The notes beneath the pieces are model-generated. The model ran no database searches. It was not told the DNA's origin and worked only from the letters and a program-made list of their open reading frames with translations. The position numbers and the translations under genes were made by a program. DNA of 64,000 bases, from NCBI GenBank assembly GCA_937124965.1, contig CAKZLB010000013.1:487154-551153 (forward strand), read 5' to 3'. Each line of letters starts with the position of its first letter. Positions within the stretch are counted from its first letter, which is position 1. Shown here piece after piece: positions 1-64,000 of this stretch. Origin of the DNA: an uncultured Bacteroidota bacterium (GTDB lineage: Bacteria; Bacteroidota; Bacteroidia; NS11-12g; UBA9320).

Positions 1-140
1 TTTAATCCAATTGAATAAATATCAGTAACAGAATTCAAGTGTTCATCTTGTGATAATTGTCTGCTAGACGATCCACAAGAAATTGTCATAAAGGTGCATA
101 AGAATAATACTATATACGTTTTAGAAATTTCCATAGTCAT
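1..140 (-). CDS. Lipoprotein, N-terminal part only (runs off the window)
   Basis: A minus-strand reading frame starts at ATG 138-140 (a second in-frame ATG is at 132-134) and is open to the window edge, giving about 46 residues. The visible part has a short polar start, a hydrophobic stretch (YIVLFLCTFM) and a lipobox ending in TISC followed by GSSSRQ, so it looks like a Sec-exported lipoprotein. The rest is outside the window and no family can be named. It lies downstream of the porP-like gene on the same strand but is separated from it by a strong terminator, so it is probably transcribed separately; the sequence TGATCTTTG just upstream resembles a -7 promoter element. Confidence 0.6.
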   Translation of the reverse strand, partial: MTMEISKTYIVLFLCTFMTISCGSSSRQLSQDEHLNSVTDIYSIGL

Positions 141-152
141 ATAACAAAGATC

Positions 153-183
153 AAAAAAAAAGGGAGCTAAAAAGCTCCCTTTT
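153..183 (-). terminator. Rho-independent terminator after the PorP-OmpA gene
   Basis: AGGGAGCT (161-168) pairs perfectly with AGCTCCCT (173-180) around a 4-base loop. On the minus strand the stem is followed by a run of T (A-run at 153-160 on plus). It lies 20 bases past the stop codon of the upstream gene and closes the adhesin operon. Confidence 0.92.
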
Positions 184-202
184 GAATATAAAATTACAAA
201 TC

Positions 203-1687
203 TTATTCCGCGATGATTTTAAACTCAACTCTTCTGTTTTCTTGTAGAGTTGGGAATGAATTATCTTCACCATAACCTTTAACTTCAAGTTGAGACGCGT
301 TTACACCTTTATTGATTAGGTAATCTCGAACTGCAACAGCACGTTTGTTAGATAACCAATCATTGTAAGACTCAGAACCTCTTTGATCAGCATGTCCAGC
401 AACTTCAATCTTAACGTTAGGGTTTTTCTTAAGAACGTCTACAAGGTTGTCTAATTCACCTCTTGCGTCCGTTCTAATATTCCATTTGTTCGTTGCGAAG
501 TATACATTATTAAATGTGTAAACCTTACCAAGTTGACCACCTGATCCTAGTTTACCATCTTTATAATCCTGCATGAACTGCTCGAACGTTTTAATTTTGT
601 CTCTGATTTCATCAAGCTCATCATCGTTGTCTTCGATATCATCAGTATTCTTTTCGATATCATCTTTGTTTTTCTTAGTTTCATCAGCAAGAGAATCTAT
701 TTGCTTTTGATCACCGTCTAACTTCTCGTCGATTTGCTTGAATTTTTTCTTCAATTCAGGATCATCCATTGGACTTCCGCCCCATTGGTAACCAATCATT
801 ACTTCGTGAGCACCTTGTGTATATTTACGTACATTATGTACAGAAATATCGTAAGCATAACCAGCAACAAACTGTTGAGCCAATCTTAAACCAGCGGCAA
901 CTGTGGCAGCATATTCACTACGATACATTACACCACCCCAATATTTGTCTTTATAGTTCAACATACCAACTAAGTCAAACTGAGGTTTAGAATTAGGATT
1001 AACACGAACCATAAAACTTGGCTCATAAAACCATGATTGATCTCCTTTAATATCCCATCGATAACCAGCGTTAACAATAAACTGACGAGCTAATCCATAA
1101 CGAACTACTGAATCAGTGACAGGGTTTCTAATGGCATCGTATGCTAAAGAGTTTCCTATAATTTGTGGAACAGATAATCCAACGTTGAAATCAGCTATCT
1201 CATAATTTACACCAAAGTTTGCATCAAAACCTGTTGCTCCTTGATACGCGTTTACAATAGCTGGATCCAATGGGTTTCGAACTCTTAAATCATTAAGGTC
1301 GATTCTATTGTTCAAAACACCGAGAGCCAGACCAAAAGATAACTTTTGGCCTGATGTTCCCAAATTCAATGTATATCGGTAAGCTGCGCTACCACCAGTA
1401 ATATTAAACTGACCAGCAACGTCGCGGTAAACACCTAAACCTATACCTGCATTCTGGCTCCTTAAAGGACCATCAACAGTTAAAGCTTGTGTTTTAGGTG
1501 CACCAGGGATATTCCCCCATTGGTTTCTGTTGATCAAGTAAACTTGACCGAAGCTTTCAGAACCTGCCAACGCTGGGTTGTATAAGAACTGGTTGTAATA
1601 ATAGTGGCTATACAGAGGTACTTGCTGAGCAAATCCCTGAGTTAAACCTAGAACAACAAACGCGATGAATATTAATACTTTTTTCAT
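203..1687 (-). CDS. PorP/SprF-family T9SS outer-membrane protein fused to an OmpA peptidoglycan-binding domain
   Basis: 494 residues. Residues 1-20 are a signal peptide (cleavage after GFA, mature N-terminus QQ). Residues 21-302 match the PorP/SprF beta-barrel family (opening VPLYSHYYYNQFLYNPALAG). Residues about 305-380 are a charged, heptad-like linker rich in K, D and E, probably a coiled coil. Residues 385-494 are an OmpA C-terminal domain with the peptidoglycan-binding signature around NDWLSNKRA (442-450) and NRRVEF near the end. Standalone PorP/SprF proteins usually stop after the barrel, so the fusion is notable. The gene follows the giant adhesin gene by 30 bases on the same strand, the same order as sprB-sprF in Flavobacterium johnsoniae, where SprF is needed for surface display of SprB. 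A role in exporting or anchoring the upstream adhesin is inferred from that. Confidence 0.9.
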   Translation of the reverse strand: MKKVLIFIAFVVLGLTQGFAQQVPLYSHYYYNQFLYNPALAGSESFGQVYLINRNQWGNIPGAPKTQALTVDGPLRSQNAGIGLGVYRDVAGQFNITGGSAAYRYTLNLGTSGQKLSFGLALGVLNNRIDLNDLRVRNPLDPAIVNAYQGATGFDANFGVNYEIADFNVGLSVPQIIGNSLAYDAIRNPVTDSVVRYGLARQFIVNAGYRWDIKGDQSWFYEPSFMVRVNPNSKPQFDLVGMLNYKDKYWGGVMYRSEYAATVAAGLRLAQQFVAGYAYDISVHNVRKYTQGAHEVMIGYQWGGSPMDDPELKKKFKQIDEKLDGDQKQIDSLADETKKNKDDIEKNTDDIEDNDDELDEIRDKIKTFEQFMQDYKDGKLGSGGQLGKVYTFNNVYFATNKWNIRTDARGELDNLVDVLKKNPNVKIEVAGHADQRGSESYNDWLSNKRAVAVRDYLINKGVNASQLEVKGYGEDNSFPTLQENRRVEFKIIAE

Positions 1688-1717
1688 TTTTCTAAATCTA
1701 ATGATTCTAATCTATAA

Positions 1718-4700
1718 TTATTTGGTTTCTCTTATTACGTTGATTACACCTTTGTAAACAATATCAGGGAACCTATCATTTAATACTACATAGTAATAAG
1801 GACCATCAGGTAGATCATTACCCTTATAAGTAGCATCCCACTCATCTTGGTAACCATCTGTTCTATAAAGTTCCATACCGTATCTATTAAAGATAACTAC
1901 AGTAGCTTCAGGATATGCTCTTATATTCTCAATAATCCAAGTATCGTTCATACCGTCACCGTTAGGTGTCACAGCATTGTATACTGTTAAGTCGAAGTTA
2001 TCAAGAACCACAATACTTAATTGTACATCTTTAGAACATCCGTTGATATCAGTTACAGTTACTGTATAATCAATATCCATGTCTACTCTGCGAGCGATAA
2101 CATCAGCAACTCCATTATTATCAAGGTACGTGCTTGGACTCCAGAAGTAACTAACTCCACCGCTTGCATGCAAGTCAATTGATTGACCTCTACTAACAGT
2201 ATCGATAGACTGGGTTACTTTATTTCTAGGCCATGCTTTCGCGTCAGGTAGTTCGTTTACAGTAATAAATACTGAATCTGTATTTGAACAATCAAGTGGA
2301 GCTGAGGTAATTGTAACTACATACCAACCAGTTTTCTTAGCAAAAATTGATCTTGTAGTAGCAGTTCCGCCATCCCAAGTCCAACTGTAACTTCTTGCAT
2401 TAGCGTTAGCAGTTAATTCAACACTATCACCATCACAGAATTCCACAGGACCATTCACTGTCAAGTCAACATTTGGTAGAGCAATAACGCTTGCAACCTT
2501 AGTTACACTAGACTCACAACCTCTATTAGACTTAGTTCTTAAAGTAACATTGTAATCTCCAGGCACATCATAAACATGTGTTGGATTCTCTAAGCCACTG
2601 AATGTAACATCACCAAAGTTCCAGTAGTATTCAACAACGTTGTCTGTTCCAGGAACAGCTGATGTATTATTAAATACACTTGGAGATCCGAAACAAACAT
2701 CAGCAACTGTGAAATCAGTTACAGGATTTGGATGAACAACTACATTTCTGTTGATAGTATCTCTACATCCTTTGTCACTAATTGCAACTAAGCGAACGTT
2801 AAAGTTACCGAATCCAGTAAACGTGTGGGTAGGATCCTTAAGTGTAGATGTCGCACCATTGAAGTCCCAATCGTATGTCATAGTTCCATAACCAATAGCT
2901 GAAGCATTTACAAAACTCATTGAGTTGTTTTCACAAACTGGGCTTGCAACGAAATTCGCTTCTGGTAAGATGTAAACTGTCACATCTTTAGTCACTGTAT
3001 TTGAGCAACCATTTGACGTAACAACCGTTAATGACACTTCGTAGTTACCTGAAGCAGTATATGTATGACTAGCATTTCTATTAGTTGAAGTACTTCCGTC
3101 TCCATAGTTCCAGAACCAGTCAACAATTGTTCCACCAGACCCTACAGTAGATAAGTCAGTTGCAGTAAACTCTGCATTCTTACAAACATTGTTAAAGCTA
3201 AAGTCAGCAACTGGGTTAGGATAAATTCTTACCACGTTCGTTACTTCACCTTTACATCCATTGTTACTCTGTACAACTAATCTTGCATTATAAGCTCCAG
3301 GATTAGAATATACATGGGTAGGACTTCCGTTGAAACTAGAGTCACCGTCTCCAAAGTACCAAGTGTATTTAATCATTGACCCTTCAGCAATCGTAGAAGT
3401 GTTATTGAAAGTTACAACACTATCAGCACAATCAGATGGTGCAGTGAAGCTAGCTAATGGGTTAGGTGTCACTTTCGCTTGTGCAGAACTGTTTAAGTTA
3501 TTATTAGTACAACCGTGAGGTATGTTTCTTATCGATTCTAACTCAACAGTAATAAATGTTGGGTTACCTGTGTATGCAGATCCGTCAACACTGAAATTGA
3601 ATACACCTGATCCTGTACCACTAACTTGGTAAGCCGAACCAGAAGCCCCATTCAATTTGTAGTATAAGATCCAGTCGTCAGAAGTAGGTACATCACTCAC
3701 AGTCAATGTGAATGTAGCATCCTCACCTGGACAAACTTCATCGATAGAAGTAACAATTGCCTTAGGAGTAGGTATAACATTTACGGTTGCTTCAGTAGAA
3801 TAAGCAGGAGTACAAGTACCACTCTGAACTAATACTCTATAAATAGTAGTTTGAGTAATATTTGTTATTGTAACTGATCTTGTTTTGTTAGACATTACTG
3901 TCCATGTCAAACCAGCATCAGTACTAGCTTCCCATCTAGTGATAGCACCAGTTTCATCTATTAAGTTTAATGTAACTGAACCACCAGTACATATTGTATT
4001 AGTTGATCGACTTAAAGTACCACCTACCGTAGTTGGGCTAACTTTAATATCTCTATCATCAGTTAACGCCGTATTACAACCAAGTGAATTATCTAATGCT
4101 ATATTAAGCAGTCGAACATTAACTGAAGTTGGAGATACAGTTCTACCAGTATTAACAGTAAAGGTTCCAGAACCAGTTCCAGACTTAGTAGGTCCGTTTG
4201 TACCATTAACTCTGTAATCTAATTCCCAATCAACACCTGTTTCAACATTGTCAATAGTTACTGTATAAACTAATACATCTCCTTGACACATTGAGTCAGG
4301 CACACTCGCGATAGTTGCAGTTGGATTTTCAACAACAGTTACCACAGCTTTCTCACTAATAGTATTTGAACATCCTAATCCATTAGTCAATGTGATTCCA
4401 GTAAACTCGATAGTAGTTGTCTTGGTATATGCACCAAACACAATTGATTCAGTTGTACCAGTACCACCAGTATATGTACCAGCTGTTCCATTCTCTGTAT
4501 AGTTCAAGGTCCAAGTTGCGCTTGAAGACACATTACCGATACTAACATTAACAGTAGCAGATGACCCAGAGCAAATGTCAATGCTAGGGTTAGAAACTGT
4601 TACCGTTGGTAATTCTTGTACGTCTACAGCTTTGATTGCTGAAGTAGTAGATGAACATACACCATTCTGTACCACAACTCTATACCAAGTCTTAACTTTC

Positions 4701-7700
4701 AACCCAGTGAAGTTTAATGAATCAGAAGTATTAGCGATATCATAATAGTTAATACCGTCTGTAGAATATTGCCATTTAACAACAGAACCTCTTTGTCCAC
4801 TTAACGAAAGACTACCATTGTCACCTAAACAAACTGTGCTAGGTCCAGAAATGGTACCACCTACAGATGTTGAGTCAACGTTAATAGTAATTGAGTCAGT
4901 TAATGCACTTGTACAATTAGGGTTAGACGAAGTGTTTGTAATAGACACAAGTCTTACACCGTTTGCTCCTTCAGTATTAAACTGAGGCATATTTGAAAGA
5001 TTAAATGTTCCAGACCCTACACCAGTTGATGTAATGTTTGAACCATTATTTACTTTATAGATTAATGTCCAAGCTTCAGAACTTAACACATCATCAACTA
5101 GAACAGATACAGTTGGAGTTTCTCCTTTACAAATATCAGTAGGAGACTTACTAATAGTAGCTGTTGGGTTATCAATAACCTTAATAGTTGTTGAATAGTT
5201 ATTCGTAAATGAGCTATTAGAACACTGTGGAGATCCACTAGTAATTTCTAATGATTGGAAAGAAATATCAGTGTTTGTTGACAATGTACCTGTCCAGATA
5301 GTATCTGCACCAGGACCATTACCCATCAACGTTTTCACTGAAGAACCTTGTAAGTATTTCAATTCCCAATCCATTCCTGCACTTACGTTAGAAACATTGA
5401 TAGCTACGTAAGTACTAGAACCTTCACATATATTATTTGCTCCAACTGAAACGATAGCTGCAACTGGTAATTCATTAACTGTTATTGTTACAACAGAAGA
5501 ATACTCCATGTTACATACACCGCTTTGTACTTTAACTCTGTATTGAGTTGTAGATGTCAAGTTAGAATATGTATAAGTAGAAGCAGTATTATTGATAGCA
5601 GTCCAAGTTGAACCATTATCTGTACTATACTCCCAACCCATTACCATTCCAACTGCATCAGCACCTAAAGTCAACGTACCTGAGTTTGTTCCTTTACAAA
5701 CAGTGTCATTAGCCGATAATGTACCACCAACAGTTGTTGGAGAAACAGTTACGACATCTTGATCTGTTGGAGAACCTTCACAACCAGTAGTCATATTAAC
5801 CATTCTTGTCAATCGAACTGTTGAAGTATTCACTGTCAAGTTTGCAGTAGTGAAGTTAAAGCTACCTGCACCTTTACCTGTAACAGAATCCGCAGTACCA
5901 CCGTTTATTGACCAGTATAATTTCCAGTTTTCACTAGTTCTTACATCAGACACGGTCACTTTACCATATGCTGGGCTACCAGTACATACAGAATCAGTTA
6001 ATGAAATTAATGTAGCATTAGGCTCATCATCAACTTCAACTGTTGCTGTTGCATTATTATTTAAATTATTGTTTTCACATTGTGGAGTTCCTGAAGTCAT
6101 CCATACTTTCTTCAATGTAACATCAGTGTTCGTTTTGATTGAACCAGTGTTAATCGTTCCTGTAGTTGATGGTCCACTAACAGAGATGGTATCTAATACA
6201 GTACCAACTAAGTAGGAAACTCTCCAATCTTCTCCTTGTGTATTTGTCACACTTACTGTAAGTGTACCAGATGTACCAGCACACACTGTATCTGATCCTG
6301 AGATAGTAGCGTTAGGTAATTCATTAACTGTTATTGTTACAGGAGAAGTATTCGCTTCTAAACAAACACCGTTTTTCTTAACAACTCTGAATAAACTTGA
6401 TTTAGTCAAGTTAGTATAAACATAGCTGCTATTTGTGTTAGTGATAGTTGCCCAACTTGTTCCATTGTCTTGTGATGTTTCCCATCTTACGATACTACCA
6501 TTACCACCTGTGTGGTTAATTGTACCAATATGCGAAGCGTAACAAACAGTAGAATCAGATGCAACAGAACCAGGAGTAGTTGTTGCGTCAACAACAATAT
6601 CCATAGTTGAACTTAAACTTGAATCACAACCAGTAGTAGTGTTTAAGATATTTCTTAGTTCAACAGTATAAGTTTTGTCATCTGTTAAAGAAGGAGTTGA
6701 AACTGTAAATGTTCCAGGACCTTTACCTGTTGTAGTGACAGTAGTTGCGTGAGCATCGTCTACTAAGTATGTCAATGTCCAGTTGTCTCCGCTTTTCACA
6801 TTTGAAACTGTAAATGAGAATGAAGAAGTGCTGTTTTGACAAACTGGAGTCACTACACTATTTAAGCTAGCGTAAGGTCTCTGATTAACATTCACTCTTG
6901 CTTGAGCATTGTTTGTTAATTTATCATTAACACACATTGGATTTCCACTAACAGTATTTAATTCCTGTAGTACTACATCTGAATTCGTATTAAAATTACC
7001 AACTCTTAATGTGTGTGTTCCAGAACCAGTACCAGTCAATTGACCGTAAAGTGTACCTGTCAAGTAATCAAGTTCCCAATCTTGAGAAGTTCCTACGTTA
7101 GAGATAGTAACTGTTAAGTTAACTGAATCACCAGCACAAATTGTTGTTGAACCAGCTAAAGTGGCCAATGGCAATTCTTCAACTTGGATTCTTACAACGT
7201 TTGAATGTGCAGTATCACAAACACCTGACTTATAAATAGCTCGGTAATCAGTAGTTTCCTGTAAATTCAAGATACTCAATACCGCGTTATTGTTGCTTAA
7301 TGCAGTCCAGTTAGAAGCCGTAATTGGCTTGTATTCCCAACTTACAGTAACACCTTGTTTTGGAGTTCCAGTTACTTCACCGATCGTTGTGTTTCCACCT
7401 TTACATATAGTATCCGTAGAAGCTACAATTGCACCTGGCTCAGTAGGTTTGTAGATATAAATATCCCAATCGTCTGTGTTAGTAGATTTACATGTACCAA
7501 CATTAGATAAGTTCAAGATTTCAATTAACTGAATCTTAGCAGATTCTGCAGTGTTAGAATCAGTGTCAATCCAAGTAACACTTCCTGGACCAGTACCAGT
7601 GATAGTATCTTCATCACTTTCTAATTCATAACGTAATGACCAGTTATCAGTAGCAGCAACATTTGTTACTGTCACTGTGAATACAATCTTATCTAATTGA

Positions 7701-10700
7701 CATAATGTATCAGGTCCAGCAGTAATAGACGCGAATGGCAATTCTAACACAGTAACTGTTCCATTGCTGCTTAATGTATTCTCACAAGCAGGAACGCTTG
7801 CAGAACCCGTTGAAGTAACTTCAATGTTCGTTAATTGTACTAATGTAGTCGTAGTTAAACCAGAAGTAGTCAACGTGTGAACTCCAGTAGCATTTTGAGT
7901 ATATGTTCCTGAAGTCTTAGACACAGAACCTTCTTTATAATCAATAATGAATGTTGAACCAACATCTACAAAATCCACTGTGAATTCAACATCAGATGTT
8001 TCACCAGCACAAATACTGTCATCCAATATTGTTGTGATTTCCGCATAAGGAAGAGCTTTTGGAGTTGCTGTAACCTCATTAGAGAAGTCAGCTGCACATA
8101 ATCCAGATTTGTAAACCGCTCTGTATTCAGTAGTGTCTGTTAAGTTAAAGAAGAATTGAGTAGAATTTGTTGAGTTAATATCAACCCACGTAGATGTACC
8201 ATTTCTTCTTGACTGCCATTTAGTAATGTTTCCAGTACCAGCAGTAAATTCTTTAACATAACCACCATCACCATAACATACAATTGTATCAGCTGAAATA
8301 GCAGCAGTTCCAATCACACCAGCAACCGTAACGGGATCCACTGAAATTGTTACTGATGCACCTGGGTTAGATGAACATGCATCCTGTGTAGAGTTATTCG
8401 TGATGTTAGTCAACGCTAACACATCTGCATTACTTGTTACAGTATTGCTTGTAGTGAAACTAAACGTTCCAGTTCCAGTTCCACTGAAAGTCTCAGCATT
8501 AGCATCAAGTGTTCCGTTGATTGTCCATTTATCAGTTGAACCAACATTACCTACAGTAATTGTTAAGTCAACTTTCTCACCATTACATAAAGTCGCATCA
8601 TAGCTAGCAATAGTTGCAGTAGGTTGTTCTTGAACTGTAACCGTAACTGTAGAGTTCAACGAGCTATTTGTACATGTTGTTCCAGAAGTTGTAGAAATAC
8701 TAGTTAACGTAATGTCCGTTGTACTAGTAATCGTTCCAGTAGTTATAGTATGTGTTCCAGAAGCGTTTTGAGTAAGAGTTGAAGTTGTCTTTGTAACAGA
8801 CCCTTCTGTATAACTTACAGTAAATGTCTGTCCCACATCAACATTACCAACCGTTAAATCAATTGTTGAAGTTGATCCTTCACATATTGTATCATTACTA
8901 CCAGACAATGCGATAGACGCAGTTGGTAAATCTTTTACTGTTATAGTAACAGTGTTGGACGCTGCTGTATCACAAGGACTATTTGTATAGATTGCTCTAA
9001 ACATAGTCGTTGTTTGAATATTGATATAATTCTGAGTCTTAGATGTATTACCAGTTGAAGTCCAAGTAGTACCGTTATCAGTACTAGATAACCAATCAGT
9101 AATTGTTGCTCCATTCGAACTAGCACTAGTTTCAGTAATTGAACCTGAAGCACCTTTACAAACTGATGCTGTAGTTCCAATTGTTCCAGGGCTAGTTGTT
9201 CCACTAACAACATAAGAAGCAGATTCTGTTAAAGACTTAGTACAAGTAGCACCAGCACTTGTCTTAGCAGTAGTGTTTTCGATAGAAACTAATGCAACAC
9301 TTTGAGTTGCATTACCACCAGATACAGTATAAGGGATAACCCAAGAGAATGTTCCTGAACCAGTTCCAGTTGTATCTTTAGATACACCATTAATCGTGTA
9401 AGCTAATTCCCAACTTTCTGACGCTTTAATATCACTTACTGTAACACTCATTGATACTCTATCTCCGTCACATACTTCAGATGTTACACTATTAAGAGTA
9501 ACTGTAGGCATGTCGATAATAGAAACATTCGTGATTCCAGTGTTATCTAAATTCTTAGTACAACTAAATGTTCCACTTGAAATAACAATTTTCACAAGTG
9601 TAACATTAAATGTCTCAGTCATCATACCCGGAGTAGTTGTAAATACTTTATTATTTACATTACCTGTTCCAGTAATTGTATGAGTAGAGTCACCTTCTAA
9701 CAATGTTAATGTCCAATCGTAACCATTAGTACCAGTAACATCGTATGTCAAATCAGTAGTTGCCGTTCCAGACGCACAATACTTAATTTTAGCTGGTAAA
9801 TCCCAAGCTGCTAAAGGATTGTTTGTTAATACTGTTATAGTAACTGGAGCAGAGAACGCTTGACCGGTACATGGTGCGTTTTCAATAACGGCTCTGTATT
9901 GAGTTGTTGTAGATAAACTTACGAATTCAAGTGTGTCACCTGCAGATCCTGTAATATTATTCCAAGATCCAGAACCAACTTTTTTCTGCCATCCAACTAC
10001 ATAACCGTCAGCAGCAGTTCCATCCCATTTAACCAATCCATCAGAATTTGCACATAATGTATCTGTTGGTGTTGAAGCAGTATTTCCAACCGGAGTTGAT
10101 TTAACTTTAACCCAAGCAGTGTCAGTTAATACCGTGTCACAACCAGTGTTTGTGTTTCTAATGCTTTCTAATGTTACGAACCAAGTTCCCGCTGAGAATC
10201 CAGATCCGCTATTTGTTAATGTCTTATTAATGGTTGCAGAAGAACCTGTTCCCGTCCACGTACCAGTTAATGTTGTAGTACCGTTAGATACCGTATAAGG
10301 TACAGAATAGTCGTGAGTATTTGGTACCCCAGATACTTCAAATACTACATCAATGTTTGAACCATCACAAATACTGTCGCTTGCGCTAACAATAGCTGCT
10401 GCAGGTTGTGGGTGAACAAATAAGATCACTTCGTTTGAAGTATCTGCTGGACAAGCTCCACTCTTAACCACTACTTGGTAACGGGTTGTTAAGTGTGGGT
10501 ATTCAACTGTATGAGTAGCAGTTGTATTTCCAATGTTATAGTAAGTAAATCCGTCGTTATCACTAGAATCCCAGTTTTGTACGTCACCTGTATAACCTGT
10601 CAATGTAAATGTATAAGGTCCTTTATCACCATCACAAATTGTGTAGCTCGGGCTCAACGTACCAGGTACAGTTGGAGGATCTACAGTGATATCGTGTGAC

Positions 10701-13700
10701 CATGGAGAAGAAGAATATGAAGAATCACAACCAGTACTATTGTTTGTAATCATCGGAACGTTAACATTTGAAGTTCCAACCGGAGTTAATGGGTTAGTTG
10801 TAAACGCCCCTGTACTTGTGTCACTACCTGTAATGTTGTTTGGTCCATCTGTTGGTCCAGTTGTGTACCAATCAAAATCCCATAAATCAGATGATCTAAC
10901 ACCACCTACAAAGTAATCGATGTCTGCTGTGTAGTTCACACAAACGTTAGATGGAGCCGTCAACGTGATGTACGGTCTTGGCATTACATTTAATGTTGCA
11001 TTAGGGTCAGTAACTGATGTTCTAATACATAATGGATTAGAAGTTGGTGCAACCCATTTGATACTGTCGATAGTAATTGGTCTAGAATCAAATGCTCCAT
11101 TAGCATCTTGGTGATACTGAGTTGGTATTGATCTTGTAAATGCTCCATCACCAACACCAGTCCAACTTAATGCAGAACCGCCGTCAATGTTATAATAAAC
11201 AGCCCAAGATTTCCCTGCACTATTTGCGATTGTTAAATCATAATCGTTTGTTAAACCAGAACAAATATTTGTATTTGAAGACGCTGCAAAAGCTGTAACG
11301 TCAGGTAATGTTAATACTGAGATATTATTATTTGCTGGTGTATTACCAATACAACCAGTAGTTGTGTTAGTTATTGCAGAATAAGAAACAGTCTTAACAC
11401 CTGGAGGAGTTAAAGCAACTGTAAATGTATCTGCACTAGTTACCGAACCAGTTCCAGTAACAGTTTTAGTCGTACCACCTGCTGTAAAAGTAAATGACCA
11501 ATTATCTGTTGGTTCAACATCACTAACTGAGTAAGTAATTGTTGAAACGCTTCCATCACAAACTGGAGACTCAACGCTATTGATTGTTAACGTAGGTAAG
11601 TCATTTACATTAACTGTTAATTCAGCACCACTAAACGAATCAGTATTTGTACATGAATGAGTAATATTTTCAATTTGAGAGATATCAAATGTATAAGGAG
11701 AACCACCGTTGGTTAATGCTAGTGCACTGTTAACTGTGTATGATGTTGCTCCCATATTACCTGTACCGCTCCATACAGAAGCAGGAATTGTACTTTGAGT
11801 TCCATCAGTATGAGTAATCTCCCAGTTAACATCGATTGGTGCTCCACCGATTGACGCACAATACTGCGCATTAGTTACGGTGATATCAACAGTCTCGGTA
11901 GTATTTTCACAAACCGTAAGATTGTCTGTACTCAAATCAACATCAGGCATAGGATAAACAGTAATTGTCACTGTTGGTATTGCTCCTATAGAACCTGTAC
12001 AAGTATTTGATGTATTTAAGATACCATTTAAAGTATATGTGTAAACACCAGGAGCTAACGTTGCAGGAATATTAACGGTAATTGTTGAATCACCTGTTCC
12101 ATTTACATTGTTAGTTCCAGCCAAGTTATATAAACCTGCGCCAGATCCACCTGAAACACAATTATTTGCTACATCTGTACTATCTCCAATTAAGTCGATA
12201 GTCCAATCAGCTTCAACCGTAGAAGCACCCGCAGTATACTGAGCGTTTGTTACTGCAACATTGAAACTTCCAGTTGAACCTTCACATAAGTTAACATTCG
12301 TTGTAGAGAAAGTAACTACTGGCTCAGGATTTACGGTTAATGTAAACGTATCAGCTACCGGGAATGTACATGATTTACTTGTTGGAGTTGTAATTCCACT
12401 AGTTATTGAAACGGTTCTAAATTCATATACTCCAGCAGTAAGAGCCATTGGATTGTTTGCAGTAAATGTATAGTCTGAATTACCTGATCCAGTTAGTGGG
12501 TCTGGGAAAATATCACTATCAGTTGCATCTACATAGTTTAATGTCCATGGAGCGTTATTACTTGCAGTGTTTAATGCACTACAGTATCTCGCATTTCGAA
12601 CATCGATATCAAAATCAGAAGTTTCTCCTTCACAAACAGCGTCATCAGTTTCAACGATGTTAACTGTAATTCTAGGATAAACATAAATCGTAATGGTACT
12701 TGTCGCACTTGTACCAGTACAATTTTCATCAGTATTTAAAACGTTACTGATTGTATATGTATAAATACCAGTAGTTAAGTTACTTGGTATATTGTATGTA
12801 ATTGTTGCGTTGTTTCCAGAACCACTCGTATCTCTAACTAAATTCTGATTAACCGTTGCACTTACAATACAAGAAGTTGTCATGTTTCCAGACGTCTCAG
12901 AAACGTCAAAGCTCCAATTAACTGGATTACCATTTAACATTGCATTTGACACTGCAACATCTACGCTACCTGTTTGACCTTCACAAATGCTATAAGTCGA
13001 ACTAGCGAATGATGCATCTGGAGCAGGGTTCACAGTTAAAACATGAGTATTATTACTTGATATTGTATTTGTACAAGTCACAGGCAAACCTGTAAGCTCA
13101 ATAGATGTTGCTTCATAAGTATAAGAACCAGCAGTTAAAGTACCAGCTGTATTTGAATTATACGTTGAAGTTGCACCGTTACCAGTACCCGTAATAGGAT
13201 CTGGAGCATTACTTGCCACACCGTCGGTGATTCCTGATATTTCCCAACCTGCATTTGCAATAGTTGTAGGACTAGAGCAGTATCTTGCATTTGAAACTAC
13301 CAAACTAAAATCATTAAAGGCGATATTACCCTCACAAATTTCAGTAGAATCTGGTTGTACAGTAAATACAGGAGTAGGATATACATTAATTGTGATCGTT
13401 TGCGGACCAAATGTTACACCATCTACAGTACCAGTACATGGCCCATCTGTATTTACAATGTTTGTTAATGTATATGTATACTGACCAACAGGTAAAGTAG
13501 AAGGAATCGTAATTGTTGAAGTTCCATTACCTGTACCTGTATATGAACCGCTAGCACCTGGGATATCAGCTGTAGTAGCACCATTACAATTTGCAGATAC
13601 AGCACCAGAAGATTCCGTGTATGTGATTTCCCAGTTAACGCCTACTGAATTATGTTCAGCATTAGAAACTTCAAAAGTAAAGCTACTTGCTGTTCCCTGA

Positions 13701-16234
13701 CATACGTTAACAGTTTGAGCACCAGCAGCACCATTAATCTGTACTTCCGGTCTTGGATCAACACTAATTACAAATGTATCTCTTACACTTGACCCAGTAC
13801 ATGTACCACCAGTTGCAGCAACACTTGCATCAAATATGTGATCATTTGGTGTCAAAGCACCAGTAGTATTGGCAGCAATAGTATAAGAAGCGTTTCCACT
13901 TCCAGTTCCACCTGGAACAACAGTAGTAAAATCACTTAAAACATTATCAGTGTGAACATTTATTGCCCAACTTGAAGTACTCGTTGTTGCAATATTTGAA
14001 CACCCAACGGTGTTAGTTACACTTAAGTTGAAGCTTTCAACGTCATTTTCACATGCGTCTTTAGTTTCTGGGTTCATGGTAATAATAGGTCTTGGCTCAA
14101 CAATTATTGTAATTGTTGTGTTAGCACCTAAGGTTCCAGTACAACCTGCCGAAGTATTACTTATACCTGTTAAAGTATACGTGTAATATCCTGGAGTCAA
14201 ACTTGTTGGAACATAGTATTTTATAGGGTTGTTTCCAGTTCCAGTAACAGAACCAGTAATGATACCAGCAGTAGAGCCAGCTGCACAAGGAGTTCCACTT
14301 AATGCGCTAGCTCCTGTTTGAGTATAGAAAACTTCCCAATTTTGACCAACCCCACTTAGCATGGCGTTGCTCACTTGAATTTCAAAAGAATCAGTAGTTC
14401 CTTCACATAGCGTGATTGACGTCTTATCAAAAGTAACAACTGGCTCAGGATTTACTGTTAAAGTAAATTTCTTAGATGAAACATCTCTATTACAACCTGG
14501 AGCTGCAGGAGTTGTTACCGTGATTGTACCTGGAGCAAAGACATGATTACCAACTGCTAAACCAGCACTAGTTGTGTAAGGCCCTTGCGTTCCATTTCCT
14601 GTTCCAGTTAACGGGCTACCACCAGCTAAAGCACTACCAGTTCCGTCTGTATATGTTAAACTCCAATCTACATCACTTAATGTACCAGCACCTGCAGTCG
14701 TACCACAATATTGTGCGTTGGTAACATTAATATTAAAGTTAGTAGAATTTCCTTCACAAACTGAAGCTGAAGTTGGAATGACTGTAATATTTGGTGTTGG
14801 ATCAACTCTCCAGCTTATAACCGAAGTTGCACCCAACGTACCTGTACATGAATTTGACGTATTTGTAATACTATTAATAGTATACTGATAAATACCAACA
14901 CCTAATGTATTTGGAACTGTATAAGTTGTTGTCCCATTACCTACACCAGTAATTGTTGTAGACAAAATTCCTGCAGAACCACCAGCACAACCTGCGGCAG
15001 TTGCAAATGAAGATTCGGAGATTGAAGCACTCCAGTTTACAGCAACAGTACTTCCACTAACTGAGTATTCCGCATTTGAAACAGTAATCGAGAAAGTAGT
15101 TCCTGCTCCTGTTCCGTTACAGATATTAGAAGGAGTCGCAGTAAAAGTAATTACTGGCTCCGGATAGATGTTTACATTTATTGTGTTTGTAGAAATAGTT
15201 TTTGAACAACCATCAGTTGTATTTTCAATTGAAGTAAAAGATGCCGAATACGATCCTGGTGCAAGACCTGAACCAACATTTAAATTAACGGCAGTATTTC
15301 CAGAACCTGAAAGTGTTAATAGAGATATTAAAGCAGCATCTCCAGTTGCAGTAATTGTCCATCCAACATTAGTACCACCACTACTTGGATCTTTTTGAGC
15401 ATTACTTACATTATATTGTATGTTAACATTTGAGCCTTCACATGCACTCAAAAGAGTCATTGAACTCGCAACCGTAACATCTGGCTTTGGGTTTACATTT
15501 ACAACAACCGTTGAAGCGTTTCCAGTTCCACATGCATTTGAAACTGCTAAATCGATATCATCTTGGTCGTCAGTTAATATTGTAGAATATGTAAAAGTGT
15601 CGACAGTAGCTAGCACATCAGTTGTTGTTTGAACAACACTTGGTGCGGAACCATCTGGAGTCTTTGACCAAACATACGTCAACACACCTGCTGGACTTGG
15701 TGCAGAAACTGATGCAGCAAATTGAGCATCATCTCCTTCACAAATGTTTCGCGGGCTTCCACCAGTAATACTTACTGTCGGTGCCGATGTAACCTTTACA
15801 TAGTTAAACGGCCCTAACGTGTCAGCGTCATTACAAGCTCCACCATTTTCGGTCAACACCACAAAGTAGACAGTGCTCGTACCTAAGGCACTTGCATTGT
15901 TCACATTAAGTGTTGAGGTATTCCAACCAGAATAGTTTGGAGTACCTGACGCTGTAATAGCAGTCGAAGTTGCAAATGTGCTCCCGACGTACCATTGATA
16001 ATTAATACCAGAACCAGAACAACTAGTTGTTGCAACTACTGGTAAAATTAACGATGGTGCACCTACCCCACAAAAATCGTTGTTTGTTTGAGGAGTGGAT
16101 GATACGGTAATTTGAGCATTAACTTGAGTAAAAAGAGCTCCCACGACAAACACCAGTAACGATAGGTATTTGACAAAAGCTGCTTCAATTTTGAATGATG
16201 TCCTCGGTATCGAGGCGAATCTACTATTAGTCAT
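1718..16234 (-). CDS. Giant T9SS-secreted multi-Ig/PKD surface adhesin (about 4840 residues)
   Basis: One uninterrupted frame of 14.5 kb. I prefer the ATG at 16234; the frame extends two codons upstream to GTG 16240. A hydrophobic signal peptide ends near residue 42 (LFTQVNA|Q). About 40 Ig-like modules follow, each of roughly 85-130 residues and each opening with a pattern like xPxxxxxxxxxxxCEG or CDG. Then come four PKD domains (YxWxFGDG, THxYxxPGxY), two more Ig-like modules, and a C-terminal domain of about 93 residues (YNAVTPNGDGMNDTW, FNRYGMELYRTDGY) typical of T9SS type B sorting, the gliding-motility-associated CHU_C family. The composition is rich in T, S, N and G with paired Cys per module, as in exported adhesins. 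No enzyme domain is visible. The gene heads an operon with the PorP-OmpA gene. A role in surface adhesion or motility is inferred; the ligand is unknown. Confidence 0.93.
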   Translation of the reverse strand: MTNSRFASIPRTSFKIEAAFVKYLSLLVFVVGALFTQVNAQITVSSTPQTNNDFCGVGAPSLILPVVATTSCSGSGINYQWYVGSTFATSTAITASGTPNYSGWNTSTLNVNNASALGTSTVYFVVLTENGGACNDADTLGPFNYVKVTSAPTVSITGGSPRNICEGDDAQFAASVSAPSPAGVLTYVWSKTPDGSAPSVVQTTTDVLATVDTFTYSTILTDDQDDIDLAVSNACGTGNASTVVVNVNPKPDVTVASSMTLLSACEGSNVNIQYNVSNAQKDPSSGGTNVGWTITATGDAALISLLTLSGSGNTAVNLNVGSGLAPGSYSASFTSIENTTDGCSKTISTNTINVNIYPEPVITFTATPSNICNGTGAGTTFSITVSNAEYSVSGSTVAVNWSASISESSFATAAGCAGGSAGILSTTITGVGNGTTTYTVPNTLGVGIYQYTINSITNTSNSCTGTLGATSVISWRVDPTPNITVIPTSASVCEGNSTNFNINVTNAQYCGTTAGAGTLSDVDWSLTYTDGTGSALAGGSPLTGTGNGTQGPYTTSAGLAVGNHVFAPGTITVTTPAAPGCNRDVSSKKFTLTVNPEPVVTFDKTSITLCEGTTDSFEIQVSNAMLSGVGQNWEVFYTQTGASALSGTPCAAGSTAGIITGSVTGTGNNPIKYYVPTSLTPGYYTYTLTGISNTSAGCTGTLGANTTITIIVEPRPIITMNPETKDACENDVESFNLSVTNTVGCSNIATTSTSSWAINVHTDNVLSDFTTVVPGGTGSGNASYTIAANTTGALTPNDHIFDASVAATGGTCTGSSVRDTFVISVDPRPEVQINGAAGAQTVNVCQGTASSFTFEVSNAEHNSVGVNWEITYTESSGAVSANCNGATTADIPGASGSYTGTGNGTSTITIPSTLPVGQYTYTLTNIVNTDGPCTGTVDGVTFGPQTITINVYPTPVFTVQPDSTEICEGNIAFNDFSLVVSNARYCSSPTTIANAGWEISGITDGVASNAPDPITGTGNGATSTYNSNTAGTLTAGSYTYEATSIELTGLPVTCTNTISSNNTHVLTVNPAPDASFASSTYSICEGQTGSVDVAVSNAMLNGNPVNWSFDVSETSGNMTTSCIVSATVNQNLVRDTSGSGNNATITYNIPSNLTTGIYTYTISNVLNTDENCTGTSATSTITIYVYPRITVNIVETDDAVCEGETSDFDIDVRNARYCSALNTASNNAPWTLNYVDATDSDIFPDPLTGSGNSDYTFTANNPMALTAGVYEFRTVSITSGITTPTSKSCTFPVADTFTLTVNPEPVVTFSTTNVNLCEGSTGSFNVAVTNAQYTAGASTVEADWTIDLIGDSTDVANNCVSGGSGAGLYNLAGTNNVNGTGDSTITVNIPATLAPGVYTYTLNGILNTSNTCTGSIGAIPTVTITVYPMPDVDLSTDNLTVCENTTETVDITVTNAQYCASIGGAPIDVNWEITHTDGTQSTIPASVWSGTGNMGATSYTVNSALALTNGGSPYTFDISQIENITHSCTNTDSFSGAELTVNVNDLPTLTINSVESPVCDGSVSTITYSVSDVEPTDNWSFTFTAGGTTKTVTGTGSVTSADTFTVALTPPGVKTVSYSAITNTTTGCIGNTPANNNISVLTLPDVTAFAASSNTNICSGLTNDYDLTIANSAGKSWAVYYNIDGGSALSWTGVGDGAFTRSIPTQYHQDANGAFDSRPITIDSIKWVAPTSNPLCIRTSVTDPNATLNVMPRPYITLTAPSNVCVNYTADIDYFVGGVRSSDLWDFDWYTTGPTDGPNNITGSDTSTGAFTTNPLTPVGTSNVNVPMITNNSTGCDSSYSSSPWSHDITVDPPTVPGTLSPSYTICDGDKGPYTFTLTGYTGDVQNWDSSDNDGFTYYNIGNTTATHTVEYPHLTTRYQVVVKSGACPADTSNEVILFVHPQPAAAIVSASDSICDGSNIDVVFEVSGVPNTHDYSVPYTVSNGTTTLTGTWTGTGSSATINKTLTNSGSGFSAGTWFVTLESIRNTNTGCDTVLTDTAWVKVKSTPVGNTASTPTDTLCANSDGLVKWDGTAADGYVVGWQKKVGSGSWNNITGSAGDTLEFVSLSTTTQYRAVIENAPCTGQAFSAPVTITVLTNNPLAAWDLPAKIKYCASGTATTDLTYDVTGTNGYDWTLTLLEGDSTHTITGTGNVNNKVFTTTPGMMTETFNVTLVKIVISSGTFSCTKNLDNTGITNVSIIDMPTVTLNSVTSEVCDGDRVSMSVTVSDIKASESWELAYTINGVSKDTTGTGSGTFSWVIPYTVSGGNATQSVALVSIENTTAKTSAGATCTKSLTESASYVVSGTTSPGTIGTTASVCKGASGSITETSASSNGATITDWLSSTDNGTTWTSTGNTSKTQNYINIQTTTMFRAIYTNSPCDTAASNTVTITVKDLPTASIALSGSNDTICEGSTSTIDLTVGNVDVGQTFTVSYTEGSVTKTTSTLTQNASGTHTITTGTITSTTDITLTSISTTSGTTCTNSSLNSTVTVTVQEQPTATIASYDATLCNGEKVDLTITVGNVGSTDKWTINGTLDANAETFSGTGTGTFSFTTSNTVTSNADVLALTNITNNSTQDACSSNPGASVTISVDPVTVAGVIGTAAISADTIVCYGDGGYVKEFTAGTGNITKWQSRRNGTSTWVDINSTNSTQFFFNLTDTTEYRAVYKSGLCAADFSNEVTATPKALPYAEITTILDDSICAGETSDVEFTVDFVDVGSTFIIDYKEGSVSKTSGTYTQNATGVHTLTTSGLTTTTLVQLTNIEVTSTGSASVPACENTLSSNGTVTVLELPFASITAGPDTLCQLDKIVFTVTVTNVAATDNWSLRYELESDEDTITGTGPGSVTWIDTDSNTAESAKIQLIEILNLSNVGTCKSTNTDDWDIYIYKPTEPGAIVASTDTICKGGNTTIGEVTGTPKQGVTVSWEYKPITASNWTALSNNNAVLSILNLQETTDYRAIYKSGVCDTAHSNVVRIQVEELPLATLAGSTTICAGDSVNLTVTISNVGTSQDWELDYLTGTLYGQLTGTGSGTHTLRVGNFNTNSDVVLQELNTVSGNPMCVNDKLTNNAQARVNVNQRPYASLNSVVTPVCQNSTSSFSFTVSNVKSGDNWTLTYLVDDAHATTVTTTGKGPGTFTVSTPSLTDDKTYTVELRNILNTTTGCDSSLSSTMDIVVDATTTPGSVASDSTVCYASHIGTINHTGGNGSIVRWETSQDNGTSWATITNTNSSYVYTNLTKSSLFRVVKKNGVCLEANTSPVTITVNELPNATISGSDTVCAGTSGTLTVSVTNTQGEDWRVSYLVGTVLDTISVSGPSTTGTINTGSIKTNTDVTLKKVWMTSGTPQCENNNLNNNATATVEVDDEPNATLISLTDSVCTGSPAYGKVTVSDVRTSENWKLYWSINGGTADSVTGKGAGSFNFTTANLTVNTSTVRLTRMVNMTTGCEGSPTDQDVVTVSPTTVGGTLSANDTVCKGTNSGTLTLGADAVGMVMGWEYSTDNGSTWTAINNTASTYTYSNLTSTTQYRVKVQSGVCNMEYSSVVTITVNELPVAAIVSVGANNICEGSSTYVAINVSNVSAGMDWELKYLQGSSVKTLMGNGPGADTIWTGTLSTNTDISFQSLEITSGSPQCSNSSFTNNYSTTIKVIDNPTATISKSPTDICKGETPTVSVLVDDVLSSEAWTLIYKVNNGSNITSTGVGSGTFNLSNMPQFNTEGANGVRLVSITNTSSNPNCTSALTDSITINVDSTSVGGTISGPSTVCLGDNGSLSLSGQRGSVVKWQYSTDGINYYDIANTSDSLNFTGLKVKTWYRVVVQNGVCSSTTSAIKAVDVQELPTVTVSNPSIDICSGSSATVNVSIGNVSSSATWTLNYTENGTAGTYTGGTGTTESIVFGAYTKTTTIEFTGITLTNGLGCSNTISEKAVVTVVENPTATIASVPDSMCQGDVLVYTVTIDNVETGVDWELDYRVNGTNGPTKSGTGSGTFTVNTGRTVSPTSVNVRLLNIALDNSLGCNTALTDDRDIKVSPTTVGGTLSRSTNTICTGGSVTLNLIDETGAITRWEASTDAGLTWTVMSNKTRSVTITNITQTTIYRVLVQSGTCTPAYSTEATVNVIPTPKAIVTSIDEVCPGEDATFTLTVSDVPTSDDWILYYKLNGASGSAYQVSGTGSGVFNFSVDGSAYTGNPTFITVELESIRNIPHGCTNNNLNSSAQAKVTPNPLASFTAPSDCADSVVTFNNTSTIAEGSMIKYTWYFGDGDSSFNGSPTHVYSNPGAYNARLVVQSNNGCKGEVTNVVRIYPNPVADFSFNNVCKNAEFTATDLSTVGSGGTIVDWFWNYGDGSTSTNRNASHTYTASGNYEVSLTVVTSNGCSNTVTKDVTVYILPEANFVASPVCENNSMSFVNASAIGYGTMTYDWDFNGATSTLKDPTHTFTGFGNFNVRLVAISDKGCRDTINRNVVVHPNPVTDFTVADVCFGSPSVFNNTSAVPGTDNVVEYYWNFGDVTFSGLENPTHVYDVPGDYNVTLRTKSNRGCESSVTKVASVIALPNVDLTVNGPVEFCDGDSVELTANANARSYSWTWDGGTATTRSIFAKKTGWYVVTITSAPLDCSNTDSVFITVNELPDAKAWPRNKVTQSIDTVSRGQSIDLHASGGVSYFWSPSTYLDNNGVADVIARRVDMDIDYTVTVTDINGCSKDVQLSIVVLDNFDLTVYNAVTPNGDGMNDTWIIENIRAYPEATVVIFNRYGMELYRTDGYQDEWDATYKGNDLPDGPYYYVVLNDRFPDIVYKGVINVIRETK
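1721..2005 (-). other. T9SS type B C-terminal sorting domain of the giant adhesin
   Basis: The last 93 or so residues of the adhesin begin around NFDLTVYNAVTPNGDG and end with VINVIRETK. The TPNGDGxND motif, the FNRYG motif, the W..xYkGxdLPdGxYYYV segment and the basic tail match the CHU_C/gliding-motility C-terminal domain. In known systems this domain directs export through T9SS, often with a SprF/PorP partner; such a partner is the next gene. Confidence 0.92.
2485..3460 (-). repeat. Four tandem PKD domains in the adhesin
   Basis: Four units of about 81 residues, each with a W/F-x-x-G-D-G or closely related turn (YFGDGDSS, NYGDGSTS, DFNGATST, NFGDVTFS), a THxYxxxGxYxVxL strand and a conserved Cys before the last strand. 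The third and fourth have lost the strict GDG. They form a rod between the Ig-like array and the C-terminal export domain. Confidence 0.88.
3461..9511 (-). repeat. Three-module (A-B-C) super-repeat, seven copies, in the adhesin
   Basis: About 6.05 kb encodes 21 Ig-like modules in the strict order A-B-C, seven times, with a mean period near 864 bases (288 residues). A modules start like NPTATIxSxxDxxCxG and contain W.L.Y.VNG; B modules start like VGGTLSxxxTVCKG and contain the W.xSxDxGxTW and YRVxVxSGVC patterns; C modules start like LPxAxIxxxxxxICxG and end near SGxxxCxNxxLxNxAxxxV. The order is kept throughout, which points to duplication of a triple unit rather than of single modules. Boundaries are from my reading of the translation. 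Confidence 0.82.
11604..15165 (-). repeat. Two-module (P-Q) super-repeat, five copies, in the adhesin
   Basis: About 3.56 kb encodes ten Ig-like modules alternating between two types, period near 712 bases (237 residues). P modules start like EPVVTFxxTxxxLCEG and end with a YTYTLxxIxNTxxxCTGT segment. Q modules carry NAQYC or NARYC after the CEG segment (one copy has diverged) and lack the CTGT ending. This is a different organisation from the three-module array nearer the C-terminus. Confidence 0.82.
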
Positions 16235-16257
16235 TTTCACAATATTTGTACAGGGGG

Positions 16258-16265
16258 CAAAAATA
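16258..16265 (-). promoter_or_regulatory. -7 promoter element TATTTTTG for the adhesin operon
   Basis: On the minus strand TATTTTTG matches the Bacteroidota -7 consensus TAnnTTTG exactly and ends 24 bases before ATG 16234, so the leader would be short. No convincing -33 TTTG at the usual spacing was found. Confidence 0.6.
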
Positions 16266-16415
16266 TGAAGATTATTCCAAAAAAAAATTATTTGAAAAAA
16301 ATAAAGTTAGATGACATTTCTCACAGTGTACTCGAAAAGGGACACGCATTTTTGCAAAACAAATACTCTGTATATCAGGCATTTATGTAGAATCCCAGTT
16401 ATAGCTGATTGTTTT

Positions 16416-16452
16416 GAGAGAATAAGCGGGGGCTTTCGGTGATTATTCTCTC
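16416..16452. other. 10-bp inverted repeat (hairpin) between the adhesin promoter region and rsgA
   Basis: GAGAGAATAA (16416-16425) pairs perfectly with TTATTCTCTC (16443-16452) around a G-rich 17-base loop. Neither strand has a T-run after the stem, so it is not a standard terminator, although it sits 34 bases past the rsgA stop on the minus strand and could block or process that transcript. The rest of 16241-16485 is A/T-rich upstream sequence of the adhesin gene. Confidence 0.5.
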
Positions 16453-16485
16453 GTATTGCTGATCAAAAATGCCCTATATCTTCTT

Positions 16486-17388
16486 TTATGTAAGGTCATT
16501 TAATATATTTAGGTAGTTTTCGTATCGAAATTCTGCAATTCTACCCTCGGCAAATTCTGTGATTATCTGGCAATCGGGTTCATTTAAATGAATACACGTG
16601 TTGTATTTACACTGGAGGATGTGCTTTTTGAACTCCTTAAAGCAGTGCCCCAATCTCCATGGTTCGAGCTCTTCTATTCCGAATTCTTTTACTCCAGGGG
16701 TGTCTATAATGACGTTTCCTTTTACATCCTTAAACATTTGAGCAAAGGTTGTTGTATGCTTCCCTTTCTTATGTTGATCACTGATGTTACCCACGCTTTG
16801 TGCGGCATTAGGAATCAATAAGTTTAATAAGGTCGACTTACCTACTCCTGAGTGACCAAAGAGTAATGTTATTTTATTATTAAAAATGTCCCTTATTTCT
16901 TGTGATACTATATTTCCCACTAGAGAAGACTCCAAAACCGTGTAACCAGCTTCACGATAAACAGAAGTAATTTCCCTAAACCCATCCCAATCACCTATTA
17001 AATCCGTTTTATTAAAGAGTATGATTGGCTCAATTTCGTACAAGGCACAAGTGACTAAAAAACGATCAATAAAACCTGTGGAAGTTCTTGGCTCGCTGTG
17101 AGTAGCAATAATAACAGCCTGATCAATATTCGACGCTACGATTTGAAACTGGCTGCTAGACTTAGTTGCTTTGCGCAGCAAATAATTTCTTCTTGGTAAT
17201 ATTTCAACGATTAACGCTTCTTCAACGATTTCAGCTTGAACTCGAACAACGTCTCCTACAGCAACTGGATTTGTAAGCGTAGATTTTTGTAGCCTAAATT
17301 TACCTGGCAAACGACATTGAATGGATGTACCGTTTTCAAGCCACACCTCATACCAGCTGCCAGTTGATTTTGCTACTATTCCTTCCAT
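16486..17388 (-). CDS. rsgA: Ribosome small-subunit-dependent GTPase A
   Basis: 300 residues, usual length. RsgA is a circularly permuted GTPase that helps late maturation of the 30S subunit. The motif order shows this: G4 NKTD (126-129), then the Walker loop GHSGVGKS (178-185), then G3 DTPG (229-232). An N-terminal OB-fold (1-65) and a C-terminal zinc knuckle (C260, C265, H267, C273) are present. It is the last gene of a tight minus-strand operon; its ATG overlaps the metF stop codon by one base (TAATG), so translational coupling is likely. Confidence 0.97.
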   Translation of the reverse strand: MEGIVAKSTGSWYEVWLENGTSIQCRLPGKFRLQKSTLTNPVAVGDVVRVQAEIVEEALIVEILPRRNYLLRKATKSSSQFQIVASNIDQAVIIATHSEPRTSTGFIDRFLVTCALYEIEPIILFNKTDLIGDWDGFREITSVYREAGYTVLESSLVGNIVSQEIRDIFNNKITLLFGHSGVGKSTLLNLLIPNAAQSVGNISDQHKKGKHTTTFAQMFKDVKGNVIIDTPGVKEFGIEELEPWRLGHCFKEFKKHILQCKYNTCIHLNEPDCQIITEFAEGRIAEFRYENYLNILNDLT

Positions 17389-18341
17389 TAAAAAATTTGA
17401 GACGCTATATCTCGTGTCGAATTTGATAAGCTCATCGTGTAAAAATGTAAAACTGGAACACCATTCTTTTTCAATTCTTTACATTGTTCAACACACCATT
17501 CAATACCAATTTCGTACGCCGCTTCTTCAGTTTTCGCCTCCTGCATTGCATGACTGAAATCAACAGGTATGTCTATATTGAATATTTTAGGCAGATTATA
17601 CATTTGTTTTTTCTTCGTGATTGGCTTAATACCTGGAATAATCGGCACAGTTATCCCAGCCTTTCTGCATCTGTCTACAAACGAAAAGAACTTTTCGTTG
17701 TCAAAAAACATTTGAGTTGTAATGAAACCAGCTCCGGCATCAATTTTTTGTTTCAAAAAGTTCAAATCCGTATCAAGATTCATTGCATCAATATGTTTCT
17801 CTGGATAACCAGCTGCTCCAACACAAAAATTTGTTGCTATCGGGTTTTTCAGCTCTTCGTCTAAATAAATCCCGTTATTCATATCTTTAATCTGTCGAAT
17901 TAAATCCAACGCATTTTTGTTCCCTCCTTTTTCAGGTGTAAAATTCCTTTCTCCTCGTTGATTATCTCCACGGATGGCTAAAACATTATCAATTCCAAGA
18001 AAATTTAAATCAATTAGCGCATTTTCAGTTTCATCTCGGGTAAAACCTCCACAAATAATATGAGGAACTGCTTCAACCTTAAAACGCTGCATAATTGCAG
18101 CACAAATAGCAACAGTACCAGGTCGTTTTCGAATAGATACTTTGTCATATGTACCATCTGGGCGACCTCTCATAACATATTCCTCTCGATGGTATGTAAC
18201 ATCAACAAATGATGGTTTAAACTCCATCAACGGCTCTATACTATTAAACAACCTATCTATGCTCCCCCCTTTTAGTGGCGGCAATATTTCGAAGGAAAAC
18301 AACGTTTCTTTCGCTGATGCAATATGTTCTGTAAGTTTCAT
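17388..18341 (-). CDS. metF: Methylenetetrahydrofolate reductase (NAD(P)H)
   Basis: 317 residues, usual length for MetF. It reduces 5,10-methylene-THF to 5-methyl-THF for methionine synthesis, using FAD in a TIM barrel. The N-terminal FSFEILPP segment carries the catalytic Glu, and VDVTYH, GGFTRDETENAL and FITTQMFFDN are typical MetF segments. It starts 1 base from the stop of the M28 peptidase gene and overlaps rsgA by one base. No metH or methionine-specific regulatory element is seen nearby, so it is probably transcribed with the upstream genes. Confidence 0.97.
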   Translation of the reverse strand: MKLTEHIASAKETLFSFEILPPLKGGSIDRLFNSIEPLMEFKPSFVDVTYHREEYVMRGRPDGTYDKVSIRKRPGTVAICAAIMQRFKVEAVPHIICGGFTRDETENALIDLNFLGIDNVLAIRGDNQRGERNFTPEKGGNKNALDLIRQIKDMNNGIYLDEELKNPIATNFCVGAAGYPEKHIDAMNLDTDLNFLKQKIDAGAGFITTQMFFDNEKFFSFVDRCRKAGITVPIIPGIKPITKKKQMYNLPKIFNIDIPVDFSHAMQEAKTEEAAYEIGIEWCVEQCKELKKNGVPVLHFYTMSLSNSTRDIASQIF

Positions 18342-18342
18342 T

Positions 18343-20049
18343 TTAAAATTTTACTTTTAGTGTAATGTTCTCCCCATTTCTTCTCACGACTAAATCAGCC
18401 GAGTCACCTTTTTTTAAGCTACCAAGTGCTTTCATATAATCAGTCATATTTGCAATATTGTATCCTGCAAAACTGATTATAACGTCCTTCGCCATTAACC
18501 CGGCTTCTTTGCCAGGCTTGCCATCTCTCACAGCATCGATTTGCATCCCTTCTCCTGAGAATGAATAATTCGGTATTACTCCAAGCGTTACTTCAAACTT
18601 AGAACGAGACTTACCAGAACTTTTATTAGTCTCATCTTTAGTCTTCGAATAAACTATTTTACCATCATCGTTAAGTGTTCTGATAAATCGTGTCATATAG
18701 TCTAGAACATATATTTCACCAAGGTAATTAACACGCTCAATATCGTCGGTAGGTTTGTGGTAGTGTTCATGAGCACCCGTAAAAAAATGCAGTGAAGGGA
18801 TTCCTTTCAAATAAAACGATGTGTGGTCTGATGGTCCAATTCCACTAAATGTTGTAACGACTGTATCTATCATTAGATCTTCCTTAAGTAGCTCATCTAA
18901 CGCAGGTACAAAACTTGGACTAGTACCTACTCCGTTTATAATCAAACCTTTCTCTTTATCGTACATTCCTATCATATCCATATTGATCATGTAATTCACT
19001 GTTGAAAGGTCGATTGTTGGATTTTCTACAAAATATTTGGACCCCAGCAGACCCATTTCTTCTCCTGAAAATGCTATAAATAGATAGTTATTTTCCTTAT
19101 TCCATTTCTTCGATTTCTTTAAAACTTTTGAAAGGGTAATTAAGGCTGCACTACCGCTTGCATTATCATCGGCTCCATTGTGTATTTCGTTTGGATTTTG
19201 AGCTAAGGAATTACCATGTTCACCTTGTCCTAGATGGTCATGATGCGCTCCAATAACAATTGTATTTTGTGCACCATTGTCTTTAAACCCGATTACGTTG
19301 TATGCATAATCTTGATCAACCATGATTTTAAGTTTAATAGTAGCGAATAAAAACTCGCCCTTGTCATATACTCGATCTAAAAATAGAACTGGTATTGAAG
19401 AAGGCTTCATCGTTAAACTAAGCTCTCCTTTAGGTTTCTCCACAGTTTCCTTGTCACGATAAAATATAACCCCTTTTGCCCCACGTTTAACCGCTTCATC
19501 AACACGTATTGAGATGCCATGCCATGCTAAAAACTTGCTATGTGGGTGGATACCATCAGGACTTCCAATATTTATTGCTACGATTCGGTCGTTGACTTCT
19601 ACATTTTTATAATCATCTCTTTCCTCGGATGAAATACCATAACCAACTGCAACTATTGCTGCATTAAGGTCTGAGGCGTTTGCTGAATATGACAACGGAT
19701 AATAATCACTGAACAATTTCATTTCAACTCCATTTAAGTTGAACTCTGATTTTGCGTTTGCAATGCGAAGTGTGGTTATTGCGAACTTCTGAAAATACCC
19801 TTCGGTACCGAGTGGCTCAAGTTTGTTTTGTTCGAATCCACGCGCAATGTATTCGGCGCTTAATCGCTCTCCCTGAGACCCAGTAGCCCTACCTTTTAAA
19901 TCGTCTGAAGCCAAGTAACCTATGTCATCTTTTAGTTGCTTTAAGGCCTTCTTCTGTTTGCCATTTAGTTTCTGTGCAAATACTCCACTTGATACAAGTG
20001 CAAGTAAAATGAACATTAATACCTGTCTTATACTATTTTTATGCGTCAT
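18343..20049 (-). CDS. M28 family metallopeptidase with PA insert and C-terminal PDZ domain
   Basis: 568 residues. Signal peptide 1-25 (VFA|Q). A PA-type insert lies at about 130-240. The M28 zinc-aminopeptidase core follows, with AHHDH (268-272), NGADDNASG (291-299), FSGEE (327-331), NMDMIG (356-361) and HEHYHKPTDD (427-436), so both zinc sites and the catalytic Glu are present. Residues about 485-566 form a PDZ domain. Exported peptidases of this kind trim peptides in the periplasm or at the surface; the substrate is unknown. It lies between the TauE-like permease and metF with gaps of 3 and 1 bases. Confidence 0.93.
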   Translation of the reverse strand: MTHKNSIRQVLMFILLALVSSGVFAQKLNGKQKKALKQLKDDIGYLASDDLKGRATGSQGERLSAEYIARGFEQNKLEPLGTEGYFQKFAITTLRIANAKSEFNLNGVEMKLFSDYYPLSYSANASDLNAAIVAVGYGISSEERDDYKNVEVNDRIVAINIGSPDGIHPHSKFLAWHGISIRVDEAVKRGAKGVIFYRDKETVEKPKGELSLTMKPSSIPVLFLDRVYDKGEFLFATIKLKIMVDQDYAYNVIGFKDNGAQNTIVIGAHHDHLGQGEHGNSLAQNPNEIHNGADDNASGSAALITLSKVLKKSKKWNKENNYLFIAFSGEEMGLLGSKYFVENPTIDLSTVNYMINMDMIGMYDKEKGLIINGVGTSPSFVPALDELLKEDLMIDTVVTTFSGIGPSDHTSFYLKGIPSLHFFTGAHEHYHKPTDDIERVNYLGEIYVLDYMTRFIRTLNDDGKIVYSKTKDETNKSSGKSRSKFEVTLGVIPNYSFSGEGMQIDAVRDGKPGKEAGLMAKDVIISFAGYNIANMTDYMKALGSLKKGDSADLVVRRNGENITLKVKF

Positions 20050-20052
20050 GTT

Positions 20053-20877
20053 TTAGTGCGTTAAAGCTCCAACCAATTGGTAAATGTATTTTATAGAAAT
20101 AACAACCAATAAAATCGCAAATATACTTTTCAGTTGAGTGCTTTTTATTCTTTTTGCGATAGTTACACCGATTGGTGACCCTATAATGATACCAATAATG
20201 ACAGGCAATACAACCCAAAATTGCAAATAACCAATTGCACCACTGTTTTGGACTTCTGGATTCTGGAATGCATAAACAACCAACATCGGAAGAATCATAA
20301 TTGGTATTACGCCGATACTAATCCCCGAAGCTTTCTTCATATCCATTTGCATAAACATGGTCAAAAGTGGAATCATGGCTACTCCCCCTCCCAAACCAGA
20401 AAACGCAGAAATCAAGCCCGTACTTGCCCCAATGATTATGTAATTTATCAATGAATATGGTTTCTCTGGCTTTGTGTCCTTCTTTTTGTTAGAATTTAAA
20501 CGCCATAGTGTAATAAGCAAGATTACCACAAAGATGATTTTGAAATATATGTCCTTATACCATTCTGCAGAAGTAATGAAGTAGGACATAGTTGAACCTA
20601 TAATCATTGCAGGAACAGCAATGGTTAATATTTCTTTGAGGTAAAATGTTCCTTGTTTGTGATGTTTGTAGCTACTTGAAATACCAGAAAACAGTATTGC
20701 TAAAAAAGAGTTTGCCAACATTAAGCGAATCAATTCCTCACCTTCTATTCCTTTCTGTCTAAACAACCAATCAAAAACGGGAATAAAAATAATTCCACCT
20801 CCAACGCCCAATAATCCTGATAGCAATCCTCCCACGATTCCAAAGAGAAATGCTAATACTATATCTATGATTTCCAA
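20053..20877 (-). CDS. TauE/SafE-family (DUF81) membrane permease
   Basis: 274 residues with about eight hydrophobic segments in two similar halves. Each half opens with a small-residue loop (GGLLSGLLGVGGGIIFIPVF near 16-35; TGLISAFSGLGGGVAMIPLL near 153-172), the hallmark of TauE/SafE. Family members export sulfite, sulfoacetate or related anions, but the substrate cannot be read from the sequence and the neighbours give no hint. The start is 2 bases from the S41 protease stop, so the two are co-transcribed. Confidence 0.93.
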   Translation of the reverse strand: MEIIDIVLAFLFGIVGGLLSGLLGVGGGIIFIPVFDWLFRQKGIEGEELIRLMLANSFLAILFSGISSSYKHHKQGTFYLKEILTIAVPAMIIGSTMSYFITSAEWYKDIYFKIIFVVILLITLWRLNSNKKKDTKPEKPYSLINYIIIGASTGLISAFSGLGGGVAMIPLLTMFMQMDMKKASGISIGVIPIMILPMLVVYAFQNPEVQNSGAIGYLQFWVVLPVIIGIIIGSPIGVTIAKRIKSTQLKSIFAILLVVISIKYIYQLVGALTH

Positions 20878-20879
20878 AG

Positions 20880-22520
20880 CTATTTAATCCCTTTAAGTAT
20901 GGCTTGATAGCGGCTTGGGTCGTTAAATATTTTTAACGCCTCTTGCACATCTGGATCCTCATCGAAAGTTGTCTCTACATATGCTCGATCATAGTAATAT
21001 CTCGCAGCAATCTCAGATTCTAACAGTTCAATAATTTCTTTTCGATGTCGATCTAAATCTTCATTTTTATTAGCGTCAAATTCCTTTTTTAGCGCGTCAA
21101 TACTACCACCTATGGCCTGAATGTATTTTTCATCTTTCGCCCTATTTTCAAGATCTTTTAGGGCTTTTTCTGTATCCGTTGTATAACCATATTCTTTGTC
21201 CTTCAAAAAGGATTTAAAGTCTTGATAATCTTCCTCAGTAAGATGAAACTCTAACGGTTCTGCTATTGAATCATGCTCATTTCTATACTTCGTAGCGTAA
21301 TCAAAAATTAAATCATTGCGCACTAAACTAGAGGCTATTTTAGTTAGGCTTGGAAATCCTAATTCAATATCGGGACTTACTCCCTCCCCATCGGTCACCT
21401 TTCTTTTGTTTAGAGTGTAAAAAACTTGTTTCAATGAGTCAGCAATAGAAATAGCACTACCGTTCTTTTTGTGTGCATAATCTAGTCGCTGAATGCATCT
21501 TCCTGACGGGATATAGTACTTGGCAGTGGTAATCTTCATTTGCGTGTTATAGCTCAACATACGCGTCGATTGCACCAAACCTTTTCCGAAGCTTTGTGTA
21601 CCAATTACAACACCTCGATCTAAATCTTGAATAGTTCCGCTAACAATCTCAGAAGCTGACGCGGAGCCTCCATCAACTAAAACTACAAGCGGTATTTCAG
21701 TATCTAATGGTGCGTTTAGTGTCTTGTAAACCCTGTCATTTTCTTTATCCTTTCCTCTTGTACTTACAACGAGTTGACCCTTCTTTACAAAAACATTAAC
21801 AATATTTACAGATTCGTGTAACAAACCACCACCGTTCCCACGTAAATCAAAAATGATATTTTCTGCTCCTTCTTCTTTTAATTTCTTGACTGCAGTGTAC
21901 ACCTCTAATCCTGCATCTGGAGTAAAACCAGTTAGTTTCACATAACCAACTTTTGGTGTAACTAAGCCGGCATACGGAACATTTTTCACCTTAACTTGAG
22001 CTCTTTTTAACGTAAAGTCCATCTCCCCATTGTCAGGTCGCTCAACCGTAATTACGACAGTAGTTCCAGCTGTTCCTTTAAGCAACTCAGACAATTGAGC
22101 ACTTGTTTTTCCAACGACTGACTTTCCATCTACTTTAATTAGAATATCACCTGTGCGCATACCTGCTTGTTGCGCTGGATACCCTTCATAAGGCTTATCT
22201 ACAACTAAGTTCGACCCGTGTTTCTTAACAATAGCACCAATTCCGCCATATGACCCAGTCACTTGAAACCGATAGTCTTCGGCTTGTGCTTCACTGTAGA
22301 AATTTGTGTAAGGATCCAACGAACCTAGCATAGCATCTATGGATTCGCGAATTAACTGGCCTGGCTTAACCTCATCCACATAACTTAGGTTTACTTCTTT
22401 ATAAACTGTTGTGAAAATATCTAAGTTTTTCGACACTTCGAAGTAATCGTCTACTTGCTTAAACCCGGTTACAACAATTGCCGAAACAACTGCCGCAACT
22501 AACCACTTTTTCTTATTCAT
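20880..22520 (-). CDS. S41 family C-terminal processing protease
   Basis: 546 residues. An N-terminal membrane or signal segment (8-20) is followed by a PDZ domain (about 85-160) and the S41 protease core with the Ser-Lys dyad: Ser288 in GGSASASEI and Lys313 in SFGKG, 25 residues apart as in known CtpA proteases. The C-terminal 150 or so residues are helical and charged. CtpA-type proteases cut exported proteins in the periplasm. It is the first gene of the operon S41-TauE-M28-metF-rsgA. Confidence 0.95.
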   Translation of the reverse strand: MNKKKWLVAAVVSAIVVTGFKQVDDYFEVSKNLDIFTTVYKEVNLSYVDEVKPGQLIRESIDAMLGSLDPYTNFYSEAQAEDYRFQVTGSYGGIGAIVKKHGSNLVVDKPYEGYPAQQAGMRTGDILIKVDGKSVVGKTSAQLSELLKGTAGTTVVITVERPDNGEMDFTLKRAQVKVKNVPYAGLVTPKVGYVKLTGFTPDAGLEVYTAVKKLKEEGAENIIFDLRGNGGGLLHESVNIVNVFVKKGQLVVSTRGKDKENDRVYKTLNAPLDTEIPLVVLVDGGSASASEIVSGTIQDLDRGVVIGTQSFGKGLVQSTRMLSYNTQMKITTAKYYIPSGRCIQRLDYAHKKNGSAISIADSLKQVFYTLNKRKVTDGEGVSPDIELGFPSLTKIASSLVRNDLIFDYATKYRNEHDSIAEPLEFHLTEEDYQDFKSFLKDKEYGYTTDTEKALKDLENRAKDEKYIQAIGGSIDALKKEFDANKNEDLDRHRKEIIELLESEIAARYYYDRAYVETTFDEDPDVQEALKIFNDPSRYQAILKGIK

Positions 22521-22848
22521 CTTTTTTCAACTTCTTGTTGTTTCACAATATTAACGAAGGAAAACAGAGATTCTTTTCAATAACTGAGGAAAACAACATT
22601 ATTTAGGATGTAACATTAAAAAATGTTAAAATTTCGATTTTTCAAATAAATATTAACGACTGATTGACAGTCTTTTACGGAATTAAAAAGAAAATAAAAA
22701 CGTCAAATATTTCTTTCTAACCCTCTGGGCATTATGTGATATTTATTTTAAATTAAACTATTGACAAAAACTATAATTACGCATTTGCCATACATTCAAA
22801 CTATAATAGCAAGTTACATACTGAAACGAGAAACTATATAAATATCCT
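22521..22848. other. A/T-rich intergenic region between yidD and the S41 protease gene
   Basis: 328 bases with no convincing gene. The only structure I see is a small 7-bp inverted repeat, TAACATT (22611-22617) with AATGTTA (22622-22628), too A/T-rich to call a terminator. The region must hold the promoter of the S41 operon unless that operon is read through from yidD, but no exact TAnnTTTG was found at a sensible place. Confidence 0.6.
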
Positions 22849-23091
22849 CTATGGCACAGGATCATGGCCATGACCACCCCACGGATGACATCTTACAATT
22901 CTTTTGATTGAAAGCCACAAACCTTTAATTGGTCCATGTTTAGAAATGGCCTCTAAACTATATTGTGAACAAGTGGGTGTAAATCGACATGAGTTTGGTA
23001 GAAACGGCGAAATCACCAATTGATAAAATCGTATCAACAGAATAAAGAATAGACTAATTAGACTCTGCAATCCTTTCAATAAGTACATCAT
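22849..23091 (-). CDS. yidD: Membrane protein insertion efficiency factor YidD
   Basis: 80 residues, usual length. An N-terminal amphipathic or hydrophobic stretch is followed by the family signature with conserved Cys residues, [18 protein letters not shown], and a C-terminal [14 protein letters not shown]. YidD assists YidC-dependent membrane insertion. Its start lies 38 bases inside the end of rnpA, the common rpmH-rnpA-yidD arrangement; yidC itself is not adjacent here. Confidence 0.95.
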
Positions 23092-23449
23092 GGATTTTCT
23101 TTATTGCTTTGTTTATATCAATGTAAGACTCAGAGCCTTTTCCTGTATAGATAAACGCTAAATGAATTTGCTTATCGGATGCCAACCTTAAATCTGATCG
23201 TCGCTCACATGTTCTGTAAGCTTCTCGCATTAAACGTTTTAACCTATTTCGATCAACCGCTTTACCAAACTTTCGCTTGGAAACTGAGAACATTACTTTG
23301 TGCGAGTCAAAAACAGTTTGATCCGTAATTTTATACAACACAAGAAGTGGGAACTTGCCCACTTTTTGATTTTCTCCAGAAAATAAGTCTTGTATGTCTT
23401 CCCTAAAGGTTAGACGCTCTGATTTAGCAAGACCAGCCGCAGCGGCCAA
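23054..23449 (-). CDS. rnpA: Ribonuclease P protein component
   Basis: 131 residues. RnpA is the protein subunit of RNase P, which cuts the 5' leader from pre-tRNAs. The signature basic helix [16 protein letters not shown] is present, preceded by SKRKFGKAV, and the N-terminal [14 protein letters not shown] region matches the family. No ATG is near the start: the best choice is TTG at 23447-23449, 5 bases after the rpmH stop codon. It overlaps yidD by 38 bases. Confidence 0.95.
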
Positions 23450-23454
23450 ACGTA

Positions 23455-23613
23455 TTATCGTTTGTGACCAGGTTCGTCAGAAACTGTCAGCTTCTTTCTT
23501 CCTTTTGCGCGTCTAGCAGCTAAGACTTTTCGTCCATTTTTTGTGCTCATTCGCTCTCTGAACCCGTGCTTATTCTTTCGTTTTCTATTCGAAGGTTGAA
23601 ATGTTCTTTTCAT
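23455..23613 (-). CDS. rpmH: 50S ribosomal protein L34
   Basis: 52 residues from ATG 23611-23613 to TAA 23455-23457. The translation begins [20 protein letters not shown] and continues with [20 protein letters not shown], a clear L34; the short tail [12 protein letters not shown] is typical of Bacteroidota. It is the first gene of rpmH-rnpA-yidD. Confidence 0.98.
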
Positions 23614-23653
23614 CGCTTTTTCTTCTGTAAAATCCCTATCTAAAAAAGGACTG

Positions 23654-23661
23654 CAAAAATA
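23654..23661 (-). promoter_or_regulatory. -7 promoter element TATTTTTG for rpmH-rnpA-yidD
   Basis: Exact match to TAnnTTTG on the minus strand, 40 bases before the rpmH ATG. The -33 element was not identified. Confidence 0.6.
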
Positions 23662-23826
23662 ACTTTTTCTCTGACCATAATCTTCATTCGTATTGGTTTT
23701 TTCCTGAAATTAATTCGTACAGCATTCAAATCATCTCAAATCGTAAAATTTATTGATACATTTTGGCTCCAAAAAATACCAATTCCATTAGAAAGCGGTT
23801 ATTTTGCTGCAAAATCTAACGAAATA

Positions 23827-24729
23827 ATGGCAAGTAGTAGATGGAGTGAGGCCTTGGATAAAATTGGAAGTTTGCTAAAATCTCCGGTTGTATCTTTTGG
23901 AGATAAAACAATCTATGTTTACGATTTTTTTATAGTCTTCTTCATTATCGTCAGTGCGTACCTTATTCTACGTTGGTTAAAGAAACTATTAACAGCCGGA
24001 CAAAAAGCAAATAAGATTACTATAGGTCAGGAATACGCCTACTTTCAACTTGGAAAATATGTTGTATTTCTTATTGCTACAATTCTAGTCCTCAACACTT
24101 TTAAGGTAAATCTAAGCATACTTATTATTGGTTCATCTGCGGCTTTGGTTGCGCTTGCTTTAGGTTTACAGCATCTATTTAACGATCTGGTATCCGGATT
24201 CTTCTTGTTGTTTGAAGGAACGGTAAGAGTGGGCGACATTATCGAGGTTGAAGGCATGGTTTGTCGAGTTCAAGAAATCGGAATTCGCACCTCGAAAGTC
24301 AAAAAAAGGGATGGAATATCCTTGGTTATCCCAAACGGAAAAATCATAAGTAATTCCGTTATAAACTGGACTACAGATAGCTCCATTACTCGATTTACTG
24401 TAAAAGTAGGTGTTGCATACGGCTCTGATGTTCAGAAAGTTCGTGACATTTTATTAGCATGTGCTGAGCGACACAACGAAGTAGTAAGAAGCCCTAAGCC
24501 ATTATGTCGATTCAAAGATTTTGGCAACTCTTCTCTCGATTTTGAACTACTTTTCTGGTCTAAAAATCGATTTAGAATCGAAGATGTTCAAAGTGACTTG
24601 AGATTTTTAATCAACTCTGAGTTCAACAAAAACAATATTCGAATACCATTCCCTCAACACGACGTTCACATCATTCCTCAACCTGATATTCGCGAAAGTT
24701 TAGCTGATAAACCAAGGAATACAAATTAA
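23827..24729 (+). CDS. MscS-family small-conductance mechanosensitive channel
   Basis: 300 residues. Three hydrophobic segments (about 27-45, 70-90, 93-115), the last one the Gly/Ala-rich pore helix (SSAALVALALGLQHLFNDLV), are followed by the cytoplasmic beta domain (VRVGDIIEVEG, IRTSKVKKRDG, VIPNGKIISN) and the alpha/beta cage domain ending near IPFPQHDVHI. The family releases osmolytes on membrane tension after osmotic downshift. It is transcribed alone, divergent from rpmH and convergent with the C1 peptidase gene. Confidence 0.95.
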   Translation: MASSRWSEALDKIGSLLKSPVVSFGDKTIYVYDFFIVFFIIVSAYLILRWLKKLLTAGQKANKITIGQEYAYFQLGKYVVFLIATILVLNTFKVNLSILIIGSSAALVALALGLQHLFNDLVSGFFLLFEGTVRVGDIIEVEGMVCRVQEIGIRTSKVKKRDGISLVIPNGKIISNSVINWTTDSSITRFTVKVGVAYGSDVQKVRDILLACAERHNEVVRSPKPLCRFKDFGNSSLDFELLFWSKNRFRIEDVQSDLRFLINSEFNKNNIRIPFPQHDVHIIPQPDIRESLADKPRNTN

Positions 24730-24755
24730 ACGCTCTGTCGCTAGCTCTTCAAAAA

Positions 24756-25955
24756 TTACTTGATGCCTAGCTTCTTTTTAGTAGCTTTCGATAGCGCATC
24801 TTTGTGCACCATTATATCCATTGTCTTGTACTGAATATAAGGAACCGATGCATACATGTAACCATCGCAATCGTTCTTCGTACCCCAAGAGTTTTTAACA
24901 ATATAATACTTGGTTCCATTTTGATCTTTCACTATGCCAGTAAGATGCATACCATGGTCATCTGTTGTACTGTAATTATCAAAAGCAATTTGTCTCATTT
25001 CTTGAGTAATAACTTTTTCTTCTCCTGGAGTGTCAAATTGGTTACCCGTTCGTTTTGCTCCACCATCATTAAAATGCTTATTGTCTTTTCCTTTCATTTT
25101 AAGTGTTGACTCGTCTTCTGGCACTATTGCAAGACCATTTGAAAAAGAAAAACCTTTTTCACTGACGTCACTAGCCCAAGCGATGCTATAACCCGTCATG
25201 ATTGAATTTTCAATTTCGGAAACGAATACATCTAACGGTACATTATATACAGAACCACCAACCCAATTATCAGCAACTTCTAATACAAAAGATTCGTAAA
25301 ACGGATGATGTGTGTAAGAAGTAAGAGATACATAATCGTCCATATTTAAACCTAAGTGGTTAGAAAATGACTTTGCAGTATACGAAGCTCCTTGATATTC
25401 GAAAGTTTCAGGCAACTTACCTAAATATGCATCAAGTACACCGTTAATTGCATCTTTCCAAGCGGTAGTAAGAACACCTTGACGATTCTTCACAACCACA
25501 TCACACATTGCCTTTAACATCCCTTCCATTTCTGTATGATTATGAATATCCGATCCGTAGTTTAACCCTTTATACGTTTCGGCAGGAACAATTCCATATT
25601 TCTTTATCACATAAGGAATATCGTGAAAAGCGCCCCCTTGCGAAAAGTTAACTTTCCCTTGCATTCTTACGTACTTTTCCGCTTTGTCTAAATATGCCAT
25701 TCGCACGATATACATCTCCGACAATTTGTGTTTACCTTTTCCGGTTCGAATCAGTTCGCTTTCAATAAACGATAAAGCACTAAAACTCCAACACGTTCCA
25801 GTTCTATTCTGATTTTGAACTTCATTTGCTTCAAGGTCTTTTACTACCTCAAAAAAGTAATGCCCATCCTTTTTATTTTTTAAAGTATCTTGAGCAAAAA
25901 GCTGAAGACTAAACAAGCTACAAATTAGGGTAAGAGCAACAACTATTTGTTTCAT
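24756..25955 (-). CDS. C1 family cysteine peptidase (bleomycin hydrolase/aminopeptidase C-like), exported
   Basis: 399 residues from ATG 25955; the open frame extends six codons to TTG 25973 but the signal peptide MKQIVVALTL...LFAQ begins at the ATG. The papain-like site is complete: oxyanion Gln49 and Cys55 in QNRTGTCWSFS, His in GMHLTGI and Asn in VKNSWG near the C-terminus. The KDLEANEVQNQ entry and long insertions resemble bleomycin hydrolase/PepC, which are usually cytosolic; the signal peptide places this one in the periplasm or outside. Such exported homologues occur in Bacteroidota. Substrate unknown. Confidence 0.92.
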   Translation of the reverse strand: MKQIVVALTLICSLFSLQLFAQDTLKNKKDGHYFFEVVKDLEANEVQNQNRTGTCWSFSALSFIESELIRTGKGKHKLSEMYIVRMAYLDKAEKYVRMQGKVNFSQGGAFHDIPYVIKKYGIVPAETYKGLNYGSDIHNHTEMEGMLKAMCDVVVKNRQGVLTTAWKDAINGVLDAYLGKLPETFEYQGASYTAKSFSNHLGLNMDDYVSLTSYTHHPFYESFVLEVADNWVGGSVYNVPLDVFVSEIENSIMTGYSIAWASDVSEKGFSFSNGLAIVPEDESTLKMKGKDNKHFNDGGAKRTGNQFDTPGEEKVITQEMRQIAFDNYSTTDDHGMHLTGIVKDQNGTKYYIVKNSWGTKNDCDGYMYASVPYIQYKTMDIMVHKDALSKATKKKLGIK

Positions 25956-26020
25956 ATTATTATTTTTTGACAAAGTATTAAAAATCTATTGGTAGATAAA
26001 AATTATTCTATAAACACAGT

Positions 26021-27538
26021 TTAAAATTGGAAATATATGAAGGGTTGAACATCTGCTGTTTTGGCTTGATAGCAGATAAATATAATCACAGAACATAGAG
26101 CAACCTTTGCTACATCCGGAATTTTGACAAAGACATCTTTGCCCCACGTCTTCCAGTTATTGGGCAGAAAATGAATGACAAAACCGAGTATAATCAACAA
26201 AAATGGGGAGCTATATTTTGAAAATCGTTCGCCAATACCTGCCCAATTAAAATCAGTAAAAATTTGTGTAAGCATTAAACCTACCTTCTCAACATTTGAA
26301 GCTCGAAAGTAAATCCAGCAAAACGCCACAAAATGAAAGGTAACCACACCTGTAATTAGTTTAGGCAAAACACCTTTCATGTCACTTAATCCGGGAACAT
26401 AACGTTGCCAAAGCTTATGAACTGCTAATGCTGCACCATGAAGTCCGCCCCAAATAATAAATTTAGTTGCAGCTCCGTGCCATAAACCGCCTAATAACAT
26501 TGTAATCATGAGGTTAATATAGGTGCGAACTTTCCCTTTTCTATTCCCCCCTAACGAGATGTATAAGTAATCTCGAAGCCATGAAGAAAGGGAAATATGC
26601 CATCGTCTCCAAAAGTCTGTGATTGATTCGGACTTGTACGGTGAGTTGAAGTTTAAAGGCAGCTGAAAACCTAACAAAGCGGCCAACCCTATCGCCATAT
26701 CCGAGTAGCCAGAAAAATCGCAGTATATCTGTATGCTGTAACCATAAACAGCCATTAGGTTACTAAACCCAGAGTAAAGATTTGGATCATCAAAAACTCG
26801 ATCAACAAAGTTGACTGATATATAGTCTGAGATAACCGTTTTCTTGAATAAGCCCGTCATTATTAAATAAAGTGCAACCCCTAGCTGTTTTCTGTTGAGA
26901 CTAAACTTTTTATAAATCTGAGGAATAAAATCTGAAGCTCGAACAATCGGACCAGCCACTAACTGAGGAAAAAAGGTTACGAAAAAGCCAAAATCAATAA
27001 TGTTTTTTGTCGGCTTAAGCTGATTGCGATATATGTCGATAGTGTAACTAAGTGTCTGAAATGTATAAAAGGAAATCCCAACAGGGAGAATGATCTCTGT
27101 GATGTCAAAACCCGATCCGAATAAATTATTCGAAACAACCGCCATGAAATTTACAACGTGAAAATCTGTTCCAGCGTAAAAATTAATGAGACCAACGATA
27201 TACGCAGAATACTTGAAGAATGCTAATAACCCAAGATTTACAAAGAGACTCAATATCAAAAACACCTTGCGTGTTAGCGGATCCTTTGATTTATATATCT
27301 CGTTACCACACCAATAATCTACAATTGTGGAAATTAACAGTAATCCAAAATACAAGCCTCCAGACTTATAATAAAAGAACAAACTAAAAAGAAGAAGATA
27401 TGTATTTCGAAGTACTAGTTTCTTGTGAAAGAGCCAGTAAAGTACGAATCCTGCACTAAACAAAAACAAGAATAAATACTGACTAAAGATTAAAGGAGAA
27501 CCTTCAGTATATTGAAATATGTTTCGAAGTGTTAACAT
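26021..27538 (-). CDS. MBOAT family membrane-bound O-acyltransferase (AlgI-like)
   Basis: 505 residues with about ten to eleven membrane segments. Family motifs are clear: YCDFSGYSDMAIG, WRRWHISLSSWLRDYLYI, and the catalytic His in GGLWHGAATKF followed by WGGLHGAAL. AlgI-like proteins move acyl groups across the inner membrane for polysaccharide O-acylation and normally need an SGNH partner, which is the gene directly upstream (6-base gap). It is the last gene of kdsD-manC-SGNH-MBOAT. The acyl acceptor, probably a surface polysaccharide, is inferred from the operon. Confidence 0.93.
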   Translation of the reverse strand: MLTLRNIFQYTEGSPLIFSQYLFLFLFSAGFVLYWLFHKKLVLRNTYLLLFSLFFYYKSGGLYFGLLLISTIVDYWCGNEIYKSKDPLTRKVFLILSLFVNLGLLAFFKYSAYIVGLINFYAGTDFHVVNFMAVVSNNLFGSGFDITEIILPVGISFYTFQTLSYTIDIYRNQLKPTKNIIDFGFFVTFFPQLVAGPIVRASDFIPQIYKKFSLNRKQLGVALYLIMTGLFKKTVISDYISVNFVDRVFDDPNLYSGFSNLMAVYGYSIQIYCDFSGYSDMAIGLAALLGFQLPLNFNSPYKSESITDFWRRWHISLSSWLRDYLYISLGGNRKGKVRTYINLMITMLLGGLWHGAATKFIIWGGLHGAALAVHKLWQRYVPGLSDMKGVLPKLITGVVTFHFVAFCWIYFRASNVEKVGLMLTQIFTDFNWAGIGERFSKYSSPFLLIILGFVIHFLPNNWKTWGKDVFVKIPDVAKVALCSVIIFICYQAKTADVQPFIYFQF

Positions 27539-27544
27539 ATCCCC

Positions 27545-28783
27545 TTAATCGAATCGCTTTTCATAACCCTCCATTATGCTTCCGTATAACATTTTTCCTT
27601 GCAACACGTAACCTTCCTCCGAAAAATGGATCAAATCAGCTCGTGCTAACCCAGCATCTCTCCATTTTTTGATAGAATAACTACCTCCCATTACTTTGTT
27701 GAAATCCCAAATAGCCGCATCATAGGACTCAGCTAATTCATAAATAGCTTCTATCGCTTCTTTGATGTTGTTATTGTGATATCTCCGGCGAATATAAAAA
27801 TCACCTGGGGTAACTAGTAAGATAGACGCTGTTGGGCTACTTCTACGTATTCTACCCAAAAGTTCGCTGTAAGAATCTTTAAAACATGCTTTACAAAATA
27901 ACTTTTCGCTCATGTACGTATCGTTAGTTCCAAGTGATACGATAACCAAATCAGACTCTAACGCCTCCATTTGTTCTTCAAAAAAGTTATTTCTTAAATA
28001 GCTTTTCGCGTACGCTCCGTTTAATCCAATAGCATTATATACTAAACCTGGATTGGAGTTTTCTAGACTCATACCAAACAGTTGAAAATACCCTTGCTCT
28101 TCGCATTTCTCAAAAGTCATCCATAAGCTATCTTGCATTTCTGTAAAATATATCTCTGAAATAGATGTGCTTATCGGCTGATAATCAAAATCTAAAACGG
28201 AACTATCAGCATGCAATAAATTGACATCAAAACTTAGCGGTGTGTGGTAACTAAATAACTTCAAGCGGTCAAACTCATAATTCATATCGCCATCTGTATT
28301 TGGGTTTATTCGCAAATATGCAGCACTATCAAACGTAGTTGCCGTTGCCCCACAAATCCCAAAATTGCAATTGTCTCTATAAGAAATACTCCGACAGCTT
28401 TCCCAACTACCCGTGTAATTCAATCCTAAATTTAACGGTGAATTACTTCGAATCAACCTAAAAGGAAATACAAACCCACGGCCTCCATTGCCAAAAGTTT
28501 TTTGAAATAATTTTCGAGCTGTATGGGTTAGAAAGTCGGCTTGAATATGACTGTCACCTATGTGAGTCACTACTACTTTCTCCTGTTTTTGATTGACATA
28601 ACGATCTAAAGACTCATAAAACAGGTTGAGTCGTTCAGAGTTTACAACCACATTTTCAGTATAATTAACCGCTTCGTAATCAGGGAAGTAAATAGGTAGA
28701 ACCCCACTACTTGTTTTTGTAAATGAGGTGTTTACTCCTGCTATTAGGATTAGGACAAACCACTTGGTAAATCTTGTTATCAA
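27545..28783 (-). CDS. SGNH/GDSL hydrolase-fold protein, exported (MBOAT partner)
   Basis: 412 residues. N-terminal signal sequence (FVLILIAGVNTSF). SGNH blocks are visible: Ser in THIGDSHIQADF, Asn in SLGTNDTYM, and the Asp-His pair in ADLIHFSEEGY. The segment between the first two blocks is longer than in minimal SGNH enzymes and probably holds an extra beta domain. Its 4-base overlap with manC (ATGA) and its position before an AlgI-like MBOAT gene suggest it works as the periplasmic acyl-transfer or deacylase partner, as AlgJ/AlgX or PatB do in known systems. That role is inferred. Confidence 0.88.
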   Translation of the reverse strand: MITRFTKWFVLILIAGVNTSFTKTSSGVLPIYFPDYEAVNYTENVVVNSERLNLFYESLDRYVNQKQEKVVVTHIGDSHIQADFLTHTARKLFQKTFGNGGRGFVFPFRLIRSNSPLNLGLNYTGSWESCRSISYRDNCNFGICGATATTFDSAAYLRINPNTDGDMNYEFDRLKLFSYHTPLSFDVNLLHADSSVLDFDYQPISTSISEIYFTEMQDSLWMTFEKCEEQGYFQLFGMSLENSNPGLVYNAIGLNGAYAKSYLRNNFFEEQMEALESDLVIVSLGTNDTYMSEKLFCKACFKDSYSELLGRIRRSSPTASILLVTPGDFYIRRRYHNNNIKEAIEAIYELAESYDAAIWDFNKVMGGSYSIKKWRDAGLARADLIHFSEEGYVLQGKMLYGSIMEGYEKRFD

Positions 28784-29856
28784 ATGAATTTTCCGTTCTG
28801 ATCGGCCTTAATTTCAGTAACTATTCGTTTAACCTCTTGCTCATTGTTTTTATTGCAAATCAACAAGGCATCTTCAGTATCGAGAACGAATAAATCTTCT
28901 ACACCTTCTAAAACAACAAGTTTGTCTTTTGGGGCAACTACTAAATTGTTGTTAGACTCTTTTGATTTAACCATTTCCCCGATAATAACATTTCCCTCAT
29001 CATTTTTTTCAGCAACATCGTATAGTGATTTCCAGGTTCCTAAATCGGACCAGCCAAAATCAGAAGGCAAAACAAAAACATTTTCAGACTTTTCAATAAT
29101 TCCATAATCTATAGAAATACTTTGACAGATTGGGTAGACTTTTTCTATAAACGCAGGTTCATCATCTGTATAATACGCATCAGCACCACCTTGAAACAAC
29201 TCAGCGGTTTCAGGTAAATATTGGTCAAATGCTTTTACTATAGACTTCACAGACCAAATAAAAATGCCTGCATTCCACAGAAAATCACCACTATCTACAA
29301 ATTGATTTGCCAGTTCTAAGTTTGGTTTTTCTAAGAACGTTTTAACTTTATAAATACCTTTTTCTTCCTCGACTTCCTGAAACTGAATGTAGCCATATCC
29401 TGTATCTGGTCGTGACGGCTTAATACCAAGAGTAACTAAAGCTTCATTCTTGTGCGCAAAGTTCATAGCACTAGTAACTTGTTTCTGAAACATTTGTCCA
29501 TCCATTATTAGATGATCAGACGGGGCAACAACAACTACCGATTCTGGGTCCTTTGAGGCAATTTTATAACAAGCATATGCAATACATGGCGCCGTATTTT
29601 TCGCAATTGGCTCTCCAAGTATTTGATCATCGTCAATAGTAGGAAGTTGTTCTTTGATAAGCTCTCGATACGCTTCGTTTGTCACTATATATATGTTTTC
29701 TTCGGGCAACATATCTGAGAATCGCTTGTATGTCATCTGAAGAAGCGACTCTCCCAAGCCTAAAATATCCAAAAACTGCTTTGGTTTATGAACCCTGCTC
29801 ACTGGCCAGAATCTCGTTCCGACACCTCCCGCCATTATAACTGCATACTTATTCAT
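28780..29856 (-). CDS. manC: Mannose-1-phosphate guanylyltransferase
   Basis: 358 residues: a single nucleotidyltransferase domain without the C-terminal mannose-6-phosphate isomerase domain of long ManC proteins. The N-terminal signature MAGGVGTRFWPVSR and KPKQF, then VVAPSDHLI, FLEKPN and the WNAGIF segment define the family. It makes GDP-mannose, a precursor for GDP-fucose, rhamnose-type sugars and mannose-containing polymers. It overlaps kdsD by one base and the SGNH gene by four, so the products are probably made together. Confidence 0.94.
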   Translation of the reverse strand: MNKYAVIMAGGVGTRFWPVSRVHKPKQFLDILGLGESLLQMTYKRFSDMLPEENIYIVTNEAYRELIKEQLPTIDDDQILGEPIAKNTAPCIAYACYKIASKDPESVVVVAPSDHLIMDGQMFQKQVTSAMNFAHKNEALVTLGIKPSRPDTGYGYIQFQEVEEEKGIYKVKTFLEKPNLELANQFVDSGDFLWNAGIFIWSVKSIVKAFDQYLPETAELFQGGADAYYTDDEPAFIEKVYPICQSISIDYGIIEKSENVFVLPSDFGWSDLGTWKSLYDVAEKNDEGNVIIGEMVKSKESNNNLVVAPKDKLVVLEGVEDLFVLDTEDALLICNKNNEQEVKRIVTEIKADQNGKFI

Positions 29857-30842
29857 TATATAATCCCTTCTCTGTTTAAATCATGTAAATGTACCATACC
29901 TTGGTACGAACCATTCATGGTTACTATAAGTTGTGTAATTTTTCGTTTAGTCATCTCAATTGCACCTTGAGAGGCCAACAAAGTGCCTTCCATCATTACA
30001 GGGTTGTTACCCATTATATCTCTCGCTACCAATCCTTCTATTGATTTTACTTTCTCAAGCATTCTGCGAATATCGCCATCAGTAATTATTCCTACTACGG
30101 TTTGATTATCAATTACCGCCACTGCTCCTAATCGTTTTTGGGTAAGTTCAACTATAACCTCGTGCACAGAATCCTCAGGTCCCACATTAGGCTTTCCATT
30201 CAAGTTTGCCAAATCTCCCAGCGTAGTATACAATCGTTTGCCAAGCGCACCTCCTGGATGGTATTTTGCAAAATCTTTGCTTGTAAACCCTTTTGATTTT
30301 AATAGCGCAACTGCCAGTGCATCGCCCATTACCAATTGTGCGGTTGTACTTGTAGTTGGTGCTAAGTTATTGGGACATGCTTCTTTTTCTACATAAACGT
30401 TTAGACAGTAATGTGCGTGTTTTGCAAGGAACGAATCCATACTTCCAACCATTGCCACTAATTTGTTCCCGCCATTAAGTAGAAGTGGCACTAACGCTTT
30501 TATTTCTGGAGTATTCCCGCTTTTCGAAATGCATATGACAGTATCGCCTTTTTGGATCATTCCCAAATCACCGTGTACCGCATCTGCAGCGTGCATAAAT
30601 AAAGAAGGTGTTCCAGTACTATTTAAGGTAGCCACAATTTTATTAGCGATTGCCGCACTCTTCCCAATTCCAGACACAACTACCCTTCCTTCCGAATTTA
30701 GTATTTGTGAAACGACTTCAAAAAAATCATCATTTAATTGCTCCTTTAACCGCTGAATTGCCCTTGATTCAATGTCGATTAATTCTCGAGCCCACCCTAG
30801 TACTTCCTCTCTGTTTTGCACAAATGTGTGTATTTGATGCAA
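29856..30842 (-). CDS. kdsD: KpsF/GutQ-family D-arabinose-5-phosphate isomerase
   Basis: 328 residues. N-terminal SIS sugar-isomerase domain (about 40-180: GIGKSAAIANKI, AADAVHGDLGMI, CISKSGNTPEI) followed by a CBS pair (about 210-328). KdsD interconverts ribulose-5-P and arabinose-5-P, the first step to Kdo. The start used is TTG at 30840-30842; a GTG seven codons later is the alternative, and no ATG is near the start. It heads the operon kdsD-manC-SGNH-MBOAT and is divergent from recQ. Confidence 0.94.
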   Translation of the reverse strand: MHQIHTFVQNREEVLGWARELIDIESRAIQRLKEQLNDDFFEVVSQILNSEGRVVVSGIGKSAAIANKIVATLNSTGTPSLFMHAADAVHGDLGMIQKGDTVICISKSGNTPEIKALVPLLLNGGNKLVAMVGSMDSFLAKHAHYCLNVYVEKEACPNNLAPTTSTTAQLVMGDALAVALLKSKGFTSKDFAKYHPGGALGKRLYTTLGDLANLNGKPNVGPEDSVHEVIVELTQKRLGAVAVIDNQTVVGIITDGDIRRMLEKVKSIEGLVARDIMGNNPVMMEGTLLASQGAIEMTKRKITQLIVTMNGSYQGMVHLHDLNREGII

Positions 30843-30931
30843 ATTAAATTTTTTTTGGGGTGAAACTGAAAGTTTTAGTAATTTAGTGCTAGAAAGTAAT
30901 AGACATATAATTATTCAGACACATCAAGTAA

Positions 30932-33124
30932 ATGACGCAACAAACAGTAGATTTAAAGAAAAGCTTAAAACACTTTTTTGGGTTCGATTCCTTCAAAGGA
31001 AATCAAGAACCAGTGATTCAAGCTATAATTGAGGGGAAGGATTGTTTTGTTATAATGCCAACTGGAGCAGGAAAATCACTATGCTATCAATTACCTGCTT
31101 TGATGCAGGAGGGAACCGCGATAATAATTTCTCCATTAATTGCATTGATGAAAAATCAGGTTGATTCAATTCGGGGGTTTGGCGAAAGTGATGCAGTTGC
31201 ACATTTTTTAAATTCGTCATTAACCAAAACACAAGCTAAAATTGTTAAGGAAGATGTTACTTCGGGCAAGACAAAAATGCTTTATGTCGCACCTGAAACA
31301 TTAAAAAAGGACGAAACAGTAGAATTTCTGCGATCAGTAAAAGTCTCTTTTGTCGCTGTTGACGAAGCTCATTGTATTAGTGAGTGGGGACACGACTTCA
31401 GACCAGAGTATCGACGGATCAAACAAATAATAAAAGCTATTGATGATGTACCGATGGTAGCTTTAACAGCTACGGCCACACCAAAGGTACAGTTCGATAT
31501 ACAAAAGAATTTAAATATGACCGAAGCGGAAGTGTTTAAGTCTTCTTTTAACCGTGACAATTTATATTACGAAGTAAAGGCCAAGGGAAAAAAAGGCCAG
31601 ACGCTAAAGGATATACTTTCATTTATTAATAAACGAAATGGAAAATCTGGAATCATTTACTGCTTGAGCCGAAAAAAGGTTGAAGAGATAAGTGAAATCT
31701 TGGTTGCAAATGGAGTAAGAGCCCTTCCTTATCATGCTGGCTTAGATGCCAAGACACGTTCTAGTCATCAAGACAAATTCCTTATGGAGGAGGCAGATGT
31801 GATTGTAGCGACAATTGCATTTGGAATGGGAATTGACAAGCCTGATGTTCGGTTTGTTATACATTATGATGTTCCAAAAAGTTTAGAAGGATATTATCAG
31901 GAGACTGGAAGATCTGGTAGAGATGGGAAAGACGGTGATTGTATTTTATTTTACAATCCAAGTGATAATGAAAAACTCGAAAAGTTTCTAAAAGACAAAC
32001 CAGTTGCGGAACGCGAAATTGGCACTCAACTTATTTTAGAAATGGCCTCTTTTGCCGAAAGTGCTCAATGCCGGAGAAAGTTCCTTTTACATTATTTCGG
32101 AGAAAACTTTGACGCCGAAAACTGTAATAAGATGTGCGACAACTGCAGGCATCCTAAAAAAATGATTGATGCGAGCGAGCAGTTTGTAAGTATGTTACAA
32201 GTTGTAAAAGCTACAGATGGTAAAGTTGACCTAAAACATATTGTAAACATTTTAAGAGGTAAAGCCTCAAACGATGTAAAAGCATACAAACACAACGAGC
32301 TACCTCAATTTGGCATTGGAAAGGACAAAGATGAAATGTTCTGGAAAAGCACTGTGCGTTTGGGATTGTTAAACAATCTTGTAGAAAAGAATATCGAAAA
32401 ATATGGCCTTATTTCTATTTTGGATAAGGGATTAAATTTCCTAAAATCTCCCGTTAAAGTGGAAATGCCGGTTGATACAGAGTTTGAAAGTGTCAACGAT
32501 GTTGATTTTGAAAATGTTCAGCTTGAAACTCTCCATGACGAAGAACTTTACCGTCAATTAAAAGAACTACAGCGAGAAGTTGCTCGTCAAAAAAACCTAC
32601 CTCCTTATGTTATTTTTCAGGAGTCTTCTCTGGAAGATATGGCGACTAAGTTTCCAATTACCATTGAAGAAATGGAAAACATTTCTGGGGTTGGAAAGAA
32701 TAAAGCAGCAAAATTTGGCAAACCTTTCATCCAACTTATTGAGCAGTATGTTGAGGAAAATGACATCGATCGTCCAGATGACATGGTCTTAAAAACAGTT
32801 GCTAATAAGTCTGGAAAGAAGATAGCGATCATACAAAATATTGATAAAAAATTAAGCATTGAGGACATAGCGCGATCGCTTGCTTTCTCTGTTCAAGAGC
32901 TTTTAGATGAAATGGAAAGTATTGTGTATTCAGGCACAAAACTGGACTTTTCATACTATATCGAGGAGTTAATTGACGAAGATGTTAAAGAAGAAATTTT
33001 TGATTATTTTAGAGGAACTGAGGACAATGACCTTGACGCTGCAGTGAATGAATTTGAAGGCGATTTTACCCATGACGAAATGCAACTATTCCGTATTCAG
33101 TTCATCAGTGAAGTGGCAAATTAA
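30932..33124 (+). CDS. recQ: ATP-dependent DNA helicase RecQ
   Basis: 730 residues. The helicase core has Walker A PTGAGKSL (43-50), DEAH (144-147), TATATP (179-184), and motif VI QETGRSGRDG (323-332). The RecQ zinc cluster is intact (C380, C398, C402, C405). A winged-helix RQC region follows, then an HRDC domain (about 530-605: PYVIFQESSLEDMA, ISGVGKNKAAKFG). About 115 extra C-terminal residues form a helical acidic tail. RecQ unwinds DNA in recombination and replication repair. It is transcribed alone. Confidence 0.97.
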   Translation: MTQQTVDLKKSLKHFFGFDSFKGNQEPVIQAIIEGKDCFVIMPTGAGKSLCYQLPALMQEGTAIIISPLIALMKNQVDSIRGFGESDAVAHFLNSSLTKTQAKIVKEDVTSGKTKMLYVAPETLKKDETVEFLRSVKVSFVAVDEAHCISEWGHDFRPEYRRIKQIIKAIDDVPMVALTATATPKVQFDIQKNLNMTEAEVFKSSFNRDNLYYEVKAKGKKGQTLKDILSFINKRNGKSGIIYCLSRKKVEEISEILVANGVRALPYHAGLDAKTRSSHQDKFLMEEADVIVATIAFGMGIDKPDVRFVIHYDVPKSLEGYYQETGRSGRDGKDGDCILFYNPSDNEKLEKFLKDKPVAEREIGTQLILEMASFAESAQCRRKFLLHYFGENFDAENCNKMCDNCRHPKKMIDASEQFVSMLQVVKATDGKVDLKHIVNILRGKASNDVKAYKHNELPQFGIGKDKDEMFWKSTVRLGLLNNLVEKNIEKYGLISILDKGLNFLKSPVKVEMPVDTEFESVNDVDFENVQLETLHDEELYRQLKELQREVARQKNLPPYVIFQESSLEDMATKFPITIEEMENISGVGKNKAAKFGKPFIQLIEQYVEENDIDRPDDMVLKTVANKSGKKIAIIQNIDKKLSIEDIARSLAFSVQELLDEMESIVYSGTKLDFSYYIEELIDEDVKEEIFDYFRGTEDNDLDAAVNEFEGDFTHDEMQLFRIQFISEVAN

Positions 33125-33163
33125 ATTTTCTTAAAAAAGTTTATTAATTAAAAAATAGAATAT

Positions 33164-33171
33164 TAGATTTG
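33164..33171 (+). promoter_or_regulatory. -7 promoter element TAGATTTG for tRNA-Gln
   Basis: Exact match to TAnnTTTG ending 10 bases before the mature tRNA 5' end, so the 5' leader trimmed by RNase P would be only a few bases. Confidence 0.6.
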
Positions 33172-33181
33172 CAGCCTTAAT

Positions 33182-33252
33182 TGCCCGATCGTCTAATGGC
33201 AGGACCGCTGTTTTTGGTACAGCTTGTGGAGGTTCGAATCCTTCTCGGGCAA
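33182..33252 (+). tRNA. tRNA-Gln (anticodon TTG)
   Basis: 71 bases fold as a full cloverleaf: acceptor TGCCCGA with TCGGGCA, D arm with AATGGCA loop, anticodon stem GCTGT/ACAGC with loop TTTTGGT giving anticodon TTG, and T arm GGAGG-TTCGAAT-CCTTC. Discriminator base A at 33252; the CCA end is not encoded, as is common in Bacteroidota. Confidence 0.97.
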
Positions 33253-33294
33253 CAAAAAAGTCAGATTAACTGACACGTTTATGATAACCAGTTG

Positions 33295-33302
33295 TACATT
33301 TG
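33295..33302 (+). promoter_or_regulatory. -7 promoter element TACATTTG for prs, inside a small inverted repeat
   Basis: Exact TAnnTTTG match 23 bases before the prs ATG. It sits in the loop of ACCAGT (33287-33292) / ACTGGT (33303-33308), which may be chance or a protein-binding dyad. Confidence 0.5.
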
Positions 33303-33325
33303 ACTGGTGAAAGTGAAACGACATT

Positions 33326-34300
33326 ATGCCTTCTTTAATAAACAAAGTTAAAATCTTCAGCGGCTCTGGTAGTCGCGCAGTTGCCGAGAAAATCGCATAC
33401 TCATATGGTTTGCCTCTTGGTGACTCTACCGTTCCTAGTTATAGCGACGGAGAATTCCAACCAAGTATCGATGAATCAGTGAGAGGATGTGATGTCTTCT
33501 TTATTCAATCAACAACTCCTCCAGCTGATAATCTTTTAGAATTACTCCTACTTATTGACGCTGCAAAACGTGCAAGTGCTCACATGGTTACGGCTGTAAT
33601 CCCATACTTTGGCCTCGCTCGACAAGATCGTAAAGACAAACCTCGGGTTCCAATAGGAGCAAAAATGGTTGCGAATATCTTAACTGCAGCTGGAGCTGAT
33701 AGAGTTATGACGATGGATTTGCATGCACCTCAAATCCAAGGATTTTTCGACATTCCAGTTGACCATTTAGATTCATTGGTAATTTTTATACCATACATCA
33801 AAAGCCTTAAACTAGACAATATCGTTTTAGCAGCACCAGATATCGGAGCTTCGAAACGAGTAAGGGAGTTTGCAAAGGTGTTGAATTGCGATATGGTAAT
33901 TTGCGATAAAGAGCGAAAGCGTGCAAATGAAGTTGCTTCGATGGTTGTAATTGGCGATGTTAAAGGAAAAAATGTCGTATTAATTGATGACATCTGTGAT
34001 ACGGCGAATACATTAGCAAAAGCTGCGCAATTGCTAATAGATCAAGGCGCCGATTCCGTTCGAGCGGTTTGCACACATCCTGTTTTATCTGGGAATGCAT
34101 ACAATACTATTCAAAACTCCGCTTTAGAAGAACTTGTAGTTACAGACACCATCCCTCTTAAAGAAACAACGCCAAAAATTAAAACACTATCTGTAGATAG
34201 ATTATTCGCAAATGCGATACGAAATGTGTGCGAATACGGTTCAATAAGTTCATTGTTCAATATTGACAATGCATACCAGTCAAAATTAGGATTTAAATAA
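33326..34300 (+). CDS. prs: Ribose-phosphate pyrophosphokinase
   Basis: 324 residues. Makes PRPP from ribose-5-P and ATP for purine, pyrimidine, His and Trp synthesis. Two PRTase-type domains are visible: the N-terminal half with KIFSGSGSRAVAEKIA, DGEFQPSIDESVRG and RQDRKDKPRVPIGAK; the middle with MTMDLHAPQIQGFFDIPVDH; and the ribose-5-P loop VVLIDDICDTANTLAKAA. It lies 73 bases after tRNA-Gln with its own -7 box and 16 bases before rplY, with which it is probably co-transcribed. Confidence 0.97.
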   Translation: MPSLINKVKIFSGSGSRAVAEKIAYSYGLPLGDSTVPSYSDGEFQPSIDESVRGCDVFFIQSTTPPADNLLELLLLIDAAKRASAHMVTAVIPYFGLARQDRKDKPRVPIGAKMVANILTAAGADRVMTMDLHAPQIQGFFDIPVDHLDSLVIFIPYIKSLKLDNIVLAAPDIGASKRVREFAKVLNCDMVICDKERKRANEVASMVVIGDVKGKNVVLIDDICDTANTLAKAAQLLIDQGADSVRAVCTHPVLSGNAYNTIQNSALEELVVTDTIPLKETTPKIKTLSVDRLFANAIRNVCEYGSISSLFNIDNAYQSKLGFK

Positions 34301-34316
34301 GATTAGAAAATAATTA

Positions 34317-34934
34317 ATGAAAACAATTGCTATTAAAGGCGACCTGCGAAATGGCTTAGGAAAGTCAGCAAACAAAGCGTTGCGTAAAGGAGGTCAAGTA
34401 CCATGTGTACTTTATGGACAAGGAGAAAATGTTCATTTTTCTGTGTATGAATCAGATTTCAAATTACTGGTTTACACACCAAATACATACTTAGTGCGTC
34501 TTGATGTTGACGGAAACCAAGTAATGGCTAAGCTTCAAGACATTCAATACCACCCAGTATCTGAAGCAATCATACATGCTGATTTTTATGCATTGAATCT
34601 TTCTGAACCAGTTGATTTAAGTATTCCTATCCGTGTTGAAGGGAATTCTCCAGGTGTAAGAGCCGGTGGTAAACTTCAAATTAAAATCAGAAAACTAGCT
34701 GTTTCTGGTTTAATCGCTGATATGCCAGATGATATTCCTGTCAATATAGACAAACTAGAAATCGGTAAATCGGTGCGTGTTAGAGACTTAAGTGTTGATA
34801 ATATCGAATTGAAAGATACTCCAGAAAACAGTGTTGTTTCTGTAGTTGTAACAAGAGCTGCTAGATCTGCTGCTGCTGGCGAAGAAGGATCTGAAGAAGG
34901 AGAAGAAGGATCTGAAGAAGCAACAGAAGAATAG
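34317..34934 (+). CDS. rplY: 50S ribosomal protein L25/general stress protein Ctc
   Basis: 205 residues. The N-terminal domain (1-95) binds 5S rRNA (KGDLRNGLGKSANKALRKGG, PCVLYGQGENVHF), followed by the TL5/CTC beta domain (100-180) and an acidic tail of repeated GSEEGEE type. This is the long Ctc form usual in Bacteroidota. The prs-rplY pair is common across bacteria. A strong terminator follows. Confidence 0.96.
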   Translation: MKTIAIKGDLRNGLGKSANKALRKGGQVPCVLYGQGENVHFSVYESDFKLLVYTPNTYLVRLDVDGNQVMAKLQDIQYHPVSEAIIHADFYALNLSEPVDLSIPIRVEGNSPGVRAGGKLQIKIRKLAVSGLIADMPDDIPVNIDKLEIGKSVRVRDLSVDNIELKDTPENSVVSVVVTRAARSAAAGEEGSEEGEEGSEEATEE

Positions 34935-34973
34935 GATTCTTTTATTAAAATATATTTCTGCAAAAAGCAGATC

Positions 34974-35004
34974 AAATCCCCGTCAAAAGCGGGGATTTTT
35001 TTTT
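34974..35004 (+). terminator. Rho-independent terminator after rplY
   Basis: AAATCCCCG (34974-34982) pairs with CGGGGATTT (34990-34998) around a 7-base loop and runs into a T-tract. A smaller hairpin, TCTGC/GCAGA (34957-34971), lies just upstream. Confidence 0.93.
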
Positions 35005-35018
35005 ATTTTAGTAATTCT

Positions 35019-35465
35019 ATGTCACACCAACCCGATAGGATAACCATAAAGAGTAAGCGAGACTGGCGGCTAAGCGCATTTTTCTATGCGGTATGTCTTT
35101 TTATTATATCAGTACCTGCTTGGCAACCTCAAACGAATTCCACATTTTTTATTTGGATGATTCTTGGGCTAGTGGTTGCAATGTTACTTTGGTTTCTACA
35201 TGGCACGTCGTATGCGATACAAAGAGACCACTTCCATTATAAGTCCGGATTTATTCGAGGTAAAATAGCTATCAAAGACATAAAAAGCATAACACTTAAT
35301 GAAACAATGTGGGCTGGTTTAAAACCAGCAACTGCGCTAAACGGAGTCATTATTCGATATGGATTCGCCAGTGAGATTTACGTTAGTCCTGTTAATAATG
35401 AAACATTCGCAAACCAACTTCTGAAAATTAATCCTAGAATAGAAGTACACAACCATGCTAAGTAA
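35019..35465 (+). CDS. Small membrane protein with a bacterial PH domain (DUF1200/bPH_4-like)
   Basis: 148 residues. Two membrane helices (about 15-33 and 41-66) are followed by a domain of about 80 residues (YAIQRDHFHYKSGFIRGKIA, DIKSITLNETMWAG, VIIRYGFASEIYVSP) that resembles the bacterial PH domain of DUF1200/YyaB-type proteins. Function unknown. Its last 8 bases overlap, on the opposite strand, the end of the reductase gene. Confidence 0.75.
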   Translation: MSHQPDRITIKSKRDWRLSAFFYAVCLFIISVPAWQPQTNSTFFIWMILGLVVAMLLWFLHGTSYAIQRDHFHYKSGFIRGKIAIKDIKSITLNETMWAGLKPATALNGVIIRYGFASEIYVSPVNNETFANQLLKINPRIEVHNHAK

Positions 35466-36471
35466 TCGATATTGATTGATATCCTTCGCAGCTATGTGAA
35501 ATTGTATCATCTATACTCCTGAAAGTAAATTCTAACTCATCTATTAGTTTCTGTGACGAATAACTCATAGTCTTGGATCCTGAACGTGCACTTTCTTTAG
35601 AAATAATTCCACTACCAGTAAAGAATCGGACAAATACTGCAATTCTCCAAGCCACTTCGGCTAATCGCGGAGAAACCCTAAATTTTGGTGGATTACTCCC
35701 AAATTCATTAGCAATTTTTGTAAAAACATCTTGAAAGGATAAGTTCCAGGCTGCACAAAGGTATTTCCCTTCAAAGCATTTCCGTTCGGTAATTAAAATC
35801 GCTGCTTTTGAAACATCTCTCGCATCAACAAACGCATTGCTCCCTACGGTGTAAAACGGGAAACCTGATTTTCCATTTTTAAAAAACTTTGAAGACCCTT
35901 TGTTCCAGTTTGCAAAACCCAGAATTATAGAAGGATTTAAAATTGACACATTTAGCCCTTCTTCTCGGCCACGTATTACTTCTAATTCAGCTAAATACTT
36001 TGTGTAACTGTAAAAACTTCCCGAATTTTCGGCGGAATACGGCACATCCTCTGTCACCATCTTTTTCTCCACTCCTCCAATTGAGGCTGTCGAACTAATG
36101 AAACACAAATCTGGCTTTATCTCCAAACCTAAACATGCATTTACCACATTTGCTGTGCCTTGCACATTTACATTTTGTAGAAATTCTCGATCACTTTTAG
36201 AAAATGACACAACCGCAGCGCAATGATAAACCTGATGACACCCTTGTATCCCATCAATTAAGGAAATGATGTCCAAGACATCTCCTTGCACCCATTCTAC
36301 GTTAGTAATTAACTCTTCATACGATGATTTGAGCAGGTACTTTGCAGTACGGTAGAACCATTCAAGGCTTGATTTTTCACGGTATAATGCTCTTACCGAA
36401 TGTTTATTTTCGAGTAGTTCACATATAATATGGCTACCAACTAAGCCCGTACCTCCAGTTACAAACACCAT
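35458..36471 (-). CDS. NAD(P)-dependent epimerase/reductase, extended SDR family
   Basis: 337 residues. Rossmann motif TGGTGLVGSH at the N-terminus, D at VQGDVLD, then catalytic Ser in SSTASIGG and YxxxK in YSYTKYLAELEV. The overall pattern is like dihydroflavonol-4-reductase-type SDRs that Bacteroidota use for unknown substrates. It stands alone on the minus strand, convergent with the PH-domain gene (8-base overlap) and divergent from the arginase-like gene. Confidence 0.88.
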   Translation of the reverse strand: MVFVTGGTGLVGSHIICELLENKHSVRALYREKSSLEWFYRTAKYLLKSSYEELITNVEWVQGDVLDIISLIDGIQGCHQVYHCAAVVSFSKSDREFLQNVNVQGTANVVNACLGLEIKPDLCFISSTASIGGVEKKMVTEDVPYSAENSGSFYSYTKYLAELEVIRGREEGLNVSILNPSIILGFANWNKGSSKFFKNGKSGFPFYTVGSNAFVDARDVSKAAILITERKCFEGKYLCAAWNLSFQDVFTKIANEFGSNPPKFRVSPRLAEVAWRIAVFVRFFTGSGIISKESARSGSKTMSYSSQKLIDELEFTFRSIDDTISHSCEGYQSISIT

Positions 36472-36498
36472 GATCTTATAGAATGCTCAAAGAAACTT

Positions 36499-36506
36499 TA
36501 TTTTTG
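36499..36506 (+). promoter_or_regulatory. -7 promoter element TATTTTTG for the arginase-like gene
   Basis: Exact TAnnTTTG match 26 bases before the TTG start codon at 36533. Confidence 0.6.
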
Positions 36507-36532
36507 TCAATTACCTGTATTAAAGAGTAAAA

Positions 36533-37648
36533 TTGGAAGATTTTTTAAGCCCTATTCATTCAAATTTCGACGAAATGAATTTACCAGACACGCTTGGTAA
36601 ATTTGTAAAGAAACACATAGACAGTATTCCAGCATGGGAGGATGCTGATATCGCTATTATTGGTGTTATTGAGGGCCGTAATACCAAAAACAAAGAAACT
36701 ACACTTGCTCCAAATCAGTTGAGAAAAGAGCTATACGAACTAATCGTTTCAACTACCAAACTAAACATTGTGGATTTAGGAAATGTAGAGAGCGGTAAGA
36801 CGTTTAACGACACACAATTTGCGTTACAGGAAGTTTGTTCTCAGTTGTTGTCAAACAGCGTTGTACCAATAATTTTAGGAGGTAGCAAAGAGTTAGGCTA
36901 TGGGCAATTTGCTGCATTTCAAAAAATTGTAAAGAACCTAGAGTTGAGTATAATTTCTCCTGTTGTAGATCTTCAAAAACAATCCTATTTAAGTCGAATT
37001 TGCCTTCATGAGCCCAACTATCTATTTAATATTAACGCGTTAGGATATCAAAGTCATTATGTCCCTGAAAAATATATAAGCACCTTGCGAAAGCTATACT
37101 TCAATCCAGTTCGTTTAGGAGTTTTACGAAGTAATATTCCAGACATGGAGCCAGTGCTGCGTAATACCGACATGACCATTTTTGATATTGGAGCTGTAAA
37201 ACAAGCAGACGCTCCCGGCAATCATAACAATAACCCGAGTGGATTAACAAGTGAAGAAGCTTGTCAATTATGCTGGTACGCAGGTATTTCAGAAAAAATG
37301 AGAAGTTTCAGTATTTTCGAAATTAATCCAGAATTTGACTATAGGAATACTACATCAAAGCTAGCCGCACAAATGATTTGGTATTTTATTGATGGGTACT
37401 ACAATCGAAAAGGTGACCATCCAGAATTGCATAGAGAATTCTTAAAGTATCGGTGTACAATGGTCGAAAACGAACCCGATGTTGTATTTTACAAAAGTAA
37501 AAGAACCGAACGGTGGTGGATGGAAATTCCAGGTATCACATCATCAAAAAACATCATTATACCGTGTTCATATTCAGACTATGTTATGGCCACCAAAGGT
37601 GAGATGCCAGATCTATTTTTTAAAGCCTTACAAAAAAATTTAAAATAA
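36533..37648 (+). CDS. Arginase/formiminoglutamase-fold protein with lost metal ligands
   Basis: 371 residues, TTG start. The ureohydrolase fold is recognisable from segments such as AIIGVIEGRN (41-50), VPIILGGSKELGYG (111-124), TIFDIGAVKQADAPG (215-229) and the AAQMIWYFIDGYYNR tail. The manganese-binding motifs are broken: GGGH/GGDH has become GGSKE (Ser118), the DAHxD motif is replaced by PVVDLQKQ (143-150), and the DxD of FDIDxxDP reads FDIGAV (Gly220 for Asp). From memory, similar proteins labelled formimidoylglutamase are widespread in Bacteroidota with the same loss, so it is probably not an arginase-type hydrolase. The first and last regions are well conserved, which suggests a retained non-catalytic or altered role. 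Confidence 0.85.
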   Translation: MEDFLSPIHSNFDEMNLPDTLGKFVKKHIDSIPAWEDADIAIIGVIEGRNTKNKETTLAPNQLRKELYELIVSTTKLNIVDLGNVESGKTFNDTQFALQEVCSQLLSNSVVPIILGGSKELGYGQFAAFQKIVKNLELSIISPVVDLQKQSYLSRICLHEPNYLFNINALGYQSHYVPEKYISTLRKLYFNPVRLGVLRSNIPDMEPVLRNTDMTIFDIGAVKQADAPGNHNNNPSGLTSEEACQLCWYAGISEKMRSFSIFEINPEFDYRNTTSKLAAQMIWYFIDGYYNRKGDHPELHREFLKYRCTMVENEPDVVFYKSKRTERWWMEIPGITSSKNIIIPCSYSDYVMATKGEMPDLFFKALQKNLK

Positions 37649-37695
37649 AACCTTCCTTTTATTCGTACTAATAGGACACCAATTAAAGAGCGCAT

Positions 37696-37821
37696 ATGAA
37701 ATCACGTACATTCAAATCCATCCTTGCCATGTTATTTCTGTCTCTTTTCCTTTTTTCTTGCGCTGGCCCAAAAAGCTGTAGTAAGCGTGGTAAAACAAAG
37801 GTACCAATGGGTCATATGTAA
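37696..37821 (+). CDS. Very small lipoprotein (41 residues)
   Basis: ATG 37696-37698 to TAA 37819-37821. The N-terminus MKSRTFKSIL, a hydrophobic core AMLFLSLFLF and the lipobox FSC|AGPK make a clear lipoprotein signal; the mature part is only about 20 residues, with a second Cys, a basic stretch SKRGKTK and the end VPMGHM. It lies 47 bases after the arginase-like gene and about 100 before aspS. Codon use and signal look genuine, but the mature peptide is too short to place in a family. Confidence 0.68.
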   Translation: MKSRTFKSILAMLFLSLFLFSCAGPKSCSKRGKTKVPMGHM

Positions 37822-37891
37822 CACGCTCATTGCAAATTAATCACATCCAATCATGTGACCATTTTTTTTCAATATTCACACGACAGACCCT

Positions 37892-37899
37892 TATTTTTG
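37892..37899 (+). promoter_or_regulatory. -7 promoter element TATTTTTG for aspS
   Basis: Exact TAnnTTTG match 24 bases before the aspS ATG. Confidence 0.6.
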
Positions 37900-37923
37900 C
37901 GCCCTTACAAAACGCAATAAATT

Positions 37924-39657
37924 ATGCTTAGGTCTCACACCTGCGGAGAACTCCGACTTTCAAACATCAATGACAACGTAACTCTATGCGGATGGGTTCA
38001 AAAACGCCGCGATTTTGGCAGTATGTCATTTGTTGATTTAAGAGACCGTTACGGAATCACTCAATTATCATTTAACGAAGATTACGACAAAACACTTGTA
38101 GAGTCTGCACGAAGTTTAGCTCGCGAGTTTGTAATTCAAATTACTGGTAAAGTAACTGAACGAAGTAATAAAAACCTTAAAATACCGACAGGTGAGGTTG
38201 AAATTGTAGTCGATTCGTTAAAGATTCTCAACGCTTCCTTAACACCTCCGTTTACCATAGAAGACGATACAGATGGTGGTGAAGAAATTAGACTTAAATA
38301 TCGATACTTAGATTTAAGAAGGAATCCTGTACAAAGTAAACTGTTGGTGCGGCACGCAGCTAACAAAGCAATTCGTAACTTCTTAAATGGCGAAGACTTT
38401 GTAGAAGTAGAAACACCTTACTTGATTAAATCTACTCCAGAAGGAGCTCGGGATTTCGTGGTGCCTTCTCGAATGAATCAAAATCAGTTTTACGCATTGC
38501 CTCAATCACCTCAAACTTTTAAGCAATTATTAATGGTATCTGGATTAGATAGATACTATCAGGTGGTAAAATGTTTTAGAGACGAAGATTTTAGAGCCGA
38601 TAGACAACCGGAGTTCACACAAATTGATTGTGAGATGACCTTCGTTGAACGAGATGATGTTCTCAAGATATTTGAACAAATGATTCGTCAATTATTTCAT
38701 GAGTCAGTAAACTATGATTTAGGTGAAATACCGGTAATTACATACGCAGATGCTATAGAAACATATGGTTCTGACAAACCAGATATGAGATTTGGCATGA
38801 CGTTTAATAACATCACCTCTATTGCAAAAGGGTATAATTTTGGAATTTTTGACAATGCTGAGAGTATTTTATCTATTTGTGCTAAAGGAGCAGCAAGTCT
38901 TACCAGAAAAGAAATTGACGCGATTACAGACTACGTTAAACGGCCGCAAATCGGTGCAAAAGGTTTAATTTATTGTCGTGTAAACGAAGACGGTAGCTTT
39001 AAATCTTCAGTGGATAAATTCTTCGACCAAGAAGCATTGGCGTTATGGGCAGAAGCCAACAAAGCAGAACCAGGCGATATTATTTTTGTTTTGAGTGGTG
39101 ATCTTTCAAGCACACAAAAACAACTAAACGAATTACGGTTACACCTCGGTGATAAGCTTAATCTGCGCAAAACAAATGAATTTAAAGCGTGCTGGGTTGT
39201 TGATTTCCCTTTACTTGAATGGGATGAAGAAACTGAACGTTATCATGCGATGCATCATCCGTTTACTAGCCCAATTGTCGAAGATTTATCGCTTATCGAA
39301 ACTGATCCTGGGGCAATTCGCGCCAATGCATACGACATGGCGATTAATGGAATGGAAGTAGGTGGTGGATCTATTCGAATCCATGATAAAGCACTTCAGC
39401 AGAGAATGTTTGACCTATTAGGTTTTACAACGGAAGAAGCGAAAGCTCAGTTTGGATTCTTAATGAATGCGTTCGAATACGGAGCACCTCCACATGGTGG
39501 AATCGCCTTCGGATTTGACAGATTGTGTGCAATTTTAACAGGTACAGATTCTATCCGTGATGTCATAGCATTTCCAAAAAACAACATGGGTAGAGATGTA
39601 ATGATTGATGCGCCATCGCCTATTAGCGACGAACAAAAGAAAGAATTAGGCCTATAA
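37924..39657 (+). CDS. aspS: Aspartate-tRNA ligase
   Basis: 577 residues, the long bacterial form. An N-terminal OB anticodon-binding domain ([35 protein letters not shown]) is followed by the class II core with motif 2 [20 protein letters not shown], the GAD insertion domain (about 280-410) and motif 3 [14 protein letters not shown] near the end. Charges tRNA-Asp. Transcribed alone. Confidence 0.98.
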
Positions 39658-39699
39658 AAATTTAGGGATTATATAACATTTCTTCAATTGAATAAACAT

Positions 39700-39707
39700 T
39701 ACATTTG
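39700..39707 (+). promoter_or_regulatory. -7 promoter element TACATTTG for the RRM protein gene
   Basis: Exact TAnnTTTG match 89 bases before the ATG, giving a leader of about 80 bases, much longer than for other genes in this window. Confidence 0.5.
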
Positions 39708-39759
39708 TAAGGGTTGTACCACTAATCGCCAGTTCGAAAACTAAAAAACATTGTCGATT

Positions 39760-39780
39760 TGGTTGGTGGGCAGTCAACCA
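39760..39780 (+). promoter_or_regulatory. Leader hairpin followed by a U-rich run, before the RRM protein gene
   Basis: TGGTTG (39760-39765) pairs with CAACCA (39775-39780) around a 9-base loop; the next bases are GTAATTTTTTATTTTA and then the start codon. A stem plus U-run just before the coding region looks like an attenuator or a binding site for autoregulation. The stem is short (6 bp), so this is tentative. Confidence 0.4.
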
Positions 39781-39796
39781 GTAATTTTTTATTTTA

Positions 39797-40219
39797 ATGA
39801 ACATTTTTGTAGCAAAACTTAATCCCGGCACAGATGCTGACGGATTGAAAGAACACTTTAGCCCATTCGGTGAAGTAGTATCAACCAAAGTAATTATGGA
39901 CAGAGACACAGGCAAATCAAAATGCTTTGGCTTTGTTGAAATGCAGAATGATGATGAAGGCAGCCAAGCTATTACTGCTTTAGATCAATCTGAGCTAGAT
40001 GGCAACACTATTGTAGTGAAAAAGTCTGACCCAAAACCAGAATCTAGTGGTAACAACTATCGCAACAACGACCGTCGTCCAAATAATCGATATGGCAATA
40101 ACGACCGTGGTAGAAATGATAGAGGCCGAAACGACAACAATCGGTACGACAATCGACGTGGCGATAACCGAAGAAGTAACAACAATAACGACGACCAGTT
40201 TGATACATCAAGGTGGTAA
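39797..40219 (+). CDS. RNA-binding protein with one RRM domain and an Arg/Asn/Asp-rich tail
   Basis: 140 residues. The RRM fold occupies residues 1-80, with RNP2 NIFVAKLNP and RNP1 KCFGFVEM. The tail (about 85-140) is low-complexity, made of N, R, D and G repeats (NNDRGRNDRGRNDNNRYDNR). Bacteroidota carry several such single-RRM proteins, some shown elsewhere to act in post-transcriptional regulation. Transcribed alone with its own terminator. Confidence 0.94.
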   Translation: MNIFVAKLNPGTDADGLKEHFSPFGEVVSTKVIMDRDTGKSKCFGFVEMQNDDEGSQAITALDQSELDGNTIVVKKSDPKPESSGNNYRNNDRRPNNRYGNNDRGRNDRGRNDNNRYDNRRGDNRRSNNNNDDQFDTSRW

Positions 40220-40242
40220 TTGATTTATAATTTTATCTAAGA

Positions 40243-40270
40243 GCCGCTAGTTTCTAGCGGCTTTTTTTTT
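40243..40270 (+). terminator. Rho-independent terminator after the RRM protein gene
   Basis: GCCGCTAG (40243-40250) pairs with CTAGCGGC (40254-40261) around a TTT loop, followed by nine T. Confidence 0.94.
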
Positions 40271-40299
40271 GACTTCCGATTCTTTAGACATCTAATTCT

Positions 40300-40307
40300 T
40301 ACTTTTG
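40300..40307 (+). promoter_or_regulatory. -7 promoter element TACTTTTG for the epimerase-glycosyltransferase pair
   Basis: Exact TAnnTTTG match 38 bases before the ATG and 30 bases after the preceding terminator. Confidence 0.55.
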
Positions 40308-40345
40308 CACGTCTTGAAGCATATTAGTTTCTAACTATCTAGTAC

Positions 40346-41404
40346 ATGAATAAAACGCATTTTATATCTGGAGGCTGTGGTTTTGTTGGAAAAAACATGA
40401 CCAACCGACTTTTCAATAGTACCAACGACAATATTGTTATTGTTGATGACTTATCAATCGGAACTGACCCTGAAACATGGTTCTCTGAACCACTGGTTGA
40501 TGAGATAAATGGTGCTAAGATTTATGGAAAAGACCGCAGAGTCTTGTTCTTTAATTGTGATGTAAGGGATGTCATAAGAAATTTTCAAAAAGATCAAAAC
40601 TACTTCAAGCAGTTTGGTTTCGATTTTACCCGTTTTAATGACGTTTTCCATTTTGCCGCAATTGTTGGTGGTCGCTTAAAAATTGACGGTGACCCAATGA
40701 TGGTTGCTCAAGATTTGAGTATAGACGCAGAGTTTTTTCAGTGGGTTTGCACCAACAAACCAGACCGTGTTTTGTACCCAAGCTCAAGTGCCGCTTACCC
40801 AGTTAGTAAACAAACAGAATCGGATGCTATCGCTTTAAGTGAATCTGACATAGACTTTAACAATATGGGGCAACCTGACATGACCTATGGTTGGTGTAAA
40901 CTGACCGGTGAATACCTCGCCCATATTGCAGCAAAACACTACGATGTTAAAGTTACGTGCATTCGACCTTTCTCTGGTTATGGTGAGGATCAGGACTTGA
41001 GTTATCCAGTACCAGCCATTGCATTACGTGCGGCTTATAAAGAAGATCCGTTTGAAGTGTGGGGCACCGGATTTCAAGGCCGAGATTTTGTTCATATCGA
41101 TGATGTCATTGACTGCATTTTACTTGCTATGGACAAAATACATGATGGCACAGCTATTAATATTGGAATGGGAAAGCTAACTTCTTTTAGAGAGATAATT
41201 GACCTTTTTGCAAAATTTGCAGGCTATAAACCAGAAATTAAGCAATTACTTGACAAGCCAGTGGGGGTTCATAGCAGATATTGCAACATGGATTTTGTTA
41301 AGGAAAAACTCGGCTGGGAAGCAAAAATCAGCACTGAGGAAGGAATGAGAAGGATGTACGAAAAAGCATTAGAAAGAGCAAAAGCTGGAGTAAAAAATGC
41401 CTAA
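40346..41404 (+). CDS. NAD-dependent sugar-nucleotide epimerase/dehydratase (extended SDR)
   Basis: 352 residues. N-terminal ISGGCGFVGKNM (GxxGxxG), Ser in SSSAAYP, and the catalytic YxxxK in YGWCKLTGEYLAH. The RPFSGYGEDQ segment and the QGRDFVHIDDV motif are typical of enzymes acting on GDP- or UDP-sugars. The exact substrate cannot be told. It overlaps the next gene, a glycosyltransferase, by 8 bases, so the pair probably makes and uses one sugar for a surface glycan. Confidence 0.9.
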   Translation: MNKTHFISGGCGFVGKNMTNRLFNSTNDNIVIVDDLSIGTDPETWFSEPLVDEINGAKIYGKDRRVLFFNCDVRDVIRNFQKDQNYFKQFGFDFTRFNDVFHFAAIVGGRLKIDGDPMMVAQDLSIDAEFFQWVCTNKPDRVLYPSSSAAYPVSKQTESDAIALSESDIDFNNMGQPDMTYGWCKLTGEYLAHIAAKHYDVKVTCIRPFSGYGEDQDLSYPVPAIALRAAYKEDPFEVWGTGFQGRDFVHIDDVIDCILLAMDKIHDGTAINIGMGKLTSFREIIDLFAKFAGYKPEIKQLLDKPVGVHSRYCNMDFVKEKLGWEAKISTEEGMRRMYEKALERAKAGVKNA

Positions 41405-42671
41405 AACAATTGTCTGTTTTGGACCAGGTCCTATGTTCAAAGGAGGTATTTCAAACTACAACACCTCTTTGGCGAAAGCATTAGACAAAATGCCCGACAC
41501 AGACGTTCACATAGTTTCGTGGACACAACAATACCCGGCCATCGTTCCTCGAGAGTTTGTCGACAAATCTAGCAAGGCAAACTTGTTGGATGGAACAGAT
41601 ATCAAGGTGACGTATATTACCAACTATAACAATCCTGCAAGTTGGTATAAAACGGCAAAATACATAAAAGACCTAGGTGCCGAAAAAATCATTATTCAAT
41701 GGTCAATAGCTATTCAAGGCTTGCCAGTTGGAAGAATCATTAACTGGTTACGGAAAAATTCCGACATCGAAATAATAGTTGATCTTCATTTTGTATTACA
41801 AAAGGAGAAGTCAAAAATTGATCGATTCTTCTTGACCATTGGAATAGGAAATGCCCATACTTATTTGGTTCATAGCTTAAAAACATTTGAAGAATTAAAG
41901 GCATTTTACCCGAATAAATCATTTGAATTGGTCTATGACGGTAGTCGTACAAAGCTAGTTGACACACAAACGGTCGTAAAGCTTTACCACCCTATCTATG
42001 ACTTATTTAAGCCAGATCCTCACTTTGATATAGAAGCATTTAAAAAGGAAAATGGTTTGAGAAAGCATGTGTTTCTCTTCTTTGGTTTTATCCGAAAATA
42101 CAAAGGTCTTCACCAAACTATTGAATCTTTTGCTCAATTTGCTAAAGACAGAGATGATGTTAGTCTTCTTATTTGTGGAGAATCGTTTTGGAATACACTA
42201 GACTCTACCAAATGGTCGACAAAATTAAAAACAGCAATTTTTGGTACTGCAAAAAAGATTTTTTTATCGAAACAGGATGACGAGCAAAATTATCGCCCAT
42301 TAGAATTAATAAAAACATTGGGGATAGAAGAAAAATGTGTCGTTTTTAACACATTCATTGCCAATGAAGAGGTTCACAAATTCTTTCAGGTAAGTGACTG
42401 TGCTGTATTATATTATCTAACTGCAACTCCTTCAGGTATAGAGTCTCTCAGCTATAATTTCAACCTGCCCATTTTAGCCTCCAAGGTTGGACATTTCCCT
42501 GAAACTATAAAAGATGGTTACAACGGATATTTAGCAGAAGATAGAGATATAGATTCAATGGCAAACGTTATGAAAAAGTACATTGAACATCCGCTTCCTA
42601 AAGAAAACGTCGCAGAAATATCTGAACATTTAAGCTGGGAAAATTACGCTAAGGCCATTTTGACTGACTAG
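41397..42671 (+). CDS. Glycosyltransferase, GT-B fold (GT4-like)
   Basis: 424 residues. The N-terminal half begins with FGPGPMFKGGISNYN, the nucleotide-free acceptor domain; the C-terminal half has the GT4-type donor-binding region: FLFFGFIRKYKGLHQTIESF, then the Glu-rich motif ESLSYNFNLPILASKVGHFP and GYLAED. There is no signal peptide or membrane helix, so it acts in the cytosol or at the inner face of the membrane. Its start lies in the end of the epimerase gene. Confidence 0.92.
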   Translation: MPKTIVCFGPGPMFKGGISNYNTSLAKALDKMPDTDVHIVSWTQQYPAIVPREFVDKSSKANLLDGTDIKVTYITNYNNPASWYKTAKYIKDLGAEKIIIQWSIAIQGLPVGRIINWLRKNSDIEIIVDLHFVLQKEKSKIDRFFLTIGIGNAHTYLVHSLKTFEELKAFYPNKSFELVYDGSRTKLVDTQTVVKLYHPIYDLFKPDPHFDIEAFKKENGLRKHVFLFFGFIRKYKGLHQTIESFAQFAKDRDDVSLLICGESFWNTLDSTKWSTKLKTAIFGTAKKIFLSKQDDEQNYRPLELIKTLGIEEKCVVFNTFIANEEVHKFFQVSDCAVLYYLTATPSGIESLSYNFNLPILASKVGHFPETIKDGYNGYLAEDRDIDSMANVMKKYIEHPLPKENVAEISEHLSWENYAKAILTD

Positions 42672-42686
42672 TCCCAAAAAAGAATT

Positions 42687-42694
42687 TATATTTG
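42687..42694 (+). promoter_or_regulatory. -7 promoter element TATATTTG for the pabA/trpG-like gene
   Basis: Exact TAnnTTTG match ending only 5 bases before the ATG at 42700, so the transcript would be leaderless or nearly so. Confidence 0.6.
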
Positions 42695-42699
42695 ATTCT

Positions 42700-43281
42700 A
42701 TGGCTCGTGTTTTACTATTTGATAGTTACGACTCTTTTACATATAACCTAAAAGATTATCTGGAGCAAACAGGTGCCGAGGTGACCGTAATTAAAAATGA
42801 CACGCATACAGTAGATGAAATTATTGCCATGCAATTTGATGGGATTGTATTATCTCCAGGTCCTGAGACTCCAGAAAAAGCTGGCGTATTGTTGGAATTG
42901 CTGAAGACTCTGGAAACAAAAAAGCCAATTCTTGGGGTGTGTCTTGGACATCAAGCCATCGGGTTACTTTATGGCATACCTTTAATAAAAATGAAATTCC
43001 CTGTTCACGGAAAAGTATCCCGAATTCAGTGTACCTCTCACCCCTTATTCACCGGAATTCCAGAAAGTTTTGAAGTGTGCAGATACCATAGCCTTACGTT
43101 GCAAAATGTACCTTCAAGTACTATTGATATAATTGCAACCTCCGACGATTATCAAGTTATGGCTATCAGCCACAAAAGCTTACCCATTTGGGGTGTACAG
43201 TTCCACCCAGAAGCTATTTTAACAGAAAATGGATTGAAAATGATTGAGAATTGGCACAACATGGTAAAACTTTATTCGTAG
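42700..43281 (+). CDS. pabA: Aminodeoxychorismate/anthranilate synthase glutamine amidotransferase subunit
   Basis: 193 residues, usual length. Class I amidotransferase with DSYDSFTYNL at the start, SPGPETPEKAG, the nucleophile Cys81 in GVCLGHQ, and the His-Glu pair in GVQFHPEA. It supplies ammonia from glutamine to PabB or TrpE. No trpE/pabB gene is adjacent, so it is not possible to decide between folate and tryptophan use; PabA-type standalone genes often serve both. Confidence 0.92.
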   Translation: MARVLLFDSYDSFTYNLKDYLEQTGAEVTVIKNDTHTVDEIIAMQFDGIVLSPGPETPEKAGVLLELLKTLETKKPILGVCLGHQAIGLLYGIPLIKMKFPVHGKVSRIQCTSHPLFTGIPESFEVCRYHSLTLQNVPSSTIDIIATSDDYQVMAISHKSLPIWGVQFHPEAILTENGLKMIENWHNMVKLYS

Positions 43282-43320
43282 CTGAAACTTAATTAAGATA
43301 TTTTCGTTTAGATTGTAATT

Positions 43321-43974
43321 ATGATTGTACGCAACTCCTTAACATTCGACATACCGTCACTTAAACTGACGGATTCGGTGGAGTATGCATTAATTATGAT
43401 GGAAGATTTCAGTGTTAGTAATCTTCCGATTGTCAACAACAAATCTCTCATTGGTTACGCCATTAGCGAGGTTCTTAATGGTCTTGACTCCAATCTTTTA
43501 CTATCCGATTTAACTTTTGAAGGAACCCCAATTACCATTAATCCAAACCATTCAGTCATTAATGCATTGAAGTTATTATCTGACAATAATTTTGACGTAA
43601 TTGCCTCTGTTGAGCGTAATGAATACGTTGGACTTGTTTGGAGTAAAGATTTAATAAAAGGGTTAGGGCAAAGTGCCACTGCCCAAAATGACGGATCTGT
43701 TTTATTGTTGCGTTGTAACATCTTTAACTACTCAATCTCTGAAATTGGCCGATTGGTTGAAGTAGAGGACGGTAAAATACTTGGCTTATGGACTTGGCAA
43801 AACGACCAAACCCAAGACATTGATATTTTGATAAAATTGAACATTAGACATATAGATACAATTACTCATGTTCTGCGTACACACAACTATGAAATCCTTT
43901 ATCAAATAAATCAAAAAGCCGACGACCTATTCGAAGATCGTTACAGGTCATTGATTAATTATCTCGATATTTGA
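43321..43974 (+). CDS. CBS-domain protein of the nadK-uppS-bamA neighbourhood
   Basis: 217 residues. Two CBS motifs in the first 120 residues (DSVEYALIMMEDFSVSNLPI; NHSVINALKLLSDNNFDVIA) followed by a domain of about 90 residues ending DRYRSLINYLDI. CBS pairs bind adenosyl nucleotides in many proteins; what this one controls is unknown. The same type of gene stands upstream of nadK in many Bacteroidota. The following Omp85 gene begins 19 bases downstream, so it likely opens the envelope operon. Confidence 0.88.
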   Translation: MIVRNSLTFDIPSLKLTDSVEYALIMMEDFSVSNLPIVNNKSLIGYAISEVLNGLDSNLLLSDLTFEGTPITINPNHSVINALKLLSDNNFDVIASVERNEYVGLVWSKDLIKGLGQSATAQNDGSVLLLRCNIFNYSISEIGRLVEVEDGKILGLWTWQNDQTQDIDILIKLNIRHIDTITHVLRTHNYEILYQINQKADDLFEDRYRSLINYLDI

Positions 43975-43993
43975 AGCATAAATTGCTTTTGTA

Positions 43994-45373
43994 TTGACAC
44001 TTCGTTTTTTAGCATTCTTACTTTCTATTCTCATCGGCGAAAGTGTATTAAATGCTCAAAATACGACCACTATTCTTCCAGTTACATCAATCCAAATCGA
44101 AGGTAACTCCAAGACAAAAGAGTCTATCATTCTTCGTGAACTTAGTTTTAAAGTAGGTCAACAATTAACCGAAGCTGAGCTTAAAGACGATTATCTTCCA
44201 AGGTCCATTGCCATGCTTAAAAATCTTAATTTGTTTAATGATATTGATATTGTTTACAAAACAACACCGGAAGGCTTTTTAACAACTATAAGAGTTGTAG
44301 AAAAATGGTACTGGTGGCCAATTCCTTTTGTTGAATTTGCTGATCGAAATTTTAATCAATGGTACACATTTGATTTTGACCCGTACAGAACGAATATTGG
44401 CTTCTACCTTTTTAAATACAACCTATTTGGCTTGAACCATACGGCAAAACTTACGCTTGGCAAAGGGTATACAAATACTATTGGTTTTGAGTATATCGCT
44501 CCTTACGTTGACAACAGAAAACGGTTTGGTTTTGAAATTGACATCCGAAATAAAATCAACCAAGAAATTCAATATGGTTTGCTGAATAATGAACCACAGT
44601 TTTTTAGAACCGATAAACAAAAAATTATTGAACAATTTCAATCTAGAGTAAAACTCATCTATCGTCCTCAGCTATTTCTAACCCACGGATTAAATCTTGA
44701 GATATCAAATACTTCTGTTAGTGACACAGTTCTTTCAGAGGGAATCAATGAAAATTATTTGTACAAATCTCTTCCCAATCAAAATGAAACCATTTTAGGA
44801 TATGAGGTTGCCTTTGACAAACGAAACAATAGATTACTTCCAATAAAAGGGACATTTATAAATGGGTCGATTAACTATCACAGCCTGAACAAGTCTGATT
44901 TAAAGTATGTATCTGTTGGACTTGAAGCAGCACGGTATATTAGTTTTGACAGTACAAAATTCTCTATTGCTTTAGCGGGGCGTGTTAAGTCCGCTACAGA
45001 ACGCGGATTACCTTTTCATTTAAACAAGATATTAGGCTTCGATGATTATATCCGAGGATATGAGAACAACGTATTTTTAGGGCAATCAATGGCTCTAGCA
45101 AAAATCGAAATTCGATATCACATAATTAAAGAACGAAAAATTAAGTGGCAGTACATGCCTCTCAGGTCTTACAAACAAATGCCTATCGAATCCTACTTAA
45201 GTGCTTTCACCGACATCGGCTCGGCGTTAAATGGTGATACACGTCAGGAGCTTTTTGGATATGGATTCGGTGTCAATGCACTCTTTTATTTCGACAAAGT
45301 GGTTAGATTTGAATATTCTTGGAACCATTGGAATCAAGGCGGAATAAAAATACACTTTAAAAAAGCATTTTAA
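43994..45373 (+). CDS. Small Omp85-superfamily outer-membrane protein (BamA/TamA-like)
   Basis: 459 residues, TTG start. Signal peptide (FLAFLLSILIGESVLNAQ). One POTRA-like region is visible (VTSIQIEGNSKTKESIILRE ... VVEKWYWWPIPFVEF), then a beta-barrel with alternating aromatic strands ending in the FxFxWxxWxxGG-type tail and a final Phe (KIHFKKAF), as needed for outer-membrane insertion. It is much shorter than the 839-residue BamA 4 kb downstream, so it is a separate paralogue. It overlaps nadK by one base. Role in barrel or lipid-protein assembly is inferred. Confidence 0.88.
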   Translation: MTLRFLAFLLSILIGESVLNAQNTTTILPVTSIQIEGNSKTKESIILRELSFKVGQQLTEAELKDDYLPRSIAMLKNLNLFNDIDIVYKTTPEGFLTTIRVVEKWYWWPIPFVEFADRNFNQWYTFDFDPYRTNIGFYLFKYNLFGLNHTAKLTLGKGYTNTIGFEYIAPYVDNRKRFGFEIDIRNKINQEIQYGLLNNEPQFFRTDKQKIIEQFQSRVKLIYRPQLFLTHGLNLEISNTSVSDTVLSEGINENYLYKSLPNQNETILGYEVAFDKRNNRLLPIKGTFINGSINYHSLNKSDLKYVSVGLEAARYISFDSTKFSIALAGRVKSATERGLPFHLNKILGFDDYIRGYENNVFLGQSMALAKIEIRYHIIKERKIKWQYMPLRSYKQMPIESYLSAFTDIGSALNGDTRQELFGYGFGVNALFYFDKVVRFEYSWNHWNQGGIKIHFKKAF

Positions 45374-46248
45374 TGAGAATTGGAGTATATGGGCGGACGT
45401 TTGTAAAACCTGACCAAATGGAATACGTCGGGCGCTTCTTCGATTTTTTGAAATCACAAAATGTTGAAATTTCCGTACACAGAATTCTAAAAGAACAACT
45501 CACAAATCACCAGTACACTAACGAATTTAAAACTTTTCAAACTGTTTTAAAACCCAACGAAATTGACGTTTTGTTCAGTTTAGGAGGTGACGGTACCGTA
45601 CTCGACACTTTGCGTATAGTTAAAGACACTGAAATTCCAGTCATCGGGGTTAATATGGGTCGTTTTGGTTTTCTTGCAAGTAGCAGACAAGAAGATTTAA
45701 AAGAAACCTTTAACAAAATCGTTCACGGTAAGTATACGATCGAAAGTCGGTCAGTATTAAAACTAACATCCGATGTTCGGTTATTTAACGGCTTCCCTTA
45801 TGGCCTGAATGACTTCATAATTCATAAAAAAGACACATCAAATATGATTACCGTTCATACCAAATTGAACGACGAATCATTGAACTCTTATTGGGCAGAC
45901 GGACTAATACTAGCTACTCCAACTGGCTCAACTGGATACTCATTAAGTTGTGGCGGTCCTATAATATATCCGGGGTCTGCTAGTTTGGTGCTAACTCCAA
46001 TTGCTCCACATAATTTATCCATTCGACCTTTAGTTATAAGCGACCAAGGACAATTATCGTTTGAAGTTGAGGGCAGAACGGATGACTTTTTAGTTACGAT
46101 CGACAGCCAAAGCGAAACCATTCAAAAAGGGTCTAAACTCACTGTTAGTAAAGCAAGTTTTAACTTTAACATGATTCGACTGGATGGGCACAGTTACACA
46201 AAAACCATTCGCAACAAATTACTCTACGGATTTGATAAAAGAAATTAA
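45373..46248 (+). CDS. nadK: NAD kinase
   Basis: 291 residues. Phosphorylates NAD to NADP. Motifs: SLGGDGTVLDTL (GGDGT at 71-75) and DGLILATPTGSTGYSLSCGG, the conserved substrate and ATP loop. The start ATG overlaps the preceding stop (TAATG). Confidence 0.97.
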   Translation: MRIGVYGRTFVKPDQMEYVGRFFDFLKSQNVEISVHRILKEQLTNHQYTNEFKTFQTVLKPNEIDVLFSLGGDGTVLDTLRIVKDTEIPVIGVNMGRFGFLASSRQEDLKETFNKIVHGKYTIESRSVLKLTSDVRLFNGFPYGLNDFIIHKKDTSNMITVHTKLNDESLNSYWADGLILATPTGSTGYSLSCGGPIIYPGSASLVLTPIAPHNLSIRPLVISDQGQLSFEVEGRTDDFLVTIDSQSETIQKGSKLTVSKASFNFNMIRLDGHSYTKTIRNKLLYGFDKRN

Positions 46249-46259
46249 CGCATAATTCA

Positions 46260-46613
46260 ATGTCATATGTACTTTACGGTATCCCAAATTGCGATACCAT
46301 CAAAAAAGCCAAAGCTTGGTTAAACGATCATGATATAACATATCGATTTCATAACTACAAAAAAGATGGTATAGACGCAACTAAACTTCAATCTTGGTTT
46401 GCTCAAGAACCTATCCTCAGAATAGTCAACAAAGCTGGCACAACATATCGGAAGCTTACAGACGAAGACAAGAAGAAACTTGAGGACGAAACCTTCGTTA
46501 TAAAGGTTTTGCAAGAACAACCTTCAATGATTAAACGTCCAATTTTAGAGTTAGATAATGTGATAGTGTCAATTGGTTTTAAACCTGATTTATACGAAGA
46601 TATTTTTCGATAA
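46260..46613 (+). CDS. ArsC/Spx/MgsR-family protein (YffB-like)
   Basis: 117 residues. Thioredoxin-like fold with LYGIPNCDTIKKAKAWL (single Cys12, no CxxC), and the family signatures FAQEPILRIVNKAGTTYRKL and SMIKRPILELDN. YffB-like proteins are predicted glutathione-linked reductases of unknown substrate; arsenate reduction is unlikely without an arsenic operon. It follows nadK by 11 bases. Confidence 0.92.
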   Translation: MSYVLYGIPNCDTIKKAKAWLNDHDITYRFHNYKKDGIDATKLQSWFAQEPILRIVNKAGTTYRKLTDEDKKKLEDETFVIKVLQEQPSMIKRPILELDNVIVSIGFKPDLYEDIFR

Positions 46614-46748
46614 TCAAAAACACTGAGACATATTTTAGGGCAAAAGCGTCTAAACATATACGAATAAAGGATTTGAGACGTTTAGCTTTAGTAATGATAT
46701 TTGTAATTCTTCATCAATTATCGTTTCTTTGTTAGTTCTCCAAAAAAT

Positions 46749-47672
46749 ATGAATAAGCAACATAAAAAAAGTGGGTTATTTGTGATGTTGACTATGGCAT
46801 TTGTCGTGGTTTCGTCATTTGCAAATGCACAACAATGGTCTCGTAAGAGCTCTCTAGAATTCGGTTTCATGGCGGGAGGTAGTAATTATGCTGGCGACCT
46901 CACGGACAAATATTTCGAAACAGAAGGAATCAATCCGAACGCAGGAATTCTTGTACGCTACAATCCCGTTCAACGTTTTTCTTTTCACGTTGGAGTAAAC
47001 TATGGCAAGCTTACAGGCTATGACTCATGGTACGCAACAGATGAATTACGAACAAATAGAAACTTAAGTTTTGAAACGGATTTTTGGGATTTTCATGCGG
47101 CGTTTGATCTGAATTTAAACACGTTCGACTTCAAACAAAAGCGTGGAGCAGTTCCTTACCTTATGGGTGGTATTGCTGTATTTAAATATAACCCCAAAGC
47201 TCAATTCTTTTATCAACCAAACTCATGGCAAAATCTTGCCAACGATAACAGTTATGAAACCTTAGAATCGCGAGATGGCGATTGGGTTGAACTTCAGCCG
47301 TTAGGCACCGAAGGTCAAGAAACAACAGAATACAACGATATAAGAAGATATTCATTAACACAACTAGCTATCCCTGTGGGAATTGGTGTTAAGTTCAAAT
47401 TAAACCAAAACTGGACCTTTGGAATTGAATATTCAACACGATTCACATTCACAGATTACATTGATGACGTAAGTGGAGAGTACGCAGAATCAATTTTCTT
47501 AGAAGCACAATATGGCCCAATGAGTAAAGCAATGGCCGATAGAAGTCCAACTCAAAACTTAGCAACAACTGCTAGAGGAGATGAGTCTAAAACAGACCTT
47601 TACAATATATTCGGAATTACGTTAACGTATAAAATCATAAAGTCGGGTGAAGTTTGCCCTGCATTTCGCTAA
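46749..47672 (+). CDS. DUF6089 outer-membrane protein, PorG-like (copy 1)
   Basis: 307 residues. Signal peptide (VVVSSFANA|QQ). Barrel-like pattern with SNYAGDLTDKYFETEG, VGVNYGKLTGYDSW, YLMGGIAVFKYNPKAQF, and FGIEYSTRFTFTDYIDDVSG. These are features of DUF6089 proteins, whose Porphyromonas member PorG is a T9SS outer-membrane component encoded, as here, directly before uppS and an Omp85 gene. No other T9SS core gene is in the window. A second copy follows 104 bases downstream. Confidence 0.88.
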   Translation: MNKQHKKSGLFVMLTMAFVVVSSFANAQQWSRKSSLEFGFMAGGSNYAGDLTDKYFETEGINPNAGILVRYNPVQRFSFHVGVNYGKLTGYDSWYATDELRTNRNLSFETDFWDFHAAFDLNLNTFDFKQKRGAVPYLMGGIAVFKYNPKAQFFYQPNSWQNLANDNSYETLESRDGDWVELQPLGTEGQETTEYNDIRRYSLTQLAIPVGIGVKFKLNQNWTFGIEYSTRFTFTDYIDDVSGEYAESIFLEAQYGPMSKAMADRSPTQNLATTARGDESKTDLYNIFGITLTYKIIKSGEVCPAFR

Positions 47673-47678
47673 AATCAA

Positions 47679-47710
47679 CACTAAGTCATATTGCTAGTTA
47701 TGACGTAGTG
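47679..47710 (+). other. Inverted repeat between the two DUF6089 genes
   Basis: CACTAAGTCATA (47679-47690) pairs with TATGACGTAGTG (47699-47710), eleven of twelve positions matching, around an 8-base loop. It starts 7 bases after the first gene's stop. It is followed by A8, not T8, so it is not a plus-strand terminator; an mRNA processing or stabilising hairpin is possible. Confidence 0.55.
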
Positions 47711-47776
47711 AAAAAAAATTCAATGAATAATTTCGCGTTTTGTAACAAAACCTAGAACAACACGTTTAACAGCTAA

Positions 47777-48619
47777 ATGAGCAAATTGGTAAAACATTTT
47801 TTCTTCTTGTTATTTGCACTTATGCAGGTTAGCCTTGCGAGTGCTCAAAACTGGGAATATGGTGTTTCAATAGGCGCAAGTAATTACCATGGCGACCTAG
47901 CATATAACATTGTTCCCAAAGAATCGCACTTAGCTGCTGGAATCCACATGCGATACAATATGACTCCATATTGGTCTTACAAACCGTCTATTATGCGTGC
48001 AAAAATCAGCGGTAGTGATCAAAACTTTGATGAATACAAATTTCGCAATCTCCACTTTGAATCAGATATTTGGGAATTCAACAACGTATTAGAATTCAAT
48101 TTCTTACCATTTGGTTCAAGAATTTTGAGTAAAGACTTCTCGTCATATGCAACTCTCGGAATTACTTTATTTCGTCATAACCCGAAAGCAGAGTTTAATG
48201 ACGAAATGTATAGCCTCCGTAATTTGAGAACTGAAGGTCAAAATGGTAAAAACCAATATGGTCTTTTACAACTCGCAATTCCCTTCGGTGGAGGCGTAAA
48301 ATACAATATCAACAAGAATTTAGTAATAGGTTTGGAAGTCGCATGGCGCAAAACGTTTACTGACTATCTAGATGATGTGAGTACCGTTTATCCCGACCTA
48401 GATGAGCAACGTCAGCGTAATGGCAATCTAAGTGCCGACATGTCGGATAGAAGTTGGGAAGTTGAGGGAGGAACTGGGCAACCATTGTCTGTTGCAGGTG
48501 ACGAACGAGGCGATTCTGCTATAAAAGACTTTTATTTCATTACGGCTTTCTCTTTTACATATCGTTTGACGCCTATCGCTTGCTGGCCTAAATATAAACG
48601 AGAATTTTTGTTTAAATAA
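47777..48619 (+). CDS. DUF6089 outer-membrane protein, PorG-like (copy 2)
   Basis: 280 residues. Signal peptide (LMQVSLASA|Q). It shares with copy 1 the order SNYHGDLAYN, GIHMRYNMTPYWSYKPS, ESDIWEFNNVLEFNFLPF, ATLGITLFRHNPKAEF, LVIGLEVAWRKTFTDYLDDV and DERGDSAIKDFYFITAF, but is clearly diverged. Being 2 bases from uppS, this copy has the position of PorG in Porphyromonas (porG-uppS-Omp85). Either one copy keeps the T9SS role or the two work together. Confidence 0.88.
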   Translation: MSKLVKHFFFLLFALMQVSLASAQNWEYGVSIGASNYHGDLAYNIVPKESHLAAGIHMRYNMTPYWSYKPSIMRAKISGSDQNFDEYKFRNLHFESDIWEFNNVLEFNFLPFGSRILSKDFSSYATLGITLFRHNPKAEFNDEMYSLRNLRTEGQNGKNQYGLLQLAIPFGGGVKYNINKNLVIGLEVAWRKTFTDYLDDVSTVYPDLDEQRQRNGNLSADMSDRSWEVEGGTGQPLSVAGDERGDSAIKDFYFITAFSFTYRLTPIACWPKYKREFLFK

Positions 48620-48621
48620 CT

Positions 48622-49374
48622 ATGTCAATCGAGCACAATCTTGATCCGAATCGGATTCCTAAACACATTGCTGTTATAATGGATGGCAATGGCCGATGGG
48701 CAAAAAAGCAAGGAAAATTTCGCGTATTTGGGCATCAACATGGAGTTAAAGCTGTTAATGAAATCACTGAAGGTGCTGCAGAACTTGGTGTAGAATACTT
48801 AACGTTATACGCTTTTTCTACTGAGAATTGGAATCGTCCTAAAATTGAAATCAACGCATTAATGTCTCTTTTGGTTAAAACAATCAAAAAAGAAACTCCA
48901 ACGTTGATGAAAAATCAAATAAAACTAACTACTATTGGTCAAATTGATAGTCTTCCAGGAGAATGCAAAGCTGAGCTGCAACAAGCAATTGATGCAACCA
49001 AAGACAATACACGTATGACACTTATTCTCGCGCTAAGCTACAGTGCAAAATGGGATATTGTTAACTCCGTGAAAAAGATTGCTGTTCAATATAAAAATGG
49101 GGAAATAGACCTAAGTGACATAAATGAGAATTTGATCAGTGGTTCACTTTCTACAAATAGAATTCCAGACCCTGACCTAATGATTCGAACAAGTGGCGAG
49201 CACCGAATAAGCAACTACTTGTTATGGGAAATGGCATATAGTGAGTTTTATTTTACGGATGTACTTTGGCCAGACTTCCGAAAGGAACATTTACATGAAG
49301 CCATTTCCAACTACCAGAATCGAGAACGACGGTTTGGTAAAACTGGAGAACAAATAGCAGAAAAAAAGAATTAG
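48622..49374 (+). CDS. uppS: Isoprenyl transferase (undecaprenyl diphosphate synthase)
   Basis: 250 residues, usual length. Makes the C55 lipid carrier for cell-wall and surface glycan synthesis from farnesyl-PP and isopentenyl-PP. Signatures: AVIMDGNGRWAKKQG, YLTLYAFSTENWNRP, PDLMIRTSGEHRISNYLLWE and SEFYFTDVLWPDF. It is 2 bases after the second DUF6089 gene and 1 base before bamA. Confidence 0.97.
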   Translation: MSIEHNLDPNRIPKHIAVIMDGNGRWAKKQGKFRVFGHQHGVKAVNEITEGAAELGVEYLTLYAFSTENWNRPKIEINALMSLLVKTIKKETPTLMKNQIKLTTIGQIDSLPGECKAELQQAIDATKDNTRMTLILALSYSAKWDIVNSVKKIAVQYKNGEIDLSDINENLISGSLSTNRIPDPDLMIRTSGEHRISNYLLWEMAYSEFYFTDVLWPDFRKEHLHEAISNYQNRERRFGKTGEQIAEKKN

Positions 49375-49375
49375 A

Positions 49376-51895
49376 ATGAAGCAGATGATTTTACGTGGGT
49401 TGATACTAGCTGTTGGGTTAATGTCATTTGGTCTTGCATCCGCTCAAGACGAAGAATTAATTGAATTAGATTACGCCAAACCAAAGGAATATGTCATTGG
49501 AGGTATTATGGTGCGGGGTGCTGTTTCGTTAGATGGAAACATTGTAGCACACATCTCGGGGCTTTCTCGAGACATGAAGGTAAAAATCCCAGGAGATAAA
49601 ATCAGCAAGGCAATAGAAACCCTTTGGAACCAACAAATTTACTCGAATGTCGAATTACTGGTTAATGGTTTAAAAGGAAAAGACACGGTATTTTTGTTAA
49701 TTCGTGTCACCGAGCGAGCAAAATTATCGAAATACTCAATCCGTGGTTTGAATAAAACAGAAACGAAAAACATTCGGGAAGAAATAAGCCTTAAGCGTGG
49801 TCAAATCATTACTGAAAATCTCATCGACGTGACTCGCAAAGAGATTGAAGACTACTACTTTGAAAAAGGATTCTATAATGCAAACGTATTAATAAATGCG
49901 GAAGAAGATACGAGTATTTACAATAGTAAAATGCTTCGAATTCATGTAAAAAAAGGAAGAAGAGTTAAAGTCGAAAACATATTCATCCAAGGCAACGACA
50001 GCCTTAAAGCGAAGAAGATAAAGCAGGTGATTAAACCAAAACAGAAAAAAGGTAAAATAAACCCTTTCGCATCTTCCAAACTTGTTAAGAGTGAATACGA
50101 CATTGAAAAAAAGAAAATAGTTGATGTATATCAATCCTTAGGATATCGCGATGCAGAGTTGCTTGGAGACAGTATTGTAAGAATTAGTTCGAACCGCGTG
50201 AACCTCTACATTAACGTTAAAGAAGGCCGTAAATATTACTTCCGTGATATAAAATGGACTGGAAATACAAAACATAGTTCAGGGCGATTAGACACGATTT
50301 TAAACATTAAAAAAGGGGATGTTTTTAATCAAGCCAAACTTGATACAAGGCTGTTTATGAACCCATCTGGATTGGATATCTCGAGTATATATATGGATGA
50401 CGGTTATTTGTTTTTTAATATTAGCCCTGTAGAAACGAATGTAGAAAACGACAGTATCGATTTAGAAATTCGTATTTATGAAGGAAAGCAAGCGACAATT
50501 AATAAAGTCACGGTAACAGGAAATGATAAGACAAGTGATTTTGTGATACTTCGCGCAATTCGAACCAAACCTGGTCAAAAGTTTAGTAGAACAGACATAC
50601 AACGATCTTTGCGAGAATTATCGACGTTGGGATATTTTGACCCAGAACAACTAGATGTAAACCCAATACCTAACCCTGCTAGTGGGACGGTAGATATTGA
50701 ATACAAAGTTGTAGAGAAACCATCTGATCAAATTGAAGCTAGTGGTGGCTTTGGTGGCGGTTTTGGTTTCGTAGGTACCGTTGGTTTAAGCTTGAATAAC
50801 TTTTCAACTCGAAAGATGTTAAAAGGTCAATGGGATCCAATACCTACTGGTGATGGTCAACGTTTAACTGTAAGAGCTCAGTCAAATGGTTTGCCGTTCC
50901 AATCATATAATTTCTCATTTACAGAGCCATGGTTTGGTGGCAAAAAACCTAATTCTTTAACGGCAAGTGTTTTTTATTCGCGCCAAACTTCTCAAAACTT
51001 TACAATTAAGGATGATCCAAATCGTCAGAGACTGCATACAACTGGAGCTTCATTGGTTTATGGCAAGTTGTTAAAATGGCCTGATGATTTCTTTACATGG
51101 AGTCATAGCTTAAATTATCAACAATACAAACTTGAAAATTGGAGGGCTTTTGGTTCTGCGGAAATAGGTTATACTGACGGTATTTCAAATAGTTTTTCAT
51201 ACAATACTATTTTATCTAGAAACTCTACTTCTGCTCCGATATATCCTCAAAATGGATCTCAATTTTCACTTTCAATTCAAGCGACTTTACCCCATTCTTT
51301 GCTAAGTGGAAAAGACAATATTTCAGAACTTACGTCTCAAGAAAAATACAAATGGGTTGAATATCACAAGTGGAAATTCAATGCAAGCTGGTTTATGCAA
51401 GCGGTTGATAAACTCATTTTTGTTCCTCATTTTGAAACTGGAATTATTGGTCTTTACAACAAGGATATAGGTTACTCTCCATTCGAACAGTTTCGTGTGG
51501 GTGGGTCAGGTTTTGGGTCATGGGCAGTTTATGGAACTGAAATTATTCCTCAAAAAGGGTATGATGAAGGCAGAATTTCTGAGGATGCTCCTGGAGATCA
51601 AGATGCTGATCCATTGTATGCAAAGTATTCTATTGAAATGAGATATCCATTATCCTTAAACCCATCAGCTACCGTTTATGGATACACATACTTTGAGGCG
51701 GGAAATACATGGAACAGTGTTCGTGAATACGACCCATTTGATTTACGAAGAGCAGTAGGCGTTGGTGTTAGAATGTACCTTCCAATGTTTGGATTACTTG
51801 GTTTTGACTATGGATGGGGATTGGACAAAGCAACGCTCAATAACAAGTTTGGAGAGAAGGGACAATTTCTTTTCTCAATTGGACAATCGTTTTAG
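49376..51895 (+). CDS. bamA: Outer-membrane protein assembly factor BamA
   Basis: 839 residues. Signal peptide (VGLMSFGLASA|Q), then a POTRA array (about 35-460; junction motifs such as YSIRGLNKTETKNIREEISL, VENIFIQGNDSLKAKKIKQV, FRDIKWTGNTKHSSGRLDTI, INKVTVTGNDKTSDFVILRA) and a C-terminal 16-strand Omp85 barrel with the GGSGFGSW lid-loop segment and the terminal Phe (LFSIGQSF). It inserts beta-barrels into the outer membrane. The skp/ompH genes often found after bamA in this phylum are absent; instead the convergent M16 gene overlaps its stop by 4 bases. Confidence 0.96.
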   Translation: MKQMILRGLILAVGLMSFGLASAQDEELIELDYAKPKEYVIGGIMVRGAVSLDGNIVAHISGLSRDMKVKIPGDKISKAIETLWNQQIYSNVELLVNGLKGKDTVFLLIRVTERAKLSKYSIRGLNKTETKNIREEISLKRGQIITENLIDVTRKEIEDYYFEKGFYNANVLINAEEDTSIYNSKMLRIHVKKGRRVKVENIFIQGNDSLKAKKIKQVIKPKQKKGKINPFASSKLVKSEYDIEKKKIVDVYQSLGYRDAELLGDSIVRISSNRVNLYINVKEGRKYYFRDIKWTGNTKHSSGRLDTILNIKKGDVFNQAKLDTRLFMNPSGLDISSIYMDDGYLFFNISPVETNVENDSIDLEIRIYEGKQATINKVTVTGNDKTSDFVILRAIRTKPGQKFSRTDIQRSLRELSTLGYFDPEQLDVNPIPNPASGTVDIEYKVVEKPSDQIEASGGFGGGFGFVGTVGLSLNNFSTRKMLKGQWDPIPTGDGQRLTVRAQSNGLPFQSYNFSFTEPWFGGKKPNSLTASVFYSRQTSQNFTIKDDPNRQRLHTTGASLVYGKLLKWPDDFFTWSHSLNYQQYKLENWRAFGSAEIGYTDGISNSFSYNTILSRNSTSAPIYPQNGSQFSLSIQATLPHSLLSGKDNISELTSQEKYKWVEYHKWKFNASWFMQAVDKLIFVPHFETGIIGLYNKDIGYSPFEQFRVGGSGFGSWAVYGTEIIPQKGYDEGRISEDAPGDQDADPLYAKYSIEMRYPLSLNPSATVYGYTYFEAGNTWNSVREYDPFDLRRAVGVGVRMYLPMFGLLGFDYGWGLDKATLNNKFGEKGQFLFSIGQSF

Positions 51896-53124
51896 TCTTT
51901 AGGCAAGTACGTTAGAAAGCTCATGTTTTTTTCTGTAAACAAATCATTGGCAATTGCTTGAATTTGCTCAGAAGTAATCATCTCAATTTTTTCGAGAATT
52001 TCAGCTAGTGATTCTACATAACCAAGGTCTAGTAAGCTCCGCCCTATCACAAACATTAGAGAACTATTGCTTTCTTCTGCCATAATCATTTGCCCTCTAA
52101 ACTGAGTTTTATATTTTTTTAGAAGAGCATCTTTAATGGGGTTTTGCTTCAGCAACTCTAACTCACGAATCATTGCTTTTTTACTCCGGTTTACATTCTT
52201 TTTGTCCGTACCGTAGTAGATTGTCAAAAAGCCAGAATCGGTCAAGGTTTGTAAGCTACAGTCGACATCGTATGTGTACGCATGCTTTTCACGTAATTTC
52301 AGGTTTAATATAGAGTTTAAACCCGGCCCGCCAATTATGTTAGATAATAACATTAAGGCCGGTCTACGAGAATCATTTAGCGGGTATGCCTCACAACCAA
52401 GAAGTACATGAGCTTGGGAAAAGCCATTTTTAGTAACAATGTCAAAACCCGTTTTAGCAGATGGCTTTTTTCGAGTAATTGCCCCTTTCTTCAACACTAA
52501 ATGATCGAGGTACTTTTGACACACTTTTACCGCCTTTTCAAATTTCACCGGTGCGACGACTACTAAGACAATTTCGTTCGCAAAATACCTTTCATTAACA
52601 AAGTCAAAAATATCCGCACTTGTAAAACTCGCTACAGATTCTTTTGAACCAAGAATGTTGTTGGCAAGAGGGTGGTCACTATAAAATATCTCTTGGAACT
52701 CATCATAAATTTTTTCATCCGGAGAATCCAAGTACATATCTATTTCCTCAAAAATTACTTTTTTCTCTTTCTCTAAAGGTTTTTCAGGAAAACTAGAATG
52801 GAACGTAACATCAGTAAGCAGTTCGATGGCACGCTCAAAGTGATCCTTTACAACACTGGCATGAACAACTGTTTTATCTTTGGTAGTAAAAGCATTGAGA
52901 TCTCCTCCTACCACTTCCAATCTATTTAAAACCTGATTAGTATTACGTTTTTGAGTTCCTTTGAAAAGCATATGCTCAAGCAAATGGGCAAGCCCAACTT
53001 GATTCGGTTTTTCATCCCGAGATCCCGCATTTACAAAAAAACCACAATGCGCAATTTGTGTGTTTTCTGTTTGTTTAAAAGCTAGCCTTAATCCGTTTGA
53101 AAAAGTGTGGAGTGTATATTCCAA
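51892..53124 (-). CDS. M16 family zinc metallopeptidase (pitrilysin-like, short form)
   Basis: 410 residues. The inverted zinc motif HLLEH (His47, Glu50, His51) in GLAHLLEHMLFKGTQ and the third ligand region (KVIFEEIDMYLDSPDEKIYD) are present, so the enzyme should be active. The second half is the usual M16 C-terminal partner domain (RKHAYTYDVDCSLQT type). There is no signal peptide, so it probably acts in the cytosol, on peptides. It lies 36 bases after the nitronate monooxygenase gene on the same strand. Confidence 0.94.
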   Translation of the reverse strand: MEYTLHTFSNGLRLAFKQTENTQIAHCGFFVNAGSRDEKPNQVGLAHLLEHMLFKGTQKRNTNQVLNRLEVVGGDLNAFTTKDKTVVHASVVKDHFERAIELLTDVTFHSSFPEKPLEKEKKVIFEEIDMYLDSPDEKIYDEFQEIFYSDHPLANNILGSKESVASFTSADIFDFVNERYFANEIVLVVVAPVKFEKAVKVCQKYLDHLVLKKGAITRKKPSAKTGFDIVTKNGFSQAHVLLGCEAYPLNDSRRPALMLLSNIIGGPGLNSILNLKLREKHAYTYDVDCSLQTLTDSGFLTIYYGTDKKNVNRSKKAMIRELELLKQNPIKDALLKKYKTQFRGQMIMAEESNSSLMFVIGRSLLDLGYVESLAEILEKIEMITSEQIQAIANDLFTEKNMSFLTYLPKD

Positions 53125-53160
53125 GTCAATAAATTGAAGTGCGAAGAAACAACAATTATT

Positions 53161-54108
53161 TTAGAGTAAATGTTTCGCTAGATTTTGAGATATATCGTTG
53201 TAGTCTGTCACAATTTCTTTAACAATATCCGATGCAGTCTCTGGCTCTGAGATCATACTACTAATCTGACCAATTTCCAACTCACCCTCCTCTAAATCAC
53301 CCAAGAACATCCCTTTTTTTGCTCTTGCTCTACCCAGGATTTGTAGTTTTTCTTCACGAGTTGCACATGCATCATATGCTTCTTCAAGTTCTCCAAAAAA
53401 CTTATTTCGCAGTAGCCGAACGGGCACAATATCTTTTAACATAAGTTTGGTGTCGCCTTCTTTAGCAGATCGAATTGCATTCTTAAAGTTGTCGTGTGCA
53501 CTAGATTCGGCACATGCTGCAAATCGACTACCAATTTGCACTCCTTCTGCCCCCAATGCAAAAGCTGCCAACATTGAGCTTCCACTGCCAATTCCTCCAG
53601 CGGCAATCACAGGAATATTGACCGAATCTGTTATTTCAGGTATCAAGCACATGGTTGTAGTTTCCTCTTTTCCGTTATGTCCTCCAGCTTCAAAACCTTC
53701 TGCCACAATCGCGTCTACTCCAGCAGATTCCGCTTTTAATGCAAATTTTTTATTGGCAATTACATGGACTACTCGAATACCTTCCTTCTTTAGAGTCTCT
53801 GTCCAGATTGAAGGGTTTCCAGCAGATGTTATTACTACTTTTACCCTTTTTCGAATAATAATTTCCATCAACTTTTCAATATCTGGATATAACAATGGAA
53901 CATTAACACCAAAGGGTAAGTCTGTTGCTTTCTGCATTTTTGTGATATGTTCTTCCAAAACATCTGGATACATACTTCCTGCTCCGATTATCCCAAGACA
54001 ACCTGCGTTGCTTGCAGCATTTGCTAACTTCCATCCACTACACCAAATCATCCCTGCTTGGAAAATTGGATATTTAATTTGAAATAAGTCTGTAACTCTA
54101 TTATTCAT
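53161..54108 (-). CDS. Nitronate monooxygenase-family flavoprotein
   Basis: 315 residues. FMN-binding TIM barrel of the NMO/FabK group: PIFQAGMIWCSGWKLANAAS, GVNVPLLYPD, the active-site segment VAEGFEAGGHNGKEET with His, and the phosphate loop AAGGIGSGSSMLAAFALGAEG. Some family members are enoyl-ACP reductases (FabK), but the length and spacing fit NMO better; true substrate unknown. It overlaps the end of aroQ by 8 bases, so the two are co-transcribed. Confidence 0.93.
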   Translation of the reverse strand: MNNRVTDLFQIKYPIFQAGMIWCSGWKLANAASNAGCLGIIGAGSMYPDVLEEHITKMQKATDLPFGVNVPLLYPDIEKLMEIIIRKRVKVVITSAGNPSIWTETLKKEGIRVVHVIANKKFALKAESAGVDAIVAEGFEAGGHNGKEETTTMCLIPEITDSVNIPVIAAGGIGSGSSMLAAFALGAEGVQIGSRFAACAESSAHDNFKNAIRSAKEGDTKLMLKDIVPVRLLRNKFFGELEEAYDACATREEKLQILGRARAKKGMFLGDLEEGELEIGQISSMISEPETASDIVKEIVTDYNDISQNLAKHLL

Positions 54109-54532
54109 TTACCTCAGTTAAAATGTATTCAAGCGCAAGTCTATACCCCGACAAACCAAAACCAAACAAACATGCAAAGCAATACTTTGCCATAAGGTCA
54201 ACATGGCGCTCTTGTTCTCGTTGATATATATTACTGATATGTACGCCTATCACCTTAGCAGGGACAGCTGCAATAGCGTCAGGGATCGCAATTGATGTAT
54301 GCGTGTAAGCTGCTGCATTCACGATCAAATAGTCTGAAGAAAAACCTTGTTCTTGAATCAAAGTAACTATCTCACCTTCGATATTACTCTGATGATACGA
54401 CAACGACAATTCAGGAAAGATTTCAACCAGTTCATTAAAAAACAACTTAAATGATTTGTTGCCATAAATTTCGGGTTCTCGTTTGCCAAGCAAATTAAGA
54501 TTAGGCCCATTGATTATTGCAACTTTGATCAT
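54101..54532 (-). CDS. aroQ: Type II 3-dehydroquinate dehydratase
   Basis: 143 residues, usual length. Third step of the shikimate pathway. Family signatures: INGPNLNLLGKREPEIYG with the catalytic Arg18 and Tyr23, VNAAAYTHTSIAIPDA, GVHISNIYQREQERH and the C-terminal GFGLSGYRLALEYI. The usual INPGAYTHTS reads VNAAAYTHTS here, a small change outside the main catalytic residues. It heads aroQ-NMO-M16. Confidence 0.96.
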   Translation of the reverse strand: MIKVAIINGPNLNLLGKREPEIYGNKSFKLFFNELVEIFPELSLSYHQSNIEGEIVTLIQEQGFSSDYLIVNAAAYTHTSIAIPDAIAAVPAKVIGVHISNIYQREQERHVDLMAKYCFACLFGFGLSGYRLALEYILTEVNE

Positions 54533-54704
54533 AACCGCAAGTTATAGTAAATGTTGAAATTCTATTTGATTGAGTCAACGAAATGTGACTGTATTTTCAA
54601 ATGAAATTCCATCGACTATAGTTTTAACTGTAAGACAATGGTCTATTGTTAACAAATCATAAACAAAGCACAAATGAGTGTAGGATAACCGACTTTTTAT
54701 ATGC

Positions 54705-54712
54705 TATTTTTG
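54705..54712 (+). promoter_or_regulatory. -7 promoter element TATTTTTG for the PurF-like gene
   Basis: Exact TAnnTTTG match 18 bases before ATG 54731. It covers the upstream ATG at 54701, which therefore lies in the promoter and should not be part of the transcript. Confidence 0.65.
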
Positions 54713-54730
54713 TTTGCTCAAATTCCAATA

Positions 54731-56626
54731 ATGAGCGACCCAATAAAGCACGAGTGCGGAGTAGCATTTATCCGCCTTTTAAAGCCTCTAGAATTTTATA
54801 AAGAGAAATATGGCACACATCTTTATGGGCTAAAAAAACTCCAACTTTTAATGGCGAAACAGCTAAACCGTGGACAAGACGGCGCAGGGATAGCAACCAT
54901 TAAATTAAATCCAGAGTTTGGAAAACGCTACGTAGCACGAAAAAGAAGTAACACAAAAAGTGCCCTGCTTGACATATTTGAGGAGGTGATGAAATCATAC
55001 GATCAATTGGATCCTGAAAAGGCAAATGACACCCAATGGTTTAAGAAAAACTTTCCATACTCAGGAGAATTGCTCCTTGGCCACCTTCGTTACGGCACCC
55101 ATGGTAAAAATAGCATAGAAGACATTCATCCATTTTTCCGCCAAAACAACTGGATGAGCAGATCATTGGTTTTAGCTGGAAATTACAACCTAACTAATGT
55201 TGATGAATTATTTGACCTCTTAATAAGTCTGGGACAACATCCGAAAGAGATTTCTGACAACGTAACTGTTTTGGAAAAAATAGGCCACTTTTTAGATGAA
55301 GAAAACGAACGGTTGTTTCATACGTACCGTGAAAACGACGAAGACGGTGTTGGAATTGCTGAAAAAATAAAAAGCAACCTTGACCTAGGGAATGTTTTAC
55401 GAAGTGCTTTCCGAAACTTAGATGGTGGTTTCAACATGGTTGGGATGATTGGCGATGGAAACACGTTTGTTTTGAGAGACAATCTAGGTATTCGACCTTC
55501 ATTTTACTACCAAGACGATGAGGTTTTTGTTGTTGCATCGGAACGACCTGCAATAATGACGGCGTTTAATGCGAATATTGATGACATTCAGGAATTAACA
55601 CCAGGATGTGCCCTGATATTAGACCGCCAAGGAATTGTGCGCGAGGAGCGCATAATTGCCGAAGCACCTGAGCTCAAAAAATGCTCGTTTGAACGTATTT
55701 ATTTTTCACGTGGTAGTGATAAAGATATTTACAATGAACGTCAAGAATTAGGACGAAGACTTTCACGAGTTATTTTAGACAAACTTGATTACGATGTACG
55801 TCCAGTTGTGTTTAGTTATATTCCAAACACTGCTGCAACAAGTTTTTACGGAGTAATTGATGGTGTATATAAGTACATCGATAGATATAAAAGAGAAGCT
55901 ATTTTAAAACTTGGATCGAATCCAACACCTGAAGAACTAGACAAAATACTTAGTATAAAAATTCGGAGAGAGAAAATTCTTGTAAAAGATGCCAAAATGC
56001 GAACCTTTATTACACAAGATAAAGATCGTGACTCTATGGTTGGAGACGGCTACGATGTTACATATGGTGTAGTTGATGAAAAACGAGACACCCTTGTTGT
56101 TGTCGATGATTCCATTGTACGCGGCACAACTTTGAAAAAATCAATTTTACGTATTCTAGACCGCCTTGGCCCAAGAAAAGTTGTTGTTGCAAGTAGTGCC
56201 CCAATCATTAAGTATCCAGATTGCTACGGTATAGACATGAGTCGTATGAATGAGTTTATAGCGTTTAAAGCTGTTTTAAAACTACTTGAACGCACGAATC
56301 AAATGCATAAACTCGATGAAGTGTATCAAGAATGCAAACGTCAATTAACATTACCAAAAGAGGAAATGCGCAACGCTGTAAAAGACTTGTATGACCTTTT
56401 TACAGACGATGAAATCACGGAAGAAATTGCTCGATTAGTAACCCCAACGGATATGAAAGCTCAAGTGCACATCGTGTATCAAAAAGTGGAGGATTTACAT
56501 AAAGCGTGTCCAAACCATTTAGGTGACTGGTACTTTACTGGAAATTATCCGACACCAGGCGGCACAAAAGTGGTGAACAAATCTTTCGTGTACTACATGG
56601 AGGGTAATGAAGAAAGAGCTTACTAA
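54731..56626 (+). CDS. Amidophosphoribosyltransferase-family protein, long Bacteroidota form
   Basis: 631 residues from ATG 54731; an upstream in-frame ATG (54701) is rejected because it sits inside the promoter element. The class II glutaminase domain starts with a short propeptide MSDPIKHE before the predicted nucleophile Cys9 (ECGVAF), with glutamine-binding LGHLRYGTHGK and GNYNLTN. The phosphoribosyltransferase half carries the PRPP loop VVVDDSIVRGTTLKKS (456-471). The overall length is about 130 residues more than ordinary PurF (near 500), with an insert before the PRPP loop. The phylum commonly encodes this as a second PurF-like protein; whether it makes phosphoribosylamine for purines is not known from the sequence. 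Confidence 0.9.
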   Translation: MSDPIKHECGVAFIRLLKPLEFYKEKYGTHLYGLKKLQLLMAKQLNRGQDGAGIATIKLNPEFGKRYVARKRSNTKSALLDIFEEVMKSYDQLDPEKANDTQWFKKNFPYSGELLLGHLRYGTHGKNSIEDIHPFFRQNNWMSRSLVLAGNYNLTNVDELFDLLISLGQHPKEISDNVTVLEKIGHFLDEENERLFHTYRENDEDGVGIAEKIKSNLDLGNVLRSAFRNLDGGFNMVGMIGDGNTFVLRDNLGIRPSFYYQDDEVFVVASERPAIMTAFNANIDDIQELTPGCALILDRQGIVREERIIAEAPELKKCSFERIYFSRGSDKDIYNERQELGRRLSRVILDKLDYDVRPVVFSYIPNTAATSFYGVIDGVYKYIDRYKREAILKLGSNPTPEELDKILSIKIRREKILVKDAKMRTFITQDKDRDSMVGDGYDVTYGVVDEKRDTLVVVDDSIVRGTTLKKSILRILDRLGPRKVVVASSAPIIKYPDCYGIDMSRMNEFIAFKAVLKLLERTNQMHKLDEVYQECKRQLTLPKEEMRNAVKDLYDLFTDDEITEEIARLVTPTDMKAQVHIVYQKVEDLHKACPNHLGDWYFTGNYPTPGGTKVVNKSFVYYMEGNEERAY

Positions 56627-56666
56627 GCCTACATATTATTACGGTTACTGTTTTTTGCAACATTGG

Positions 56667-58679
56667 CTAAAAAAAAGTCTTTTGAAACTCTCTTGGCCTT
56701 ATAACGGGAACAGATGGATAGTACTCGATGTTCTCTTGACTTATAACACCTTCAGGGTTAATTTTTAAGACGATACTCTGGTACGGTTTGAATTCTAGGC
56801 TTTTAGTATATGTGGCCCCTCCAACAGTAATCGCTATATCTCTGAAATAAGACTCACTCATAAACGACATTCCTGAATAAACAGGATACACCAGATTCTT
56901 AGCATGTCTTTGGGCAAGGAAAATGTAATGTGTACCGTCTTTTTCCACACGACACCAATAAGGCGGCAGGGAATCCCCACTAAGTAGTGGTTTGTGTTTT
57001 ACAACAGAACTAAAATCATTTGAAACATTCTTCATAGAAAGCAATTGATTAATTATAGTTTGATAGTCCTGATATACAATTCTGCTTGGGTTATTGGGAA
57101 CTTGCTTGAGACAAATTGGCAATCCTTGTTTTGCAAATTTCATTACTCGCTTTAAGGCTCTAATATCCATATTACTTACATCAACATACAACGTAGAGAA
57201 CTCTGCATCTCCAGATACAAGTTTGCCATTTTTGAATTCTGCAGTTTCTAAAAATGTCCGATTAATCCACAAAGGATGATACCCTTCAAGCTCAGGAGCT
57301 GGTTCGACATATCTCATTTCATATTCACCCCACACCCATACACGTTGTTTATCCAATGGCAACGGACCTTTTATGACCGCATCTTCATAAGGAATGTATA
57401 CTGCAACATCGCTATATGTTTTACCTTTCTGCATAATTCCTGACACTTTTTCTATATAGGAATTAAATTCTGGCAACTCAGGTGATAAACTGCCTCCTGG
57501 TCCAAAATAACACGTTGCAAAAAACTCGATTGTATCAGACCCTATAGGGTTATATGGTAGTCCATGATAAAAATGATGATTCACACCTTGAGCGAACATC
57601 GCATCTGCTACCATTTTTAAATCAGCCATTTGTTCTTGTCGATGGTAACTATCTGGAAACCCATACATATCGGTAAATGTTTCGCTTGAAATAATTCGTT
57701 TGGATGCTAAACACGCTGCTGAACTGACAATTCTTGAGAATGTCGGATTATTCAACATCGATTCCGTTTCTGGAATATCTACCAACCCATACAGGTTCAT
57801 AATATCCGCAGGAGCCGCCAAACATTGAACACGAGACCACGCACCAAGCTCTTCACATTTGCGCACGTACGGTTTGTAGAAACCTTCAGTCACATACTGT
57901 TCTAAGTGGAGCATATAATCATAGCGAACCTTTGGAAATGAATCTAAATCGGCTTCCATGAACGGAATAATATCGTACCCAAACTTCTCTTTAAATGTGT
58001 TTTCAAAACCTTTAGTCCATATTTTATGTCGAGCTCCCATTCGAATTTCCCATGAGTCAGTAAACAATGCCGACTTAGAGCCCTTCAGAGCTTCAGACAA
58101 TGCTTTACTAACTGGATCTGCAAACAAGTGAAAAGCGTTGCTATCTAAATGATTAATCACTCGTTGATTTTCTGGCCATGTCCACGCAAATGTCAGCAGT
58201 TGCTCAAAAGAAGTATCTCCATATATTTGGTTCCCATGTGCTTTATCAATATTGGATCCGGCAACTGGCCAAGCACTACCGAAAGTAAAATCGCAAGACA
58301 AACCAATTGAGTCTGCATATTTTTTAGTGTATATGACCACGTCTGACCATTCCGGACTCAGCCATTTCTGAGCAGATGAGTCGGCAGGATAGTAACGTTT
58401 ATGAAAACTTTCGTAGAAGGCTTTATACCTGTGCAACGGATACACCCAAGCAACTTCCACCCCACCAAAATTATTCGCCTTCGCCCAATCTAACTGGTAT
58501 TTAATATCCGGCTTTTTTATCTCCGTAGCAAACCACCACCAGCGGGTACACGGTTTTGATGAAGGATAAAACGTCGGATGTTCCTCTTTTACCGATTTAT
58601 CGTGTTTTGAGCGTGGTTCACAACTTAAAAAACTAAAAAATAGTGCACAAATGGCGACCCATGAAAATTTAAATTTCAT
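56667..58679 (-). CDS. Putative glycoside hydrolase lipoprotein (GH106-like)
   Basis: 670 residues. Lipobox LFFSFLSC|EPRS near residue 20, so it is membrane-anchored and probably exposed at the outer membrane. The N-terminal CTRWWWFATEIKK and the YQLDWAKANNFGGVEVAWV segment resemble the start of GH106-type alpha-L-rhamnosidases and related uncharacterised hydrolases; the barrel region continues through AWSRVQCLAAPADIMNLYG and SSETFTDMYGF. The C-terminal 150 residues look like beta-sandwich. GH106 members are usually over 900 residues, so this is a short relative and the substrate is uncertain. It is next to other carbohydrate-active genes. Confidence 0.72.
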   Translation of the reverse strand: MKFKFSWVAICALFFSFLSCEPRSKHDKSVKEEHPTFYPSSKPCTRWWWFATEIKKPDIKYQLDWAKANNFGGVEVAWVYPLHRYKAFYESFHKRYYPADSSAQKWLSPEWSDVVIYTKKYADSIGLSCDFTFGSAWPVAGSNIDKAHGNQIYGDTSFEQLLTFAWTWPENQRVINHLDSNAFHLFADPVSKALSEALKGSKSALFTDSWEIRMGARHKIWTKGFENTFKEKFGYDIIPFMEADLDSFPKVRYDYMLHLEQYVTEGFYKPYVRKCEELGAWSRVQCLAAPADIMNLYGLVDIPETESMLNNPTFSRIVSSAACLASKRIISSETFTDMYGFPDSYHRQEQMADLKMVADAMFAQGVNHHFYHGLPYNPIGSDTIEFFATCYFGPGGSLSPELPEFNSYIEKVSGIMQKGKTYSDVAVYIPYEDAVIKGPLPLDKQRVWVWGEYEMRYVEPAPELEGYHPLWINRTFLETAEFKNGKLVSGDAEFSTLYVDVSNMDIRALKRVMKFAKQGLPICLKQVPNNPSRIVYQDYQTIINQLLSMKNVSNDFSSVVKHKPLLSGDSLPPYWCRVEKDGTHYIFLAQRHAKNLVYPVYSGMSFMSESYFRDIAITVGGATYTKSLEFKPYQSIVLKINPEGVISQENIEYYPSVPVIRPREFQKTFF

Positions 58680-58775
58680 TGGCTAAAAGTAGTAAAATTG
58701 CTTTTTAGAAAAAAAGTTCGAAGCACAAATTAATCTCTTACCTTCAAATATTTACGTCTTAAGTAGCAAGATTTG

Positions 58776-58783
58776 TATCTTTA
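58776..58783 (+). promoter_or_regulatory. -7 promoter element TATCTTTA before the pentapeptide-repeat gene
   Basis: Seven of eight positions match TAnnTTTG. It overlaps the upstream in-frame TTG (58773-58775) region and ends 4 bases before the GTG at 58788, supporting GTG as the start. Confidence 0.45.
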
Positions 58784-58787
58784 CGCG

Positions 58788-60068
58788 GTGAAACGCAATA
58801 CACTACGTTTAGTTGTAATTACCATGTCAGTGGTGGTAGGATGGACGTTAGGATACTTACGCCTTCCATATATTGAAAAAAACTATTCCTTCTGGGCCGG
58901 ATTTCTTGCGTGCGTTGGATTTGTTTTATTTGTCTTAGTTACAAATTTACTTTGGGGTAAGTCTGGTTTATTTAATTCAAGAACACAAACTTCATCAGTT
59001 ACAGAAGTAGATGATGAATACAAATCGCCTAAAAAACTGGGTTACTCTTGGTTAATGATTTTAACGGCTGCAATTGTCGTTGGACTTGCAGTTGGGTTTA
59101 TCATAAACCGTCAGGATATGTTACAAGAAAGGCAAGTGTCGTTACAGAACCAGAAGTATCAAGAGATCCTAAGCATTGCGGTTTCGAATCAAAAAAGCAA
59201 TCAGTATTTCTTAACAAATAATATAATCGAGAAAATTAAACTTGAGCAAAAAGTCAACAATAGCAAAGCAATAAGTGATGCGCTAATATCAGAAATTTCA
59301 GGACTTTGTCAATCATTTCAACCGTTTCAATATTTTGATGGAGATAGCCTATCTTCTTATAAAAGGAGTCCAGCACGAGGCCAACTATTGCTGTCTTTAA
59401 TTGTGCTAGACTTAGACTCAATTTCATTCAATAAAATTAAAAAGCGTGTTTCCTTCTCACACTCAGATTTACGAGGTGTAAGACTGGACCATTTGGATTT
59501 AAGTGGTATAGACTTAAGTCATAGTGATTTACAAGGGTCAAATCTAAAAGGCTCTGACTTAAGCTTCTCAAACCTACGAAAAGCAAATATGTGGGATTGC
59601 TCTTTTGACAGTGCGAACCTTAGTTATGCAGATATAAGGCAAGGTATTTTGAGTTGGTCAGAAATGAACAATGTTACAGTAACCAACTCTAATTTAGATG
59701 GATGCTTAATGGAAAATGTTAAGGCTCGAAACTCTAAGTTTACTGGTAGTACCATGCAATTGTCAACTTTAAATGGGTCAATATTTAAACACTCACAATT
59801 AGACAGTGTTGATTTGGTTTTTAGTGTTTTAAATAAGGCAAATTTTAACGGTGCATCATTCAAATGGGCTGTTTTACGAAAAGCAGATTTAACAGATGCA
59901 AGTTTGAAAAATACTACTTTGAACCATACCGAAGTTGAAGAGCTGTGGTTTAACAACTTCTCAGGTTGGCAACTAGAAGGCTCTCAAGATATTTTAAGCA
60001 ACTACCTTATTTATCATGATAGCACCAATGTAGGCCCTTTTGAAAAGTATCGATTATTTACCAAGTAG
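58788..60068 (+). CDS. Membrane protein with a pentapeptide-repeat domain
   Basis: 426 residues from GTG 58788 (a TTG at 58773 gives five more but lies in the promoter). Three membrane segments are visible: about 6-24, 32-52 and 89-107. A region with a probable short coiled coil follows (about 110-215), then a right-handed pentapeptide-repeat helix from about 218 to 395, with repeats such as SDLRGVRLDHLDLSGIDLSH. Pentapeptide helices act as protein- or DNA-mimic surfaces in some systems; here the domain is tethered to the membrane. The next gene, on the other strand, is a lipoprotein. No function can be assigned. Confidence 0.82.
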   Translation: MKRNTLRLVVITMSVVVGWTLGYLRLPYIEKNYSFWAGFLACVGFVLFVLVTNLLWGKSGLFNSRTQTSSVTEVDDEYKSPKKLGYSWLMILTAAIVVGLAVGFIINRQDMLQERQVSLQNQKYQEILSIAVSNQKSNQYFLTNNIIEKIKLEQKVNNSKAISDALISEISGLCQSFQPFQYFDGDSLSSYKRSPARGQLLLSLIVLDLDSISFNKIKKRVSFSHSDLRGVRLDHLDLSGIDLSHSDLQGSNLKGSDLSFSNLRKANMWDCSFDSANLSYADIRQGILSWSEMNNVTVTNSNLDGCLMENVKARNSKFTGSTMQLSTLNGSIFKHSQLDSVDLVFSVLNKANFNGASFKWAVLRKADLTDASLKNTTLNHTEVEELWFNNFSGWQLEGSQDILSNYLIYHDSTNVGPFEKYRLFTK

Positions 60069-60069
60069 A

Positions 60070-61044
60070 TTATTCTAATATATACGGAACACCAAGTTTA
60101 ACCGATTTAATTTTGTTACAAAAAGTGACAATAATTTCATCCTCCGAGTTAAAAGGTTTAAGACCCATCTCAAAAGCCCAACTATAATATTCCTGCATAT
60201 CATTTAGATAACTTGCAAGTAACACGGGTGTCCAAATAGTTTCATTGTCAATTTGGTACTTATCTTTTAAATAAAGACCCAACTCTTGACCTATTTCATT
60301 GTTGATTAAATCCACATAATTATCTACAGGGTTACTGTTTAAATCTGTCAATTGAGTTTCCGTGAATTTCCCAGTGATTAATTCAGGCATGGAGTACCTC
60401 TCATGCACATCTGCAACGAAATCTGCAATCTCCTCAGAGTACATAGTTGTTATTAATGCCTGTGCTGTTACGTGATTAAACGTATTAATAAAACCTTTAT
60501 CCGAACTATCCCGGTGGTAAAGGTACGCTAGATCATCTGTTGAGATATGTTCAACACATGCTTGAGCTAAATCGTAAAATGCCACATCACCGACTCCAAA
60601 CAATGTTGGTCTTCGACGAGCAAGTTTGTAAATCTTGTTTAGTTCAACTCTGTTTGCAACCACAAATGGTGATTCGTAAACCAATCCGGCCCTATCCCAC
60701 ATATCCCCATCTCGTACTTCTATAATATTTCCCTGTGTTATCCCTGACTCTAAGACACTTACTACTTTGTTCCCTCGATCTTCATACGTAATAAACACTG
60801 AATAATGAGCTAAAGAATCAACTCCTCCATTTGTATCAACAACATAATCCAATTTAATCCTTTTCTTAAAATCATCAAACGAGCTAAATCTGCTAGCCAT
60901 CAAAGCGCGGGCTTTTGGCATCTCGTTTTTTTCGATTTGCTGCACCTCACCTTGGTGAATCTTGTCTTCAGATTTGCTGCAACCAGCAAAAATGAGTGCA
61001 ATAAACACGAAATATATTTCCCTAAATTTAAATCCTTTAAGCAC
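60070..61044 (-). CDS. Lipoprotein of unknown function, DUF6973-like
   Basis: 324 residues, GTG start at 61042-61044. Lipobox ALIFAGC|SKSED. The C-terminal half has a pattern reminiscent of DUF6973 proteins: FNHVTAQALITT, then FVADVHERY, then DLINNEIGQELG. In that family the conserved His, Asp and Asn residues suggest a metal- or substrate-binding helical domain, but no activity is established and the match is by eye. The N-terminal half (residues 45-150) is not recognised. It lies between the pentapeptide-repeat and GH28 genes. Confidence 0.65.
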   Translation of the reverse strand: MLKGFKFREIYFVFIALIFAGCSKSEDKIHQGEVQQIEKNEMPKARALMASRFSSFDDFKKRIKLDYVVDTNGGVDSLAHYSVFITYEDRGNKVVSVLESGITQGNIIEVRDGDMWDRAGLVYESPFVVANRVELNKIYKLARRRPTLFGVGDVAFYDLAQACVEHISTDDLAYLYHRDSSDKGFINTFNHVTAQALITTMYSEEIADFVADVHERYSMPELITGKFTETQLTDLNSNPVDNYVDLINNEIGQELGLYLKDKYQIDNETIWTPVLLASYLNDMQEYYSWAFEMGLKPFNSEDEIIVTFCNKIKSVKLGVPYILE

Positions 61045-61064
61045 CTTTTTGCTTTCTTAGAAAA

Positions 61065-61072
61065 CAAAGATA
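61065..61072 (-). promoter_or_regulatory. -7 promoter element TATCTTTG for the DUF6973-like lipoprotein
   Basis: Exact TAnnTTTG match on the minus strand, 20 bases before the GTG start. Confidence 0.55.
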
Positions 61073-61156
61073 ACATCATGGCTTGTATGTTTTTAGCAAC
61101 TACCATCTTGATTTTAGATTATTGAAATTTCTTACCTTGCACCAAAAAACAAACTA

Positions 61157-62668
61157 TTGCAATTCGTAGTTACATCTTTAATTGTTACGTTCTCATTGAT
61201 AACAGTTACTTGTTATGGTCAAGTTGACGTCAATATATCAGATTTTGGTGCTAAAGGAGACGGAACGACCATCAATACCGCATATATACAAGAAGCGATA
61301 GACCATGCTCATGAGAACAATGGTGGTCGAGTAGTTGTCCCAAAAGGCAACTTCCTCACCGGCAGTATTATTCTTAAAGATGGTGTTGAACTCTTCATAT
61401 CTAAGAATGCGACAATCTTAGGCAGCACAAGACTTGAAGACTACAAGTTCGTTTCAAATACGCTGGCAACCTATCATTGGAAAGCATTAATACTAGCCGA
61501 CAGCGCTGCAAACATTCGTATTACTGGCAAAGGAGTTATTAATGGACAAGGCAAATCGCTTGCATTAAAACTGGATAGTCTTTTTTATGCAGGTCAGCTT
61601 GATAGTTCATTGTATCAGCTGAAAGAGAGACGACCGGTTGGACATATCCGACCTATGATTATACAATTTGTAAATTGTAGACAGATTAGTATTCAAGATG
61701 TCACCATCAAAAACGCTGCAAGTTGGGTACAGAGTTATGATCTGTGTCAAAATTTATCTATTGACAATATACGTGTTGAAAGTGTTGATTACTGGAATAA
61801 CGACGGAATAGACATAATCGACTGTAAGAATGTACGTATAACAAATAGCTTTATTAACTCATCAGACGATGGGATTTGCTTAAAATCGTATCGCAGACGC
61901 GATGGTATTCCTGTTTTTTGTGAAAACATTTATATTGCTAATTGTACTGTTCGCTCAAGTGCAAGTGCAGTTAAACTCGGGACGTCATCATATGGAGGTT
62001 TTAAGAATATCACCATAGAAAAAATTAAAGTGTTTGACACTTATCGATCAGCTATCGCCATAGAGTCATGGGAGTCAGGCGTTATCGAAGATATCTTGAT
62101 TCAAGACATTGTGGCAAAAAATACTGGAAACGCATTATTTATTAAACTGAGCCAACGTGATATATACAAAAACCGCCCTGCTGGAGTCATTCGGAACGTA
62201 TTAATCCGCAACATTAAAGCATCGATTCCATTTACCCAACCAGACTATTTTTACACTTTACGAGGCCCCACACTTCCATTTTTTCATAACACTTTTCCAG
62301 CGTCTATAACTGGTATGCCAAGTCAAAAAATTGAGAATGTCGTGCTTGAAAATATTAAAATTAGCTATCCTGGACGTGGCAATAAATCGTATGCAAATAT
62401 GCCAACGGACAGGATAGATGAAATTCCCGAAATGCTTAATGAATACCCAGAGTTTTCTATGTTTGGAGAGCTTCCAGCATGGGGTCTGTACGTCCGACAC
62501 GTTGATGGACTTGTAATGAACAATATTCATCTGAAGATTCGAAAACCTGATTACAGGCCTTGTTTAGTTTTTGATGATACCAAAGGGCTTAAACTAAATG
62601 ACATAAAAATTCGTGGAGTACAGAAAGTCAAGGGTATTTTCTTACATGATTCTGAACAAATACCATAA
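61157..62668 (+). CDS. Glycoside hydrolase family 28 protein (polygalacturonase-like)
   Basis: 503 residues, TTG start. Signal peptide (LIVTFSLITVTCYG|Q). The pectate-lyase-like entry DFGAKGDGTTINTAYIQEAI is followed by the parallel beta-helix. Catalytic motifs WNNDGIDII (213-221) and SSDDGICLKS (235-244) are in place and supply the three Asp residues. The usual GHG motif reads KLGTSSYGGFKN (274-285) and lacks the His, as in several Bacteroidota GH28 subgroups. The family cleaves polygalacturonan or rhamnogalacturonan; exo- or endo-action cannot be read. It is exported to periplasm or surface. Confidence 0.92.
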   Translation: MQFVVTSLIVTFSLITVTCYGQVDVNISDFGAKGDGTTINTAYIQEAIDHAHENNGGRVVVPKGNFLTGSIILKDGVELFISKNATILGSTRLEDYKFVSNTLATYHWKALILADSAANIRITGKGVINGQGKSLALKLDSLFYAGQLDSSLYQLKERRPVGHIRPMIIQFVNCRQISIQDVTIKNAASWVQSYDLCQNLSIDNIRVESVDYWNNDGIDIIDCKNVRITNSFINSSDDGICLKSYRRRDGIPVFCENIYIANCTVRSSASAVKLGTSSYGGFKNITIEKIKVFDTYRSAIAIESWESGVIEDILIQDIVAKNTGNALFIKLSQRDIYKNRPAGVIRNVLIRNIKASIPFTQPDYFYTLRGPTLPFFHNTFPASITGMPSQKIENVVLENIKISYPGRGNKSYANMPTDRIDEIPEMLNEYPEFSMFGELPAWGLYVRHVDGLVMNNIHLKIRKPDYRPCLVFDDTKGLKLNDIKIRGVQKVKGIFLHDSEQIP

Positions 62669-62674
62669 ATAGAT

Positions 62675-63793
62675 TTAGCGCTTTAGCTTAACTTTTATTG
62701 GTTGATAATGCAGAGTACTTTCTCCTAAATCCTTTGATGTAGCAACCGCCAAACCACGTTGTTCAAGTTCATTCACTGCACAGTAAAAATGATATACAAC
62801 TCCGTTCCATTTAACCACGTACGGTTTATGTGCGTATTTCTCATCATATGGTTCAGTACATTGAACTAAATCTTGCCCCTTCCAGTCTGTCCAATGAACT
62901 AGATCATAAGAACATGCAAATCGGTTAAATGCGTCCTTTCTTCCTTCTGGCCAGAACGCCCCAAAATAAAACATCACATATAAACTATCTATCTTCTGGA
63001 TATATGCATCACCACTAATACCCGTATGATGGTTAATGATTGGGTTATTTTCATAGCGTTTCCAATTCACCATATCATCAGACGTCGCCATCCCAATTCG
63101 TTCTATCCATTTACGTGGGTTCGAAGTGTCTCCACAGGCATTGTAATACATCACAAATTCACTACCCGTAAGCTTGCTGGTATCGCGTATGATACTGCTT
63201 TTGAATAGCTTACGATTCTCCCAACTTCCAGCGTCATCATCCGTAGATTTTAGAACTGGTTGTTTAAGTCGGTGCCAAGCGTGCGGGACAGTCGGATCTT
63301 TATCCGTAAAAGACATCCCAATTGAAAGTAATCCTCCTTCATATCCCTCAGTATTACTACCAAAATAAGACATCCAGTATTTGTTATCGAAAGTGTCGAG
63401 CTCATAACTACCACCCCATGTGTGATCCACAAGAGACATATAACCAGCAGCTTGGTTCCAATCCCATCTATCCTCATTAGCAAATGGCAGAACTTTGCCT
63501 AATTTCTCCCAAGTCAGTAGGTCTTCACTTTTACTCAACCATGTCTCATATCCTCTACCGTTGTATACCAAATATGTCATATACCACATGCTGTCTTTTC
63601 GAAAAACCGTTGGACAATCGATCATATTTGAAGTATCTTCATGGATCATTACAAGGCCGTACTTATAAGGCGTTACGATTTCTTCGTAGACATCTTGCAT
63701 AATAGCATCTGAAACAGGATTAATATCAGATTGCGCAAAACTGTTGGCGCTCGTTAAGAAGACGAATAAAAAAAATGGAATTAGGTGTTTCAT
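62675..63793 (-). CDS. Five-bladed beta-propeller glycoside hydrolase (GH43-like), exported
   Basis: 372 residues. Signal peptide (FLTSANSFA|Q). The blade repeats are of the GH43/117/130 type: DCPTVFRKDSMWYMTYLVYN, SEDLLTWEKLGKVLPF, KLFKSSIIRDT, GMATSDDMVNWKRYENNP, CSYDLVHWTDW, HKPYVVKWNGVVYHFYCAV. An Asp in the first blade and Glu in later blades could be catalytic, but the exact family and substrate are unclear. Its end is 6 bases from the end of the convergent GH28 gene. Confidence 0.82.
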   Translation of the reverse strand: MKHLIPFFLFVFLTSANSFAQSDINPVSDAIMQDVYEEIVTPYKYGLVMIHEDTSNMIDCPTVFRKDSMWYMTYLVYNGRGYETWLSKSEDLLTWEKLGKVLPFANEDRWDWNQAAGYMSLVDHTWGGSYELDTFDNKYWMSYFGSNTEGYEGGLLSIGMSFTDKDPTVPHAWHRLKQPVLKSTDDDAGSWENRKLFKSSIIRDTSKLTGSEFVMYYNACGDTSNPRKWIERIGMATSDDMVNWKRYENNPIINHHTGISGDAYIQKIDSLYVMFYFGAFWPEGRKDAFNRFACSYDLVHWTDWKGQDLVQCTEPYDEKYAHKPYVVKWNGVVYHFYCAVNELEQRGLAVATSKDLGESTLHYQPIKVKLKR

Positions 63794-63894
63794 ATTGAGG
63801 TTCTACGAAGTTAATAGTTGTTATTATAAAAATATGCGAACTTGAACTCTGATATCCTCATAACATTTCACAAATAACTCCTAATTTTGAGTTC

Positions 63895-64000
63895 ATGGCA
63901 TATGATCAATATTTCGGTGAACGAATTACGAATATTCTTAATGAGCGAAAAGTCGAATTTTTCTCCAAAAAAATGATGGGTGGTCTCTTGTTCATGGTCG
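63895..64000 (+). CDS. TfoX N-terminal-domain protein, 5' part only
   Basis: ATG 63895-63897 and 35 codons reach the window edge. The visible sequence begins MAYDQYFGERITNILNERKV and continues with the KKMMGGLLFMV segment, a close match to small TfoX/Sxy N-terminal-domain proteins of Bacteroidota. The family is named for a competence regulator, but the short single-domain members have no known role. Confidence 0.85.
   Translation, partial: MAYDQYFGERITNILNERKVEFFSKKMMGGLLFMV

Follow-up and report, generated by a model that had tools for sequence, protein, structure and literature searches.

Two genes of the DUF6089 family lie in a row directly 5' of uppS and bamA in an uncultured Bacteroidota bacterium, whose family is represented chiefly by uncultured marine genomes. 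Their presence raises the question whether the pair serves two T9SS assemblies, forms a heteromer, or supplies two different PorG barrels to a single apparatus. The window analyzed here is the whole stretch of 64,000 nucleotides on which the genes are found; the upstream gene is called A and the downstream gene B. Positions within the window are as follows.

46749-47672, + strand: gene A, intact open reading frame of 307 aa, divergent Cys-bearing PorG paralog
47655-47657, + strand: codon for C303, the tail cysteine of A in the motif C-x-x-F, conserved in all 21 of 21 aligned A proteins
47679-47690/47699-47710, no strand: inverted repeat in the gap between the genes, with 12-nt arms and an 8-nt loop
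47777-48619, + strand: gene B, intact open reading frame of 280 aa, canonical PorG
48581-48583, + strand: codon for C269, the tail cysteine of B, conserved in all 21 of 21 aligned B proteins
48622-49374, + strand: uppS (isoprenyl transferase), from the Pfam Prenyltransf match (3e-86) and synteny
49376-51895, + strand: bamA (Omp85), from POTRA repeats (Pfam) and synteny

The tandem arrangement itself, as originally predicted, is borne out by the open reading frames and by the Pfam and NCBIfam matches. A gene at 43994-45373, upstream of both nadK and the PorG pair, encodes a small Omp85 protein in which POTRA is matched once; it stays beside nadK in several relatives.

Both proteins match Pfam DUF6089 (A, E=3.5e-22; B, E=2e-27) and share 34% identity over 295 columns (BLASTP E=6e-39). 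Against the T9SS_PorG equivalog model NF052316, which has a curated cut-off of 130 bits, B scores 155.3 bits and A 128.2 bits, 2 bits below the cut-off; relatives of A in other genomes exceed it, e.g., those in G004 (136.5 bits) and G019 (130.4 bits). Each protein has a hydrophobic N-terminus and an AlphaFold2 model with eight long strands (mean pLDDT of 87.2 for B and 80.2 for A), the best Foldseek matches of which are OmpA, OmpX/Ail, and OmpW. Likeness to the same folds was reported for P. gingivalis PorG (PMC4980022). On the strength of these models, A and B are both predicted to be eight-stranded outer-membrane barrels with a signal peptide. That both genes are PorG-family members at the PorG locus, as had been proposed, agrees with the search of the remaining genome: the next-best paralog elsewhere reaches 104 bits against the PorG model, below A and B, and a third, truer PorG was thus not found. 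Three further DUF6089-like genes occur outside T9SS loci in the same genome (C67:74723, C42:6835, and C55:54416); they cluster in the tree (94), and one of them has a pyruvate-dehydrogenase-like gene on one side and ribosomal protein genes on the other.

In both models a single cysteine lies just past the last strand, in a floppy tail (pLDDT <50 for residues 270-280 in B and 302-307 in A). This tail cysteine is present in 37/37 complete A proteins and 40/40 B proteins, and in all other columns of both alignments Cys occurs in at most four of the 21 sequences. In F. johnsoniae and P. gingivalis, the PorG tail cysteines are needed for T9SS export; in the former they make a disulfide with GldK Cys343, and the CXC of the tail acts as a donor disulfide, while P. 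gingivalis PorG works with one tail cysteine (PMC12635249). The GldK of the present genome carries C304, which aligns with C356 of P. gingivalis PorK, the PorG-reactive cysteine, and an equivalent cysteine is present in 51/51 GldK homologues. Given invariant tail cysteines in A and B and this partner cysteine in GldK, both barrels carry the features required for attachment to one and the same hub or track. Other GldK cysteines were considered as a second docking site and rejected; besides C304 and the lipid cysteine, they vary and do not track PorG number.

The two barrels differ in a periplasmic turn, for which a peptide of P. gingivalis PG0189 (SEFNFLPYSDGYKYLGTAR) was reported to cross-link to PorK and PorN (PMC4980022). 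An EFNF motif in this PorK-contacting turn is found in 17/19 B proteins vs. 2/19 A proteins. Elsewhere it occurs in 5/6 PorGs of family f53 and, where a Cys-less upstream copy is paired with a Cys-tailed one, in 18/24 downstream and 0/24 upstream copies; it is present in B and absent from A, but variable among single-copy PorGs themselves (22/44). In A, a long stretch near residues 153-200 is inserted in addition, and the third extracellular loop is longer. Judged from these sequence features, B is best read as the canonical, orthologue-like PorG and A as an ancient paralog that has lost EFNF, keeping the tether and not the EFNF contact with PorK. Without the EFNF turn, the contact of A with GldK may differ.

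That the tandem is peculiar to this organism is not supported. The order A-B-uppS is kept in 39/40 loci of relatives from two families of the same order, and uppS adjoins B in all 40. The exception, G007 (78% complete), has B without A at the locus and men genes 5' of B, a real rearrangement. G005 and G036 gave no strong PorG match; since both assemblies also lack uppS, the missing pair is probably an assembly gap, and loss of the pair in these two genomes was rejected as a reading. Across the class, among 56 genomes with uppS inside the fetched stretch, 25 carry a single PorG gene and the other 31 carry two to four PorG-type genes at the uppS locus; of these 31, 23 combine a Cys-less upstream copy with a Cys-tailed one beside uppS, and 8 hold two to four copies with a tail cysteine. 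The uppS-adjacent copy has the tail cysteine in 56/56 genomes. In the literature searched, which includes the main papers in part, we found no mention of DUF6089 and no description of tandem PorGs.

In the other type of pair (e.g., L243 Pontibacter oryzae, L255 Hymenobacter gummosus, L105, and L121), the upstream copy always lacks the tail cysteine; these Cys-less copies often end in ...LPKF and mostly form one clade of their own. One pond MAG (L217:344-2077) has two tandem barrels as a single 577-aa frame in which the intervening stop is missing and the inner signal peptide is kept; this double-barrel frame may be a sequencing error.

The division between A and B is old. Trees of 174 proteins and, more carefully, of 60 proteins both separate an A clade from a B clade. 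The B clade also takes in the third gene of the three-gene arrays of family f38 (95/96), and the A clade includes the second genes of f38 and f55, although support there is not strong (80/83); the Cys-less upstream copies of other families form a separate clade (100/100 in the 60-protein tree). Forcing A and B of the host order together was rejected by the AU test (p about 5.5e-5), which dismisses a recent duplication within the order and indicates that the A/B duplication predates the order. The phylogeny does not decide whether A or B is closer to the single PorG of the F. johnsoniae/Flavobacteriaceae type (AU values of 0.118 and 0.29). Within the genus, synonymous divergence is saturated in A as well as in B while non-synonymous divergence is low, a mark of purifying selection.

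Expression of the pair had been linked to the inverted repeat between the genes. The repeat exists, its arms are 92% complementary, and only 2/300 base shuffles of the intergenic stretch do better; it is followed 3' by an A-run, not a T-run. It was not present in four same-genus relatives and is therefore probably incidental, and we discarded it as a regulator. In the host genus, the gap between A and B measures 104-108 nt, a TAnnTTTG (-7-like) element lies in it upstream of B in the four same-genus relatives, and B is within a few bases of uppS; in G007, B stands downstream of the same element without A. In family f2, A and B overlap or nearly touch. For the host genus, a promoter of its own for B is plausible from these motifs.

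How many machines the two barrels could serve depends on the remaining components. The original prediction allowed for two T9SS assemblies, a reading that the gene counts have largely refuted: SprA and GldK each occur once in the genome, and one GldK is found in 65/66 genomes examined. The sole second GldK-like gene among the 66 (G127:C26:99381-100508; 287.7 bits, below cut-off) belongs to a genome that also carries three Cys-tailed PorG genes. What speaks for two assemblies is a second, divergent GldL-GldM pair together with two GldN genes. The latter stand in tandem after gldKLM in the gldKLMN cluster (C36 of the host genome; L274:4690-6497), but most relatives have one GldN only, so the GldN and PorG duplications are unlinked and a matching of paired PorG to paired GldN was rejected. 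Three genes, among them those of the second motor, lie together at C36:167331-171735 (L088:1331-5735; also L332, L333, L334, and L335). One encodes a divergent GldL, which at 75 bits is above its cut-off, and another a likewise divergent GldM with the GldM_1st, 3rd, and 4th domains; the remaining product, of 734 aa, combines a signal peptide, a beta-helix-like region, and a PorG-like C-terminal barrel. The same three genes occur together in G006, G013, G028, and G130; the fusion proteins measure 724-747 aa, share DYLDDVS and TEGQ motifs, and have no cysteine past the last strand. This module might be a second motor, driven by protons and linked to the fused barrel itself without a GldK track; no description of such a GldL-GldM-beta-helix/barrel module was found in the literature searched. 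The second GldLM adjoins a third PorG-like barrel of its own, and the near-complete relatives G010, G016, and G018 (99% complete), with a single GldM each, still have both A and B, which shows that the pair does not belong to the second motor. A distribution of A and B over two separate T9SS/gliding assemblies is consequently very improbable, and a heteromer, or two differently specialized PorGs on one track, is favored over it.

Between these, we consider it probable that A and B are two anciently duplicated, specialized PorG barrels of one T9SS/gliding apparatus, acting on one track. An obligate heteromer, either an A-B disulfide or paired barrels, is unlikely, although A and B are adjacent in 39 of the 40 relatives and each copy has one tail cysteine, vs. 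CXC in the single-copy PorGs of the Flavobacteriaceae-like families f53 and f22. In a variant of this proposal, an A-S-S-B pair would be the donor disulfide attacked by GldK, replacing the twin-cysteine CXC that has this function in F. johnsoniae (PMC12635249). However, among the 25 single-copy genomes CXC is confined to f53 and f22 and many single-copy PorGs have one cysteine, P. gingivalis PorG functions with one (PMC12635249), and the upstream copy of many pairs elsewhere (23 genomes) has no cysteine at all. Slightly less likely still are redundant isoforms that do the same job under different conditions. The 104-108 nt gap with the TAnnTTTG element 5' of B in four same-genus relatives, and the position of B behind this element in G007, would suit such a switch, but the divergence is old and stable with gene-specific features (the EFNF turn in B, the CxxF end in A), and the overlapping or nearly touching genes of f2 point to co-expression.

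If A and B are indeed specialized barrels of one apparatus, each would extend a short periplasmic C-terminal tail with one invariant cysteine and, by analogy with F. johnsoniae and P. gingivalis, would be disulfide-linked to the single reactive cysteine of GldK, C304. Since the GldK/GldN track contains many copies of this cysteine, A and B need not compete; as the genome has a single track and both barrels keep the bolt cysteine, they most likely ride the same one. B would push carrier-substrate complexes out of the SprA translocon. A would be a second tethered barrel, with a different PorK-facing turn and a longer third extracellular loop, and most likely serves another client class or partner; it might handle further carriers of the PorP/SprF type, or sit at a second site along the track. 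Three SprF/PorP-type (TIGR03519) genes are found elsewhere in the genome. The disulfides, the force transmission, and the division of labor between A and B are inferred.

Work from 2025 showed that a disulfide fixes PorG to the moving track, and its proposed role is to push cargo carriers from the translocon. A wider and more tentative reading, which we regard as possible but doubtful, is that one track bears several kinds of covalently tethered, force-transmitting barrels, that PorG was ancestrally a multi-gene array (two to four Cys-tailed members in this part of the class) with each member for different carriers, and that the two model organisms, with one PorG each, represent a reduced state. 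Lineages with two to four Cys-tailed PorGs on one GldK, or with one Cys-tailed and one Cys-less copy, represent natural separation-of-function material; a comparison of these lineages can separate the parts of PorG used in tethering from those used in client contact. Conclusions drawn from two models with one copy each may also fail to apply to much of the class.

The closest known counterparts of A and B are PorG of F. johnsoniae (Fjoh_1692) and P. gingivalis (PG0189/PGN_0297), with which they share the family, the eight-stranded barrel, the periplasmic tail cysteine, the place before uppS-Omp85, and a GldK partner with the same reactive cysteine. In both model organisms PorG is one gene, whereas here there are two tandem genes and elsewhere up to four; the tail of F. 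johnsoniae PorG is CXC, whereas A and B have a single cysteine, as does P. gingivalis PorG. A further departs from known PorGs in its PorK-facing turn and in the long insertion near its middle. Duplication of a T9SS component for one apparatus has a parallel in GldN/GldO of F. johnsoniae, which serve a single machine; these are ring/track subunits and not barrels, and the GldN duplication in the present genome is lineage-specific. Carriers of the SprF/PorP family resemble A and B in that C-terminal tail cysteines tether them to the same GldK cysteine, as reported for SprF (PMC12635249), but they belong to another protein family (TIGR03519).
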